A stretch of 64,000 nucleotides of DNA from Sanghuangporus weigelae (lineage: Eukaryota > Basidiomycota > Agaricomycetes > Hymenochaetales > Hymenochaetaceae): contig CP137321.1 of NCBI GenBank assembly GCA_033182465.1, positions 1,302,001 through 1,366,000 of the forward strand, in the 5' to 3' direction. This document shows, piece by piece, positions 1-64,000 of the stretch; position 1 is the stretch's first letter, and each line of letters begins with the position of its first letter. The notes under the pieces are model-generated. The model saw nothing but the letters and a program-made list of their open reading frames with translations. It was not told the origin of the DNA and ran no database searches. The position numbers and the translations under genes are program-made.

Positions 1-442
1 TGCAGGAGGTAGACTGAATACCTAGAGGGGCAGGACCACGGATTTTGGTTCTGATGGGTAGGATGGACATGTTACCGACCTGGCGGACATCAGGCAGCTC
101 ATTGAACGACGAGTGATAGGCCTAGTAAAAACATTAGTCAACGTTGCTATTCAAGCAATTTATTGAAATGCTCCCTTACTGGCATGATAGAGACTCTCTT
201 CAAGTTCAAGTTACTTTTGAGCAGGACCGACCGCAGCCCTCGTCTCGCTAAGGCTAGGCTAGGAAATGAAGTCACGTGTTACGAACGCGTCGCGTGTTTT
301 AGTTCCTGATGTCGGGTGCCGGTAGGTCGGTTGAGCAAAAAGCAGGAACCGATGACGTCCGAATTTAGCGGTGCGTCCTTTTCTCTCTCGCCACTTTCTA
401 TATCTTTCCTACCCTACGTAGTCTCAAGCATCCCCCCTCAAC
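1..442. other. Left-edge intergenic region
   Basis: No gene is supported here; reading frames are short and unlike any family I know. The last ~65 bases before the first gene (about 372-436) are rich in C and T, as is common just upstream of start codons in filamentous fungi. A palindromic CACGTG lies near 274. Any gene further left would be outside the window. Confidence 0.5.
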
Positions 443-3408
443 ATGGATGCGAATGGCGCTGATGAGAACGCGTCTCTCATCTCAAACAGGTCTTGTCATG
501 CCTCTCCAGACACTGTCACCAGTGAGTATCCTTTATCGTGGCGTTCAGAGCTTTCCAATTTATATGGCCCATATCGTAGAGCTGGTGAAGCGTCTTCGCG
601 CGCTTACTCTGAGGCTGATACCGGTAGAGGTTGAGATAAAGGAGCTTGTGTCGCCAACCAGCAGGGTTATTTCGCCACATGTCATACAAACCTATGAACA
701 ATCTGCTGGGGACTTTCAAGAAGCTGTATGTCCCCCCCTTGTGTTTCTTACGTGAAAATTTGTGTTACTCATAAGAAAGCTCTCAGCTTCCTTACTGCCT
801 GCTTCTGGCGCGACAGTCCTTCATGTGGGATGCGAACCATAATGCTGCAGACTATGATGAATTCTATGGCAGAGGTCGGTTCCGAATAACGCATACGTAA
901 TGCTATGCTCATAATGTATGTGCAGCCATTACTTGCGAGGTGATTGCAAGGCGCATCGTGCACAGGCTATCTCCAGAGCGCCTTACAACTGTTATGTCGA
1001 AGCGGTACCGGCATCTCGAGTGGGACGGAGATCAGAGCGAACTTCAAAGTGCTTTGGAACTAGCTATTGACACTCATTGGTCAGTGGTAGACTTATAATG
1101 TTGTAATTGCACCCTCTGATCTTTTCTTAGTACCATTTTCCTTTCTTCGACCGAGGCGCAGCACGGTAAGGAGTATTTACCTTCACCTACCACGATTTAC
1201 TGAATGTGTTTTTTTTTAGTTGTTAATTGTCTATGGAGAGGAGATTGGGTGCAAAAAAACAATAAACACCATGATATCGACTGTTTGTGATCAAGCATAT
1301 CTGTCATTCTTATTCTCATTGACGTTACGAATCGAAGATGTTCCATTTGAAGAGTCACGCGAGAAGCATTTTCGGGACCACCTTGATCCATCCCGTATAT
1401 CTGTACCACGGTATGGATCTCCGGGTCTTATTTGCGAAACCTACCTTATCTTTTCAAAGCTATCAGAACTTTTTCCGTCAATCGATTTGGCTTGTATTCC
1501 TTATCGTTTACTCTCAAGCAGGTCTGTACATTTGCTATCCTCTTGATCACTATTACTCAAATAAGCTTAGTGCGACAACCTCTTGAACGCTTAAATAGTG
1601 CGCATCAAGGTTTGGACGGTTGGGAGATGGTCCTCTATGTTTTCTCTCTATCATTCGCAACGGAAGGTAGGCTTATGCATTATATCCTGAATAAATTCTG
1701 ATGGTTTATTGTAGATATGTACAAGGCAAAGTTTTCTCCTGCTATGCTACAACTCTGCCCTGACCGACCATAGCTATATAAAATTCTTCGCTTTGTTACA
1801 TGGCGCGCATTTGGATTCTGGAGCGTGGTCTCTTTACTCACGGACGCTTTACTGACGACTGCCTTCGTTCTACGAATTGTTGGGATCTATCTTCCAGACA
1901 GTGATGGTAGATCGGACCTCTACCATTACCGTAGCTTCCAGGTGCTGTCTCATGTCGCACCGTTCATCTGGTATAATCTCCCATCATATACGTAAACTAA
2001 GACTGACGTCACTATTGGACAGGATGAGTGAGTCTGCGGCCTTTGTCTTTTACATACGGAAACATCAACGTTTTGAATCGTGCAGAATTGGTGACCGTAT
2101 TTGATGGCTACAAGTATGCATTCTGCTGAAATCTCGAGTCGTTGGTACTGACGTGTTTATTATTACAGATGGATCGGCACAATGCAAATATGTGTGGCCC
2201 GCATGCTTCAGGAGTCGGGCATTTTCTTCGCCGTAAGTACACTGTTCAAATAAACGAATAAGACATCTCATTCACCCTTTTGACACAAAGCTTCTGTCGG
2301 TCCTTACAATTGGTTTTGCGCAAGGCTTGTATGCCATTGACGCAGCCGACGGCGAGACAGACCATGGAGCTCTCGTCTTCAATGCCCTGATTCAAGCTTT
2401 ACTTCAGTAAGGGTCTAGAATACTGTTTCTGCTCCATTCTAAATGCAAGGATAGAGCTCCGGACTTTGAAAAGGACGTAACAAGGTATTGTGTCCGTTGC
2501 TGAAGAGCATATAGTTATGTTGACCTTGTCTCACATCTAGTGGAGGAAGTCTGGTGCTTTATTATATGTATGCTCGAGGTTAGCGTTGATGGTATCGTCA
2601 CTGATGATTTGCACAGGTGGAACTTTGTCACATCCGTCATCTTGCTGAACGTCTTGATTTCATTGTTCTCGTCTGCATACGATGATGTAAGCATACTTCA
2701 TACAAGCTAGAGTTGATTTGATTGAGCTCTTCACGTTCAGGTTGTGGATGATGCGGAAGCCCAATATCTTGCATACTTTGCTGGCAAGACAGTAGGTATG
2801 ATAAGGGCTCCTGACTCGTATGTTTATCCAGGTCAGTTCGTCTCACCGCCTAAAAAGAGTGAACCCATCTAACACGTATGTTTTTGAACGAACAGCTCCT
2901 TTCAATCTCATCGAGACTGTATTCATCGCGCCCCTCGAGTTCGTCGCTCTCCCCGCTCATCGCCAGTGATGCATCTAATCTCCTTACAGGCCATTTATCA
3001 GTACAAAGGCGTATGCGAATTACAACCGTCGGGTGATGCTAGTTATCTTCTTCATCCCTCTCCTCGTTATTGCATTCTGGGAGACAACATTGGATACAAA
3101 CACAAACCGATTCATGAAGAATTGGTTCAGCGCGGCAGATGAGGGAGAGGAAGATGACCCGACGATCCAGAATCCCGAAGTCAGTGAGTCTGACGGACTC
3201 AAAATATGTACAGTTTCTTTCGACGATCTCGTGAAAGAGTTTCCGGATGCTGCAGCTGTATGTCCATCTTCCCTCTAGTCCAGAACTCGTCGTTAATATC
3301 TCCTTGTGTTTGTAGAGCGCGGAAACGAGTATCTTGCGCGAAATCGCTGCGCTACGTGAACAGCTGGAGCTCTTAACACATAAGTTGGCAGTTGTTGGAA
3401 AGGAGTGA
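443..3408 (+). CDS. YVC1-type vacuolar TRP cation channel
   Basis: Probable TRP-family calcium/cation channel of the fungal vacuole (YVC1/TRPY1 family), which releases vacuolar Ca2+ on osmotic or mechanical stress. The gene is cut by roughly a dozen short introns. Diagnostic stretches in order are the N-terminal helical region (LRALTLRLIPVEVE), WDANHNAADYDEFYGR followed by CEVIARRIVHRLSPERL, VNCLWRGDWVQKNNKHHDID, the first membrane segments (QPLERLNSAHQGLDGWEM), the pore-side part (IGFAQGLYAIDAADGETDHG), PFNLIETVFIAPLEF, and a last hydrophobic helix (VMLVIFFIPLLVIAFWET). An acidic cytosolic tail ends in a short coiled coil (EIAALREQLELLTHKL). The start is the ATG behind a pyrimidine-rich leader. 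The first intron boundary is uncertain because the obvious GT-AG pair would give an intron under 30 nt. Its 3' end converges on the next gene about 140 bp away. Confidence 0.86.
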
Positions 3409-3548
3409 ATTAACGCGCTGTACCGTCGTTTTTCTGGGTAACTGTTTTCAATAACCATGTTGTTTTCAGATAAACCAGAATCTGTATAGCATATTTTATT
3501 GAACTCAAGGAATAGGTTATCTATATTAGACAACACCTAACAAGCATG

Positions 3549-5392
3549 TCATATTCCAAAGGACTGTTCTACACTACCTTTCTGAACAGTAGGCAGAGTA
3601 ACTCGGAACACCATGAACTGATTATCCACGTCCAAACCGCCATCGAATGATTGACCATTGAAGCGTCCTTGTGTGCTGAGGAAGTCATTGTCCGCCTGGT
3701 GAACAACATAGTTTTGGATCAGTCTGTAAGTAGTCAAAAAGGAGCTACTCACGACAGCGAACAAAAAGAAGTCATTTGGGAATTCCGGATCATTGCAAGG
3801 TGCGAGTGCGAGCGACTCCCATTTTGCGTCAATGAGAGTGCTATCTGCCGGTTTACCATTATGAAGTCCGAAACGTGCGAGATGCGTCGGGTTCAAGAAG
3901 TCCACGAAGGAGACGTACGTCGCCGGGGTAATGGTAGAGTTGAGAATTCCGTCGATTGCAATCGGGTTCGCAGGATCGTCAAACGCGCTGCCGTGGATGT
4001 CAGTCGCATTGCTGATATCAAAGAGATCGGCATGCTTATAAGCCGAATTGTTATCGTCTCCGCCATGACCATCTCCATCGCGAGAGAGCACGAGGAATAC
4101 GTCAGGGCTCACGTAGTGAACTTCACTTTGAGCGAATGTGCTTCCCTTGTCCGATTGCGGGAGAGGTACGACCCATTCGCCTACGAGAGGAGGGATGCGG
4201 TTGAACGTATTTGAAACGTCATAAGCCAAAAGACGAGTGAATCTGTTCGTCTTCTTTGATGTACCACCATCCTGCATAGTTGCACTTTGCAGAAGTGCAT
4301 ACAGCGTTCGCCCATCAGGTGAAACAGTCAGTCCCTCGAATCCTTTTCATTTTTTGAAATTTAGCAAACAAGATTAATGTTGAAAACATAAAGAGCACGA
4401 ACCTTGATTTCCTGCACGACCAGTATCAGGATCAGTGTCCGACGTGAAATTTAATGTCCCGTTGATAAATGGAAGGATGGCCTTCGGTGGCTGAATTGCC
4501 TGGAGGAGGTGGCCAGATGGAGCAAACCTATAGATGTAAGGGCCGTATTCATCACTCATCCAGAAGCTATGATCAGAATATCAGCAAGATCATATGAGGA
4601 GATAGACTACTACACACGTTCCGTCAGCATTGAGAACAAGGCCTTCACAGTCAACGGACAGGTGGTTGAAACTTTCTGAGGCGATAGGTAATTCGGGGAA
4701 GCCGAGGAAAGGCTGACGCACTCCAAGACCGTCTAGTCCAGTCGTCGGGACGTTGAACACGTCCCAATAAAGCAAAGTTCGCTTATATTGCAGCGCAAGT
4801 GTTTCCTGCGCATCAGTGAAGCTGAGACCTGCAGTCCCATAGTACGGACGTAGTGTGAAGTCAATCTCGTGTTGCCTGCCTTGATAATTGATAGTTCCGT
4901 CTCTAGTATTTGCAATTTTGTCAATAACTAGTATGAAAACAGTATTGCCGTGGCCTACATATTGAACCCACGGTCTGGCTGAACAACGAATGTACCAGAA
5001 AAGGTGCCATCGGAACGCTTGCGGAACGTATGCATCTTAAGAGCAATGGCACTACCTATTCCTCCGAGAGTATCTCCTTCAAGATGGTGTATGGGAATTC
5101 AGAAGCAACGATGTATTAATAAAAAGCAAGTTCACCAGTTGATTCCGTGAAGTTGGAGGGTATAAGACCGAAAGCCACCAAACCCTAACAAAATAAGAGC
5201 GCTCTGGTTGGATACGGTGGTTCTCCCACATCAAAGATAAAAATATACCTTATTGACGAAAGCTACTCCATTCAGTTCAGCGAATTCGAACAGCGTCGAA
5301 TTAGGCTCGGAAGATGTTGCGTCTCGACTGACCCGACTAGGAAAAGCTGCGGAGATCAGGAAGGCGGAGAAAAGGATGGTGTACCAGAGCAT
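3549..5392 (-). CDS. Secreted phytase-like esterase
   Basis: Secreted or wall-associated protein of the 'esterase-like activity of phytase' family (Pfam PF13449 type). The first exon encodes a hydrophobic signal peptide (MLWYTILFSAFLISAAF) followed by FEFAELNGVAFVNK. Family stretches follow: MSDEYGPYIYRFAPSGHLLQ, GFEGLTVSPDGRTLYALLQS, and a large last exon with RFTRLLAYDV, HYVSPDVFLVLSRDG and the region around DAKWESLALAP. These fit the propeller-like fold of the family. Several short introns interrupt the 5' half. The true substrate is unknown; the family name reflects distant similarity to phytases, and phytase activity cannot be inferred. Only 140 bp separate its stop from that of the convergent channel gene. 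Confidence 0.85.
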
Positions 5393-5733
5393 TGTTCCAC
5401 GCTGTCAGTCGAAGCCGAGAAAGCAGGATACTTATACCAACCAGCCATTGTATTTGCGAGCTCATCAAGGATCAACTTACGAATTATGTCACCTTCTCGC
5501 GAGAATTGTGCCGCTTATCAAGTAGGACAGTCCATGTTGTTTTTGCACACGTTCGTCTTCCTCATCATGCCGTCTCGATGCCGAGTGGAACTTTTCCCCT
5601 TGCGATCGGCGTCTTGAACGCAAAGCACGATAAATTTAGTGATAGAACGAGTAATACGTAAGTCTTGGCCAGCCATTCATTTCCAATCAGTGAGAAGCTG
5701 TATCGGTACATTGATATTATCCGGACGCACGAC

Positions 5734-6554
5734 TCATGCATACTCCATTCCGGTATCGTCTCTGTCACCAATCATACCCTCATTCTCCGTCTTGAGGTTG
5801 ATCAAGGTACTCATCGCTTTGCAGAAGAATGATCGCACTTCGTTCATTTCCATTGCGGATACTCCAGTCATCTGCTCGGCTTATCGTCGGGGCAGGCCAG
5901 TTTATGAGAAGGTTCGAGTCTCTCACCTTCAAAGATGTAGGATTGAGCCTCATTAGCGTATCCCGAATTTTTGACTGTCGTGCTTCTCGTAAGTCCTTCA
6001 GTATTGTTCGTATCTTGTCTGGCTGATCAAGGTCGTCAGATGCTCTGAAACGAAGGTATCAGCTAGGTTATAAAAAATGTAAGTGACGGCTTACACGTCC
6101 AGGAGTACCTTGGCAATTTCTGCGTATCGGAAAGGGAAACTTGAGAACTCTTCTTTGAATCTCTCATCTGTCTCCTCTGTAAGCCTATTTTGAAGAGATT
6201 CTACAAGAGAGTAGATCAGTTCGGAGCAGACATGCTGTTTAGGGGAACGACTAGAGACGCACCGACATTAAGCCAGTCAGGAGGGACGATGTTACATTTT
6301 TTCTTGAGCTTCAAGTTGACCGCCACCCACAGCGGAACGCGAGTTATGCGGCCACCAATGAAGGGGCCGTATAGACCCTAGTTATCCCAGCGCTTCAGAT
6401 CACAGCACGGCGCTGTGCTGATGCTCACACGTACCGTGATGAATTGGATTTTGTCCATCTTAACCACAGGAAATATTTCTACTAGTTCTTCCGACGCAAT
6501 AAACTCGAGTTCAGTAGGGAACACTTGGGTCCGCAGCTGATTCGGAAGTGCCAT
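5734..6554 (-). CDS. PSF2: GINS complex subunit PSF2
   Basis: Subunit of the GINS tetramer, which joins Cdc45 and MCM to form the replicative helicase. The protein begins MALPNQLRTQVFPTELEFIA and continues EELVEIFPVVKMDKIQFIT. A GPY-x-PPMKGPF-type stretch, VPLWVAVNLKLKKKCNIVPP and DW mark the A-domain. Then come FPFRYAEIAKVLLD, the DQPDKIRTILKDLREARQSK helix and the C-terminal helix MEMNEVRSFFCKAMSTLINL, ending DDTGMEYA. Order and length are those of PSF2. At least four introns are present; one separates LNPTSLK from MTGVSAMEMNEV, and reading through it gives a false tail. The upstream region carries cell-cycle-like motifs, annotated separately. Confidence 0.92.
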
Positions 6555-6611
6555 CGATTGTCTTACAGTTAAGCTTTAACAGGCCTCGTTCTTCCCTGGT
6601 GATGTTGAGTT

Positions 6612-6639
6612 GAAAAGCGAGATGCGAAAAGCGAGATGC
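6612..6639. repeat. Tandem 14-bp repeat in the PSF2 upstream region
   Basis: Two perfect head-to-tail copies of GAAAAGCGAGATGC. The junction creates GCGAAAA, which resembles the core of E2F/SBF-type G1/S sites (GCGAAA / CACGAAA). It lies about 60-85 bp upstream of the PSF2 start codon. Confidence 0.6.
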
Positions 6640-6664
6640 GATACGCACTCGAAGTACGTAAGCA

Positions 6665-6670
6665 ACGCGT
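6665..6670. promoter_or_regulatory. MCB-like ACGCGT site upstream of PSF2
   Basis: The palindrome ACGCGT is the MluI cell-cycle box bound by MBF in fungi and found upstream of DNA-replication genes. It sits ~110 bp upstream of the PSF2 start. Functional use is inferred; a 6-bp site also occurs by chance. Confidence 0.4.
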
Positions 6671-6809
6671 CAAGTAACATCATGTGCTTTCTGTCACAAC
6701 TTTTCCATCAAACCAATTCTCTGTCGAGACTGTCTATTGAGAAAACCCTATCTACATGATGATGCTAATACTCAAAGAAATGATAGATTGAGAAGCGCGA
6801 AAACGTGCG

Positions 6810-9794
6810 TTACATTATCCAGCCCTTCTTCTTGCCGAAGCGGAAAACGTCGCCAGCACTCTTCATTTCTTTTACGTCCTTTTCGACAGCATACGCGACT
6901 CCAGCATTTCTTGACGTTTTGTAAGTTTTTGCTCCGACGCTCCGAGCTATCGTTGCGACGGACAGTCCAAGCACGCGCTCCATTTCTATGAGGCACTCGT
7001 GAGCACGTCTGTCGGCTTCCATAATAGCCAGTTGCGCGCCGCCTTGTACATTGTTGCGGTTGTGCTTAGGGATAGCTCGTGATGAAACGCGAAGGTGCTT
7101 GTAGTTGATTAACTTGTCCGCAAGATAGTGGATCCACTAGCAACAGACCGACGTCAATAACGTTCTCCGACTCGATGGAATACTCACCATCACGTTGGTA
7201 AAGGGTCTGAATGAGGACCAATCCTCTCTGATATGCTTCCTCATCATGCGATAGATGTCGTACTGGTAGTCACCCTTCCCTTCGAATATTTCCTCGTCAA
7301 GAGGAGTCCAGAACGAATCACCGTGGCCATGGTCTATTCGAGAAAGTCCAAGGTCAATTATGGTTGACTGCACACCATGCCATGGATCATCTAACATGAC
7401 CTTGCCGAAGGATCCAGGAACCATAATATGCGATGATTTCATGGTGCTTCGCACGAGTATTTGGCCCCAATGTAAGTCACGATGCTATATGAGTCATTCA
7501 ATGAGCGATTGAGCCTTGAAATGGGGTGATGTACCTTACCTCGAAACGAACAAGCTCCTCGGCATTACGAAGGCTGCGCACAACCTGCCAAAAGATGCTA
7601 CAAGCCTGTCGCCAGCCACTACCACCCATTAGATCGAGAGACTTGAATGAGAAGTTTTCCAAATCGGGACCACCATTCGGCAGTATGATAATCGCGTACG
7701 TTTGCTTTGGAGTGAAGTGATCTAATGGAAGTGTTCAGACCATTATTGTCACCAGCAAACACATAAGATCTTACCCGGTCGGACGCTTTCCGAACCCTTT
7801 GTTGAACGATATTTGTCCCAGAGTCCCAGCAATGATTGAGGGTAGGAACCTTGCACGACATGCGCCTTAAGTAGCTTGATAAACCCCTTGCAGATCTCCC
7901 CCATGGCCCTTGTCACGACGACTTCCTTCAAAACATCTTGCACTTCGCTCACAGGTGGTGAGTCCCATTCGGCCGTCCAGGTGTCGGAAACATCATTCTC
8001 TTCGTCAAATAAGGGTATAATTTTGAGGACTACATTTCCGATTCCAAATACTTCCGAATAGGACGCTTCTCCTACTTTCTGGTATGAGTCGAAAGAAACA
8101 CAACTTCCAGATCTGTCGGGTAGAATCGAATGCCCAGAAAAACCGATGATCGGGTCTGCGGGAAACGTTTCTATGAAACTCGCAAAATCGAATATGGCAA
8201 GCTGTCCACATTCGGAAAGAAGAGGGCGTAGGAACGAAGGTATTCTTGGTCTCCGGGAAATATCCGTAGGAAGAAGCCCAGCGTCGAGTATTGTTGTAGG
8301 AGCATCCGCGGTGGTAGCAGACGACTTGTCTGATGATGTCGTCGAAGGCTTCGTTGTCTTTGCGAGCTGAAGATCCGCAATATGCAGCGCCAGCTCAAGT
8401 TCTTCGTCCATAGAAAGTGACAAGTCATCGTCTGATATCGTGGTTAATTGTGGGGATGCACTCAGTCTGATATCGCGTTGCTGGGGATACATCGAATCTG
8501 GACGCGACGAATTTTTTGGAATGATCTGACGAGGTCGTGGACGAGAGTCATCGATATCTGGTTCGGGAGACGTGATGTGACAACGAGTTTTCTTGATCTC
8601 CTTGGTGGCTGCTGAAGGAAGCTTCTTTGCATGTTTATCTGATCGATCGACGCGAGAGCTTTCTGCGGCGCATTGGAAAGGAAGGAAGGATTCAGAGGCG
8701 TGTGCTTCATCGACCGCGTGCGATGCCACTGGAAGCGAGGATGTCGATGTCTGCATCGTTGCAGTTTTAGGATCACGTTTCCGAGAAGTATGGATACTGG
8801 ATATGTGTTCAGACTCTATCGTCCGAGTCTCCTTTCTCTTCGATTCTTTATCAGTATTCGAGTCCGGGGAGTCCGGATCTGAATCGGTTAAGATGATAGC
8901 CTGGACAGCTCTTCTCGAAGATTTCGGTTTGCGTGGCAAATCCAGTTCTGACTTGTCTGGAGACTCTTCTTTCGGGGCGGGCACCACGTTTCGAACGGGA
9001 TTTCTGCCTTTGGGCAAGACAATCTTCTCTTCAGAGTACTTGAGAGTCTGTTTGACCTTCCTGAATCCGGTCCCAGAGACAGGAAGATATTCGTCGTTAT
9101 CGTCCTCGTCCTCGTCCTCGTCTGATACGTATTTGGCGTAGCTTTTCACGGCCGTAGGTCTTCGAGTTCGTCTGACTGGCTTCGAGTCTACGGCATTGGC
9201 TTGCACGTTCTTCGTCACCCGGCATTCCTTGTCAAGCTGATTTCCCGAATCGTCAAGCACGATAATATCGATGTCCACGCAAGAAGGAATCGTTGAACCC
9301 ATCTGTGCTCCAAGCAGAATTGCCTTGCCATTACCAGCTCGCACCTTGTGAGTCCTTGGTGACATAGCAGGAGATTTGGGAACGTTCAAAGGACGAGATC
9401 CTAGCGGTTTACGGATCGGCACATCCTTTGTGGAAACCTTCCTTCCGTTGTGTTTCTTGGGAATCGATGCTCCTCCTGAGCGTTGAGCTACCTTGCCGCT
9501 TGCCGATCTAGGTTTGGGTGCCTGCTTCCTCGAACGCTCGAATATGTCTCCGGAATATTCCTTGTTGTGATATTGAATCGGTCCATCTTCTTCACTTGCG
9601 CACGAAATCGTGAATACATCGGGATCGAACCGCTGGTCATCTGAGACTGCCACAACCCTTTGTGCACGTCGGCCATATGATGCCACCTTTTTTGTTCTTG
9701 AATAGTACATGGGATAGAAATTGATGCGGCAGTACGAACCGTCTTGAGCGGATAGTGGCGTTATTGCCACTGCGCTTGGACTTGTGAAAATCAC
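6810..9794 (-). CDS. Haspin-family protein kinase
   Basis: Haspin, the atypical kinase that phosphorylates histone H3 Thr3 and recruits the chromosomal passenger complex. A long N-terminal region (~550 residues) is disordered, basic and acidic by turns, with an Asp/Glu run (SDEDEDEDDNDEY) and many Ser/Pro sites. The kinase part starts near SYQKVGEASYSEVFGIG with the lysine in VVLKIIPL. It continues through YAIIILPNGGPDLE, the catalytic loop HRDLHWGQILV, the activation segment STIIDLGLSRID in place of DFG, and the haspin signature GDYQYDIYRMMR. The C-terminal lobe ends KKKGWIM. Three or more short introns cut the kinase half. An alternative ATG (MYYSRTKKVASYGRR) lies ~85 nt downstream of the first. 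In the catalytic loop, the usual Asn is Gln. Confidence 0.88.
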
Positions 9795-10122
9795 AAGTAG
9801 ACCAAATCGCGTTCGTCGCGTTGCAACGATCGATCGAATTCAACAACTATTCACGTGACGCTTCCCCACCCATTTTCGGGCATTTATATTTTAAAAAGGA
9901 AAGCGCAAAAATAAATTTAATAGTTTCCTTTGGAAAAGATAATGATTTACTTTTCATGCACTACATTATCGAGGAGCACATGGTATATGATGATAACCAA
10001 ACGGTCTCAGACCCTCAGGAAAAAAAGTCGACGGCTTGCATCAAACCTGGTATAATACCTAAATCTCGCTTGATATGGCGACCATAGCAAGCCACATCCA
10101 GCATGGATTGCTGAAATTTCTT
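9795..10122. promoter_or_regulatory. Haspin upstream region
   Basis: AT-rich gap between the haspin start and the stop of the CAP gene, both on the minus strand. It holds a CACGTGAC E-box-type palindrome near 9853 and AT-rich runs. No coding sequence is supported. Confidence 0.4.
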
Positions 10123-11142
10123 TCAGGCCTGGACATTTTCACTGTAATCGAAGAAAGATTAAACACAAAGTCTAGGTCACGGGGAACTGTCCACGTACGC
10201 GAATTGACCAATGACATTCCCTGGAGGATTATACTCGCAGACATAGAAGGATGCTTTCCCGTAGCTCGCATCAAATATGCCGTCGCACAATGCAAGAGCA
10301 CATCCAAGTTCTGTGGTCGATTTCCACACCATCTGCGTGAAGTGAGAGTATGTGGGATTGGAAGAGTCGTAATCGGCTATGTCGTATAATTTGGTCAGGC
10401 TCATACATGATCATTTAAAAATCGACGAGTAGCGACTTACAAGCTTCCGCTGCCCAAGCGCTGACTGCGTTCGAAGGACCAACATTACCTGTCCCAGCAT
10501 ACAAGTTCTCGCCGTATTGACCACCAGAATGCTCGAAAACGCATCCGTTAGCCCAAGACTGGGCGGCAGAAGCCAGTGTGTCCGACCACGTTAGAGCAGA
10601 TGCTCCATGCTGTTGTCTCAGTGTGTTATGACCATCCAGCCAAGCTTGCTTGTCGGCATCCGTTGTGGAAGAGGTCGGACCGGTTGCAGACGCCTCACCC
10701 GAAGAAAATGTAGCGGTTTCTGGCAAGACCACGGGTTGTGCTGAGACGCTCGTCTCAGAAGAAATCTCTGAGCTTGCCGTGGAAGATACGGAAATGGATG
10801 TCCCTATCGTAGACGAAACTCCTTGTTCTGAAGAACTGGTGGGAGCAGAATCGACCGTAGAGGAGCTAGGAGATGCAAATGTGGAAGATACCATGCTCGG
10901 AACGGACGGAATGACAGATATGCTGCTCGAAGGGCTGCCACATCTTGAGACTGGGCATCCGCAAACAGGGTAAGCCTTCCTTCAAACCTCAAAATCAGCT
11001 AATAGGAATACTTGCAAGACGTGGCATTAGTTCTGTGATGGTTTGCCCATCGGCCTTGCCAGTTGCGTGCATGGTAGGGTGCTGCATTTATGGACTGGGC
11101 GTGAATCAGAATGAAGATCACAGAAACAACCGACAGCATCAT
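10123..11142 (-). CDS. Secreted CAP/PR-1 (SCP) domain protein
   Basis: Secreted member of the CAP superfamily (PR-1, SCP/TAPS; Pry-like in yeast), whose fungal members bind sterols and fatty acids. The start MMLSVVSVIFILIHAQSINA is a signal peptide. A Ser/Thr/Val-rich linker of about 90 residues follows, then the CAP domain: WLDGHNTLRQQHGASALTWS, SWANGCVFEHSGGQYGENLY, DSSNPTYSHFTQMVWKSTT and YVCEYNPPGNVIGQF. CAP-cavity His and Glu residues are present (HNTLR, GENLY, SHFTQMVW). I place the end at 10123 rather than 10177. A GTACGT donor directly after GNVIGQF and an acceptor near 10141 give the usual family ending, QFAENVQA. Reading through the donor gives an unlikely tail. Confidence 0.87.
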
Positions 11143-11281
11143 CTTGTTGGTTTAACAAATGAATGGAAGAGAAAACGAGAGTGAGACTACTTGACGTGCA
11201 AGCAGCTAGAGGTCGTCCAAGCTGGAGAGAAACAGAGGAACTGAGGAACTGAAATACTGCGGAACGGAAGAGACAGAAATC

Positions 11282-11288
11282 TTATATA
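11282..11288 (-). promoter_or_regulatory. TATA-like box for the CAP gene
   Basis: TATATAA on the minus strand, ~140 bp upstream of the CAP start codon. The position is plausible for a secreted, regulated gene with a leader of about 100 nt. Confidence 0.45.
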
Positions 11289-11714
11289 AAATGTCATTAC
11301 TAGACTAGAAGATATTAGTATACAAGCTCATGATGGAGAGCGATCCTCGAGGGCGAGAAAAGCATAGCAACGAATTTATGTGCGTAATTTGGGGCCTTGA
11401 ACGTCCATATGCGATAGGAAACTGCGCCGAGGTTTTATCGATTTGAATCGGTTCAACTGAAGTCCGAGACCAAGAAAACCTCGAGGACGAGAAACGTGCC
11501 AGTCCAGTGATTTTGAGCATCGTTTGCGTGAAGACGAGTAAGCTGCTGAGCGCAAGCAAGATGATCATCGACGGCCGGCCACGCGCGGCAAATTCATGTG
11601 ACGTGACGTGACGAGACGTAAAGTAAAGTCGTGGCGTGGACGAAACACAAATCAGCTCCTAGTTGCATGCACCAACCGCCATCTCTGGTCCCCTGGATAT
11701 ACTGCGCAATATCG
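11289..11714. promoter_or_regulatory. Shared divergent upstream region, CAP and AIR-like genes
   Basis: With the TATA-like box this forms a ~570 bp divergent spacer. No conserved reading frame is seen. Short direct repeats of CGTGACGTGACGAGACG type occur near 11597-11616, just 5' of the AIR-like gene. Confidence 0.4.
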
Positions 11715-13780
11715 ATGACGACCACAGGCCCCGAGATTATTGACTTGACAGACTCGAAACCCCAATCTCCGGCTATATCGGAAATTTCTGTCCCCGCCAG
11801 ATCTATACGAAAAGAGAAACGCTCATATTCCTCGGCCAATTCACCCATCGTCATCTCGGACGGTGACGATGCTCCGTCCGTTACTGTATCCTCGGACCCT
11901 GCGAAGAAGCGTAGAGCAAGGAGGAAAAAAAAGAAGAAAAACTTCCAAGCTGAGGAGGGAGAAGCGGTAGCCGCTAACCATGATAAAGAAAACGACCATG
12001 GAAATGATGGATCTAGAAGGCAGGGGTCATCCCAGAGTGGCCCAGTGTTGTCTACGGATTCTGACGCAATCCGGTGTACGTCTCCTGACACTCTATTCTA
12101 CCTTGACGATAAACCCGACTCACCACCTGACGTGAACCTCGACCTTGACGGTACACCGGTAACTGCCTCTGCTCCCGCCAAGGATTCCCTTTTGCTTCCC
12201 GACCATGTTGTTGTTGATACAAGTCAAGCTGCTAATGGAACCCTTGGCACGGTGGAAGCTTCCGCTTTGGCCGAATCAGACGCGGAAGACTTCATTCACT
12301 ATGCAGATGAAGAACTGAATGTCTGTACAATCTTTGCTTGTTCACTGAACGTAATCTAAGCTATTATATTAGGTCTTCACCAGATATTATGAAGAACCCA
12401 GAGATGAAAGCGAGCGTAAAGCACACTTAGTGTGCGGCCAGTGTGGAGCAGAGGGTGATCATAAACAAGCCGACTGTCCAGTCGTTGTCGTATGTAGCCC
12501 TTTTTTGATTCTGTTTGCTTCCTTGCCTGAGTACATCTTTTAGTGCCTTACTTGTGGTGCACATAACGAGCATTCGACCAGACAATGTCCTATTGTCAAG
12601 ACTTGTTTTGCATGTGGAATGAAAGGTCACATTAAAGAAGTCAGGCTTCCTACCTATTGTAACACTACAAACCATCTTACTCTGCCCTCCTACATAGGAT
12701 TGCCCGAATAGAAATGCCCCTCGTCGCTTCATTGATCGAGGTTATTACTGCGCTCGCTGCGGCTCGCATCTCCATACAACAAGAGTGCGTTACCATACCA
12801 ATCCATTATTCCAGATCACCTACTCGTTATCCAGGAATGCCCCACGCTGTGGAGGCTATACGAATACCTAGATGATGCAGAACGTGAAGCAATTCTAAAA
12901 ACTAGGAGAGAAAAGGAGAATCTACGTATAGGTCAAGGTGGTGAAGGTTACATCGCTGAAGACTACTGGTGCTATAATTGTGGAGGCGAGGGTCATCTAG
13001 GAGATGTGAGTTGTTGTTATTCAAGGTCTTCCTTGCTAAGATGTCATAATTCGCTAGGACTGTCAAGTTGAACCTCGACATTCTGATTTGAAGGAACCCT
13101 CAGCGTTTGGTTCGTATAACATTATGTCTGGTCCTTTTGCTGAGCAAAAACTTGCTCTATCAAATGGACGAAAACTCCGGCGTGAATGGGAGGCGGATGG
13201 CAATTTTGATGACGGATATGGTTTTACTGGTCCCAGCGATGTCGGGAAACGAGGACGAGACAAAGAGCGAGAACGTATGCGTCGTCGAGAGAAGGAAATG
13301 CAGAAAATCGATGATGATGAGGACGACTGGTTTGGCAATCTGCAGAATATTGGTCGCTCACGCTCCTCTGCCACGGAGAGTAAGAGATCGAGGGAGAAAA
13401 TGGTCATCGATTTGAAGAATGGGAACAGGTCCGATAAGGACAGACGTCGATCAGGTGTTACTTTGATGGATCGCATTTCTTCTGGAAATACGGAGAGAGG
13501 AGCGGAGCGGAGAAACGGAAGACAGGAGCGTGAAAGGCGAAGATCAGCCTCCCCTACGGACAAGGGCGATACTGATCATTATAGATCGGACAATCGTTCA
13601 AAGCGTGATCGTCAGCGAGGGTCAGAGCGGGATATTGGGAGAGACCGACGTCAGGAACGAGTCAGAGAATGCGACTCGTCCTACAGAGCCTCCGGTGATG
13701 ACGCTGGCCGTTCTGGCCGTTCTGACAGGAAAAGAGACGAAGGAAGGTCAAGTCGTCAGTATTACGGAGGTTATGTATGA
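11715..13780 (+). CDS. AIR1/AIR2-like zinc-knuckle protein (TRAMP RNA surveillance)
   Basis: CCHC zinc-knuckle protein of the AIR type, the RNA-binding subunit of the TRAMP polyadenylation complex that hands nuclear RNAs to the exosome. A Ser/Asp-rich N-terminus with the basic run KKRRARRKKKKK precedes five knuckles: CGQCGAEGDHKQADC, CLTCGAHNEHSTRQC, CFACGMKGHIKEDC, CARCGSHLHTTREC and, after a helical linker, CYNCGGEGHLGDDC. Five CCHC motifs with a longer gap before the last match the AIR layout. The C-terminal ~230 residues are Arg/Asp/Glu/Ser-rich and disordered. Introns fall between knuckles. I start at MTTTGPEIIDLTDS; an in-frame ATG lies 84 nt upstream. IIDLTDS resembles a SUMO-interacting motif. 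Confidence 0.8.
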
Positions 13781-13919
13781 GCAATTGATCAAATTGACTC
13801 ATTGATATTTGATGACGGTGGGATATCAAACCAGACCGAGCGTCCGGAGACGGTGATCGCATTCTTGTCAGCCTCATGCATTGACTATTTGCAAGCGTCA
13901 GCCCTCAGCAACTCTCTGT

Positions 13920-13927
13920 TATAAATA
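13920..13927 (+). promoter_or_regulatory. TATA box for the GH16 gene
   Basis: TATAAATA lies 94 bp upstream of the GH16 start codon, a good distance for a short leader. The flanking CT-rich stretch fits a core promoter. Confidence 0.5.
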
Positions 13928-14013
13928 ATCTAGGAAGACTCTCAATGAATCATCTCTGCAACCGCGAGCATTTCCGATCTTACCCAAAGTGTAATCTCCT
14001 GGCTTTCTAGAAT

Positions 14014-15397
14014 ATGGCTATTGCGTCAAAGTGTCTGGGTCTTTCGCTCCTCGCGTCGTATGTGACTGCCTCTCTTGTCCACGGATCTCGTTCCATACTG
14101 CCGGAGATAAATCTGTTTCCCGACTCGTCGAGCTTCATCCTTAAAGACAATATTGTCGGGAAAGAATTCTACACCCAGTTCGCTTGGCAGACTTTTGACG
14201 ATCCAACTCATGGCAGAGTCGATTATGTGGACCTTCCAACAGCCCGGCAATACAACCTTACCTCAGGTATGTCGGCTTTGTCTCATCACACAATATTGTA
14301 GATCTAACTGAATTCGCAACGTTAGCATCCTCTGATACATTCATTATGCGCGCGGACGATACGAATATTGTTCCGCGGAATGCGAGAGGTCGAAAAAGTA
14401 ACCGGATCAGCTCCTACGCAACGTATACCGACTCGGTGCTTGTTCTTGATGTCAAACATATACCATGGGGTTGTGGTACCTGGCCTGCGTTCTGGACCGT
14501 CACGCCACGCAATTGGCCGAACGGCGGCGAGATAGATATCATTGAGTACGTCGGGATACGTAGTACTATAAAGAGCTAATGTTTTCTAACCATCTTGCAG
14601 AGGTGTCAACAATGAACGAGTAAATCGAGTATCCCTCCACACTTCAGACGGCTGCCGTATGGAACAAAATCTCGAGCAGACCGGGTAGGTCAAATTTATA
14701 ACGCTCTTGATTGTTCACTGGAAGTTCGGTTTAGCTCCACGGTCTCTACGGACTGCGTGGCATACGATAATAATAATGAAGGCTGTGGAACTTCACTCCG
14801 TAAACCCGGTTCATACGGCGAAGACTTCAACGCCATGGGCGGGGGCTGGTACGTCATGAAGAGAACACAGTCCGACGGCGTCTATGTGTGGTTTTTCGCA
14901 CGCAATGATCCGTCCGTGCCACCTGAAATCAGAATGGGTCACCACCAAATCAATCCCGATCGCAGTTGGGGCGTACCAGACGCACGTTTCCCGTCAAACG
15001 AGAATTGTAACTTCGCCTCACATTTCGGAGAACATATAATCACTTTCGACACAACTTTCTGTGTAAGTTGTGCAGTGTGTTCTCGACAGGTTGACTGAAG
15101 CTAATACTGGTGGGGATATGAAGGGCGATTGGGCTGGTTCCACTTTCTCGTCGACCTGTGGTCAAGGGACATGTCAAGACTGTAAGTTCAGAAACGAAAA
15201 AAAGACCTAGCTGATTCCCAATTTCTCAATTTCTTCCGTCGATTAGTCGTGGACAATAATGCTGCAGCTTTTCAGGTCAGTGAACTACTATTCATCCCGT
15301 CCAAGCTTCAGATGTTTATCCTCAGTTACAGGAAGCTTACTGGGAGATAAATGCTCTCCGTACCTATATTCCGAGAACATCGCTATTATTATTCTAG
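14014..15397 (+). CDS. Secreted GH16 endo-1,3(4)-beta-glucanase-like enzyme
   Basis: Glycoside hydrolase family 16 protein, expected to cut or remodel beta-1,3(4)-glucans in the wall or outside the cell. The N-terminus (MAIASKCLGLSLLASYVTAS) is a signal peptide. The lectin-like fold shows FYTQFAWQTFDDPTHGRVDY and SVLVLDVKHIPWGCGTWPAF, then the catalytic strand GGEIDIIEGVN. There the two Glu residues of ExDxxE are nucleophile and acid/base. NCNFASHFGEHIITFDTTFCGDWAG and the C-terminal NNAAAFQEAYWEINALRTYI follow. Four or more introns are present; the first falls after YNLTS and another splits the catalytic strand after IIE. The enzyme lacks a GPI-like tail, which suggests it is released. Confidence 0.9.
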
Positions 15398-15747
15398 TAA
15401 AACACAGAACTATGTAGTAGCGGTACTACCAGCAATAACTTGAAGTACCCGCAAGTTATGAAATTTCCTTGCGATTGGATATCACTATAGCACGCTCACG
15501 TGGTCGTTTACGCGTTGTTTGTACGTGCAATCACACAAAAGGAGATTTGAGCCGAACAGTTCGCTTTCTACACGATCACGACCATCGGTGAGGAACTTGA
15601 CATCCGTCTCATGGAATGACCTTTGTCCACTGTTTACGACTCGTCACGAACTACTGACATGACTCGCTAAATTTTAATGCTCTACTAAGAAAAAGCTATA
15701 AGTTCTTTAACAAAAGGCTTCAGAAGTCTCTCAATTTCTTCAACGAC
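15398..15747. other. Intergenic region, 350 bp
   Basis: Gap between GH16 and the next plus-strand gene. A TATAAG element near 15698 could serve the orphan membrane protein. Nothing else is recognised. Confidence 0.35.
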
Positions 15748-17905
15748 ATGATTCCGCGCGTCCCGACTCTCGTTCTCTCCATCGTGTCGTCTGCTTTCTC
15801 TGCTTTCGTCATCCTGTGTGCGGTGGCTCCACTTATTCCGGAAAATCGCATTCACCCGGTAAGTTCTGAGATGGGTTTCGCTGCCTTCCGAATCTGACGT
15901 TCAAGTGGCTCACGGTTTGAGGAGGCGAATTCATACGCAAAACGTCGTTCTATCTGAACCAAAGAAAGCACACATTTGGTTCTCTATCATCGGCATACTT
16001 TCAGTGGTAGTCTTTGTCTGGGAAGTTTTGATGAGAACCTTGCGCGTCAATCGGATGCTGAAGCCATTGGAAGTCCCTCGTCGGAAGTTCGTCTGCATCT
16101 TATCCTGACACTTAGACAAGCATGCCTTTTTGTCACCATGGCAATTACACTCTTGCAGATTCGGCAAGCCAAGGTGTCCTCATTTGGTCCGGTACATCTG
16201 ATTTTTCTGGCTGGCTGCTCTGCTCTTGACCGCTGTCTAAAGCGCTGCCTCAGGTATCGTGGCCAGCGCGGGAGCTAGAAGCATTCTTTATGTAGCTGGA
16301 GCTTATATGTGCTCGGTAGCCTTATGGAACACGATTGTGATAGCTTCTCTTGTCAAAACCTTGAAAGCTATTCGCCGAAATCTCTCCGCATTCAGCGAGA
16401 TGGATGGCTCCTGGCAGGATGTTGTTGGGGAAGGTAAAGCATTTCCTAGTGAGATTTTCGGAGCACTCAAGGAAGGGAGTTCCTGGATTACCTCTGATTC
16501 AGGATCCAGTATCATCATTCTCCTACCAATGAAGTGAGGGACGAGGAACCCGTGGGGAATGGTGCACAGTCGAGAAGCAGCTCGTACTCGCAACACGAAG
16601 ATTCTTGGCTCACAGAACCGTCGGTTCTAACCCCACCATGACCTACTGGTCGTTTTCGGCGAACTGCGATACGAGTCAAGGATCGAGGAACACCGCTATG
16701 CTTTCATCGATTCCTTGTGATACGCGATTTCTGGCCTTTGTCCGACACGCTCAACCTGGTCTCAGTGACTGCGACACGGAAAGAGCTTTCAGTCTCCCTG
16801 CCCGAAAGCTTCCCGAAAGCACGAACAAATCGTGGAGACGCATCACTGGCTGGTTGTCTTTATCATGGATACCTTCAGTAAGTAGTTCTTCTCACATCCG
16901 ATGTGACCATTTAGACTAATCCTTGCAATTTGTTAGATCCTAGCAGCACCCTTTGTGATTCTTAGCTCCACCTCTGGGCCAGTATCCATCCTCCTCATCT
17001 TTTCGGTGACCATGTCAGCTCCTATTTTCGCTTTCAACTCAGTCTTCAGCCCACTGCCCATCCCAACTGATCTATTCGAGGATCTGTTCAAGCGTAAGTG
17101 TTACTTTAGTTGAAGGACGTCGCAGTGGAGATATCTGATTGTCGAAAGGCGATGCGATGCGATGCGATAGAGGGCAAGGGTAGTAGACTTAGCCGAGCTA
17201 TTGGCTACCTCTCCCGCGTTCCCAAACTTTCCGATCTTCCGTTCAAGTCGGCGACTAGTGACGAGCGCATGAGACAAGAAACAACGAAGAACAATCCGCA
17301 ATATGATCCTGACGCCACTTCAGCATTTGTTGCCATCAACACCTGTTGCACAAACGAATTGGGCTGGTTACCAGCCTCGGAAATGAGGGATGTCCCTAGA
17401 AGTGTTCAGATTAGGCGGGATTCGCATCCGAGGAGCTGTCGCAGTGCGATGCTCCTTCATCTTCTATCAGCAGGCGGCCCAGCACAAGTTTAAGGAGCTC
17501 GGCAGTTAGTGGGCCGTATAGGAATAACTTTATCTCAACTGTCCTCGACGTTAGCATGAACTCGCCCCTTCGCCACACACAGTCCGGGCCTCTGGCAGGA
17601 GAGAATATATATATATACACCCCAGGGCAGGACAGCCTGCTTCTTCTGGTGAGGTCCGCACTACGGAATCTTTCCTGTCGACCGCAGAGTTCTCAGGAAG
17701 GACATTTCGGAGGTTCGCCGATACTGGTACCAGTTCATGTGAGGGAGACCGATATGTTTACGATTATGGCAACTCGGCGTACCATGAGCAATTGATGAAT
17801 GATAACTATGCTTCTTATCCTGAAACATCGGGAATACGCTTCCCCACAAAGCTCGTTCGAACAGCATCTGACAGGAGAAACGCTACTTCACGATGCGGGC
17901 AGTAA
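15748..17905 (+). CDS. Orphan multi-pass membrane protein
   Basis: I do not recognise a family. The start is MIPRVPTLVLSIVSSAFSAF, a membrane helix that could act as a signal anchor. Further hydrophobic helices follow: HIWFSIIGILSV, LTLRQACLFVTMAITLLQIR, SILYVAGAYMCSVALWNTIV and, after a polar Ser-rich loop, ILAAPFVILSSTSGPVSILL with VTMSAPIFAFNSVFSPLPIP. A hydrophilic Ser/Thr/Tyr-rich tail appears to end near CGQ at 17905. At least five introns are needed, and several boundaries, especially at 16520-16900 and 17100-17650, are guesses. Fungal-specific transmembrane proteins of this sort are common in basidiomycetes. A short (GATGC)3 repeat at 17151-17168 probably lies in an intron. Confidence 0.5.
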
Positions 17906-18328
17906 CCGTATGTGTATATGATCATCGTCCCCGGCTTTTCATCAGTTTCTTCGCTATGCTCCTTCTGGGATACGTGTCATATGATTTTTGTTACAGTCAT
18001 CTCGTTCTGCTTTCTGCTCTGGAACTGATAACTTGCAAATCCCTGCTCTGTAGTTACGACTTTATATTTCTCTTCATGGATGCTCCTCAACCATTGTATA
18101 GTAGCTCAAAGCCCGAAACTCATAAAATCGAATGTAGTTATAGCCCAAGAAACTTTTGTATACACCGACGAAATATAGGTATACTCATTACTTATCTGTA
18201 AGTGCAGTAGTTAATCATGGTGCTTTGCCATCGAACACAGTGAACATAAGTAGCCTTCCTCAATCTTTGGTGTGGAAAAGCATTTGTATTGTATAGAAGG
18301 CATTTAATGCAGCCTCGGAAGTGAATAG
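17906..18328. other. Convergent intergenic region, 420 bp
   Basis: AT-rich spacer between convergent genes, probably holding both 3' untranslated regions. No gene is supported. Confidence 0.4.
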
Positions 18329-19850
18329 CTAAATACCGGGCCCGTACAAGCTCAGGAAAGCTATTTGCGGAGCTCCTTCTCGGTTTTGTTGTCCACAGTA
18401 CGCTAACACGTACTTCGATGGATGCCATGCAACACAAGAAGTATGTCCCAGAGTATTTATACGGTGTAAAGGTAAAGCAGTCTCCACGGCGCACTGTGAG
18501 CGCATTTCATACTTGATCAAATACTTAGAGTGTACGAAGTAGCTTACTATATCGACATATGATCCATGACTTCCAATAGCAAGATATTCACCATCATGCG
18601 AAAAGCTCAACGAGGTAATCGAATGGCTAGTTGAACATTGTCAGCTTAGGTTTCTGGCTCAATCAAATGCTTTCTGTACTTACTCGCAGCATGTGATGGT
18701 GTTTATACATATCCATTCGGCCATGTCAAAGATATCAATAATAGAATCATTTCCGCCCGATACTAAGTAACTAAAAATAGATTTCCTCAGTCGAGGTTCT
18801 GCCTTATCTTTGAATCAACATACCGGCCCCGCGGATCTAGAGCGACGGCCAAGCAGCCTCCAACGTGTGCTGGAAGCTGCTCGCGTATAGTAAGTGACGG
18901 ATAGTCCAAGATCATGACTGTATTTTGTCTGAAGTGACTGAGTACTAATCCATCGCCTGCATGATTAAACATGGCTGTCGATGCGCCCAACTAGACGCGG
19001 CCCGTAAGTCACCCGGGTCACTACATTGACAAGATAGTGCTTACTGGATCTCGCTTTGCAATGCTCCACTGAGGCTTTGACTCCCCTTCGCCTTGCCCAA
19101 AGGTCATGAAACCTAATTGGTTATGCAATGTGACGAAACATATTGTCTTCCCATCGGGAGCATAATTAAGTTGCGTCGGTGACGAGTTGTGCGTATAAGT
19201 CTGGACACATCGACTTTCTGGGAAGGTAACCGGCTACAGCGTTAGATCAGAGAAATTGTTGTATAGCAGAACAAGAACAGACATACGTCTAGCATCCCAG
19301 AAAACAATTTTCCTATCTCGCTGGCTCGAAGTACAAAAGAGCTCCGGATGGGTGGGGTTCCATGTCACATAATCGACCTCGTAGTCGTGTCCTCCTGAAT
19401 ATTGAACAGCACTAGGATTCTCTCGTTGAGTGATTTTACAGGCACAGAAGTCTCAGAGCTACCTTCGCGGTTCAAGCTAATAGGAATGAGCATACCATTC
19501 TCACAATCGATAAGAGATTGCTCACACTTTTCTCCGGAGTCCATATTCGTACAGCCTTGTCAATGCCGACAGAAGCCAACCTTCGTCCATCGCAGGACCA
19601 AGCAACGTGCGTTACTGCGTTTGTGGACGTGAAACGAAGATCTCGAGGCTGAAAAGAAGAAAAGGAAGGTGCCTAAGGTCAGGGTGAGTATCAGAATCGC
19701 GCGCCAGGATTATCGATTGAGACGTGTTTTGCATACATGCACTCCTCGAGAAATATGTGTTACGTGTGGAGGCGGGGAAGGAAAGCGAGCCGGCTCCACA
19801 AACTCATCCGCCTCTTCACCCTTGCCGCTTTTTGCTACTTTGCTGGTCAT
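18329..19850 (-). CDS. THO complex subunit 3 (TEX1-like WD40 protein)
   Basis: WD40 beta-propeller protein of the THO/TREX complex, which couples transcription to mRNA export. After a short Pro/Glu-rich start (MTSKVAKSGKGEEADEFVEP) the first blade reads LRFTSTNAVTHVAWSCDGRR and LASVGIDKAVRIWTPEKS. Later blades include HLMLDYPSL-type strands around FRQNTVMILDYPSLTIREQL, GGCLAVALDPRGRYVASG-like sequence and SFSHDGEYLAIGSHGSYVDI. The last blade has HTSCVAWHPSKYVLAYCGQ and then IAFLSLYG, the region that singles out THOC3. Numerous introns interrupt the blades. A possible donor close to the stop (GTATTT) means the last few residues are uncertain. It is divergently arranged with the aminotransferase gene. 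Confidence 0.85.
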
Positions 19851-20026
19851 TTGTTCACCAAGCTAGACAATCCTTTAGCTGTATTACAAATAGGGAAGAG
19901 GAGAACACGTTTAGACTCAGAAGAGATGGATGATCACGCGTCGCGACTCGTAGCGTAGCGATTTGAAATTTTGAACTGTTTTTTTACATCTACCATCTCA
20001 GGCTGCTGGTTGAAACTGTTTGCCCA
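19851..20026. promoter_or_regulatory. Divergent promoter, THO3 and aminotransferase
   Basis: A 176-bp spacer between two divergent start codons must carry both core promoters or leaders. No TATA element is obvious. Confidence 0.45.
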
Positions 20027-21529
20027 ATGGCTTCTCGTTCTCTTGCGTTTCGTCTGTCTCGTCAGGTCCAGAGCGCCTCAAGCCCTCCGTTGGTACTTCA
20101 GTCCGCGCGTATCGTATATCACATCAATGATGGTTATCTCCCTGGTTTGTAGAATACCTCAGGCATACAAATGGGCGACATCCTACACCTCAACAAAGGA
20201 GAGACCTCTACTTGATATGTCTCAAGGCGTTCCAGGAATTCCTCCCCCGCCAATTCTTCTTGAAGCGTTGGGCAAATGCGCTGCAAATCCTCGGACCTGC
20301 GGGTACTGTCCAATGACTGGCGAGCCGTTGCTCAAAGCATCACTCGTACGAGAAATGAAAGTCACCTATGGCAAGGACAGTGATCTTTTCCCTGACGATG
20401 TTGCGCTGACCGCTGGTTGCAATATGGCGTTTATAACTGCTGTCATGTCTTTGGCGGATGCGGGGGACGAGGTCATATTGCCAGTACCTTGGTACGCATG
20501 AAACAGTTACAGTGTTACCAATCAGAACTTATCTCTTCTCTACAGGTATTTCAATCATGAGTCCGTTCTTATCCTGTTGTACTCCGCATGGCCTTCGTAT
20601 CTTGATTCAAGAATAGGATGACCCTTCAGATGCTTGGAATTACTCCTGTTCCCTTACAAACAACTCCGCAGGAGGGCTTCTATCCGTCGCCGGAAAGATG
20701 TGCGAAGCTCATCACCCCTAGGACCAAAGCGATCGTGCTGGTTTCCCCTAATAATCCTGTAACTTCCTTACAAATGAATATCACTTTCAGGTTCTGACCT
20801 TCGGAGCAGACTGGCGCTATATATCCCCCGTCCTTGATTTCTGCATTCGCGTTCTTGGCGAGAAGAAACGGCATAGCCCTGATCATGGACGAGACATATC
20901 GGGACTTTATATTAAGCGGGGTCCCACATCACTTGTTTGTACCCGGATCTCTCCAGGTGCAATCAGGACTGCCAGCAAATTGGACATGGAGGGAACACTT
21001 TATTCATCTCTTCTCGTTCTCGAAAAGCTACTGTATTCCTGGACATCGATTAGGCGCAATCGTTGCGTCCTCAGAAGTGTTGAGGCAAGTGGAGACGGTC
21101 CTAGATTGCATACAGATATGCCCTCCAAGGCACGCTCAATTGGCATTGCATCCCTTGCTTTCTGAGCTGCGTCCCTTTATCCGCGAGACGGCCGAGTCCG
21201 TAGCCCATCGCCATGATCTATTCAAGACCCATTTACCTAGTACGTGGAAGATCGGTTCTCAAGGAGGATACTATGCCTTTGTTCGACATCCCTTCAAAGG
21301 CGTATCTGCTAAGGACGTGAGTCGTCGAATGGCCATGGAAGCGGGTATTGTCACTCTTCCTGCCGGATTTTTTATGCCGCAACAACCCGGGACGAAGGAC
21401 GGGGCGATTGGAGTCGATGATGGATGGATACGATTCTCTGTCGCGAACGTAGACGACGAAAAGGTCAAAAGAGTCTGCTCGAGATTGAAAGAGTTGGAAG
21501 CAGAATTTGAGTGGGAATTGGATATCTAG
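20027..21529 (+). CDS. Class I/II PLP-dependent aminotransferase
   Basis: Fold-type I aminotransferase that moves an amino group between amino and keto acids using pyridoxal phosphate. The N-terminus (MASRSLAFRLSRQ) is basic and Ser-rich, like a mitochondrial presequence. Family motifs in order: LLDMSQGVPGIPPPP, the CGYCPMTGEPLL region, DDVALTAGCNMAFITAVMSL, VPWYFNHEMTLQMLGITPV, VLVSPNNPTGAIYPP, LIMDETYRDF with the PLP-binding Asp, FSFSKSYCIPGHRLGAIVAS with the Schiff-base Lys, and GWIRFSVANVDDEKV carrying the substrate-binding Arg. Substrate is not predictable; aspartate, kynurenine or aromatic types are possible. One exon is only 15 nt. Without the intron near 20100-20156 the frame breaks. 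Confidence 0.87.
20546..20560 (+). other. 15-nt microexon in the aminotransferase gene
   Basis: Between an intron ending CTACAG and one starting GTCCG lies GTATTTCAATCATGA. Joined to the flanking exons it restores WYFNHEMT in frame, a conserved family stretch, which supports the microexon. Confidence 0.75.
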
Positions 21530-21927
21530 GATCGGGCCCGTCGCTTTAAGCTCGGAGGAGCTTTGTCCTCCATTTCGGAGCCAATGAAAGAGGTGCTTGT
21601 TCCGTGCTTTGACATTCCCCTTTCTAGCTTGGAATGTACTGGTGATAAAAGTCAATGAACTCAAAGGACCTATCTATTGGCAAAAGATCGACATTTTTAT
21701 TATTCTTTGTCTAGTCAAAGCCACCCAGATACAGCTTGGTGATGTGGCTGCGTCGATCTGCCTCGTAACGTTATGTGGCTCTGACGAATGATGATCTAAG
21801 CTTGTGTGGTACTTAAGCCGCTGAAGCGAGCTGTCCTCTCTCATTCTCATTTCCTTGAGAGATTTTCCAGTTCTTAGGTCCGGTGACGACTTTGATCATC
21901 AACTGTATATCTGGCAAGAGTACAACC
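21530..21927. other. Intergenic region, 400 bp
   Basis: Spacer between the aminotransferase stop and the RRM gene start; CT-rich towards its right end. No gene or RNA is recognised. Confidence 0.4.
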
Positions 21928-22658
21928 ATGGCGCCACCCCTGGTTCGTCGTCGTGACCACTGAAACAATCACTCGAGTTAACTAATGTCATCCTTTATTC
22001 CAGCTTTGGAAGAAGAACGTGTTGCGCAGGGAATGGGGAGGAGCTTGGGCTAATGACGAAGAACGACTACAATGCGACGCAATGGAGAGGGATTATAGGC
22101 TACGGTTGTTTTCGGAAGAGCAGGTCAGAAGGCGCAAAGCTTTCAACGAACATCTCGAGCGAGAAAGGCGGGAAAAACTTAGGGCTTCTCGGATATTTGT
22201 GGGTAACGTGAGTATACACGTCTGACTTTTATTGGCTTTTGGCTAATCTGCTTTCCAGCTTAATTATACAGTCACTTACAAGACACTGGTCCGCGTCTTC
22301 AAGGCCTGCGGTCCTGTTAAGTACGCAAACATCAACTGCTTTGAGTTCCGCGAAAACTCTACGTGTTATGCCGAGATCGTATTCGACGACCCGGACGCTT
22401 ATAAGAATGGAGAATGCTTGAATGGCCTGCTTCTTGAAGGCCTAGCTCTTGTTGTGAGTATATGTCTCTTCTGGTTTACCGCGATGCTTATAGGCGCATC
22501 GAATGCAGGTCTGCACGAAGATACAGGATCTTCCGGAGTGGAAACAGCAAGGGCGATCAAAAGAAAGCCATCAAGCCACAAAGTATGACAGCCCAGTTGA
22601 TCAGAGCCTTGCCGGCTCCTCAGCAACTATTATTGCACACACCTCTACTTCCAAGTAG
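21928..22658 (+). CDS. RRM-domain RNA-binding protein
   Basis: Small protein of about 190 residues with a single RNA-recognition motif. A highly charged N-terminal helix (EWGGAWANDEERLQCDAMER to HLERERREKLRAS) leads into RNP2, RIFVGNLNYT. The fold continues TYKTLVRVFKACGPVKYANI, a weak RNP1 region (NSTCYAEIVFDDPDAY) and CLNGLLLEGLALVAHRM. The tail is short and polar, ending HTSTSK. The first intron lies directly after MAPPL and the others after FVGN and LALV. The exact orthologue is not recognised. RNP1 lacks the usual aromatic pair, so RNA affinity could be modest. Confidence 0.75.
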
Positions 22659-23105
22659 AGCATTATTTATATTGCGAGGAAAGAAGATTAACCATGATCG
22701 AATAGAACAAATTCTTCCGTTTCCTTTCTTACATACAAGTTTGTAATATAATATGCATGCTTAAATTTATCGGGTAGTCACGTGCCTTACTTTCTATATA
22801 TGTCGGACCGGAATAGTCCGCTTAACATAATAGTATATAACAAGGAACGTCACTTCATATTGCCAGTCGAGCACGATATCGCTTGACGCTAAGTGTACAT
22901 CGTCTCGCATGACGACCACCAAGTGATCCTAGAGAATTACAAGAGGTGTGCTTTTCTTTAAAACTTAATCCTACCTAATGTATCTATCGATACATGCTAT
23001 CACCTTGCGTGGCCTATTTCTCGTTCGATAAAGTCCTGACTGACTCCTTTCGCAGCCCGTGAGGAGGCGTTGGCTCATTGTCCCTGCACGACTCGCGACA
23101 CCATA
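22659..23105. promoter_or_regulatory. Upstream region of the eIF4A-like gene
   Basis: 450 bp with CACGTG near 22783, TATA-like stretches near 22794 and 22833, and a likely 5'-UTR intron ending TTCGCAG near 23055. No coding sequence is supported. Confidence 0.4.
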
Positions 23106-26100
23106 ATGGCCAAGAGTATGGCTTTGAATCCTAGCTCCGTTCCCTTTTTCCCTTCTGGAATGAGCACGAATGGTTCCGAGCAGGCCAGTGTTGGTGCTGG
23201 ATTAGGTTTCAAGGTGCCCACAACTGATAGAGACCGCGAGCCGTCGCGCGCGTCCATCACGACATTTATCTCTTCGGATTATCGTTCAGCCAGTTCGTCG
23301 CCCGTTGGCTCTTTGCCGACCACGGATAGTGGTGATGGGCCGATACGAACCAATTCCGGATCAAACTCTCCTGATTCCTCTGCGCTTGGCCAGCAAGCAG
23401 AAGAAAAGGATAAAAGTTTGCCTGACGTGTCTCGTTCACTTCAGCCACTTCGCGAAGGTGGCCCTATCATCGCACATTCTAGTGATACCTTCGACGGTGA
23501 AGAAACTCCGGGACCTCGTGCAATCCATCACTGGGTTATGAAGGCGCAGGCGCCAGCAAATCAAAGAAATGACTCCGTGGAATTCATGTCGGCTACGCAT
23601 GACGCGCAACAGGACCATCGCTTCAGCCAGACTATTATGCCCGGACCGAACAGGTCCTTGACGAGCTCTACTTCCCAATCGTTTCATACACCAATCAAGC
23701 CGGCGTCCCCAGCATCCTCAATTGGTTCCGCTAGTATTAATACATCCAGCGTTGATTTCTCCTCTTCAAGTTTCGAAGCTCAAATTAAAAACTCTCCGAC
23801 TATACGCGACTTATTGGATCGCCTTACAAGATGCGAGTTTTCTAACCGTGAAATTCAGCGCGAGCTAGCCGAAATGCACACCAAGGTTAACTTCCTCGTC
23901 GAGAGATCCTTGGGGTCTTTGACGACCGAGCCGGAGTTCAAAAATCCATTCGCTCCTACCAACGCGGCGTCGCGCAGCCTCACTCCTTCAATGGGTCTGG
24001 GTCCGCTTCAGACAGCAGCGTTTCCTGTTGGCTCGACCGTAAAGTCTGATGAACTTACTCAGTTATCCAATAGGATTAACAGCCTCACGACGTCTGTTGG
24101 TCAACTGCTTACTCTACAGACTCAACAGCACATGTCAAGCCTTCAGCAGAGTTTCGGGCAATCTGCCGGAACTGGCCCCCTCCAAAGCAACATCGATATT
24201 GCACCAAATCAGACTATCCTTTCGCCTGCGGTGGGCAATCTCGGACATGGGCTTCCGAATAGACCGGACTTACGTCCGTCTCCTCGGGTACCAAATCCTC
24301 CTATGCGTACGTGGTCCGCTGGAACGTTGGAATTGCCTATGCGTCCTGCGGACATGAATATCGGAAGACCGGATACTATTCATCGCGACAAGCGCAAATC
24401 GATCGCTGGGTTGATGAGAAGAGATTCTGCCGGAGTAAGTATCAAAGTCTCTGTTTAGACGTTGAAATGCATTTAAATTCGTCGTAAGATGCCTGATTCT
24501 CCAAATGACCAGTGGCTCGGCCAAGGGGGCTCTCCGCGTGACCCGGGACCGGTCGCTACGAAATGGGAGCATCTGCCACTTGCAGCTGATCTATTGCGTT
24601 CGCTGAATAAATTTGGGTGCGTCTACTTTCAAATGTCTGCTTCCGGTCGGTTATTCAATCCGCTTGTTTAATTCAGCGTCGGCCCGCCCAATAAAATTCA
24701 ACAAAGAGCCTTGCCCTTCCTTCTTAGAGGTGCGGATATCATCGCTCAAGCTCCGCCAACGCAGGAACGGATTGCGGCCTATGTAATTCCAGCGATTCAT
24801 GTTGCCGTGACGTACATGAATCAAACTTTGATCAGCCGTGGGCCTCTCGTCGTCCTCATTTCTACTACGGTGGATCAGGCAACACAAGCTCAACGCATAA
24901 TTCGAGATCTAGGCGGTTCTATTGGCGTCAAATCGGCGCTTGGCGTAGGTTCACTTGGCCCAAACAGCGATGTTTCGCAAGAACTACGTGTGTTGCAGCA
25001 GAACATGCCTCATATAATATGCGGCACTCCACAGAAACTTCATGCGCTTTTCACTGCTCCGGGAGGATTGTCCGGTTCCGAAGTCCGTTTTCTTGTATTG
25101 GACGAGGTGGATCAACTAATTGCTCGCAACTTGCACGAATTCGTTTTTAACATTGTAAAGCTACTCCCCCCGTCGCGCTCACGTGGAATTAACACATCAA
25201 CTCCTGGCCAATCGCATCTCGGTCCTCTTGACTCGCCATTCTCTCCTAGTGCAGGACGACGTGTTTCGGCCGTCGGTGTTATAGGATTCAATGGATCAAT
25301 TTCTGCTAATCCCGGGAATGCCTCACAGATCGAACGGCAAACAGCTTTGTTTTCTAATACCGTCCCTCAAGACGTTCTGAACTTAGCTAATGCCATCCAG
25401 CTGCGCGAGCCTGTTCGTGTCCTGGTGAGACGGGATGGAAATGTTACGCATTCCGAAACAAACCAGGGCACGAAAGGTCTTCGTCAGTTCTATCTATACC
25501 TTGCCTTTACGGCATCAGGAGCACGTTCCGATCCGTCGGCGATGAATGCTGGCGGAGGACATGGCATCATCGGCTCGGGACGCACTACAGGTTCAAGTGC
25601 CGAGGTGAATCAAGCCCGAGAATGGAAACTTGATGCTCTTGCAGACCTTTTGGATGATATAGAGGTACCGCAGATAATCATTCACGTCGGTGGACTCACG
25701 GCTCTGGATGCTGTGGTTTATAAGCTGGCAAGCAAGGGTCTTGAAGCCATTCCTCTGGTTAGTATTCTTGAAAGACATCATCTGAATGCTGACACAATTT
25801 GTCTCTAGCATAGTGACATGAATGCTGGCGCCAAACTAGCCGCTTTGAACAAGTTCAGGAATTCAGTTGGCGGAATGTTGAGAAAGCCTGTGACGAAGGT
25901 GTTGGTCGTCTACGATGTTCAAGTTAAGGCACCGGATGTGTTCCAGGTTCCCTTGGTCATAAATTATGGTACTTTGACAAATCCTTCGGAAAGGAAACCT
26001 GTTAATCATATTTTCAACTTAGATTTGCCTCAAGCTGTGGAAGAATATGCGCATCGGTATGCATGCTATGTTCATTCACTTGATGACCCTCCTAAAATTG

Positions 26101-26377
26101 TTGTCAGCGTCGCACCGGCTATCGCCAATAACTATTCTAAGGCGGGAGTGGTCGTAAACTTTGTGACCGCTACCGGGGGCGACGTCGAGATGTTGCGTTC
26201 TATTGAATGTTTCTACAAGTACGTCGCTGCCGTTCCCTGTTGTCACGAACGTAGCTTACTGACATCATTTTCACCAAGGATAAAATGCGTAAGTATCCAC
26301 CCTTGAATTAATTCTGATGTCGCTAACCTGTCCCCGACTAGCCCGAAGTGCCTCTCAGTATCCGCGATCTGTTCTAG
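23106..26377 (+). CDS. eIF4A-like DEAD-box pseudohelicase with long disordered N-terminus
   Basis: About 450 Ser/Pro-rich residues, with a short coiled coil (IRDLLDRLTRCEFSNREIQR), precede two RecA-like domains that follow eIF4A/FAL1 closely. The Q motif region is kept (PPNKIQQRALPFLLRGADII). Motif I, normally AQSGTGKT, is AQAPPTQER; motif II is DEVD instead of DEAD; motif III SAT is SNT. Motif V loses its Arg (VQVKAPDVFQ), and motif VI HRIGRGGR becomes HRVAPAIANN. The C-terminus FYKDKMPEVPLSIRDLF matches the eIF4A ending. All exons join in frame with no stop, so it looks like a working gene whose product cannot use ATP. It may act as an RNA- or eIF4G-binding scaffold; this is inference. Introns split motif VI and the final exon. 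Confidence 0.85.
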
Positions 26378-26789
26378 TGTTCCTTGCCTCGACTCTTCTG
26401 TATCAGTAATCTCGTGCTGTGTTCTTGTCAACGGTCATCTCAAGCCATATTGGACATCTCTTCAAATCTGTTTCATACCCTTAAACATGGCCCTTACGCC
26501 TCATTGTGTCATTACTTGATAGCTTTCTGTTTTCTGTGGATTAGTCAGTTGTTACACACCATGTACACCATATACAGCTTCCTCTATCTTTTGCCCAGGA
26601 GTAAATTTGTTTTCACGTGTAGTCTTTTTGTTCGAACAGATAATGGCTGTCTATACTCGAATACGTATTATACGAAGTGTCCCGTCTTCACTACATGTTG
26701 CTAGTTGGTACCCAGACACGATTTCACCATCCTGTCGCCTTGGTCGCCAGGACATGCGGTGGATCTGACCGAGATGCGCAATACTATTG
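26378..26789. other. Convergent intergenic region, 410 bp
   Basis: T-rich spacer between the eIF4A-like gene and ELP2; likely 3' untranslated regions. Short reading frames here show no family features. Confidence 0.4.
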
Positions 26790-29700
26790 TTATATTAGAA
26801 AATCTCTCTGGCTTGAATTAGAAAAAAAATGCGACCTTTTACCGAGACAAACTTGCTGCGTCCACTTTTCAGGTGTCTCCTTCAGTCCGTCGTAAATCGA
26901 AATTTCGCCATTCTCCGTACCGATAGCTAATAGTCGCCTATTTCAATGTCAATATGAGCAGAAAAAGCGTATGAGAAAAAAAGACCTACCTCCCATCAGG
27001 AGACGCCTCCGTCAATGCGACTGCTGTCGCAGCTTCCTTTAATTTAATCGTATGTCGTGGAGTCTGCTTTTTCGAAGACAGATCGTGAACATGCCAAATT
27101 TTTACCTAAAGAGTCCGACAGTACTGAGCCAACTGGATGGCGATTGATATCTCTGAATCTCTTACCGTCTTGTCTCTAGAGGCAGTGACGAAAATGTCGT
27201 TTTCATGGGCCCAAGCGCAGTCCCAAATGATACGTGCATGCGATTTGTCCGCCTTTACAGCAACGTAACCATCTGAGAAACGATCATAGTAAACAAGCCT
27301 CAAGACGTGTCAGTTCAGGCTTACCATCATTCCTTTCATATAAGCACCAGCTCCTATCCCTGGAGACAGAAAGTATATATCGATCGTCAGGACTAAATGC
27401 GATTCGTGTAATTGTTAATTGATGCCCGAACAGAGTCTGCCCGTAAAGCTGCCAATTCTTCGTCTCATAAATCTTGATCCCCGCATGTTCAGGAGTAGTT
27501 GCCTTGCAAGAGGTCGCAACAAATTCTCCAGAGTGCGAGGCCACTATGGCATGCAACTGCAATAGAATTGCTTAAATTTTCAGGGACAAGTTGGGAGAAA
27601 TTAAGACAGTTTTTACTTCGTAGCCATGTCCGAAGAGCTTCTCCACTTCTGGCCACAGGGTAGAGACAGCGAGCTCTCCCTCAAATGGTCTTCTCTGTAC
27701 AGTTGAGGTAGTCGGAAGAGGAAAAGGGGTTTCGGCAGAATCATCTAGAGCTTTTCCAGTATCAAATAGAAATAACTAACAAGGTAATTACCTCCGTCGA
27801 CGGCCTTGTTAGATAATCCAAGTGGGGGTACAGAAGCCGCTGCGGGTCTCTATATTTGATTTTAGTTTGAATTGAGTGTAGATCTGTTATTACTAAAGTA
27901 TACCTCTGCTTCATCATCAATATCCGGAAGGATACCGAGATGCTTGCATAATGAAACGAAACTTCGAGGTGCATCAAACACTCGAGCAACCTTTTCATCC
28001 GCGATGCTCACGAATCGGGTCGATGTAAGGAAGACGGCGTCAATGAGATCATATCCATGCACTTGCGGTCGGCAGATTTCGTGCCATAATTCTGCTCCAC
28101 CGGTTGAGCTAGCAAGCACATTGCCATGAATGCGTGTTGTCTGATCAGGTCTAGATTCATCGTTCGATTTATTCGACGGCGATAATTTGGTATTATTCGT
28201 TTACTCACCCAGTTGAGATTAGATATTCTCCTCCCGGACTCCACGAAATGCCCTGTACTGGGCCCCTATGCCCAGTAACTGCACTTGCTTCTCTCCAGGA
28301 CTCACGAGACCGATTCGATGAATCAGCATTTTGTAGTTGAGATCGCCAGCGTCGCCATCCTCCTGACCACCCCCAGGCAAGCACGTCAGCTCCATCTCGT
28401 GCCCAGAGCCCTCCGATGAATCCGCCAAGTCTCTGCCCGCCTACATCACCGAACCGTTGCTGATTTATCCATAGCGATGTAGAAATTCCTGTCGAAGTAG
28501 ACACGGATGTGGGAGCCCATAAGATGATAGAGGAGTCAGTTGAGGTCGAGAGGAGCATTGGGCCGGAAAGATACGAGGGTCTCCAAGAGAGTGAAGTGAT
28601 TCCGGCTTCATGACCAATTAGGAGAGCGTCAAAGGTAATAGAATAGTGCAGAGAACTGTAAGTTTGCTTTCAATCAGGTTCAGGAAACGTATGAAGATAA
28701 ATGACCGTACCTTCCGTCCTTGCTTTTGGTAGCAAACACATGTCGCTTCATTGAGATTTGCCGCCCACCTTCTTCTCCTTCTCCGAAGTCGCCGAGAGAG
28801 GCCTCAAATGAATCGAGCAAGTCATCAGTCAAGATATTAGACTGCTGGTCCATAGATAGAAGTTTCTTTGCGACCGGTTCTATATTCCACAGACGAATTG
28901 TCCCGTCTTGAGAACCAGAAGCTAAGGTCAGAGTTGACGGACTAGCAATGTCGTATTGGAATGCAAGACTTTTCACCCAGTCTTCGTGTCCAGGCAGCGA
29001 AGCAGCTCGTACAAACTTTAGTACAGGCTGAGTTTCAGTAAGACTAAAGCACCGACGGGCATCTTACCGTCTCTTCAGATCGCGCGAAGATCGATATATT
29101 CCTTTCCGTCGAGGACACAGCCATTACGATGCCTTTTTACAGAATCAGCCAGAGCGAGGAAGCGCAGACAGTGAGTGGCAACCTACTATCAGATTTCGGT
29201 AGAGATGCGATCTGAATATCGAGAGGATACCTGCCCTTCATATCTATCCTCTGGATTTCTTCAAATCTATCTGAAGGACGATTAGAATGCTGAAAACGAG
29301 AAGTAGCCTTAAATATCACCTTTCTTTTCTCCAGGCAAAGAAACACGTTTCCATACGATAACTATTGCATCTGACGAGCCTGTAATAATGTAGTCTTCGT
29401 GGACGGCCAGGGCTGTTATGGACTTGGTATGTGCTTGCCAGGCGCTCACAGTCAACCACTGAAATGCGGAAAAGTGTTCAGTATATATTCAAGCACCTTG
29501 ATAGTCTCTTTTCTCGCCTTTTCATCATCCAGTCTCCAGCACCTCACAAGACCTCTGTCATCCGCGCTGAAGAAGCAACTCTCGCCAGACTTGAAGCGAA
29601 CGCAAGTTACAAGTCCATCATGGCCTGGTAGTGTTTGATAGATTCCGTTGTTGTCATCTTCCTGAAGGATCCATACAGTCAAATATATGCGCCGTCTAGA

Positions 29701-29844
29701 CAATAGCACACGTACAGTCGCATACCAGAGCGCTACGAATGAGCCCGATCCGAAGGCAACCAAAGATGAGTCTGATGCATGGGCAGTGCGGGAATACCGG
29801 TTCGCGGACGCAGATATATAATCAAGAGACACAGCTGCTGACAT
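26790..29844 (-). CDS. ELP2: Elongator complex protein 2 (ELP2)
   Basis: Double WD40-propeller scaffold of Elongator, the complex that modifies wobble uridines of tRNAs. The start MSAAVSLDYISASANRYSRT is followed by LVAFGSGSFVALWY and LPGHDGLVTCVRFKSGESCF. Other blades: DSSIILWAPTSV, RLGGFIGGLWARDGADVLAW, GHRGPVQGISWSPGGEYLIS, the plant/fungal signature around RPQVHGYDLIDAVFLTSTRF, SGEFVATSCKATTPEHAGIK, RIIWDCAWAHENDIFVTASR and LLAIGTENGEISIYDGLKE. This order is that of ELP2. Many short introns are present. I chose the MSAAVS start; an in-frame ATG lies 93 nt further out. The C-terminus ends near SQRDFLI. Confidence 0.9.
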
Positions 29845-30137
29845 ACTAGGCTGGTGAGAGCACTGCAAGCTGCTGGCTTCAACTTTTGCGTTGAGGTTGG
29901 CGGGTACTGAGTTCCCGTGATGAGATTGATTGTACAATTTCGCCTCAAGTTCCTAAGACCGTTTAAGCGGGAGGCAAAGTTGACAGAGATACAGATGCCG
30001 AGTTAATTTTCCAAGCCAGGTGAGTCGGAATAGGGATCATTGTCCAAAATACTGTCGCTTCACGCTACCTTCGCGCTCTCGACTCTTTCGTCAACTCTTC
30101 AGATTCTGCTCCGCCCCGCAATGCTTGTATAGGATCT
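29845..30137. promoter_or_regulatory. Divergent promoter, ELP2 and holo-ACP synthase
   Basis: 293-bp spacer between divergent start codons, with CT-rich stretches towards the right-hand gene. No further element is recognised. Confidence 0.4.
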
Positions 30138-30580
30138 ATGATACTTGGAGTTGGCTTGGATATCGTCCATCTCCCTCGAATAGCATCACTGATAGCTCGA
30201 AGAGGACCAGAGCGGTTCGCGCGTCGCATTCTCAACCAGAAAGAACTGGCCGAGTGGAGTCCAATTGCAACCAAGCCTGACTCTCTTCGGTTTCTCGCAG
30301 TCCGGTATGTCATGTACGTGTATCTATGCTGACGTGTTTCCTTACACGGTTTAGGTTCAGTGTGAAGGAGGCAGCATATAAAGCTTTGTATCCTACATGT
30401 CGGCCAACGTGGAAGGAACTATCCTACATCCGCTTTGGCGACAAGTTTCCTGGTTCGAAGCCAGAGCTCTTGTACGAACCGGCTGAGAAGTCATTGCGAG
30501 CAAGAGTCGGACAATTGCATGTATCCGTCACTCATGATGGGGAATACGTTGCTTCGACAGTCATAGCCGAGGCTCCGTAG
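30138..30580 (+). CDS. Holo-[acyl-carrier-protein] synthase (AcpS/PPT2 type)
   Basis: 4'-phosphopantetheinyl transferase of the small AcpS class that arms the acyl carrier protein, probably the mitochondrial one. The protein opens MILGVGLDIVHLPRI, where GxDxV is the Mg2+-binding motif. It continues RFARRILNQKELAEW, then after one intron FSVKEAAYKALYP with the KExxxKA motif, and ends LHVSVTHDGEYVASTVIAEA. About 130 residues is normal for this class. Holo-ACP is needed for mitochondrial fatty-acid and lipoate synthesis and for LYR-protein assembly, which fits its neighbours. The stop is only 47 bp from the convergent IBA57 stop. Confidence 0.9.
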
Positions 30581-30626
30581 TCAGAGCTCACTCTAAATGC
30601 GTTCTTTATGATAGAAATTTGTTTTA

Positions 30627-31925
30627 TTAGGGTGCATTACTACTACCATCTTCCCGACGGGGCCACCAGTCGGGCCACCAATGTGATACGTCCCACGATT
30701 CGCCTATACGGAACTTCAGAACTCCTTTTTCAACGAGGTCGACCTGCTCTAGTCTCATAAGTGCCAACCCCACGCCTTCCGTCGAGCTCAGAAGTTTTCC
30801 AGTGCCTCGTACTCTTGGCCGTGGCTCTGTGACACTTTCCTCATACTCAACCCGAATGTCTGCATTGACGGGTGGTGCCGCATCTTGAGACGAGTTCTTT
30901 TCGTTCCTAACAAGGGATGAGAACGGGAGGAGCGGGAGACTTGACGGAAACCACGTACCTTTCGAGGTGTACAGGCAAGATACGCTTACGGAGGACGCCG
31001 GTATGATATGTACGAACTGTTAGTTCCTGTCCAACATAACACCCTTTCCTAAAATCCACTAAATGATTCGTGATCACTTGAACCACCACGCCCGAGTTAA
31101 TCTACTCACAACCACCCATTATGTCGAGATTTGACTCCATTGGGAAAGCTTGCAAGGGAGGGATATCATCGATACCCTCTGGTACACCGTGCAATATGCG
31201 ATGAAGCGTGTATGCGCCATGGTCAGCCGTATCATGAGATGTTACTTCCGGCGCTGGACTTGACTGAGAGAGCCGTTCACGAAAGAGTTCGACCATTAAA
31301 CGTACGCTTATCCCCCTTGTGAATGAGAACCCTTCTGCCCATATCGACTGCTCGTCTATCTCTCAACGAAGTCGTTTCCGCGTCCCCATCACTCCAGGGC
31401 CAACCTTCCGACAAATCCCAAGCAGGTTCAATGACACCGCTCCGTGCCCAAGCCCATCTTCGCGGGCTCTCCCATTTCTTTGCATCCTCAGATCCCCAGA
31501 TGGACCAGATGTCGTACTCGTTTGAGACGTCTTCCACTTTGACCTTTGATCTTAGAATGAACCGCTTCAAAGTTTGTAGAAGCGGCGGTGCTTCTGAAGG
31601 TCGGGAGTCGTATTCGATGAAATACCCATCATGGCCTCTTGCATTTTTCTTCGGATAAACAAAGATGTCATATAGTACTCTTCCCTATTATGAACGAGGT
31701 GTTGTGAGATTATGTAGTGAACTAATAGAACCGCCAGGACTTTACCTGAGCATGAAGTAATGCAGAAAAGAATGGTCCTCGAGGAGGATTCGGAACTGTG
31801 GATGCTACGATGCCATTCAGGAACTCAGTCGCCTGAGAGCCGGATAGGTACAGCAACGCTCTGTTCGGGACAGGCGCGACTGTAGGCGTCGTTCGTAGCA
31901 AATGCCGTACTGCAGCTGGCAACAT
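30627..31925 (-). CDS. IBA57: IBA57-like mitochondrial Fe-S assembly factor (CAF17)
   Basis: Folate-binding, GcvT-like protein that helps make mitochondrial [4Fe-4S] proteins such as aconitase and lipoyl synthase. The N-terminus ([20 protein letters not shown]) looks like a presequence. The fold follows with [20 protein letters not shown], the YFIEYDSR strand, [11 protein letters not shown] and the family signature [20 protein letters not shown], which holds the conserved Cys. The C-terminus is Trp-rich ([12 protein letters not shown]). An in-frame ATG at 32030 is only a few bases from the start of the divergent PET191 gene, so I prefer 31925. Three to four introns are present. ISCA1/2 are its usual partners in the family. 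Confidence 0.9.
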
Positions 31926-32035
31926 ACCGACTCGGGATGACTGTTGCACGCAAGACGCGTCCGAGTCGGTCAGACGCGGAAGCTCACTCTCACTCACTGT
32001 GTGCAAGTCTTGTGCACTGACCACGACCAACGATC
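31926..32035. promoter_or_regulatory. Bidirectional promoter, IBA57 and PET191
   Basis: A 110-bp spacer between divergent start codons serves two mitochondrial assembly genes. No TATA box is visible; the AG/CT-rich sequence fits a shared TATA-less promoter. Confidence 0.45.
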
Positions 32036-32357
32036 ATGTCTTCATCATGTAACGACCTCAAAGCCTTGCTCAAAAGCTGCCTTATGCGCTCAGACTGTGT
32101 CGTCAAAGACGGTCGTCTACCGTCTGATTGTTTACGGAATCATCTCGACGAGCTACCAGAGGAGTGCAGAGCAGTACGGTTAGCGGTTTACAACTGTAAA
32201 CGCGGAATGGTGAGCATCTGCTTGCTCTGGAATATAAGCTGACGGAAACTTATTGTTCTGGATGCAGCTCGATATGCGCAAACGATTCAGAGGAAATAAT
32301 CCCGGTTATGTTCCTCCCCCTCCTCGATCAGAACCTGTAGAAGCAACCGCGTCGTGA
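32036..32357 (+). CDS. PET191: Cytochrome c oxidase assembly factor PET191/COA5
   Basis: Small twin-Cys protein of the mitochondrial intermembrane space required for complex IV assembly. MSSSCNDLKALLKSCLMRSD is followed by CVVKDGRLPSDCLRNHLDEL, PEECRAVRLAVYNCKRGM and, after one intron, LDMRKRFRGNNPGYVPPP. The Cys spacing and the C-K-R-G-x-x-D-M-R stretch are those of PET191. About 87 residues is close to the family size. It is shared by promoter with IBA57 and followed by HEM14, which makes a haem precursor for the same complex. Confidence 0.92.
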
Positions 32358-32735
32358 CCACAACGCAACTGCACATTTACAAAACGATAGTGAGCCTTTA
32401 TTTGTTACATTCATGATTAATTCTAAATGTAACATTGCTGCTCAGAAGTGTTGTGGAATTTCTCCTGTCTTGCACGGTAGCGGATAGCTGTACAATACTA
32501 CAACTAATTCTGTATCTTTTATCCTTATTCCGAAATCGCAATTATTTTGGAATTAGCCCAGATTGCATTCCGAGAGTGAGGACTAACAGTTATTTCATTT
32601 TTTGGTGGTGGTCCGACTGCTTCCGTGTGATCCGCGAATGCGTCTCACGTCCTTCACCTTTGGCTTCTACAACTACCATGAGATACTAGTAAACAAGCTC
32701 ATGCACTTATTCATATTCATCTAGATGATCTCAAA
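32358..32735. other. Intergenic region, 378 bp
   Basis: T-rich gap between PET191 and HEM14, probably 3'-UTR followed by the HEM14 promoter. No gene is supported. Confidence 0.4.
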
Positions 32736-34332
32736 ATGCCTCCAAGTACAATAGCTGTCATCGGAGGCGGAATCACAGGTCTCAGTTCCGCGTTCCATCT
32801 CTCGCGCCGATTCCCTCAGGCAAGCATCGTCCTACTCGAGAAATCGAGCAGAGACGGAGGCTGGATCCGAAGTCGACGTGTAGAAGTGAAGGATTCGCAT
32901 GGAAATAAGGCAGAAATTCTGCTGGAAGCTGGTCCGAGAAGTTTGAGACCAATTAGCAAGGCCATACTGGAATTGGTGAGTCCGTTCGACGTTGCCTGTT
33001 TACCCAGCTGATGACCTGGAAGGTATAGACAAACCTTCTTAATCTCACCTCGTCTATAATCACGACTCCAAAATCTTCAAAAGCTGCGAAGGACCGGTTT
33101 CTGCACATCCCCGGTCAACCTGGGCTTACTCGTCTACCTTCTTCGCCGTTGTCTCTGTTGGCAACGCCCTATGCGTCATCGATCCTCGTCCCTTCTATTC
33201 TCCGCGAACCTATCCGACGGGCGAACAGACCAAAGGATGCGGACGACGAATCTTTTAGTTCTCTTTTGGCACGACGTTTCGGGCACAAACTCGAGCGTAT
33301 CTTCGGAAGTGCTTTGATTCATGGGATCTACGCAGCGGATGCCAGAGCTCTAAGCGCCAAAGCTACGTTTCCTATTCTCCTCGAAGCCGAAGAACGTGGA
33401 CGCGGGAGTATCGTTCTTGGGATGCTCAAAGCGGGATCAAAGAAGAACGACATGCAACAGTACGACGTCGGAGACGTTCAGAGTCTGGTGAATGACGCTG
33501 CCGTCTTTTCATTCGTTGACGGATTGGAGACCATTCCTAAATCGCTGAGAGAGTACTTGGACAAATCAGAGAAAGTGAAGATTAGGACAAACACTGGGGT
33601 GACTTCTCTACGACCAAAGCTTAATGCTGAGGGCATTGAGGTGCGATCCATTGGTTTGTCCACTAAATACGACTTTAATCACGCCTTCCTTAGGTCGACC
33701 TAGCAAACGGGGAGACTGTATCTGCATCGCATGTTGTGTCTGCTATTCCGCTTGGCAGGCTAGAGAACCTATTACCATCACACAGTGCACTCCCGCATCT
33801 TACAACAAATCCAATGTCGTCCGTGACTGTGGTCAATATCGTCTTCCCTCCATCCAAGGTTCCCATCCACCCTCCTGGATTCGGCTACCTCATCCCCCGT
33901 CCCGTCGGTGGATACTCGAGGCACGGTACGGGGTTCCTTGGCACCGTCTTCGATTCCTGTTCCCTCGGAGCTCAGGATACGGGTGCTCCAGGTTTCACGA
34001 AACTGACCGTCATGCTCGGAGGGCCATACGACATCACACCCGCTCACACGAAGATCGAGAATGTGCTCGCGCAATTGCAGCACCACCTTTCGCCGATTCA
34101 TCATCGAATCGGAGGTGCACGCTTACCTTGGCCTGTATACTTCGAGGTGATGGAGCATAATGAGTGTATTCCGCTGCCTCTTGTTGGGCATGTTCGGAGG
34201 ATGGAAGAGTTGAGAGCGGCGCTCAAGACGGGCCCTTGGAAAGGAAAATTGGAAGTGATAGGTGCCAGCGTTGACGGTGTTAGTGTCGGCGATTGCGTCG
34301 AGGCGGCCAGGAAAGTGGGGAGAGATTGGTGA
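32736..34332 (+). CDS. HEM14: Protoporphyrinogen oxidase (HEM14)
   Basis: FAD enzyme of the inner mitochondrial membrane that oxidises protoporphyrinogen IX to protoporphyrin IX, the step before ferrochelatase. The N-terminus carries the dinucleotide-binding motif IAVIGGGITGLSSAFHLSRR with the acidic residue in VLLEKSSRDGGWIRS. LEAGPRSLRP, the central FGHKLERIFGSALIHGIYAA and SAKATFPILLEAEERGRGSI follow. Then come HVVSAIPLGRLENLLP, GFGYLIPRPVGGYSRHGTGF and the FAD-closing C-terminus VIGASVDGVSVGDCVEAARK. Two or three introns are present (after AILEL, and near 33655). Length, about 500 residues, is normal. Confidence 0.93.
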
Positions 34333-35066
34333 GATCGAAAAGAAAACATATATAGCCTGAATTTACTCCCGGCGAAAACATTTGGATAATCTTAAGTCTT
34401 TTCGAGGCGACCACCCATGGCATGGACTTTGCCATCAAGAAAATTGTTTCCCATGAAATCATTGAGCCAACGACATCGTTTCAACATCAAGTCATGAATA
34501 CCAGCGAGCTGCCTGACTCGGAATGGCGACCAAGAGGAAGTACTGTTAACATTACATTGCTCTGGCTCCGCCGACTGCGCATCACGGTCGGAGCCACAGG
34601 CTGACAAGGAGTACAAATCACGAAGACACGTAGCAGAGAACGTCATGGTTTGTTTGTCAGGCCAATATTTAACGCAGATACCGCATACATGGCCTTGCAT
34701 CCTCAATATACGACATACGACATTCGACATTAACCTATTCAACTGTATCTACTGTCCCGTGTGACCAGGTATCGAGCTCGTTGAACAAACAACAGATCCA
34801 GGGCCTATCTGTCCGTTCGGTCCAAGGTGCTCAATGAAGGCCCTTCGACCGGAGGGACAGAGTACCTGAGATCTCTCTGAGGCATGTCTCGACTCGAACG
34901 GCTGAGGGTAGTAGAGACGACGACGTTCGCAGCGCAACTTTGCACGTGAGCGTGAGAGTAACGCAATGAGATTAATGACATAACACAGTGCTTACATAAC
35001 ATTTCCGAAAACGAAATAAATGTCTTCGTCTTGTCTCCAGTCATCGTTCGTTCTACGCCCGCCAAT
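34333..35066. other. Intergenic region, 730 bp
   Basis: The longest gap in the window. Reading frames on both strands are short and show no family features. Part of it must be the HEM14 3' end and the GPN3 promoter. No repeat or RNA gene is seen. Confidence 0.4.
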
Positions 35067-36456
35067 ATGCGCTACGCAGTCCTGGTAACTGGCCCAGCAG
35101 GAGCCGGCAAATCGACGTTCTGCCGGTCGTTCATGACGCATCTCAAAGCCGCTCGACGGACAGGGCACCTCGTCAACCTCGACCCAGCTGCAGACCCGGA
35201 TTCGTTCGAGTATGAGCCGAGCATTGACATTCGGGATTTAGTTAGTTTGGAGGACGTGATGAGTGAGCTTGGATACGGGCCGAACGGAGGGTTGCTTTAT
35301 TGTTTCGAGTGAGTGAGTGCGTGCGCGTATTTCTCTCGGAGCGGTGGTTTGGGTTCTGGAGGGGAAGAACTTGTATGTGCTGACTTGCTGCTTAGATACC
35401 TCTTAGAGAATATGGACTGGCTCGAAGAAGAAATTGGAGATTACGACAACGACTACCTGATCTTCGACTGCCCAGGTATCTATCGTCTTCCCTTCCTCGC
35501 ATGACATTTTTCTTCAGCGCTCATTCCTCTCACTTGGGATTTAGGTCAGATCGAACTATACACGCACCACCGCTTCTTCCCCACTCTCGTAGCGAACCTT
35601 AGCCGCATGGGTATCCGCACATGCGCGTTATACCTCGTCGAATCGCAGTTCATGGAGGACAAATACAAGTTCTTCAGGTGAGTCAGGCGCTCGCGGCCTC
35701 TTTTCATTCAAGGGCACCACTTTAACTAGGAACTAACTATGGCGTATGAACATTAAATCGAATTGAATGCGTCCGCGCGCCCACGGGACCCAAACAATCC
35801 GAATTCGTACTGTAATGAACTGTATGCATACAGCGGCGTATTGTCCGCGATGTCTTCGATGGTGAACCTAGAAGTCCCTTGGATCAATGTCATGACCAAA
35901 ATGGACCTGGTCACTTCGAAGGAGAATGACCCAAAGTCAGGACGCATCGCATCCCGCAAGAAGCGGAACATCGCGAGGTGCGTTCCCTGCTCTGTTCTTT
36001 GCTTGTATCATGAGTCACTGAATAGAGATCCAATAATCAAGATACCTTGACCCCGATCCGCTTCTGTTAGCGACGACCCCTGAACGGGCAGTCAGCTCGA
36101 ATCCGCGGTTTCACTCTCTGAATTTGGCCATCGTGCAATTGGTACGTGTGTTTCTATTACCTCAGAGCGTTGTTTCGTGAGATACATACAGGACCGGAAC
36201 TGATTCTCTTTTACCCTCCGGATAGATCGAAGAACACCCATTGGTATCTTTCCTACCCTTGGACCTAACTTCCGAGGAGTCATTAGAGACGATCGTGTCG
36301 CATGTGGACTATGTCATGCAGTATGGAGAAGATGAAGAGCCCAAAGAGGTGCGTTGCGTATCACTTCGGCTATTTCTTAAAGCGCGAAGTCATATCTTAC
36401 GATTACATATGCAGCCTATGGATCTAGACGAGGGAGATTTTGCGGACCTTGAATAG
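35067..36456 (+). CDS. GPN-loop GTPase 3
   Basis: GTPase of the GPN family that helps assemble and import RNA polymerase II. The protein starts [20 protein letters not shown], with the P-loop [46 protein letters not shown] with the Gly-Pro-Asn loop, and [19 protein letters not shown] (G3) follow. TKMDLV supplies the base-recognition motif. The tail [14 protein letters not shown] is acidic. The string [18 protein letters not shown] and the acidic end point to GPN3 rather than GPN1 or GPN2. About six introns are present; one follows FSEYKF-like sequence at 35677 and skips to [10 protein letters not shown]. Confidence 0.9.
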
Positions 36457-36947
36457 AGCTGCGAGGCGTGTGGACCCTACATTCCGTTGCGCAGGACGGA
36501 CGATGGGTTACGAAGAAGGCGATGATTAGATTGGAAGTGTAAGTTAGGTTTGAGGGGTTCGGAGGGGCTGCCCGTAATTTGGGTTGTGTATGTGAGTTAG
36601 GGTAGATTATAGTATTGCATCGGCAGAATCAGCTGAGGAGCGATCTGGCGCGAAAGCATCGCCTCGCAGGATGATACGATACGTGGATAAAGTGCATGTG
36701 TCGTGTCGATCCAGCTCCACTGTTGAGCGTATGCTGAGTGTACATGGGCGCACTTGATGCACTTGACGAACGGAAATGAAAATGGCTTCTTCTGTCCTAG
36801 CCAGTCCAGGAACGGGCAAGTTGAATGCTCCAATAATGCTCCCGGCTGACGCAAGCGCTCGGAGCAATCTAAGATAAGAATTATATTATATCCATCCAGA
36901 CTACTTCGTATACCGAGTTCATTCACCCACTCAAAGCTCTCTGCACA
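36457..36947. other. Intergenic region, 490 bp
   Basis: Spacer between GPN3 and the Ser/Tyr-rich gene. No gene is supported. The right-hand end is pyrimidine-rich, as before other starts here. Confidence 0.4.
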
Positions 36948-37554
36948 ATGCCGACATATACAGTCTACCCCTCCTCATCCTACAGTCACCGCTCACGCTC
37001 GCGACTCTCCCGCAGCTCACACGGTCACTCACCGACGTACTACTCTCACCACGGCTACTCCCCTTCGTACGCTTACGGAGGGTACAGCGGCAGCACGTAC
37101 GGCGATACCGGTGCGCGCCGACACCACACGTCCGGGCACGGGTCGTCGGGGTCGAGGCATTACTATCCTTCCAGCTCGTCGCACGGACACGGATACTCCT
37201 CGTCCTCGTATGCGCCTCAGTATGGCGGCGGTGGCTATTCGAGCGGCTATGGATCCCGTGGACATAGAGGCTATGGGTCCTCGAGCCAACCGCAATATTA
37301 TGATTCCGGAAGCAGCAGACACGGATACGGCCATTCTCGCGAATACGTGAGTATTAATTAATTAATTGAATGATATGGGTGCTGATTGGAGAGTTTGATA
37401 GAAACCCACTTTCGGCGAGCGTCTGAAATGGATGTTCGGTATGGGCCACGATCGCTACCACGACAGCGGGAAGGGCTACCGAACGCGGAGTCGCAGCGTG
37501 TACGACTCGGGCAGACGACATGACGATCGAGGCAGGCACATCTACACCGTTTGA
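36948..37554 (+). CDS. Ser/Tyr/Gly/His-rich orphan protein
   Basis: Function not recognised. Exon 1 encodes about 130 residues almost wholly of Ser, Tyr, Gly, His and Arg (MPTYTVYPSSSYSHRSRSRL at the start). One GT-AG intron, containing a short TTAA repeat, leads to a second exon with a more ordered tail: PTFGERLKWMFGMGHDRYHD, then an Arg/Asp/Ser-rich end, HIYTV. The intron placement is supported because the tail keeps an open frame to a proper stop, while read-through stops at once. The composition resembles proteins that form condensates or prion-like assemblies, but that is inference. No signal peptide or membrane helix is seen. Confidence 0.65.
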
Positions 37555-37918
37555 GTTCGAGTTCGACCAATATTATCATCGAAAGGACATTGATTTCTTT
37601 CTTTTTCGTTCTTGATTGTCCCGTGCTTTCACGCCCGAGTCCGTCAGTGTGATTATTTTTTTGATACCTGATAGCGACTTTTCTCCAGACTGTCCGAGTT
37701 CGTGATGTAATATCAAACAACGTTGTATACATATCCATCGGCGTGAAGAAACATAATCATTAATGCCTCAGAGTGAACGAAAACCAGCAGCAGAGAAGGT
37801 CATTGTTCGAACTGGAGTGACTCAGGTTAGAGCCCGGCTCCGCGTCGATCAAGCTAGAGCACAATTTATACTCAGCCCTCCATCACTACGTTCTGGCGTC
37901 TTGCGCTCTTCCTCGACA
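37555..37918. other. Upstream region of PYM
   Basis: Gap before PYM. An in-frame ATG at 37763 could extend PYM by 52 residues (MPQSERKPAAEKV). That part is unlike the family and is probably 5' leader. Confidence 0.4.
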
Positions 37919-38720
37919 ATGTCAAAGCCCGATATCTCCCCAAAGACATCCGCTGCGGGTATCGCAGTCGACCCAAAGACCCTCGAGCGCGTCATACCCG
38001 AGACAAAGCGCCCAGATGGCTCGTGAGTCTCTTCATCAATTCTATAAGTGCCTATTGCTCATGAATCTAAACTTGCGCATATATATCCTACACTCTCTAC
38101 GAATTTATTGCTCTAAATAACAAACAATACAACACGCAATCGACATCTCGTTCGCGAACTCCGACAACTCTTGTGCACAAAGGGTGCGCAAGCAGCTCCG
38201 CGTCCGACCGGGGTTCACGCCGCAGGAGGACGTCTCCCGTTTCCGGGGGACGCGGCAGCAGCAGCACGACAGGAACCAGCTGCCCAAGGGACACATCTTG
38301 GGATGGATAGCGCCCTCCTCATCAGAACAAAGGAACAAGAAGGGCTTGTCCGCCAGTGAATCTGCCAGCTCACTGGGGACGGATGGGGGCGAGAAACCGA
38401 CAGCAGCGGCGGCGGCGATGACGAAGAGCGCGGCGAAGAACGCAAAGCGGAGGGCGAAGAAGCAGGCGGAGAAGGAGAAGGCTATTCGTGAGGCTTGGGA
38501 TGAGGACTCGGAGGACGAGAAGGAGAAGGAGAAGGCGGGTGCGAAGACGAAGGGTAGACCGTCAGATGTAGCGACGAAAGACGAGTCCCCGCAGAAATCA
38601 GAAGGCGCCACGGCTGTTGATGTGGCGAACGAGACGAACGAGACGCCTGCGGCGACTGACTCTAGAGACGAGGGCGACGCGTTGGCGAAGGAGCTCGAGA
38701 AGAAGCTTGACGTGCACTGA
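37919..38720 (+). CDS. PYM, partner of Y14 and Mago (exon-junction complex recycling factor)
   Basis: PYM/WIBG protein that removes exon-junction complexes from mRNA during translation. The N-terminal Mago/Y14-binding stretch is clear: RVIPETKRPDGSVRKQLRVR followed by PGFTPQEDVSRFRG, with an intron of about 165 nt falling between DGS and VRKQ. The middle is polar (HILGWIAPSSSEQRNK). A Lys/Ala/Glu-rich helix (AKNAKRRAKKQAEKEKAIRE) and an acidic tail ending ELEKKLDVH match the C-terminal ribosome-binding part of the family. In a genome this dense in introns an active exon-junction system is expected. It converges on the FMP32-like gene 204 bp away. Confidence 0.88.
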
Positions 38721-38924
38721 GTATGGGCTATTGATTTCGGGTGTTGTGCTTTGATATTTGGTTGTATTTCGTATTGAGCTTAGATGCTGCATATAGGTGA
38801 TATAAGTGATGTTATGCTATCGTTCTTGGTTGTTATGTATTGCTACATATGTCATTATATTTCTTCTACCCATCTATTCCTATTATACGCAAAAGCGAGC
38901 GAAAGACAATGGACGAGGACCATA

Positions 38925-40209
38925 TCATGTCATCTGCGTTTCAAGGCCTTCTAGTACCGTGTTTTGTTTTGGTTCAGGCTGGGGTCTCGATGGAGGAGGC
39001 GTGGGCGGTTTCATGGCGTGGTTGAATTCGAAAATTATAACGATGGCGAGAGAGAATACGCCCAGAGCCACTGTTGTTGCCAGAGTCAGACGTAGTGTAT
39101 TCGCAGGAAGAATGCAATACTTACTGACTGATCTGTACATGTTCTCCCATTTTAGCTGTTCAGTCATCGTTCGCATCTCGCCTATTGAGACGATGGCCTT
39201 ATTTAATACTTCCTAGAAATTGACAACATGGTTTGAGTATGAGAGAGGGATAGAAAGAAAAATGCTGCCGACCTCGATTCGGATGTCCATCTGCTTGAGA
39301 TCAGTCTTTGACTCGGTCTTTCGGTTGTCTACGTCCATCTGGAGCCTATAGACATGAGCTTTGGAATATAACCTCCCGTGCAGGATATGGAGCACTTACT
39401 CGTGCTTCAGGTTTGCAACGTCCGACTTCACCTTACCGTCCAAATTGTCAATGTCGCGCCTCAGAGCAGCTAGAGTCGTCCGTAACGCCGTAGAGTCATT
39501 CCGTTGTCGTAAGGAAATTTCGTTACGAGCTTCAGACAACGCAGCACGGAACAAATATGCTTGCTAACAACAAATGACGGATGAGTTAGTGCGTATGACA
39601 ACAATTTTTTTGTACTCGTATGCGTACGTTTTCCAGATCCTTGTTACTCAGGGCCTCCCTCTTCACTCGTCCAATCCGATCAACCAATAATGCGCGAGTA
39701 GCACGCATGAGACTGTTCGCTATACTTTCCGGGAACGTCTTCTCCAGCGCGAGGTACAGATGATGGGTGTCGAACGGAGGTGTCGCGTAGGTGTGCCTAT
39801 AGGACGGGTTTTTATTCTGATCTTGTTCAGGTAAGGTGGGGAGGTTTGACTGGACGATGGCGTTTTTGTTGGATGATTCTTGGTTCTCTGCGTATTCCTT
39901 TGCGCCGGCGAATGGATGGGCTTGGGCCTCATTGCCAGGAGGGGGAGGCGGTGCCGGTGGAGAAGCAGCTGCACTTGGGATGACGGGTGAGCTCTGTTTT
40001 TGGTCGGGTTGAGGATGGTGTTCGGTACTAGATGGTGGAGGGTGTTCTGGGACAGTAGTGTTCGTCCCTCCGGTTGGTTGACCAGGTTGGGGATCGGACA
40101 TTGAGTGCGAACTGCTGGATGGACTTGGGAAGTGGACATTGCTGGATATGAGTCTGTGTGCTCTTGGACATGCTGAATGCCGCGAGGCTATCCTGAGTGA
40201 AGCCAGCAT
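38925..40209 (-). CDS. DUF1640/FMP32-like mitochondrial coiled-coil protein (MCUR1/CCDC90 family)
   Basis: Inner-membrane coiled-coil protein of the DUF1640 family, which includes yeast FMP32 and animal MCUR1/CCDC90B. The N-terminus [20 protein letters not shown] is a good mitochondrial presequence. A long Pro/Ser/His-rich insert follows, roughly residues 30-115. The family core begins [20 protein letters not shown] and runs through [15 protein letters not shown] long coiled coil ([40 protein letters not shown]) ends in one membrane helix ([16 protein letters not shown]) and a Pro-rich tail. Three or four introns are present. Roles reported in the family differ (calcium uniporter regulation, complex IV assembly), so I make no choice. 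Confidence 0.83.
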
Positions 40210-40350
40210 TACCGCGGGTGTTGAGCTGAAGAGCTTGGAGTTGTGGTGCGTTCAAAGGGCACGCGTCGATCGTCAAAAGCATCCGCGGCCGTGCTCATTT
40301 TCAGTTGCGCGGCAGTCTTGACTACTCACACTTCTCCCTAGTATTTCGTC
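40210..40350. promoter_or_regulatory. Divergent promoter, FMP32-like and FAF1-like genes
   Basis: A 141-bp spacer between divergent start codons. No TATA box is visible; a GCGGCCG-type GC-rich stretch lies near 40287. Confidence 0.4.
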
Positions 40351-41558
40351 ATGACACAAACTAGTGAAGAAACCACGGACTATGATAAAGAGGACCTCCT
40401 AGCTCTACTTCAATCTCACGGACAGAATTTCTTGTCTTCGTTCGGGTCCTTACCTCAATCATCCTCTCAACCCAGCCGGAAGCGAAGAAAACTTGAGCCC
40501 GAAGAGTCTAATTCAGACGCAGACGAAGCATCGGATACTGAATTGACTGGAATTGAGATGTCTTCGGAGGATGATGGCTCAGACAATGATGAGTATTCCG
40601 AAGAAATGAACGACGAGGAGGATGACGAGCGTAGGTTAATGTGTTCATCAAAGTTCTCTATCGCGTGTTGACTGGCTCTAAAGGACCTGATGATGAGTTT
40701 CGAAGTGACGTATTACAAAAGAGACAGCCTGAGGTAGTCGTGTTTTCTGGAGGGACCCAGTCAACTGGTACGAAGATGTCAAAATCACAAGCGAAATCTT
40801 TCATGGTGAGCAATTTGAATTATGATATTTTTCATTTCCGCGCTCATCGTATTCCCAAGTCTTCAAAAGTATCAAAACTACGACAAGAAGTGAACGAAGT
40901 TGGAACAAACGAGATTGGAGACGACGACAGCGAGCCCGAAGAAGAACGGTACATTTCATCTATAGTAGTGCTTCCGCAGACGGAACTGACTTGAGACACA
41001 CAGGACGAACGTTCAAAATGACAAACTATTGCACAAGCTCGTGCACACTCAGCTTCTGTCTGGATCGCTAAATCACGAGCTCAACCTTACGCCGGCTCAG
41101 CGGCGCAAAGCGTTGGACGGACGTGTGATGGAGATTGCTGGTACTGCAAAGCTCGGAAAGGGCGAGTCGGTAGTCAGGCAAGAGGAGCGCAAGAAGGCTG
41201 CTAAGAAGGTCCGGATGGGCCTTGAGCGGAAGGTTGAGGAAAGGCGTCGCAAGGCCGTCGAAGAGGTCCGTGACAAATTTGCAATTCCTTTTTCTTCTTG
41301 GATAGCACGGATTGCTCACGTTCGTTCGGTTAGGCGAAGGATCTGGGAAATTACCATCGAAGTATCAAACATTTGTTCGAGGCAGATGAGAAAAAGCGGT
41401 CGGATCGCAGGAAACGAGAGCGAGGGCTTAAGCTTGGGGTTGGCAAGTTCTCAGGCGGTGTATTGAAGCTCAGCAGGGACGATATTGCCTCGGTACGGGG
41501 GAATGCAAGGCCCACACGGGGTAGAGGAGCTGGTAGGAAGGGATTAGGGCGAAAATAA
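40351..41558 (+). CDS. FAF1-like 40S ribosome biogenesis factor
   Basis: Nucleolar protein similar to yeast Faf1 and animal C1orf131, which bind pre-18S particles. The N-terminal third has a helical start (DKEDLLALLQSHGQNFLSSF), a basic patch (SRKRRKLEPEE) and a long acidic Asp/Glu stretch. A central region (VFSGGTQSTG) and a helical domain (TQLLSGSLNHELNLTPAQRR, KALDGRVMEIAGTAKLGKGE) follow. The C-terminal core RKRERGLKLGVGKFSGGVLK and LSRDDIASV, with a Gly/Arg-rich end, is the part shared with Faf1. Four or so introns are present. The assignment rests on the C-terminal motif and general layout. Confidence 0.75.
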
Positions 41559-41843
41559 CGATTGACATGTGTGCAACGCGATGTCCCATTCTCGTTCTCG
41601 TGCTTTGACTTGGGCTACATGAATGCGGTTTATTCTATTACATGACTGACCGCCCAGCGGCTTTGTTCATATTACAGCTCTAGTCCAATAGATACAATGG
41701 TATGGATACATATATAAGTGCGTATAGAGTCAAATGCATGCAATGAATCCAGAGTCCAAAATGCATCATGAAATTAACAGTCATAACAAAAACATGAATA
41801 TGAAAGGTCATCAAGACGTTGACGTCGAGTGGAAATGAATGGA
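41559..41843. other. Convergent spacer, 285 bp
   Basis: AT-rich gap between the FAF1-like gene and the low-complexity orphan; probably 3' untranslated regions. Confidence 0.35.
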
Positions 41844-43957
41844 TCAAGCATGGAATACACGAGAGTGCCGGCGAGATCCTTCGTGCGACTCGTCACTCTC
41901 TGTGCTTGACGTGCCGGTGCCCCACGGGTATTCAGGTGAATGTGCTCTGCGATCAAGAGAAGAGAAGAGAGCATTCAACGATTAGCTAAATGAATAAAAT
42001 TCAATGCAATTGAATCGCCTACCGGTCGACGGGCCGCCCATATTCATCAACGTATCCGGAATCAGGCCTATCCGGGTAGGAGACCTCCGTCACATACTGG
42101 GATTGAATATGCGGAGGCTGCCCTCGTGCTAGCGTCTCTCGAGAACTACAGGCAAGACAATCACGCGTTTAGGATGAGAAGTTCTCTATTAATCTATATG
42201 AACTGAACTCACTCATAGACTCGCTGCCCGTCTTCATCAACGACGACGATATCAGGATTCGAAGATATCTGAGACGACACAGTTCTATCGTCATCTTCAA
42301 ACAGGGCGCTTCTGGCTAACGGCGTCGCCGCAGCACGATATGACGGACGTCGATGTGCAGTCATAGCAGGAAGACGTTTATTCTTGTGGTAATTCAAGTC
42401 GCGAGGACGATGATGCATACTACAATTCCCATATGATACAAATAAAAAAAGAAAGAGTAAGGGTCAATCCAAAATAACGAAAGAGATAGATAAAAAAGAA
42501 AGCGGCTCAAGAAGGGTATGGAGCTAATGAGAGGCTTGCCTTCCAAGCTCTGAATTGAGGTATTGGACTTTGGGTAGGTTGGAAGAATAGGACCCAGAAG
42601 AATATCCGTCAGAAGAATAACGACTACTATCAGTACCTCCAACCCTGTAAGTTTGAGCGAAGAATCAGTGGGCTATTCGGATCGAAGGCCGAGGCTGACG
42701 CACCGGAAAAGTTCTCTACCATTTTCGTCTTCGATGATATATTGTTTCCTGCGGAGCATTGGGGTATTGAATTTCCAAGCGTCGACTCTGCCCGTAGGAA
42801 CAGTTTAGCAAACGTTTCAAGAGATGTACTTCCCGACTTGCCTGTAAAGTTCATTTCCAGCATCGTCATGGAAAATGACCGGGGTGCTCCCTGGGATAAT
42901 GTAATATGTGTCGTCTCTGTTCGCTCGTAGATGGGCTGTATCGCGGTAATCCTGGTAACGCATGAAACCATCTTCCTCGTTTCCGACCTATACGTCAGAA
43001 ATAAGATACTGGACAATGCTCGTAACGCATTTTTTCATACCTCAAGGCCTTCCCCGAAGTCAGTAAAAATCAGATAAGGTCGCCGGAATTCGTAGTGATA
43101 TTCGGGACGCGACATCCTAGGAGGCGATGGATAGGAGGACTCAGATGCATGGCGGCGATGACTTCTGTAGTTTTCTCTTATTGTCTGCAAGCACGTCCGT
43201 CAGTGTTCTTGGTGTACAACACGAGAAGACGTACAGAAGGCGCAACAGGGACTCTCCGACTCATACTTCGCGAACTCGTACTCAAAGCCTTTCTTTGCGT
43301 ATACGGCGTTCCTCGGTCATGACTCCGCATGTCGCCAATGAACGTAACTTTCTGGCTGCTAGAATGCGAAGAGCCGGAGTGATCTGAAGGAGCAATGAAA
43401 ACTGTAGGAGATTTCTGTCCTGATCTTTCCGTTTCAACGAAACCCAGCTCGCCAGGGTGTTCCGAGCGAATGCCGTCTGTGTGATCATCAAAGTAGTGAT
43501 GGCCAGGCTCGTTATCTTCTCGAATAACACGAGGAATGGCACCGTGCCCGTCCTGTGAATGTGCTGAGGAGAAAGTCTCGTACAGTCGGCTATGAGGATC
43601 ATGCAAATCGTCTTCCAGGTCACCATGATGCAAGTCATGGTGCTCATAGTCGTCATTATGTGAATGAAAAAGCTGCGGTGGAGGGACAGGCCGTGGTGAA
43701 CCTGTGTCACTGGCAGGGACGTGGATAACTTCTTGTACGGGGCTTAGAGACCTCACGGCTACCACAGGAGCCTGCTCAATTCGCCCGCGTCGACCTGAGT
43801 TCTTTCGCTTGAGCTAGCGAAAGAGTGGCATGTTCAGTTGCAAATACAACACAACAGCATATTATAGGGAAACATACGAATTTCGGAAGCTGTCAAATGG
43901 AATCTTTGATCAATGTTATGTGTATGAATCATTCAAGCAGTGACTTACGAGTGGCAT
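41844..43957 (-). CDS. Orphan His/Ser-rich protein with a conserved-looking core
   Basis: No family recognised. I read MPL, a 12-nt microexon (LPKF), then LKRKNSGRRGRIEQAPVVAV and a His/Asp/Ser-rich part (DDYEHHDLHHGDLEDDLHDP). The most ordered part reads YEFRRPYLIFTDFGEG, GFMRYQDYRDTAHLRANRDD, TYYIIPGSTPVIFHDDAGNE, LYRVDAWKFN and LRRKQYIIEDENGRELFR. It looks like two related strands ending NEL-YR and REL-FR. The rest is disordered: SRYSSDGYSSGSYSS, MHHRPRDLNYHKNKRLPAMT, DIVVVDEDGQRVYDSRETLA and DSGYVDEYGRPVDRAHSPEY. At least one and perhaps two introns use a GC donor. No signal peptide or membrane helix is seen. The repeated 'DE-G-R-(VY)' pieces may mark short repeats. Confidence 0.6.
42420..42540 (-). 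other. Likely GC-AG intron (121 nt)
   Basis: Donor AG|GCAAGC and acceptor TTGTAG, with a T/C-rich interior. The reading frame meets a stop soon after the donor, and every GT in the preceding exon that I tested gives the wrong phase. Only the GC donor joins SELG to the next coding stretch in frame. Confidence 0.6.
42788..42841 (-). other. Possible GC-AG intron (54 nt)
   Basis: Donor ACAG|GCAAGT matches the GC-donor consensus; the interior holds a branch-like GCTAAAC and ends GGGCAG. Splicing gives LYRVDAWKFN. A GT donor 12 nt downstream (AA|GTACAT) would keep the frame and give LYRQVGKVDAWKFN, but leaves only a 42-nt intron. The two could be alternative. Confidence 0.5.
43878..43889 (-). other. 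Possible 12-nt microexon
   Basis: CTTCCGAAATTC (LPKF) lies between an intron ending TTGACAG and one beginning GTATGT. It joins MPL to LKRKNSG in frame. Skipping it would also keep the frame, so it may be optional. Confidence 0.45.
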
Positions 43958-44432
43958 GATTGGCGATGCAAGTCAGATCAAAGGGAGCTTCCAGGACGCG
44001 CGGAGCGGGATAGATGAAGGTAGAGAGGATCGATAATGGAAGCAAGGCAAGGGGCCAAAGAGGCCAGCTAGGGAAAAGGAAAACGGGCGCGCGAGCCAGT
44101 GGCACTCATGTTTGAAGCAAGGCAAGGTGAAAGCCAAGCAGAGTCCTGACGGAAACCATGCCTTTTTCTTTGGAAGCATTTTCGGAACGTTGCGATGGAA
44201 CGTGGTCCTCGCCTATCGCCCGGAGGCAGATTCGCACCTGAGTTGAAAAAAAACTTTCCCACGATTATAAAACTTCCAGATGGACAAATTTGGCTCAGCA
44301 TTGCTCATTGATGGTACCGAAGTTGTCCATGTCTACAACACGTGTAACTGCTTCGTGGCTTCGCAATTGAGAAGGCTATCAATGAATTATGAATAAAGAA
44401 GAAGAATAGAATATGGGGTTGCGTGGCGTTAG
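43958..44432. other. Intergenic region, 475 bp
   Basis: Gap between two minus-strand genes; includes the upstream region of the orphan gene at 41844-43957. No coding feature is supported. Confidence 0.4.
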
Positions 44433-45689
44433 TCATGATCCATTATCACCGCGCAACTTGCGAATTTCGGTCAATGCTTGTAGAACTTTGCTCATGGCTT
44501 CAGCCGTGCTCGCTATCGCACTGGGTTCTACCGTCGCTGGATGACTTGCAATTGATGACAATCGCTGAGACAGAGATTGCAGAGCCAGCTCGAGTGCTGA
44601 AGCTGAAGTTTCAAGAGTCTGTTCACATGTGTCAAAATGAACACTGAAAAATAAGGCACCATTGGAAGCTCACGTTGGAATTAGAATCTGCCGAAGTCTT
44701 GGAGAGGGTGAAGATCGATTATTGAAGATGAGATTCATGGAGAATAGGTGACTCACCGCATGAGTACCGATATCAGTGGTATTTACAACGGTTTCCTGAG
44801 ACGCCTTCAAAAGATCAACTGTCAAGAACGGCAACGCGAATTGATAATACTTACAGGATGCAATGGTGCCTTTCCCTTCCTACCATTTTGAACAGTCGGG
44901 AGATTAGAAACTGGGACATTGCCAGACCCGGATGGTACGATTGTAGTCGAACTCGACGATGCTCGTTGTTCTGCGATTACCAAACGTTCCCATCCATCAG
45001 CGTCTTTTTCGTCGACATACACAGTGCCGCAAGCAACACACTCCTTTGGTATGTCAGCTCCTACAGCCTCGATTGCTTTTCAAATAACTTGCCTTCCTTG
45101 GATCTCTTCTCCCGACAAGTGGAGGCCTTACTAGCGGGATACCATAACAGCGCTCGTTGGGGCATTCGTCAGCAAGCATGGTCCATCCCTGATTTAGTAC
45201 ATGTCAGGACGAATCGATTCTCAATATTGTAGCCATATGTACCTTCAAGAGACGGGCGCCAATCTCAGCAGACGCGGCATCCGATTGTTGACGCCGGTGA
45301 ACACTTTCAGCAGTCTCCACGGGAAGAGCGAATGTTGGAGAGCTGAGTCTACTTGACACGTCCGTAGGCGGCGTTGATGAACGCGAAATGCGCGTTCCCG
45401 AGCTGACTGTGCTCGGAGATGATTGCCTAGCTACAGATGGTGAAACCGCAGAACTCGGAGCAGAGCTTCGATCTGCAGTATGTGTGAGAACAGTCACTGC
45501 TGCATGAGCTAGATGCTTACTTTGAGGATCGCCATCGCAATTCGCGCAAAACGTGGTGACTGGAGAATGACCTTTCGGCGAACGCATAAGAGGCACCCGA
45601 CAATTCGCATTTGGACAGGCCTCATCGGTAAGGACCCAGCCTTTGAGCATATACTCTCCTAGCTTGCTTGAGACGTCGGTAACGGACAT
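44433..45689 (-). CDS. Tandem ZNRD2 (SSSCA1/p27 autoantigen)-type zinc-ribbon protein
   Basis: Two copies of the zinc ribbon found in ZNRD2 (SSSCA1, autoantigen p27). Copy one starts at once: MSVTDVSSKLGEYMLKGWVL, then CPNANCRVPLMRSPKG and FCANCDGD. A Ser/Pro/Thr-rich linker of about 90 residues separates it from copy two: SAEIGARLLKGWTMLADECP, CYGIPLVRPPLVGRRDPRK, ECVACGTVYVDEKDADGW. A helical C-terminus (ELALQSLSQRLSSIASHPAT, SKVLQALTEIRKLRGDNGS) follows. An upstream in-frame ATG at 45899 would overlap the divergent mannosidase gene, and the family start fits 45689. The intron inside copy two appears to use a GC donor. ZNRD2 itself is little understood, so no function is claimed. Confidence 0.82.
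45044..45092 (-). other. Likely GC-AG intron inside zinc ribbon two (49 nt)
   Basis: Donor GGAAG|GCAAGT and acceptor CCAAAG join DPRK to ECVACG in frame. Read-through meets a stop. A canonical GTAAGG donor lies 39 nt upstream in the same phase, but it would delete VRPPLVGRRDPRK, the linker that matches repeat one and the family. The GC donor is therefore preferred. Confidence 0.6.
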
Positions 45690-45872
45690 TGAGATAGCTC
45701 GGTAACGGAATTGCTGCCTGAGTGCAGTTGAATGATGTCCAGCAGACAGAATTATGACATCGTAATGCCGGATAGGGTATCGCCGATCTCTTTGATCTGC
45801 CTCCGTTTCCTCCACGTCAACCGCTAATGCAGCCCTGGCTTGCACTCTCACATAGATTCCTCGCGTCCTCGC
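45690..45872. promoter_or_regulatory. Divergent promoter, zinc-ribbon gene and EDEM gene
   Basis: 183 bp separate the two preferred start codons. The minus-strand frame stays open through this spacer, so an N-terminal extension of the zinc-ribbon protein cannot be excluded from sequence alone. Confidence 0.4.
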
Positions 45873-48800
45873 ATGCACTGGCACAGGGCATGGCGACATG
45901 CTGCACTCTCTGTCCTTCTCGTCGGTCTTGAATTATCCAGCTGGTCGACTTCATCAAGCCCAAATGTTTATGCACAAGCAAAAGGCTGGTCCTTCCGACG
46001 GAAGCTGGACGCGAGGGAGAAGACGAGGGAATTATGGAATCATGGTTTCAACAACTACATGCAGCATGGTAATGTGACAAAGATTAGCAGTACTTTAAAC
46101 CTCATCTGACTGCTTGAACATAGCATTTCCATTAGATGAAGTTGGTTACATTACCGCCACTGAGTATACTGGCTCTCATACATTACACCATTTAGCTCAT
46201 GCCATTATCTTGTGCCGGAAGGGGTCCGGACTGGGAGAATCCGTGAGTAACATCTTCTTTATCATGTAATGTGAGATCCTGAGGGACATGTAGCCATAAC
46301 TATGCGAACAATGACGTTGCTGGGAATTTCTCCCTAACACTCATCGATGTCCTGGATACATTCGTTGTACTAGGCGATATAACAGGCTTTGAAAACGCTG
46401 TTCGAAACACTGTTGATTGGGTTTCGTTCGACGTCAACACTCGACCTCAAGTGTTTGAAACGACGATCCGTGTTCTAGGCGGTTTACTGTCTGGTCACAT
46501 ATTTGCTTCAGACCGTACAAGCCAATTTTATTTGGTGAGCTCGACTACTCCAAAAAATAAGACGCCTTCTAACAAGGGATCTGTTTAAGTCTTGGTATCA
46601 AGGCGAGCTATTAAAAATGGCGAAGGATCTGGGGCAGGTGAGATTAGCATGTACCCTGTTCTCATGTCTTAAGCCGATCCTCATATAACTAGAGATTATT
46701 GCCCGCCTTTGATACACCCACCGGAATACCGTATAGTCGGGTACATTCCCTCTTCATCTCGTGATCTCGGCTTTTGATAACAGCAACCACTTCTTCAGAT
46801 AAATCTTCGTCACGGCGTGCTATTGGGAGAATCGCACGATACCTGTAGATGCGATTCTTTTTCTATCTCAAGTGATCGTCTCTAATTCAGAATTGACAGG
46901 TACTGCAGGAGCAGGATCTCTTATCCTCGAATTTGGGACTCTGAGTCGCCTTACGGGCGACGATCGATTTGAGAAGGCGGCGTATAAGGCCTTTTTCGCA
47001 CTATGGAACAGGAAGTCCAGTATCGGACTTGTTGGCAATACAATAAATCATTACACTGGAGTAAGAGGACAAACTTTCTAGCTAGCTATCCATATCTGAC
47101 CCGATCGCAACAGAAATGGTTGATGCCTGAGGTGACGGGTATTGGTGCTGGGATTGACTCATTTTATGAGTATGCGTTCAAGTGGTTTATTTTGAGCGGT
47201 AAGACCATCGTCTACTGTGTTGCCTATACCTTATCTTGGAATTATAGGAGAAGTAGAATTCCTGGATGTCTGGCATGAGGCATATGCTGCGATAATGCGA
47301 TATGCACGAGGCTTGGATAGTTTCTGGGTAAGCAACTTGTGTTTCTCAGCAGGATAATGCTGACTCTCAAAAGTTCAGACAAGTTAGCATTCACTCCGGT
47401 GACCCTGTTTATAACACCGTAGACTCTCTTTCTGCATTCTGGTCTGGCTTACAAGTCCTCGCTGGTGACATTGAGAATGCTATCAAATCTCATCTTATCT
47501 GTACGTTTCCATTCATCGATTAGCGTACCAATTCTTATCCTTCGAAGATTGGAATCTATGGAAGAGAAATTCAGGACTACCCGAAGTATGGGACATAAAC
47601 TACATGCAGGCTGTCGCTACACAATATCCTCTAAGACCAGGTACGCTTTTATCGGATCCATTTTCTGTAATATAAGCATGTCTAATGCGACACAGAGTTC
47701 GTGGAATCTACATATTATTTATATAGAGTATGTCCATCCCAATAGTCTGTTCAGGCGCCTCTGATGCTCATGTCAACTGTCCAGGCAACACGAGATTCAT
47801 TCTATTTGGATATCGGAGAACGGGTGCTCTATGATCTTATACTCCGATCTAAGGTTCCATGTGGGCTGACAGGCATAGCTGACCTACGGATCAATAAACG
47901 TGATGATAGGATGGAGTCATTTGTTTTATCTGAGACCTTGAAAGTACGTACGTTTGTTCTGTACTGGGCTGTTGTTCTAAAGGCTCACATTCTATGACAG
48001 TATCTTTATCTCTTATTTGACGAAGAAAATCCATTACACAAAGATGACTCCAATTTCGTATTCACCACAGAGGGGCACATCTTAACGCTTGGATCTCAAT
48101 ATATGAGACCGATGTCGAAAGCCCGCAGAAGACTTCGTCGTGCGGAAAATCTGACCTGTCCAGTCTACCATCCTCCTATGGTTGGAGTGAGCAGTGAAGA
48201 CGATGATGAAACTGGACTTATTACTGGAATTCTTCATCGGTCGGACTTCGACTATGCCAGAGCACTCGTAGGAGCGGCATCGAGCGAATCAGATGAAGCG
48301 TGGTGGTCTTCATATGGCAGATGTGACGTACCTGCTGGAGACCTTTATGTGAGCATCAGGCTTCATAACTCATTAGTCCATGTTTTCTGACTTGTTCTAA
48401 TTAAATAGTCTTATGACTTCGTTCTATCATCTGATGGAAGACATACCGAAGAGGATCCGAGTCCAAGCCTTCAAAAGCTATTTGAAGTTCACGATGGCTT
48501 CATGATACAAAATGTCAGCGGCATTCGAACACATATCGTGAACCGACTTGATGGGAAAGGCTATGATATTGTTAAGCGTGCGTCTCGATTAGTATAGAAA
48601 TTTAGGCATACACTGACCTTCAGGTGCAGTCGCGCAATATCCTGTTCGTCGAGGGCAAACGGTGTATATCAATGACACCAGCTTGCAACTGGCTCCGTTA
48701 AAGAGCGCTGTACCAGCGGAATTATATGGTAGCGAAAGCTTTCCGGCAGGCCGCGCACCAGATGTCCCCTTGCGTTTCTTCATACACGATGAACCCTCTC

Positions 48801-49411
48801 TCCTAGTGCAACCCGGAGCGTCGGACGTAGAACTCAAGGTTACTTCTTTCTCGTCGTCGTTCGGCGGAGATCCGTTTTCACAAATGCAGTGGGTTTCTGG
48901 AGCAGGCAAGGGCATCGGAAGCCGAGTGGTCCGTGTGCCGTCCAACCGACTAGGCTGTGAAGCATATCAGTTCGAGACGGACACTTCGCCGCTGCTGGAT
49001 TCGGTTGTGCTAGTACATCGCGGGTCATGCACGTTCCTTGAAAAGCTCGTTCATGCAAAGCGGGCTGGCGCTAGAGGAGTTATAGTAGCGACAGATATCG
49101 ACATGCCCATCAATCCGTCTGCGGAAGTCGCTGAATCAGAAGAATTCGCAAGAGATTCGCTGCAGGAAGTCGTGATGGTCGCAGTTACGCGCTCTGCGGG
49201 GGAACAAATATCAAGGTTATTGGATACGGCTGAAAAGCATGGGGGTACGGATGTTCTGGTGTCTGTCGAACCGGAAGGCCAGGCCGGGAGGACGCAAGCG
49301 GAGCCCTCCAATACCAACGAGTCTTCCGGGAAGGAGGTCACGAAACGCTCTGTCAATAAGGTCTTGTATCTGAACGGGCATCCTCTTCTGAATACTAGAT
49401 TACTTATTTAA
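45873..49411 (+). CDS. EDEM/MNL1-type GH47 alpha-mannosidase-like protein with PA domain
   Basis: ER lumenal GH47 protein of the EDEM/Htm1 class that trims mannose from misfolded glycoproteins and marks them for ER-associated degradation. A signal sequence ([15 protein letters not shown]) precedes [20 protein letters not shown] and NYMQHAFPLDE. GH47 stretches include [73 protein letters not shown] and [20 protein letters not shown], ending [11 protein letters not shown]. The C-terminal part holds a protease-associated (PA) domain around [20 protein letters not shown] and [11 protein letters not shown]. More than a dozen introns are present; one splits the Cys of DTCTAG. There is no K/HDEL-like end (it ends NTRLLI). 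Total length is about 900 residues. Confidence 0.92.
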
Positions 49412-49579
49412 CGTTTAAATGTTATTTGCTTTCGTGACAAGGAATGTCAGATGGATTATGAATCTATTCCGTACTACCGCCACAGAACGAACGAGATACA
49501 AATCGCGAAATTTCTATCCTGGATGCAAGCCGAAACAGATGGATCTACATATCTCAGGACTCAGAGCCCCAGTATACTT

Positions 49580-50351
49580 TCACTCGTTGAACTCAATAAT
49601 CGAATACGCCGGGGCGTCAAGTCTATCTTGGCCTTTAAGGAAGCTCGCGGCGATGATGAAAAGATAACCAATGGTTTTCCCGCCTTGTTTTGCTACAAGT
49701 TCGCCTGCTGCCTTCGCAGATCCACCTATCGATGCAAAGCAAAGATGGATGACCATAAGCCGTGTATAGTCAGCAACCATTAAACATACCAGTAGCTATG
49801 ACGTCGTCAACGACCAACACGACCTGTCCCGGCTTGATGCTATCTGCTTGCATCTCAAAGATATCCTGATGAGAAATAGAGGAGAGAAAAATAGTCGGCA
49901 AATGCGCATAAAAAACACGTCTTATTACAGAATTTACCTCTCCATACTCCTTCTCATATACGGCCTGGATGCATGGGCCAGGCAGCTTTCCACGCTTTCG
50001 GACGGGAACGAAAGCTGCACCGAGGCGGAGGGCGAGGGGCGGGCCGATAAGGAAGCCGCGAGCGTCGAGCCCGACGATGACGTCTATCTTTCGGCTGGGC
50101 GCATCAGCTGGAATGCGCGGAATGACGGTGGTGGTGATGTGGTGGGTGAAATGGGTTAGGAGGGTCTCGAAGGCCAGAGGCGAGCGGAGGATGGGGAGGA
50201 AATCTTGAAACAGGATGCCCTTGATAAGTCAAGAGCAAATTATATGCTTATTAGATGGGGGAGTTGGTACGAGATTTGGACAGCTGTGTACCTTCTTGGG
50301 GAAATCAGGGTATTCAGCCAGGTGGCTTTTGATGAACTCGACGTCGGCCAT
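49580..50351 (-). CDS. APT1: Adenine phosphoribosyltransferase (APRT)
   Basis: Purine-salvage enzyme that joins adenine to PRPP to give AMP. MADVEFIKSHLAEYPDFPKK is followed by GILFQDFLPILRSP, DVIVGLDARGFLIGPPLALR, FVPVRKRGKLPG and YEKEYGED. The PRPP-binding loop is VLVVDDVIATGGSAKAAGE. The C-terminus LKGQDRLDAPAYSIIEFNE is typical. Four exons are inferred, with introns after KKG, after EYGE and after VIATG. About 185 residues is normal. It converges on EDEM across 168 bp. Confidence 0.93.
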
Positions 50352-50647
50352 GGTGATAGCAGGACGATGAAAAAATGTGGAAGATCATATCATCACGTTC
50401 AATGGGGATGCTGAGCGGGCGAGAAGACTCGGTTCATTGGCACGTTCATATGTCGATCCCGTTTCTATCTCGCCCAATCCCGATCTGATCTTGGATCATT
50501 TCTCAATACTTCCTCGTACTTATTATGTTCTTAGGACTTGAAGATGAGAATGCATAACGCTTATGTATTCATAGCACGTCTTGCAGCATATTGAAAGAAA
50601 AAGTGCATGTAGATGCGAACAGGACAACAAAGTGTACAGCAAGAGTT

Positions 50648-51650
50648 TTATACATTCTCCTGAATCTCTGGCTCCTTGAACTCCTTCGCTACCCGCGTAC
50701 CAGTCTCCTAAAGAACAACGAGTAAAATCAATCACTGAAAAAAAAAGCGTGAACTATATGCGATACTCACGTCCGTCGACTCCCCGTGGAGCTCCATGAG
50801 CTTCGATACATCGAATTTTGGCGCTTTGATAATCTTAGCCTTACGGATGTAGACGTTCTGCAGAGGGTAGATCGAACGAGAGGCCTTCTCGATTTCACGG
50901 CCGATAGCTTCAGGGATGAACTTCTGTACCAACTCCTTCAAATCACACGACGACGCCTCGCGAGTCATAATCTCAAACATCTTCTTTCGGATTTCGCGGA
51001 TTTGGGACGTCTGAGCATAGGTGGTCTTCTTGACCTGCGATGGTCGTCGCTTGGTGAAGGCGATAGCAAAGAGGCGGAGGAGGTAGCCGTCAGTCGTTTT
51101 TACGTCAACGTGCGCCTCGATGAGCGTTTGCCATTTTCGGACGAGCGAGCGCAGCTTGTCGGAGGTGAAGTCCATACCGTGGAAGTTTGTCAGGCAGTTC
51201 TTGCCCTGGATCTCGTCAATGCGGAGCTTCATCTTTCGGAATGCCTGCTCCTCATCCTTTTGAAGGTCAGCCAGGGAGACCTCGACTATACGACCTCTCA
51301 ATGAATCATTGGCATTTTCTTGATAGGATTGTGATGAGCTGGAAATGACTAGAAGAATAAGCAAATTTACGCACTGAGACCCTGTGAACGATTGGCAAGC
51401 GTCTTTCCAACATTTCTTACTTCGAACAATGAAGGTGCTTTGATATCATACCAGTCTGCAACCGATACAGATAAGTCAACGAATCAGCCCGATGTCCTGC
51501 ATGCAATGCTCACCCTTGCGAGAGAACGGGTCGACGACCTTCTTCTTGATACCCTTCTTTCCTTTTGAGAGACGCTTGTTCTATAAAAAACAGTCAGACA
51601 TCAAGAGACGAGATATCCGAGCCAGACCCTCCTACCTTGCCAACGGCCAT
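50648..51650 (-). CDS. RPS1: 40S ribosomal protein eS1 (RPS1/RPS3A)
   Basis: Structural protein of the small ribosomal subunit. The first exon codes for MAVGK only, then [80 protein letters not shown] and [20 protein letters not shown] follow. [40 protein letters not shown] and [20 protein letters not shown] complete the body. The end is [11 protein letters not shown]. The early intron behind a very short first exon is common in ribosomal-protein genes. I checked the introns for box C/D snoRNA motifs and found no convincing pair. Confidence 0.95.
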
Positions 51651-51851
51651 GGTGTTTTAGGGCGGGTAGAATGGACCGCGACGATGAGCTTACACGAGTT
51701 GATCGTGAACGTGAACGAGGAGACGCGCTGGAATTTGGTGCTGTACAGTAGGATATTGTATTACGTAAGTTTATTCCACGATTATATTATCATTCTGTTT
51801 CTTTCATTTCATTTCATTATAATATTTCTGTCATTTATTCATGGTCACTTG
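51651..51851. promoter_or_regulatory. Divergent promoter, RPS1 and ATG10
   Basis: 201 bp between the start codons of a ribosomal protein and an autophagy enzyme, T-rich on the ATG10 side. An open frame across it (MSLHELIVNVNEETRW) is unlike ATG10 and hydrophobic, probably leader. Confidence 0.4.
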
Positions 51852-52589
51852 ATGTTGTCTCGAGACGACTTTGAGAAATTATGCAAGGCCTTTCTCGATA
51901 AATTTGCATCATCGTCAGATGAAGTATTTGGAGGTTGGTCGTGGAATGAACACTCCGTGTGTGCTGGTTCTCTTCTCTCTTGGACGAAGTTGAACCCGTC
52001 TGTGTCAGTATCTACCTCGTTTAGGGTACCTCTCGTGTAAAAGAACTGCTCGATCATCTGCCAATACTAGTACTGCGGAGGTTGGTGAAGAAGATGAAGT
52101 TCTGGCGGAGGAGAGCGAAAACGATGTTGCAACTGCTGCGACTCGTGAAGAATGCGATCTATTGGAAGTTCGGCAGTACATCGTCTATTCGGTCACGTTC
52201 CAAGTTCCAGCATTTTATTTCTCTGTGCACACAAGAAGTGGGCTTGCTATTTGAAATGGCTGTGTGGCAATGTTTCTGAGAAGATGCTAGGTGGTTCACC
52301 GCTTTCCTTAGACGGTATACTGTCGACTTCCCTGTTCCGACGAAATGTCTTCCCTGATGCGCGGAAGACGGGGTTTGCACTACAAACGCCCGATCATTCG
52401 TTTCCGTTACTGTCGCAGGGAGAGCATCCTACGCTCGGAACACCGTGCTGGTTCTTTCATCCATGCGAAACGCCCGTTGCGCTGACAGAGTTGGTTCGGG
52501 CAGACGGCGGTGCTGATACAACGCCGGGGCGGCTTATGGAATTATGGTTGTTGTTGGTGGGGAATGTCGTCAATCTGAGGGTTAGCTAA
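51852..52589 (+). CDS. ATG10: Autophagy E2-like enzyme ATG10
   Basis: E2-like conjugating enzyme that transfers ATG12 to ATG5 for autophagosome growth. The N-terminal helix MLSRDDFEKLCKAFLDKFAS is followed by GGWSWNEHS, an acidic loop (EVGEEDEVLAEESENDVATA), EVRQYIVYSVTFQVPAFYFS and VHTRSGSPLSLDGIL. The active-site region reads HPTLGTPCWFFHPCET; the Cys of HPC is the expected catalytic residue. The C-terminus MELWLLLVGNVVNLRVS matches the family end. Two introns are inferred, after EHS and after HTR. The first splice phase was not settled. Confidence 0.85.
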
Positions 52590-52907
52590 TTTCTGTTCTG
52601 TATTTTTTACGCTGTATACACCCTGCGGAATATTAAATTTTACTTTGGCTGGGGAGAAGACGGAGCTACTACATGTAAGCAATTCACATACGCTTTAAGC
52701 GCAGCCACTGGTCCCATCTTGTTGTTCTGCCGGGCTCCCCAACATCCGCTGGAACAGTTTCAGTCTGCGATTGATTGGAGGAACACCCCAATCCAAAGAC
52801 GAAAGATAGCGCCAAACAGCGTGTTCATCGATCGTACGATCTAGCCAGATATCGCGTAACAAGCACTGAAGCGTAATTTGCCCCGTTCCTCAGACTCCTA
52901 TTTATTC
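52590..52907. other. Intergenic region, 318 bp
   Basis: Gap between ATG10 and the thiolase gene. No coding feature; the right end is CT-rich. Confidence 0.4.
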
Positions 52908-54452
<1,545 letters not shown>

Positions 54453-54602
54453 TTTCTTGTTTCTTTGAGTAGTCTGGCGCTGGCGGGACGCAATAGTCAA
54501 CTTGTATAGATACGCACGCATCGCATTCACTCGGATATACCTTTGTCGGTATGCTTTACCCTCCTTTCAATCGCTGTATCCTCCAGGACGGTGCGTCTCA
54601 AT

Positions 54603-54884
54603 TCAAAAAGATAGGAAAACGAGAACTTCGTAATGATACCCCTCGTGCATGAACTTTTGAGACCCCTGCCTGGGAAGAAAACGAGCCTTTTGGGGCCGAA
54701 GCTTCTCGCTATTCTCTCCAATTGCTTCCGTACTATGATAGGACAATGAGAAAAACCGTTTAAGCTCCTCCTTGGCGAGTGACATTCGTTTAACAGCCGC
54801 CGATATGTCGGGAAGCACCGCCCACGGACTCAAAATTTCTGCTTGATGCGTTATCTCAGCCGCCGTCCGGCCCGCACAGAACAT
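54603..54884 (-). CDS. Possible small orphan gene
   Basis: An open frame of about 90 residues, with helical, charged character (AEITHQAEILSPWAVLPDIS, AAVKRMSLAKEELKRFFSLS). It is not antisense to any other gene. No family is recognised. A GT near 54640 could begin an intron to a further exon. It may equally be chance sequence in the thiolase-transporter gap. Confidence 0.25.
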   Translation of the reverse strand: MFCAGRTAAEITHQAEILSPWAVLPDISAAVKRMSLAKEELKRFFSLSYHSTEAIGENSEKLRPQKARFLPRQGSQKFMHEGYHYEVLVFLSF

Positions 54885-55112
54885 ATTTTATCTCTGAAAA
54901 AACTCTCGGCGCGCCCTTGAGCTCCAGTTCCTAGCTTCTTGCTCATGTGCTTCCTCAGCTTTATCGGTTATTTATAGCTTCTGTTCCCACCGAGAGGAAC
55001 ATGATGCAGGAAGTCTATATATATGGTTTATGCTATCTGAAGGTATTTGGGCCTCTCGGAACTGCCTCCCTACAGCTGTATCCTTGCTTGTTTCTGTGTC
55101 TGAAGTAGGAAA
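54885..55112. other. Upstream region of the MFS gene
   Basis: 228 bp with ATATATATGG near 55018, a possible TATA element ~95 bp upstream of the transporter start. Confidence 0.4.
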
Positions 55113-57701
55113 ATGACTTCTGTCGAGAGGGATATCACGAATATTGAACATGGACGACTGTCGGAGGAGAAGGTAGACTCGCCATTGGATGAAAAGGCTC
55201 CGACAATCGATGTCTCGTCCGAGGAGGCGTCTGTCGATGTGAGGGACGGCGATGAGGCCTTAGAGCTTGTAGGCATGCGTCGAACTGCCCAGTTCAGCGA
55301 AGAGTACAACCTCAAGTTGCGCAGGAAATTGGTTTGTATTATTTTCTCGAGGAATTCGTTGAATGGTAACTCATTTGTACCGACTATCATGCAGGACTTG
55401 ACCATTCCGCCTCTGTGTGCGGCTGTATACTTCACGCAGTTCTTGTAAGCTAGAACAAATTTTGGACCATGCTCAGCATGTATAACTACATTTGTCAGAG
55501 ATAAGACCTCACTGAACTACGCAAGGTATGTGACTTCTTCAAATTTTTGGCAGCTGCTAATGATACGTTGAAGTATCATGGGGTTCCCCATCACTGGTCA
55601 GGTTAGCGGCCCGACATGTTTCGTGATCATCCACAGCTAACAAGTGATTTCGATTAGGAATACAACCTTGTCGCATTAGCGTTCTACCTTGGTAAGTAGG
55701 TTTGTTGTGTGCGTGGATCAATATATTGACTATCGGTTCCACCAGGATTCTTCATTTGGGAATTTCCGACTCAGTATATCGCCCAGAAACTGAGACTTGG
55801 CAAATATCTTGGTGAGTAGGGTCAGCTCTAAGTCGAACAATGCAGTACAGAACACTGTGTGATCCTGAAGGTGTCAACGTCGTACTCTGGGGTATCGTTT
55901 TGATGCTTCAGGCCATACCCAACACATTCGCTCCAGTCTTTGTGTTGCGTATTCTTCTAGGTTCGTCGTGTTCTTGGTGAGGTCAAAGTGACATTTACAA
56001 AGTATGCTGCACTCAGGGATGCTCGAGAGCTGTGTCGCTCCCATCCTTATTCTCATCATTTCCATGTTTTACAAGAAGAACGAGCAGGTAGGTACGCTTG
56101 TTCTGTGCGAGAAAAGCGCTAACTACGCTCAATCTGAAGTCCCGAAGAATCTCGTGGTTTTATGTCATGGTATGCATAATGATCTACCGTTTTCACTTCT
56201 TACTCAAAGCGACGTCAAGAATGGCTTGACCTCCATCTTTGGCGGCTTCGTTGCCTATGTAAGCACTTTCTTGCACGGATATCTCGGTCTTTCTGATGGT
56301 ATGCAATCCAGGGTATCTCATTTGATCCCCACAAAGGCTTCGCGCCTTATAAGATATTATTCCTCATGCTTGGAGGCCTCGCCATCATGGTCGGTATCGC
56401 AGTTCTGATTTGGATGCCTGATTCGCCCGTGCATGCGAAGATGCTTACACGTGAAGAACGGATTGCTGCTATCGAACGCGTTCGGGATGACCAAGGCGGG
56501 ACGGAAAACAAGACTATCAAGAAGGCGCAGATTATCGAAGCGTTGTCAGATATTCGGACGTGGCTGATCGTCCTTTCCACTCTCATCAGTACGTATATCT
56601 GATCTTAGGGCCCCTTGGGATTGAAGGTTCTGATATTTTCTCAGCGAGTATTCCGAATGGAGGTTTGAGTAACTGTGAGTTATCCTACGAAATTTTCATA
56701 GGACTGCTCGGTTTATAATCACAATTTTCCAGTCGGTGCCATCATCGTGAAGGTGAGCGAATCCTATTATATCCCCATAAGAAGTTATCATGAACCTCTT
56801 CGTACAGAACTTCGGCTACACGTACGTATGTGTCGTATCCTTACTGAGGCGATGCTTAGAACTTTGATTAGCTCCAAGCAAGCCTTAATTCTGGCCACTC
56901 CCGGAGGTCTGATTGGATCTATTGCGACGCTGGCAATAGGATGGTACGCTGACAAAAGGGTACGAGAAGCGCGCTCGCGTGAAGCGACTTGGATAATTAA
57001 TAAACATTATACAGAATGAACGTATGGTGCCCATTGTCCTATCAATGATTCCTACGATTGTCGGAACAGCTATGCTGGTGGGTCTCAATGATTCGGGACA
57101 AAAGGGTGCTCTTCTGTTCGGTGAGCTTTCTTCAAGGTTGCGTAGTTCAAGGCTATAAAAAGTAACAATATGTTTTAGCATCCTGGATCGTGGGTTTCTA
57201 CGGCTGTTCACTCGCCATTCTCTACGCATACAACGCAAGTAACACTAGTGGCCATACAAAGAAAGTCACGGTCAATGCAATGACCCTTGCTGCATTCAGC
57301 TTGGGGAACATCATTGGTACGGAAACGTTCTTGCCAAAGGATGCTCCAGGTACGTATACGTTACATGATTGAAAAGAGACAAGCGATTATATTTTTTCTC
57401 CCTGCCACAGATTATTTACCGGGGAAACTCTCAATCCTCATTTTACTCGCTTCTCAATTTGTCCTTTGCTTCATTATCCGGTTCATCAACCTTCGCCTGA
57501 ACAAGAAGAAGCGCGAGTATATTGCGGAGCTAAAAGCAAGAAATAGATGGACGGACGAAGATATTGAACGGGAAAGGGAAAAACACGCTTTCCTAGACCT
57601 TACCGATATTCAGTAAGTAAAGATTCCTTTTGGAATTTAAGTTAATCTAGACTAATTTCTTTATCCATTTAAGGAACCCATACTTTGTGTACACCGCCTG
57701 A
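55113..57701 (+). CDS. MFS transporter, allantoate permease (DAL5/ACS) family
   Basis: Twelve-helix plasma-membrane permease of the anion:cation symporter family, which takes up organic anions such as allantoate, nicotinate or small peptides. The acidic N-terminal tail is followed by RRKLDLTIPPLCAAVYFTQF, LDKTSLNYASIMGFPI and YNLVALAFYLGFFIWEFPTQ. The motif LRILLGMLESCVAPILILII marks the ACS group. SRRISWFYVMNGLTSIFGGF, the central loop (MLTREERIAAIERVRDDQGG), GAIIVKNFGYTSKQALI and ASWIVGFYGCSLAILYAYNA follow. The tail holds RFINLRLNKKKREYIAEL and ends NPYFVYTA. About 14 introns cut the gene, many under 60 nt. The substrate cannot be told from sequence. Confidence 0.88.
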
Positions 57702-57898
57702 AAGTCGTTTATCCGTAGTAGGATAGCAAATTCATTCATGACTTTAACGAACGAGATGATAACAGGCGTATGCATGACGTAATGATGATCGCCGTTGTAA
57801 ACACCGCTGCCACTTGTATCGTTGAACATTCATCATCACCATCCAACTATGCCGCTGCTGCATGTTTGAGCCTTTAGCTCTTTCACATCGTTACTGGA
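57702..57898. other. Intergenic region, 197 bp
   Basis: Short gap between two plus-strand genes; no features recognised. Confidence 0.35.
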
Positions 57899-60448
57899 AT
57901 GGTGACTTCATGCGAAATCAAAGGCCTAGCTGACGATACTCTCGGAAAAAGACACGATCATAGGTCAAACTTGATTCAGGCTTTCATTGATTCACAAAAG
58001 CGTCATGCGTCTGCCTATGCTTCTGAAGGAAAGAAAGAACTCTCGAGATGGGTCAAGAGCTGTGGAGAGGAGGTTAGCAAATCTGCGAAAGAGACTACTA
58101 CGCAAGGAGTCTTCTCGAGCCCCATTCTGAAGCCCCGTAATGCCAATGCGCCCACCGTAGTTCAACAAACTACTCTTCCATCATCCAATGATAAGTCTTG
58201 TTCCGGCGGGAAAGAGAAGAAACACGATAAGTCGGCGCTTGGTTCAGCTCGAAGAGCATCGCGGATGCAAACAGATAGATCGGCGACAAAGTCAAAGAAG
58301 AAATCGATGCTACTCCCTTCTAAAATGGATTCTGGAAAAGAAAAAGCGAAGTCGAACTCAAAGGTCGATCAGAAAAAGCGAGAGCGCTCTGAGAGTGATG
58401 ACGAGAGGGAAGAGCGTGAGTTCCCTTTCTACTTTTTTTCGCTTTGTAGAACGGTCAAGGAACATTCACTGAAAACTCTATCAGGACTTGCTCAACGTCG
58501 AGACCGAAGACGACATAAGAAGGAGATAACTGCTCCGAAGGCACGTGGAGGAGGAGAAGCATCAAGCTATGAGGAAGAACAAGAATCGATTATTCCGAGC
58601 CCCTATACATTAAAGAACAAGAAGAGTAAATTGCCTGCGGGTCTTGCTCTTTTGCACGGCTTCAGCGCCGAAAATATCAGCAAGCATAGATTAACTGTAC
58701 GCATTCTGATTTTCATTGTTAGATAATCTGACATTCTAACCTTCATAGATGGCACCTATGACAACTTCTGGAGTATTCAGCAAAGGACGGGCCTCAATGA
58801 AAGCAAAAGTAGAAAGGAAGAAGACACCAAAAGGTCAGCTTCTTGATTTTCATACGTCGCAGTCTCTGAATGATTGATAGGTTTTGGCTTGTTCAACGAA
58901 CTGGACTTCCTTAACAAAGTTCCGACCTCTGTCCGAACCAAGGATCATGCGTCGAAACTACATGAAAGATATGCCGATTCCAACTCTGATGACTCCGATC
59001 ATCTGCCCAGAAGTCAGAATCTTACCGGCCATGAAGACGCTGGCTCGACAGAAGTTTCTTGTTCAGCCTCACCCTCGAAGAAATCATCCGTCTCAACGAA
59101 TCCAAATGATGATAAGTCCAACTATGCATCCGAGGTCTGGGAGATCGAAAAGGAGTTTCTGCAAAATGACGCTGGTTCTGGAGAGCCCTCACCCCGCGAG
59201 AAGCCAGGAAGCCTTGTTATCAATAGTAGAGAATGGGATTGGTGCATCTCTGAAGCTCCGGATAAGCTGGATGATCGCCTTCCGAAGTCCGCGGTTGCCA
59301 AGCAAGGACAAGGGAACGAATTGGTCGTCAAGGGTTGCTCTTCGGCGGTCTCGACTATTTCACCATCTCAGTCGGTTTCTCAGATTGTTGCAAGGGCCTC
59401 TCTTCCCCAGGCTCCCTGTACGACGTCAAAATTCTTTACGCGGCGCGACGGAGATAATAATGACATCTCTGAAGAAGTTCCTATGAAGGCAATGAGGCCC
59501 GTTGAGCGACACGAAACTCCTGCCATGGACGTTTCCGTCGTGGAAGTCGACTCAGAACAGAAGACTCTTCAAGATCTGAGGCTTGTCGACGAAACGAAAG
59601 AGGCGCCAGCTCCAAAGGAGACTGAGGAGCTTGAAGACGAATATGGGCGATCCTTTCGCCTCGAAGGAACTTTTGAAGACTTGGAAGCAGAGGTATTGTC
59701 AGCACTCGGCATTCGAGCCGACGGAATTATCCCGCAAATTATTCCAAGTGAAGATCACCCCCAGATTCAATTTCTTGCAAATGATCCAGAAGTGATGAAC
59801 CTTGGTTCTCCTCTTATCCACCAGAAGAGACAATGCCGCTGTAATACATGCGGCATCGTCGCGGATAATGGTCACGAAGAGGATCTGGAAGACGATGAGG
59901 AAGATATACATGCGCATGCGTTTGGTGGACACATCTTGGAAACCGACGCTCTTGGTACACTTGGTAGCCCTCTAGACGCGCATCAGAATGACCTTGGCTC
60001 TGCTTATGACTACGATTCGAGCTATCTTGTCGCTGAGAAAATGGATGGAGCTTCGTCGCTCGCTGAGGACTGCTACTTCTACGCGTATCCACCAGGCACT
60101 TTGAATCCCGATATAGAAGATGGTTCTTGTTATACTTATGAACTTGATACGGACGTTTCAAGAGGGCAGGAAGCTTCCAGCTGGTCCTGCACCTCTGGCC
60201 TATCAAACAGTCGTGAAGGGGGATCTGCAAACAACATACAAGGAGACATGTACCACGACGATCCGATAAGCGAAGATTACACAGACATCCTTTCCCCAGG
60301 CGATGGAATGCCAATTAGCACGGGAAGTTATTTGCGTCTACACCTAGATACTGCAACTGAAGCTACGGGGCCAGTTGATTCACTGAAGGAAGTAGAAGTT
60401 GCAGTCGCCAAGGAGTTTCAGAAAAAATTCTACCCAATCAGATTTTGA
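57899..60448 (+). CDS. Large disordered orphan protein, probably nuclear
   Basis: About 750 residues, no family recognised. The N-terminal part has a helical patch (DHRSNLIQAFIDSQKRHASA, ELSRWVKSCGEEVSKSAKE) and Lys/Arg-rich stretches (KSKKKSMLLPSKMDSGKEKA, RRDRRRHKKEI) that look like nuclear localisation signals. A short ordered-looking element follows: NKKSKLPAGLALLHGFSAEN, ISKHRLTMAP. The large last exon, more than 1.5 kb, is acidic and Ser-rich. It carries EYGRSFRLEGTFEDLEAEVL, SALGIRADGIIPQIIPSED and a small Cys group (QCRCNTCG), then ends EVAVAKEFQKKFYPIRF. Four exons are inferred. The N-terminal KLPAGLALLHGFS and C-terminal FQKKFYPIRF are the best candidates for conserved interaction motifs. 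Confidence 0.6.
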
Positions 60449-60996
60449 TGGATTGATGTACGGTATGAGTAGATGAAAGTAAAAAAGCCAGCATGATGAT
60501 TATACGATACGAACGAACGAACGAATAATAATAATAATGGCGCCAAAGGTGTGATCTGAAACGCGTGATGTCACGCGTTCCATCTACTTATCAGGCGCAA
60601 AATATTGAAAATTGAAAAAGATTTTGAGACTATAAGGTCATAAAAAATAATATTAATGCCTTCTTGAGCATATTCCACGAATTATACGGGATTAGATATA
60701 ATTAGATGCTTCTCCATGAAATCTGCGAAGGGGTGACAAGTCAGCATAGTTTGTTTGTCCCTGTTTGTTCAGCGTGAACTAAATTACATATATGGTCGCG
60801 ACGCGCCAGAATCCCGTCGTCCCTTCTTCCTCTGTCCCCACTACACTTCACTGTGTCGTTCGTTAGCCATTTTAATTTGACACAACAACAAGTGGCTCGT
60901 CGAGTCAAGTTGAAGTGGGCTCGAACGAGAACGGTGTACGTGCAGAATCCTTTTTAAGGTCGACAATCAGTTCTGAGACACAAGTTTAGTCGGACC
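60449..60996. other. Intergenic region, 548 bp
   Basis: AT-rich upstream region of the GTPase gene; contains the microsatellite listed separately. No gene is supported. Confidence 0.4.
60511..60538. repeat. Compound microsatellite
   Basis: About 3.75 copies of GAAC followed directly by five copies of AAT. It is a simple repeat just downstream of the disordered orphan's stop. Confidence 0.75.
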
Positions 60997-63900
60997 ATGG
61001 AAAACAATCTCAGCCACCCCGTGGTAAAACTCGAGCAGATTGAAGCCCCGATTCTCCCTTTTTCGAATGCTGAAAATAAGGAAAACATCTCTACCCGTAA
61101 TAATGCCGTAGACTTACCAGTGAGCTTTAGTGGTTCGGTGGTTCGATGAGGTCACTTACTTAGCTGATCATCGTGTATAAACTTTCGCGTCCCAAGGCAA
61201 AGAAACTCAAATCCGAGACCGTAGAGACCGTGAAGATGGAATCTGAGCCGAATATCACAAAGCAGGAAGAGGTTGCTCGGGCAGATACGAGGGTCGTTTC
61301 ATCCATCCCCGCGAATTACACGATATTCAACTCTCCAGGAGATATCGCATTTTCTCCTGAACGGTTCCTCAAAGAGGGTGTCGATATGGTGAAAGCAATA
61401 AACGCCCATGTGAAGCGTCTTGAAATAGGCAGCAAGCTACGTAAAGACGTATGGCTGAGAGAAATATCTAGGTATGCGTTTTTACGGGCCCATTGTCGAC
61501 ATTAGCTTAAATCGTGCAAGCCTCGAGTCTCAGGGATCACCGAGCACAATGATAGCAGTATGCGGAGGTGCGTTGTTTTTGACCTCCATTTCATGTTCTT
61601 GCCATATACTGATTTACTGTCAGCGACCGGAGCGGGAAAGTCATCTGGTCTGAACGCAATCCTTGACGGTAGGCGATTCATTCTTGCCAATATTTCTTGT
61701 CTCTCATGTTTGCAATCAGACAATATCGTACCCACAAGCGGGATGAGAGGTTCGCGACTCTGATCAATTCATGTCTGTCTTTGCTCAGGTATACACAGCT
61801 TGTACCGCCGTTGTCACCGAGATTTCGTACCACAACGAGAAGACGATTGAGGCAGACGTATCCTTCCTATCTGAGAGGGAATGGAGAGATGAGCTGGAAG
61901 TCCTCCTAGATGATTTACTGGAGGAAGACGGTTCATTCAGACGTACCACTGATCTTAGAAGTGAAGCTGGTGTTGCGTGGCACAAGGTATGTTAGCACTG
62001 CTCTGAACATGCTTTCTCTAATTGACAATTTCAAAGGTCCATGCACTTTATCCGACCCTTACGCAGGATCGGCTGGCTACTATTGCTCAGAGGGTGCCAA
62101 GCGAGCGTGTTGATGCCATCTTGGATGTTGATCGCAGTATGGTCCCAATTCTAGATGTCTGATACTCAGTCTCACTCAATTTCCAGAGATCGCGCAGCTG
62201 ATGGGATCGACAAAGAAGATTGTAGCGAGGAATAGTAAAGAATTTGCCAAGGAGATAGCGTATGTCTGCAATGGAGCTGCATGAGATAATATTTTTCACT
62301 AAGATCCTTTCTAGGAAATATATTGATTCCAAGGACGAGAAACGCAGTAAAAAGAAGGACAAGGAAAAGAAGAAAGACGGCAATGGTCATGCGTTGTGGC
62401 CTCTCATTCGTCAAGTCAATGTTCGCTGCAATAGTCGTGCTCTCAGTACAGGGGCTGTTCTTGTCGATCTTCCAGGAGTAGCAGATGCAAACGCCGCCCG
62501 TTCGAGCATCGCACGGGACTACATGAAAAAGGCCAACTGCGTATGGATATTAGCACCTATCACCAGGGCAGTCGACGATAAGACGGCAAAAGGTATGTTT
62601 TCTTTCGTGAGATGCAATTGTCAGCCCTAAAACCTCGGTTCCAAATATAGACCTTCTCGGTGATGCCTTTAAATCACAGCTTATGAGTGAGTGCATACAC
62701 TCTTTTCTTATTTGAAAGGGAAGATCTTATTCTGTTCTTATAGTGGGTAAGCGCGCAAGTGCGCACAGCGGGATCTTTGCCTGATCTACTCTGATTTAGA
62801 CGGGGGTTTTGCGGATGTCGAAAGTACGATCACATTCATTGCTACGAAATGCGACGATATTTCCTGTTCCGAAGTTATTGGTTCTTTGTCACTCGAGGCA
62901 AGTCCTTTTAGCCCGATTTTAGCTTCAAGAGTGGGAAAATGATTCGTTTCAGGACGACCCTGTATTGGAAGAAATCGAGGGACGCATTACGGAAATCCGA
63001 TCCGACATGAAAGGGTGGAAGCAGAAAAAGACAGAAGCAGAGAAAGTTGCGAAAGGTAAGATCTTGTGGAAAGGAACATGTACATCGCTTATCGGGCATT
63101 TAGGCATCAACCAAGAATTACTCGCCATTCGCAATGACCTCACTGAACACCGGGAGCATCTGAAAGCCCTCCAAGAGGGTAGAACATTCACACCGAGCCA
63201 GCCCGCAAAGCCAGGTAAAAAAGCAAGCAATAAGAAACGCAAGAACTCCCGCGGAGGTAAAGTGGGGTCTCCGAAACGCATGAAAGAGGACTTCGATGAT
63301 ACAGAAGAGGCTGAAATGGCATTAGATCCTGATGCTGAAGAAGAAGAGAATGCAAGCCTCGATGACTTCATTGACGACGATCCCATCAAGGGTGATAGCT
63401 CTGACTCTGAGTCCGCTTCCGACTCGGACTCCGATTCTGCCTCTGACCTTGATGATAAATCCGATCGTAACGAAGAAAACATAGATGAACTGGACAGTGA
63501 CCCAGAGTCATCACAACCAGATGGTAGCGGTGATACTCTCACAGAGGAAGAGGTCAAGGCACAGATTGAGCAGAAAAACGCAGAATTGAAGGATGCTAGA
63601 GTGAGACTATCAGAAGCACGGAAACAGCGGAAGCAGGCCATGGACATGATCTCGAATCTGACGGAAAAGCAAAACAATACACAACGAGAGAAGAATGCTT
63701 TCTGTTCTTTGAAGCGTTCTGAAGTACGTTGTAATTCTGAACACGGTCCTTTTGGCTCTAACCAGTGTGCTAGTATTCCCGCGAGGTGCTCAAAGAAGAC
63801 TTCCGCATCGGCCTTAAGGTAGGACGCAGTGCCTCACCTTTGCAGTGTGATCGATGTGCTCACAGAGAGTAAAGGAACTTGATGATGCTGCGGAGGAAAA

Positions 63901-64000
63901 GCGCAATCCGATGGGATTCGACCCCTCTGTCAATCTGCGTGATTACGACGGTATCAATCTGCCGGTATTCACAATCTCATCCCGGGATTATATCCGAATC
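60997..64000 (+). CDS. SLIP-GC-like dynamin-superfamily GTPase (partial, runs off edge)
   Basis: Large GTPase resembling nuclear GTPase SLIP-GC (NUGGC). The N-terminus (MENNLSHPVVKLEQIEAPIL, PAKKLKSETVETVKME) is polar with a nuclear-signal-like KK-KLK. The G domain shows P-loop VCGATGAGKSSGLNAILDD, the switch I Thr region (TSGMRACTAVVTEI), G3 VLVDLPGVADANAARSSIAR and G4 ATKCDD. Predicted coiled coils (RITEIRSDMKGWKQKKTEAE; EEEVKAQIEQKNAELKDARV) flank a basic patch (KKRKNSRGGKVGSPKRMK) and a long Ser/Asp/Glu stretch. The last exon in view reads GFDPSVNLRDYDGINLPVF and is open at the edge, so the stop lies outside the window. At least nine introns are present, many under 60 nt. Confidence 0.75.

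Follow-up and report, generated by a model that had tools for sequence, protein, structure and literature searches.

A seven-exon gene for a 972-residue protein

The window, as the whole stretch of 64,000 nucleotides analysed here is called, carries on its forward strand a gene for a protein of 972 residues, which was studied against its source genome of 33.87 Mb in 13 contigs. Seven exons with matching phases join into a frame of 972 codons devoid of internal stop codons, and all six introns are of the GT-AG type. The limits of the gene given by the first-pass annotation proved exact, and its proposal that the exons join in frame into two RecA-like domains is confirmed by the gene model and by Pfam, in which DEAD scores 54.4 bits and Helicase_C 28.9 bits, above their curated cut-offs of 26 and 23.5. 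The parts of the gene are the following:

23106..26377, + strand: open reading frame of 972 residues, ATG at 23106 and stop codon at 26375-26377
23106..24434, + strand: exon 1, ATG and Ser/Pro-rich N-terminus, residues 1-443 (phase, GT-AG, composition of residues 1-455)
23118..23153, + strand: PAM2-like peptide MALNPSSVPFFP, residues 5-16, with Ser for the invariant Ala of PAM2
23823..23906, + strand: proline-free heptad (coiled-coil-like) stretch 1, residues 240-267, by a simple heptad count only
24054..24137, + strand: proline-free heptad (coiled-coil-like) stretch 2, residues 317-344, by the same simple count only
24513..24616, + strand: exon 2, start of RecA1, with the Arg equivalent to eIF4A1 R45 kept (gene model, alignment)
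24677..25757, + strand: exon 3, carrying RecA1, the linker and the beginning of RecA2 (gene model, Pfam, PDB matches, AF2 and Foldseek)
25191..25310, + strand: low-confidence part of an insertion between motifs II and III, exon-3 residues 172-211, pLDDT below 50, absent in the six rows aligned alongside
25542..25586, + strand: low-confidence part of a Gly/Ser-rich insertion between RecA1 and RecA2, exon-3 residues 289-303, pLDDT below 50
25809..26056, + strand: exon 4, RecA2 (gene model, Pfam)
26108..26218, + strand: exon 5, opening with a degenerate motif VI (HR closes exon 4, then VAPAIANN)
26279..26288, + strand: exon 6, a 10-base micro-exon (gene model; the eIF4A alignment across it is gapless)
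26342..26377, + strand: exon 7, eIF4A-type C-terminus PEVPLSIRDLF and stop codon (gene model, PDB matches)

The extension ahead of the RecA domains spans 443-455 residues and contains no Pfam domain above cut-off. Its length agrees with the roughly 450 disordered residues described in the first-pass annotation, but the N-terminus may not be purely disordered, given its two proline-free heptad stretches. At its very beginning, the hydrophobic residue at position 3, Asn 4, Pro/Val 5, Phe 10 and Pro 12 of PAM2, as defined in the available text of PMC2854688, are all present (LNP....F.P, residues 7-16). However, the invariant Ala at position 7 is replaced by Ser, and a bulkier side chain at this position is described as sterically highly unfavourable in the available text of PMC7356810. 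The pattern that admits Ala or Ser was found in 27 of 20,000 shuffles, whereas its strict form is present nowhere in the protein; Pfam yields no PAM2 match, which carries little weight given how short the motif is. Established MLLE/PAM2 pairs have Kd values from 0.2 to 40 uM (PMC9249222). An eIF4E-binding motif is absent from the N-terminus, the sole match lying at residue 524, in RecA1.

Membership of the eIF4A/eIF4A-III class

For comparison, 24 DEAD-type loci of the same genome were modelled and 15 of them entered the alignment; L025, L028, L029, L030, L033, L035, L037, L038 and L040 had been set aside on visual inspection, as divergent or doubtful models, before any counting. The eIF4A and FAL1 of this genome were identified by their match to PDB chains, and the remaining paralogues, such as DHH1 and RRP3, carry the names that we take to apply. 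The best match of the 972-residue protein in the PDB set is eIF4A-I (E 7e-34). Among two-domain chains, human eIF4A-I reaches up to 120.6 bits, eIF4A-III 108-117 and yeast eIF4A 88, and the best chain outside eIF4A is CshA, with 68 bits. NCBIfam returned bacterial DEAD-box families only, every one below its cut-off. An AF2 model of exon 3 alone, built on an alignment of 51 bacterial DEAD rows, has a mean pLDDT of 79.2 and retrieves eIF4A structures as its top Foldseek matches; prediction from the single sequence gave a pLDDT of 36.7, was discarded and counts against the reading preferred below.

In a tree of 18 rows the protein falls within the eIF4A class with a support of 95/89, on a long branch (2.16), and the AU test gives a p of 0.057 for placement with either eIF4A or FAL1/eIF4A-III. 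The RRP3/DBP8 class is ruled out (AU p 0.0017) despite a near-equal identity to the RRP3-like row. Some of the evidence points the other way, as the tree data do not reject DHH1 as its sister (p 0.25), identity over the whole domain is 31.3% to the genome's own eIF4A and 30.2% to the RRP3-like paralogue, and in RecA1 the latter is even closer (63/202 against 56/202 for eIF4A). Introns are also shared. Two of them coincide in position and phase with introns of the own eIF4A and one, 3' of the micro-exon, with an intron of the own FAL1, while a further FAL1 intron lies one base off a common eIF4A position. The only other exact match, to the HAS1-like paralogue, falls near the C-terminus, where the alignment is poor, and none exists in the 12 paralogues that are left; if any phase and a shift of one column are allowed, one or two near matches turn up in seven non-eIF4A paralogues too. 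Judged by its sequence, the protein belongs to the eIF4A/eIF4A-III class as a whole and is placed on neither branch; it may derive from eIF4A, from FAL1/eIF4A-III or from an ancestor that preceded their divergence. The eIF4A/FAL1 lineage put forward in the first-pass annotation is thus supported at class level by the PDB ranking, the tree and the common introns, and the eIF4A-type C-terminus that it pointed out is indeed present.

Lost catalytic motifs and a probably retained fold

Residue numbers refer to eIF4A1 (PDB chain index + 17), and the motif names and ranges scored in the alignment are in part those that we assume to be standard. Besides motif VI, the aligned motifs are:

24750..24773, + strand: degenerate motif I, APPTQERI for AQSGTGKT (alignment; other frames checked)
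25101..25112, + strand: motif II, DEVD, acids kept (alignment)
25353..25361, + strand: motif III, SNT for SAT (alignment)
25914..25940, + strand: degenerate motif V, DVQVKAPDV for DLLARGIDV (alignment)

The AxxGxGKT signature of motif I is absent (G79T, G81E, K82R, T83I), motif VI reads HRVAPAIANN for HRIGRGGR (R362P, R365N), and R110 and G160 are also lost. R161, R311 and R334 have become Lys, the last of them in motif V, and, with Arg at K82, part of the charge is kept. Many of the motif residues that contact RNA are lost. D182, E183 and D185 of motif II, S213 and T215 of motif III and Gln59 of the Q motif are retained, together with T158, P159, H358 and R359. All the motif changes listed in the first-pass annotation (motif I, DEVD, SNT, motif V without its Arg, HRVAPAIANN) are present, but its statement that every ATPase motif is eroded went too far, because the DEVD acids, S213/T215 and Gln59 remain. 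A sequencing error at motif I, which it had named among the findings that would undo its interpretation, is ruled out as far as the sequence goes, along with a simple frameshift, since there is no indel relative to eIF4A and no P-loop in either of the other frames. Vestigial motifs, a kept helicase structure and function without catalysis are the marks of a pseudohelicase according to PMC9539457. The first of them is found here, as 23 of 48 near-universal DEAD-box columns are kept, in comparison with 86-100% of their own leave-one-out column sets in the 13 non-eIF4A paralogues. With the P-loop and both arginine fingers lost, the protein is probably ATPase-dead, although, with DEVD, SNT and Gln59 remaining, some nucleotide contact may persist.

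The fold, on the other hand, appears to be maintained. Hydrophobic-core columns are still hydrophobic in 82 of 88 cases (binomial p 4e-23 against the protein's own background; columns gapped in the protein excluded), and invariant polar columns are kept in 18 of 36; the Fisher p of 2e-7 between the two sets is not like for like, since "still hydrophobic" is compared with "identical residue". When neutral evolution was simulated to 31% identity, none of 300 runs remained without a stop codon (mean 11). These simulations and the state of the core rule out long neutral drift. A decaying pseudogene or relaxed relic is very improbable: the long branch and the missing catalytic motifs would suit it, and a recent loss would fit the simulation at 90% identity, where the frame had stayed open in 53 of 300 neutral runs, but 972 codons without a stop, splice sites that are all GT-AG, the outcome at 31% identity and the preserved core speak against it, as does a GC3 of 0.478, at the low end of the range of eight DEAD-box paralogues (0.478-0.602) yet inside it. 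Selection on the protein is visible in the gene itself. The view of the first-pass annotation that the fold is conserved while catalysis is lost is supported, as regards the fold and the catalytic residues, by the core, the exon 3 model and the missing motif residues, and its reading of the open frame as a sign of selection by the simulations.

A docking face and its possible use

One helix of RecA2 bears on the putative function of the protein:

25620..25655, + strand: RecA2 docking helix EWKLDALADLLD, with the full acidic face equivalent to eIF4A1 E257/D261/D265/E268

The docking acids are EDDD in this protein and in the own FAL1 and EDDE in eIF4A, while the 13 other DEAD-box paralogues have 0-2 acids on the same helix face. 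In the available text of PMC7470955, eIF4G is contacted by R45, D265, E268, D296 and T298 of eIF4A1, and the D265R/E268K/D296A/T298K mutant is impaired in this interaction; likewise, D270K/D273K in eIF4A3 is reported to abolish CWC22 binding in that of PMC4482076. The five eIF4G contacts correspond to R, D, D, G and E, so that D296G and T298E count as two losses against docking, D296 being absent from the own FAL1 as well. Moreover, Arg at position 45 is not exclusive to these proteins, since two DEAD-box rows among the other 13, one SUB2-like and one DBP10-like, have it too, and retention of eIF4A-specific residues in the docking segment (5/13 versus 22/104 elsewhere) is not significant (p 0.15).

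The loss of the ATP-burning parts together with the kept fold and acidic face suggests that the protein probably works by binding partners and not as an enzyme. The preferred reading, to which we give a probability of roughly 0.45, is a selected, ATPase-dead pseudohelicase of the eIF4A/eIF4A-III class that would bind a MIF4G-type partner. RecA2 and the kept R45 equivalent would engage a MIF4G/HEAT protein such as eIF4G, CWC22 or a NOM1-like protein, the protein would be unable to cycle between open and closed states on ATP and RNA, and partner binding without this cycle would let it act constitutively, either as a scaffold or as a decoy for eIF4A or FAL1. The retained acidic face fits the scaffold or competitor role suggested in the first-pass annotation. 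The heptad stretches might additionally mediate oligomerisation, and the PAM2-like peptide recruitment to PABP-bound mRNA. It is an unlikely, more specific version that the peptide sits on poly(A)-bound PABP, the heptads multimerise and an ATP-blind RecA2 occupies the MIF4G platform of eIF4G, CWC22 or NOM1. Were it true, the protein would be a built-in, regulated version of the laboratory dominant-negative eIF4A mutants and a translation or mRNP brake of a design unlike PDCD4 or Paip2.

Other explanations have to be considered. The N-terminal frame might lie outside the main product, since an ATG at 24489, within intron 1, is in frame with exon 2 and would start a pseudohelicase of ~537 residues, leaving the PAM2-like and heptad parts to another isoform. 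This is improbable, as the exon 1 donor is a consensus GTAAGT with matching phases, the 78 bases of intron 1 are a usual fungal size, and a same-strand gene pair ~30 bases apart would presumably be unusual. It is rather unlikely, too, that the protein is not fully dead and works as an ATP-independent or nucleotide-binding RNA clamp through its Q motif, DEVD, SNT, TP and HR. The kept motif residues and the partly conserved charge would favor such a clamp, but both P-loop glycines, T83, R110, G160, R362 and R365 are gone, and in the available text of PMC7470955 R362K or R365K alone is reported to leave no helicase activity and to weaken RNA binding and ATPase to differing degrees.

A less probable alternative than docking, and the one with most weight among the rivals, is that the pseudohelicase serves as a scaffold in some other RNP, much as Utp25 does in the SSU processome; the RecA pair would then be no more than a folded platform, with docking acids that were inherited and not used for MIF4G. 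The protein's architecture of a disordered N-terminus followed by two dead RecA domains is that of Utp25 (PMC9539457), and both the non-significant docking-segment enrichment and the missing D296 and T298 contacts would agree with it. Against it stand the four of four acids kept on the helix face and the membership of the eIF4A class. Identity with Utp25 itself is ruled out, as no Utp25 family appears in the Pfam scan of the protein and Utp25_C is found on another contig (C5:649690-650261).

Pseudohelicases are hardly charted, Utp25 being, to the knowledge of its authors, only the second one proposed (PMC9539457). The kind is known, and an eIF4A-class lineage appears to be new, since none of the papers listed in a literature search, judged by title and opening of the abstract, describes such a pseudohelicase, which is not proof of absence. 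No relatives were found in a viral contig collection and none were confirmed in a bacterial and archaeal one (16 pattern matches, 0 relatives), collections whose null results leave fungi unaddressed. The docking pseudohelicase proposed here would allow the role of binding partner to be separated directly from that of ATPase, providing a naturally occurring equivalent of dominant-negative eIF4A mutants.

Among known systems, Utp25/Def shares the disordered N-terminus and the dead DEAD-type RecA pair (PMC9539457), but the eIF4A similarity of the 972-residue protein is clear from its sequence. Like eIF4A/eIF4A-I (TIF1/TIF2), the protein has two full RecA domains and the same type of C-terminus, and with the own eIF4A it shares two introns, R45 and the acidic docking helix; it differs in its 31% identity, lost P-loop and arginine fingers, two insertions, ~450-residue N-terminus and missing D296/T298 contacts. 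Identical docking acids and one common intron bring it close to eIF4A-III/FAL1, whereas it has suffered catalytic losses, is 31% identical to FAL1, and a separate FAL1 gene has intact motifs. Paip1, whose PAM2 is named in the available text of PMC2854688, regulates the eIF4A-eIF4G module while anchored to PABP and carries the MIF4G side. If tethering to PABP holds, the 972-residue protein would be another such regulator, built instead on the eIF4A side and with a PAM2-like peptide that has no invariant Ala.

Gene model, N-terminus and neighbouring genes

The pseudohelicase gene reads in phase through seven exons into 972 codons plus a stop (plus strand, 23106-26377), with all six introns GT-AG, and this reading returns exactly the start and stop assigned in the first-pass annotation.

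Exons of the in-phase gene model
23106-24434, plus strand: exon 1
24513-24616, plus strand: exon 2
24677-25757, plus strand: exon 3, longest contiguous helicase piece
25809-26056, plus strand: exon 4
26108-26218, plus strand: exon 5
26279-26288, plus strand: exon 6, 10 bases only
26342-26377, plus strand: exon 7

The protein alignment with eIF4A runs without a gap across the 10-base exon 6, and the intron after it has the position and phase of one intron in the genome's own FAL1 gene. Within intron 1 lies an in-frame ATG (24489-24491, plus strand), from which a shorter isoform without the N-terminal region could start.

The N-terminus is Ser- and Pro-rich, contains two heptad stretches without proline and showed no domain above cut-off in Pfam scans. 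Its first residues, MAKSMALNPSSVPFFPSG, match Leu3, Asn4, Pro5, Phe10 and Pro12 of PAM2 (positions as defined in PMC2854688) and carry Ser at the invariant Ala, a site where a bulkier side chain is described as sterically highly unfavourable (PMC7356810). This A/S form, one of four patterns and sought post hoc with the sequence already viewed, turned up in 27 of 20,000 shuffled versions of the N-terminal sequence. An MLLE domain was found at one place in the genome. The PAM2-like peptide is regarded as a lead rather than a finding.

Upstream, an exon-like frame at 20798-21526 (plus strand) scores 77.4 bits in Pfam as a class I/II aminotransferase, and the next same-strand gene has an RNA recognition motif exon at 22250-22588 (plus strand; RRM_1, 25.7 bits). 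A WD40-repeat frame at 28205-28669 (minus strand; Pfam 37.3 bits), likely extending towards 26800, is convergent with the pseudohelicase gene and is, we guess, Elongator subunit 2.

Class, ancestry and predicted fold

The pseudohelicase exceeds the cut-offs of two Pfam profiles: DEAD scores 54.4 bits against a cut-off of 26, and Helicase_C 28.9 bits against 23.5. Its top PDB-chain matches are to human eIF4A-I (up to 120.6 bits), with eIF4A-III at 108-117 bits, yeast eIF4A at 88 and the highest non-eIF4A chain, CshA, at 68. In an 18-row tree it sits within the eIF4A/eIF4A-III class (95/89 support), and its branch is very long. In AU tests, placement inside eIF4A or inside FAL1 (p 0.057 each) was neither established nor rejected, and a position as sister of DHH1 (p 0.25) was not rejected; an RRP3/DBP8 placement was (p 0.0017). 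Plain identity discriminates class less well, being 31.3% to the genome's own eIF4A versus 30.2% to the RRP3-like paralogue, to which RecA1 is slightly nearer (63/202 identical versus 56/202 for eIF4A). Among the paralogues, two closely similar DBP2-type genes, L022 (C3) and L024 (C7), with branch lengths of about 0.07 each, possibly reflect a recent duplication.

Five introns fall within the helicase domain. By position and phase, the genome's eIF4A gene shares two of them, FAL1 one, and a HAS1-like gene also one, there in a poorly aligned stretch. FAL1 also has an intron one base off one of the two positions common to the pseudohelicase and eIF4A. Exact matches are absent from the remaining 12 of 15 paralogues, several of which have introns at most one column off. 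These matches fit a duplicated, intron-bearing gene, and the pseudohelicase gene would be such a duplicate rather than a retrocopy. No second copy was seen in a search of the genome. Identity with Utp25 was rejected, this being a separate gene on a different contig.

AlphaFold2 modelling of exon 3 gave a pLDDT of 36.7 from the single sequence and a mean of 79.2 with an alignment of 51 of 80 bacterial DEAD-box loci; ten-residue blocks of RecA1 reached 81-97 up to residue 170, and the insertions were of low confidence. Foldseek ranked eIF4A structures best and eIF4A-III close behind, with the DEAD domain 5zbz at rmsd 2.0 and target TM 0.78, and two-domain eIF4A chains among the matches listed at TM of about 0.4-0.56. 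Because the alignment was made of other helicases, the model, which covers exon 3 and RecA2 in part, indicates predicted compatibility with a helicase fold more than independent proof.

Catalytic motifs and apparent selection on the fold

Of 48 near-universal DEAD-box columns (those shared by 90% or more of the 16 active rows), the pseudohelicase retains 23, whereas 13 non-eIF4A paralogues keep 86-100% of leave-one-out sets. Losses include, in eIF4A1 numbering, G79, G81, K82, T83, P108, R110, G160, R161, Q308, R311, R334, G335, G361, R362 and R365; Q59, D182, E183, D185, S213, T215, H358 and R359 are among the residues retained. As judged from sequence, the P-loop and arginine fingers are absent and the RNA-contact motifs damaged. 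The earlier statement that every ATPase motif is eroded is too strong, since motifs II, III and Q are eroded only partly. Loss of ATPase activity, taken alone, is predicted with high confidence.

Core-column and random-mutation tests were used in place of dN/dS. Hydrophobic residues persist in 82 of 88 core columns. The active rows score 93-100% on this measure; the pseudohelicase lies at the lower end of that range and greatly exceeds the 43.5% of its own background (binomial p 4e-23). Of the invariant polar columns, 18 of 36 have the same residue; the Fisher p of 2e-7 between the two classes is a guide only, since the criteria differ (still hydrophobic versus identical). Frame and fold look to be under selection, and catalysis does not. 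That the gene is a relic is barely credible: none of 300 runs in which the genome's eIF4A reading frame was randomly mutated down to 31% identity stayed stop-free (average 11 stops), which disfavours long drift, although 53 of 300 remained open at 90% identity and a recent loss of constraint is compatible with the test.

Docking face, proposed role and known pseudohelicases

On the alignment, we take eIF4A3 D270 and D273 to occupy eIF4A1 positions D265 and E268. Extrapolating from the yeast complex, eIF4A1 is reported to contact eIF4G through R45, D265, E268, D296 and T298, and a mutant altered at the last four is impaired in this interaction (PMC7470955); CWC22 binding is reported to be abolished in eIF4A3 D270K/D273K (PMC4482076). 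The pseudohelicase keeps R45 (Arg also in 2 of 13 other DEAD rows) and D265, has Asp at 268 as does FAL1, and carries Gly at 296 (Thr in FAL1) and Glu at 298. Its helix face 257/261/265/268 reads EDDD, identical to FAL1, and the 13 other rows have 0-2 acids there.

It is proposed, with a probability of roughly 0.45 for the whole chain, that the pseudohelicase would still present its eIF4A docking side to a MIF4G-type partner while being incapable of ATP turnover; a retained docking side and no turnover would together make it a scaffold or decoy. Counting against docking, eIF4A-specific residues are not significantly enriched across segment 255-275 as a whole (5/13 versus 22/104, p 0.15), and this favours a scaffold acting elsewhere, a somewhat unlikely reading. 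An ATP-independent RNA clamp is less likely still, and an isoform or gene-model problem at the N-terminus, to which the intron-1 ATG lends itself as an alternative start, is very improbable.

Pseudohelicases are already known, Utp25 and PriA of Deinococcus being examples (PMC9539457; see also PMC4504706). Within the open-licence literature searched, the lineage and design of the eIF4A-class pseudohelicase appear new; Utp25, the known eukaryotic pseudohelicase, is encoded by a separate gene of the same genome.
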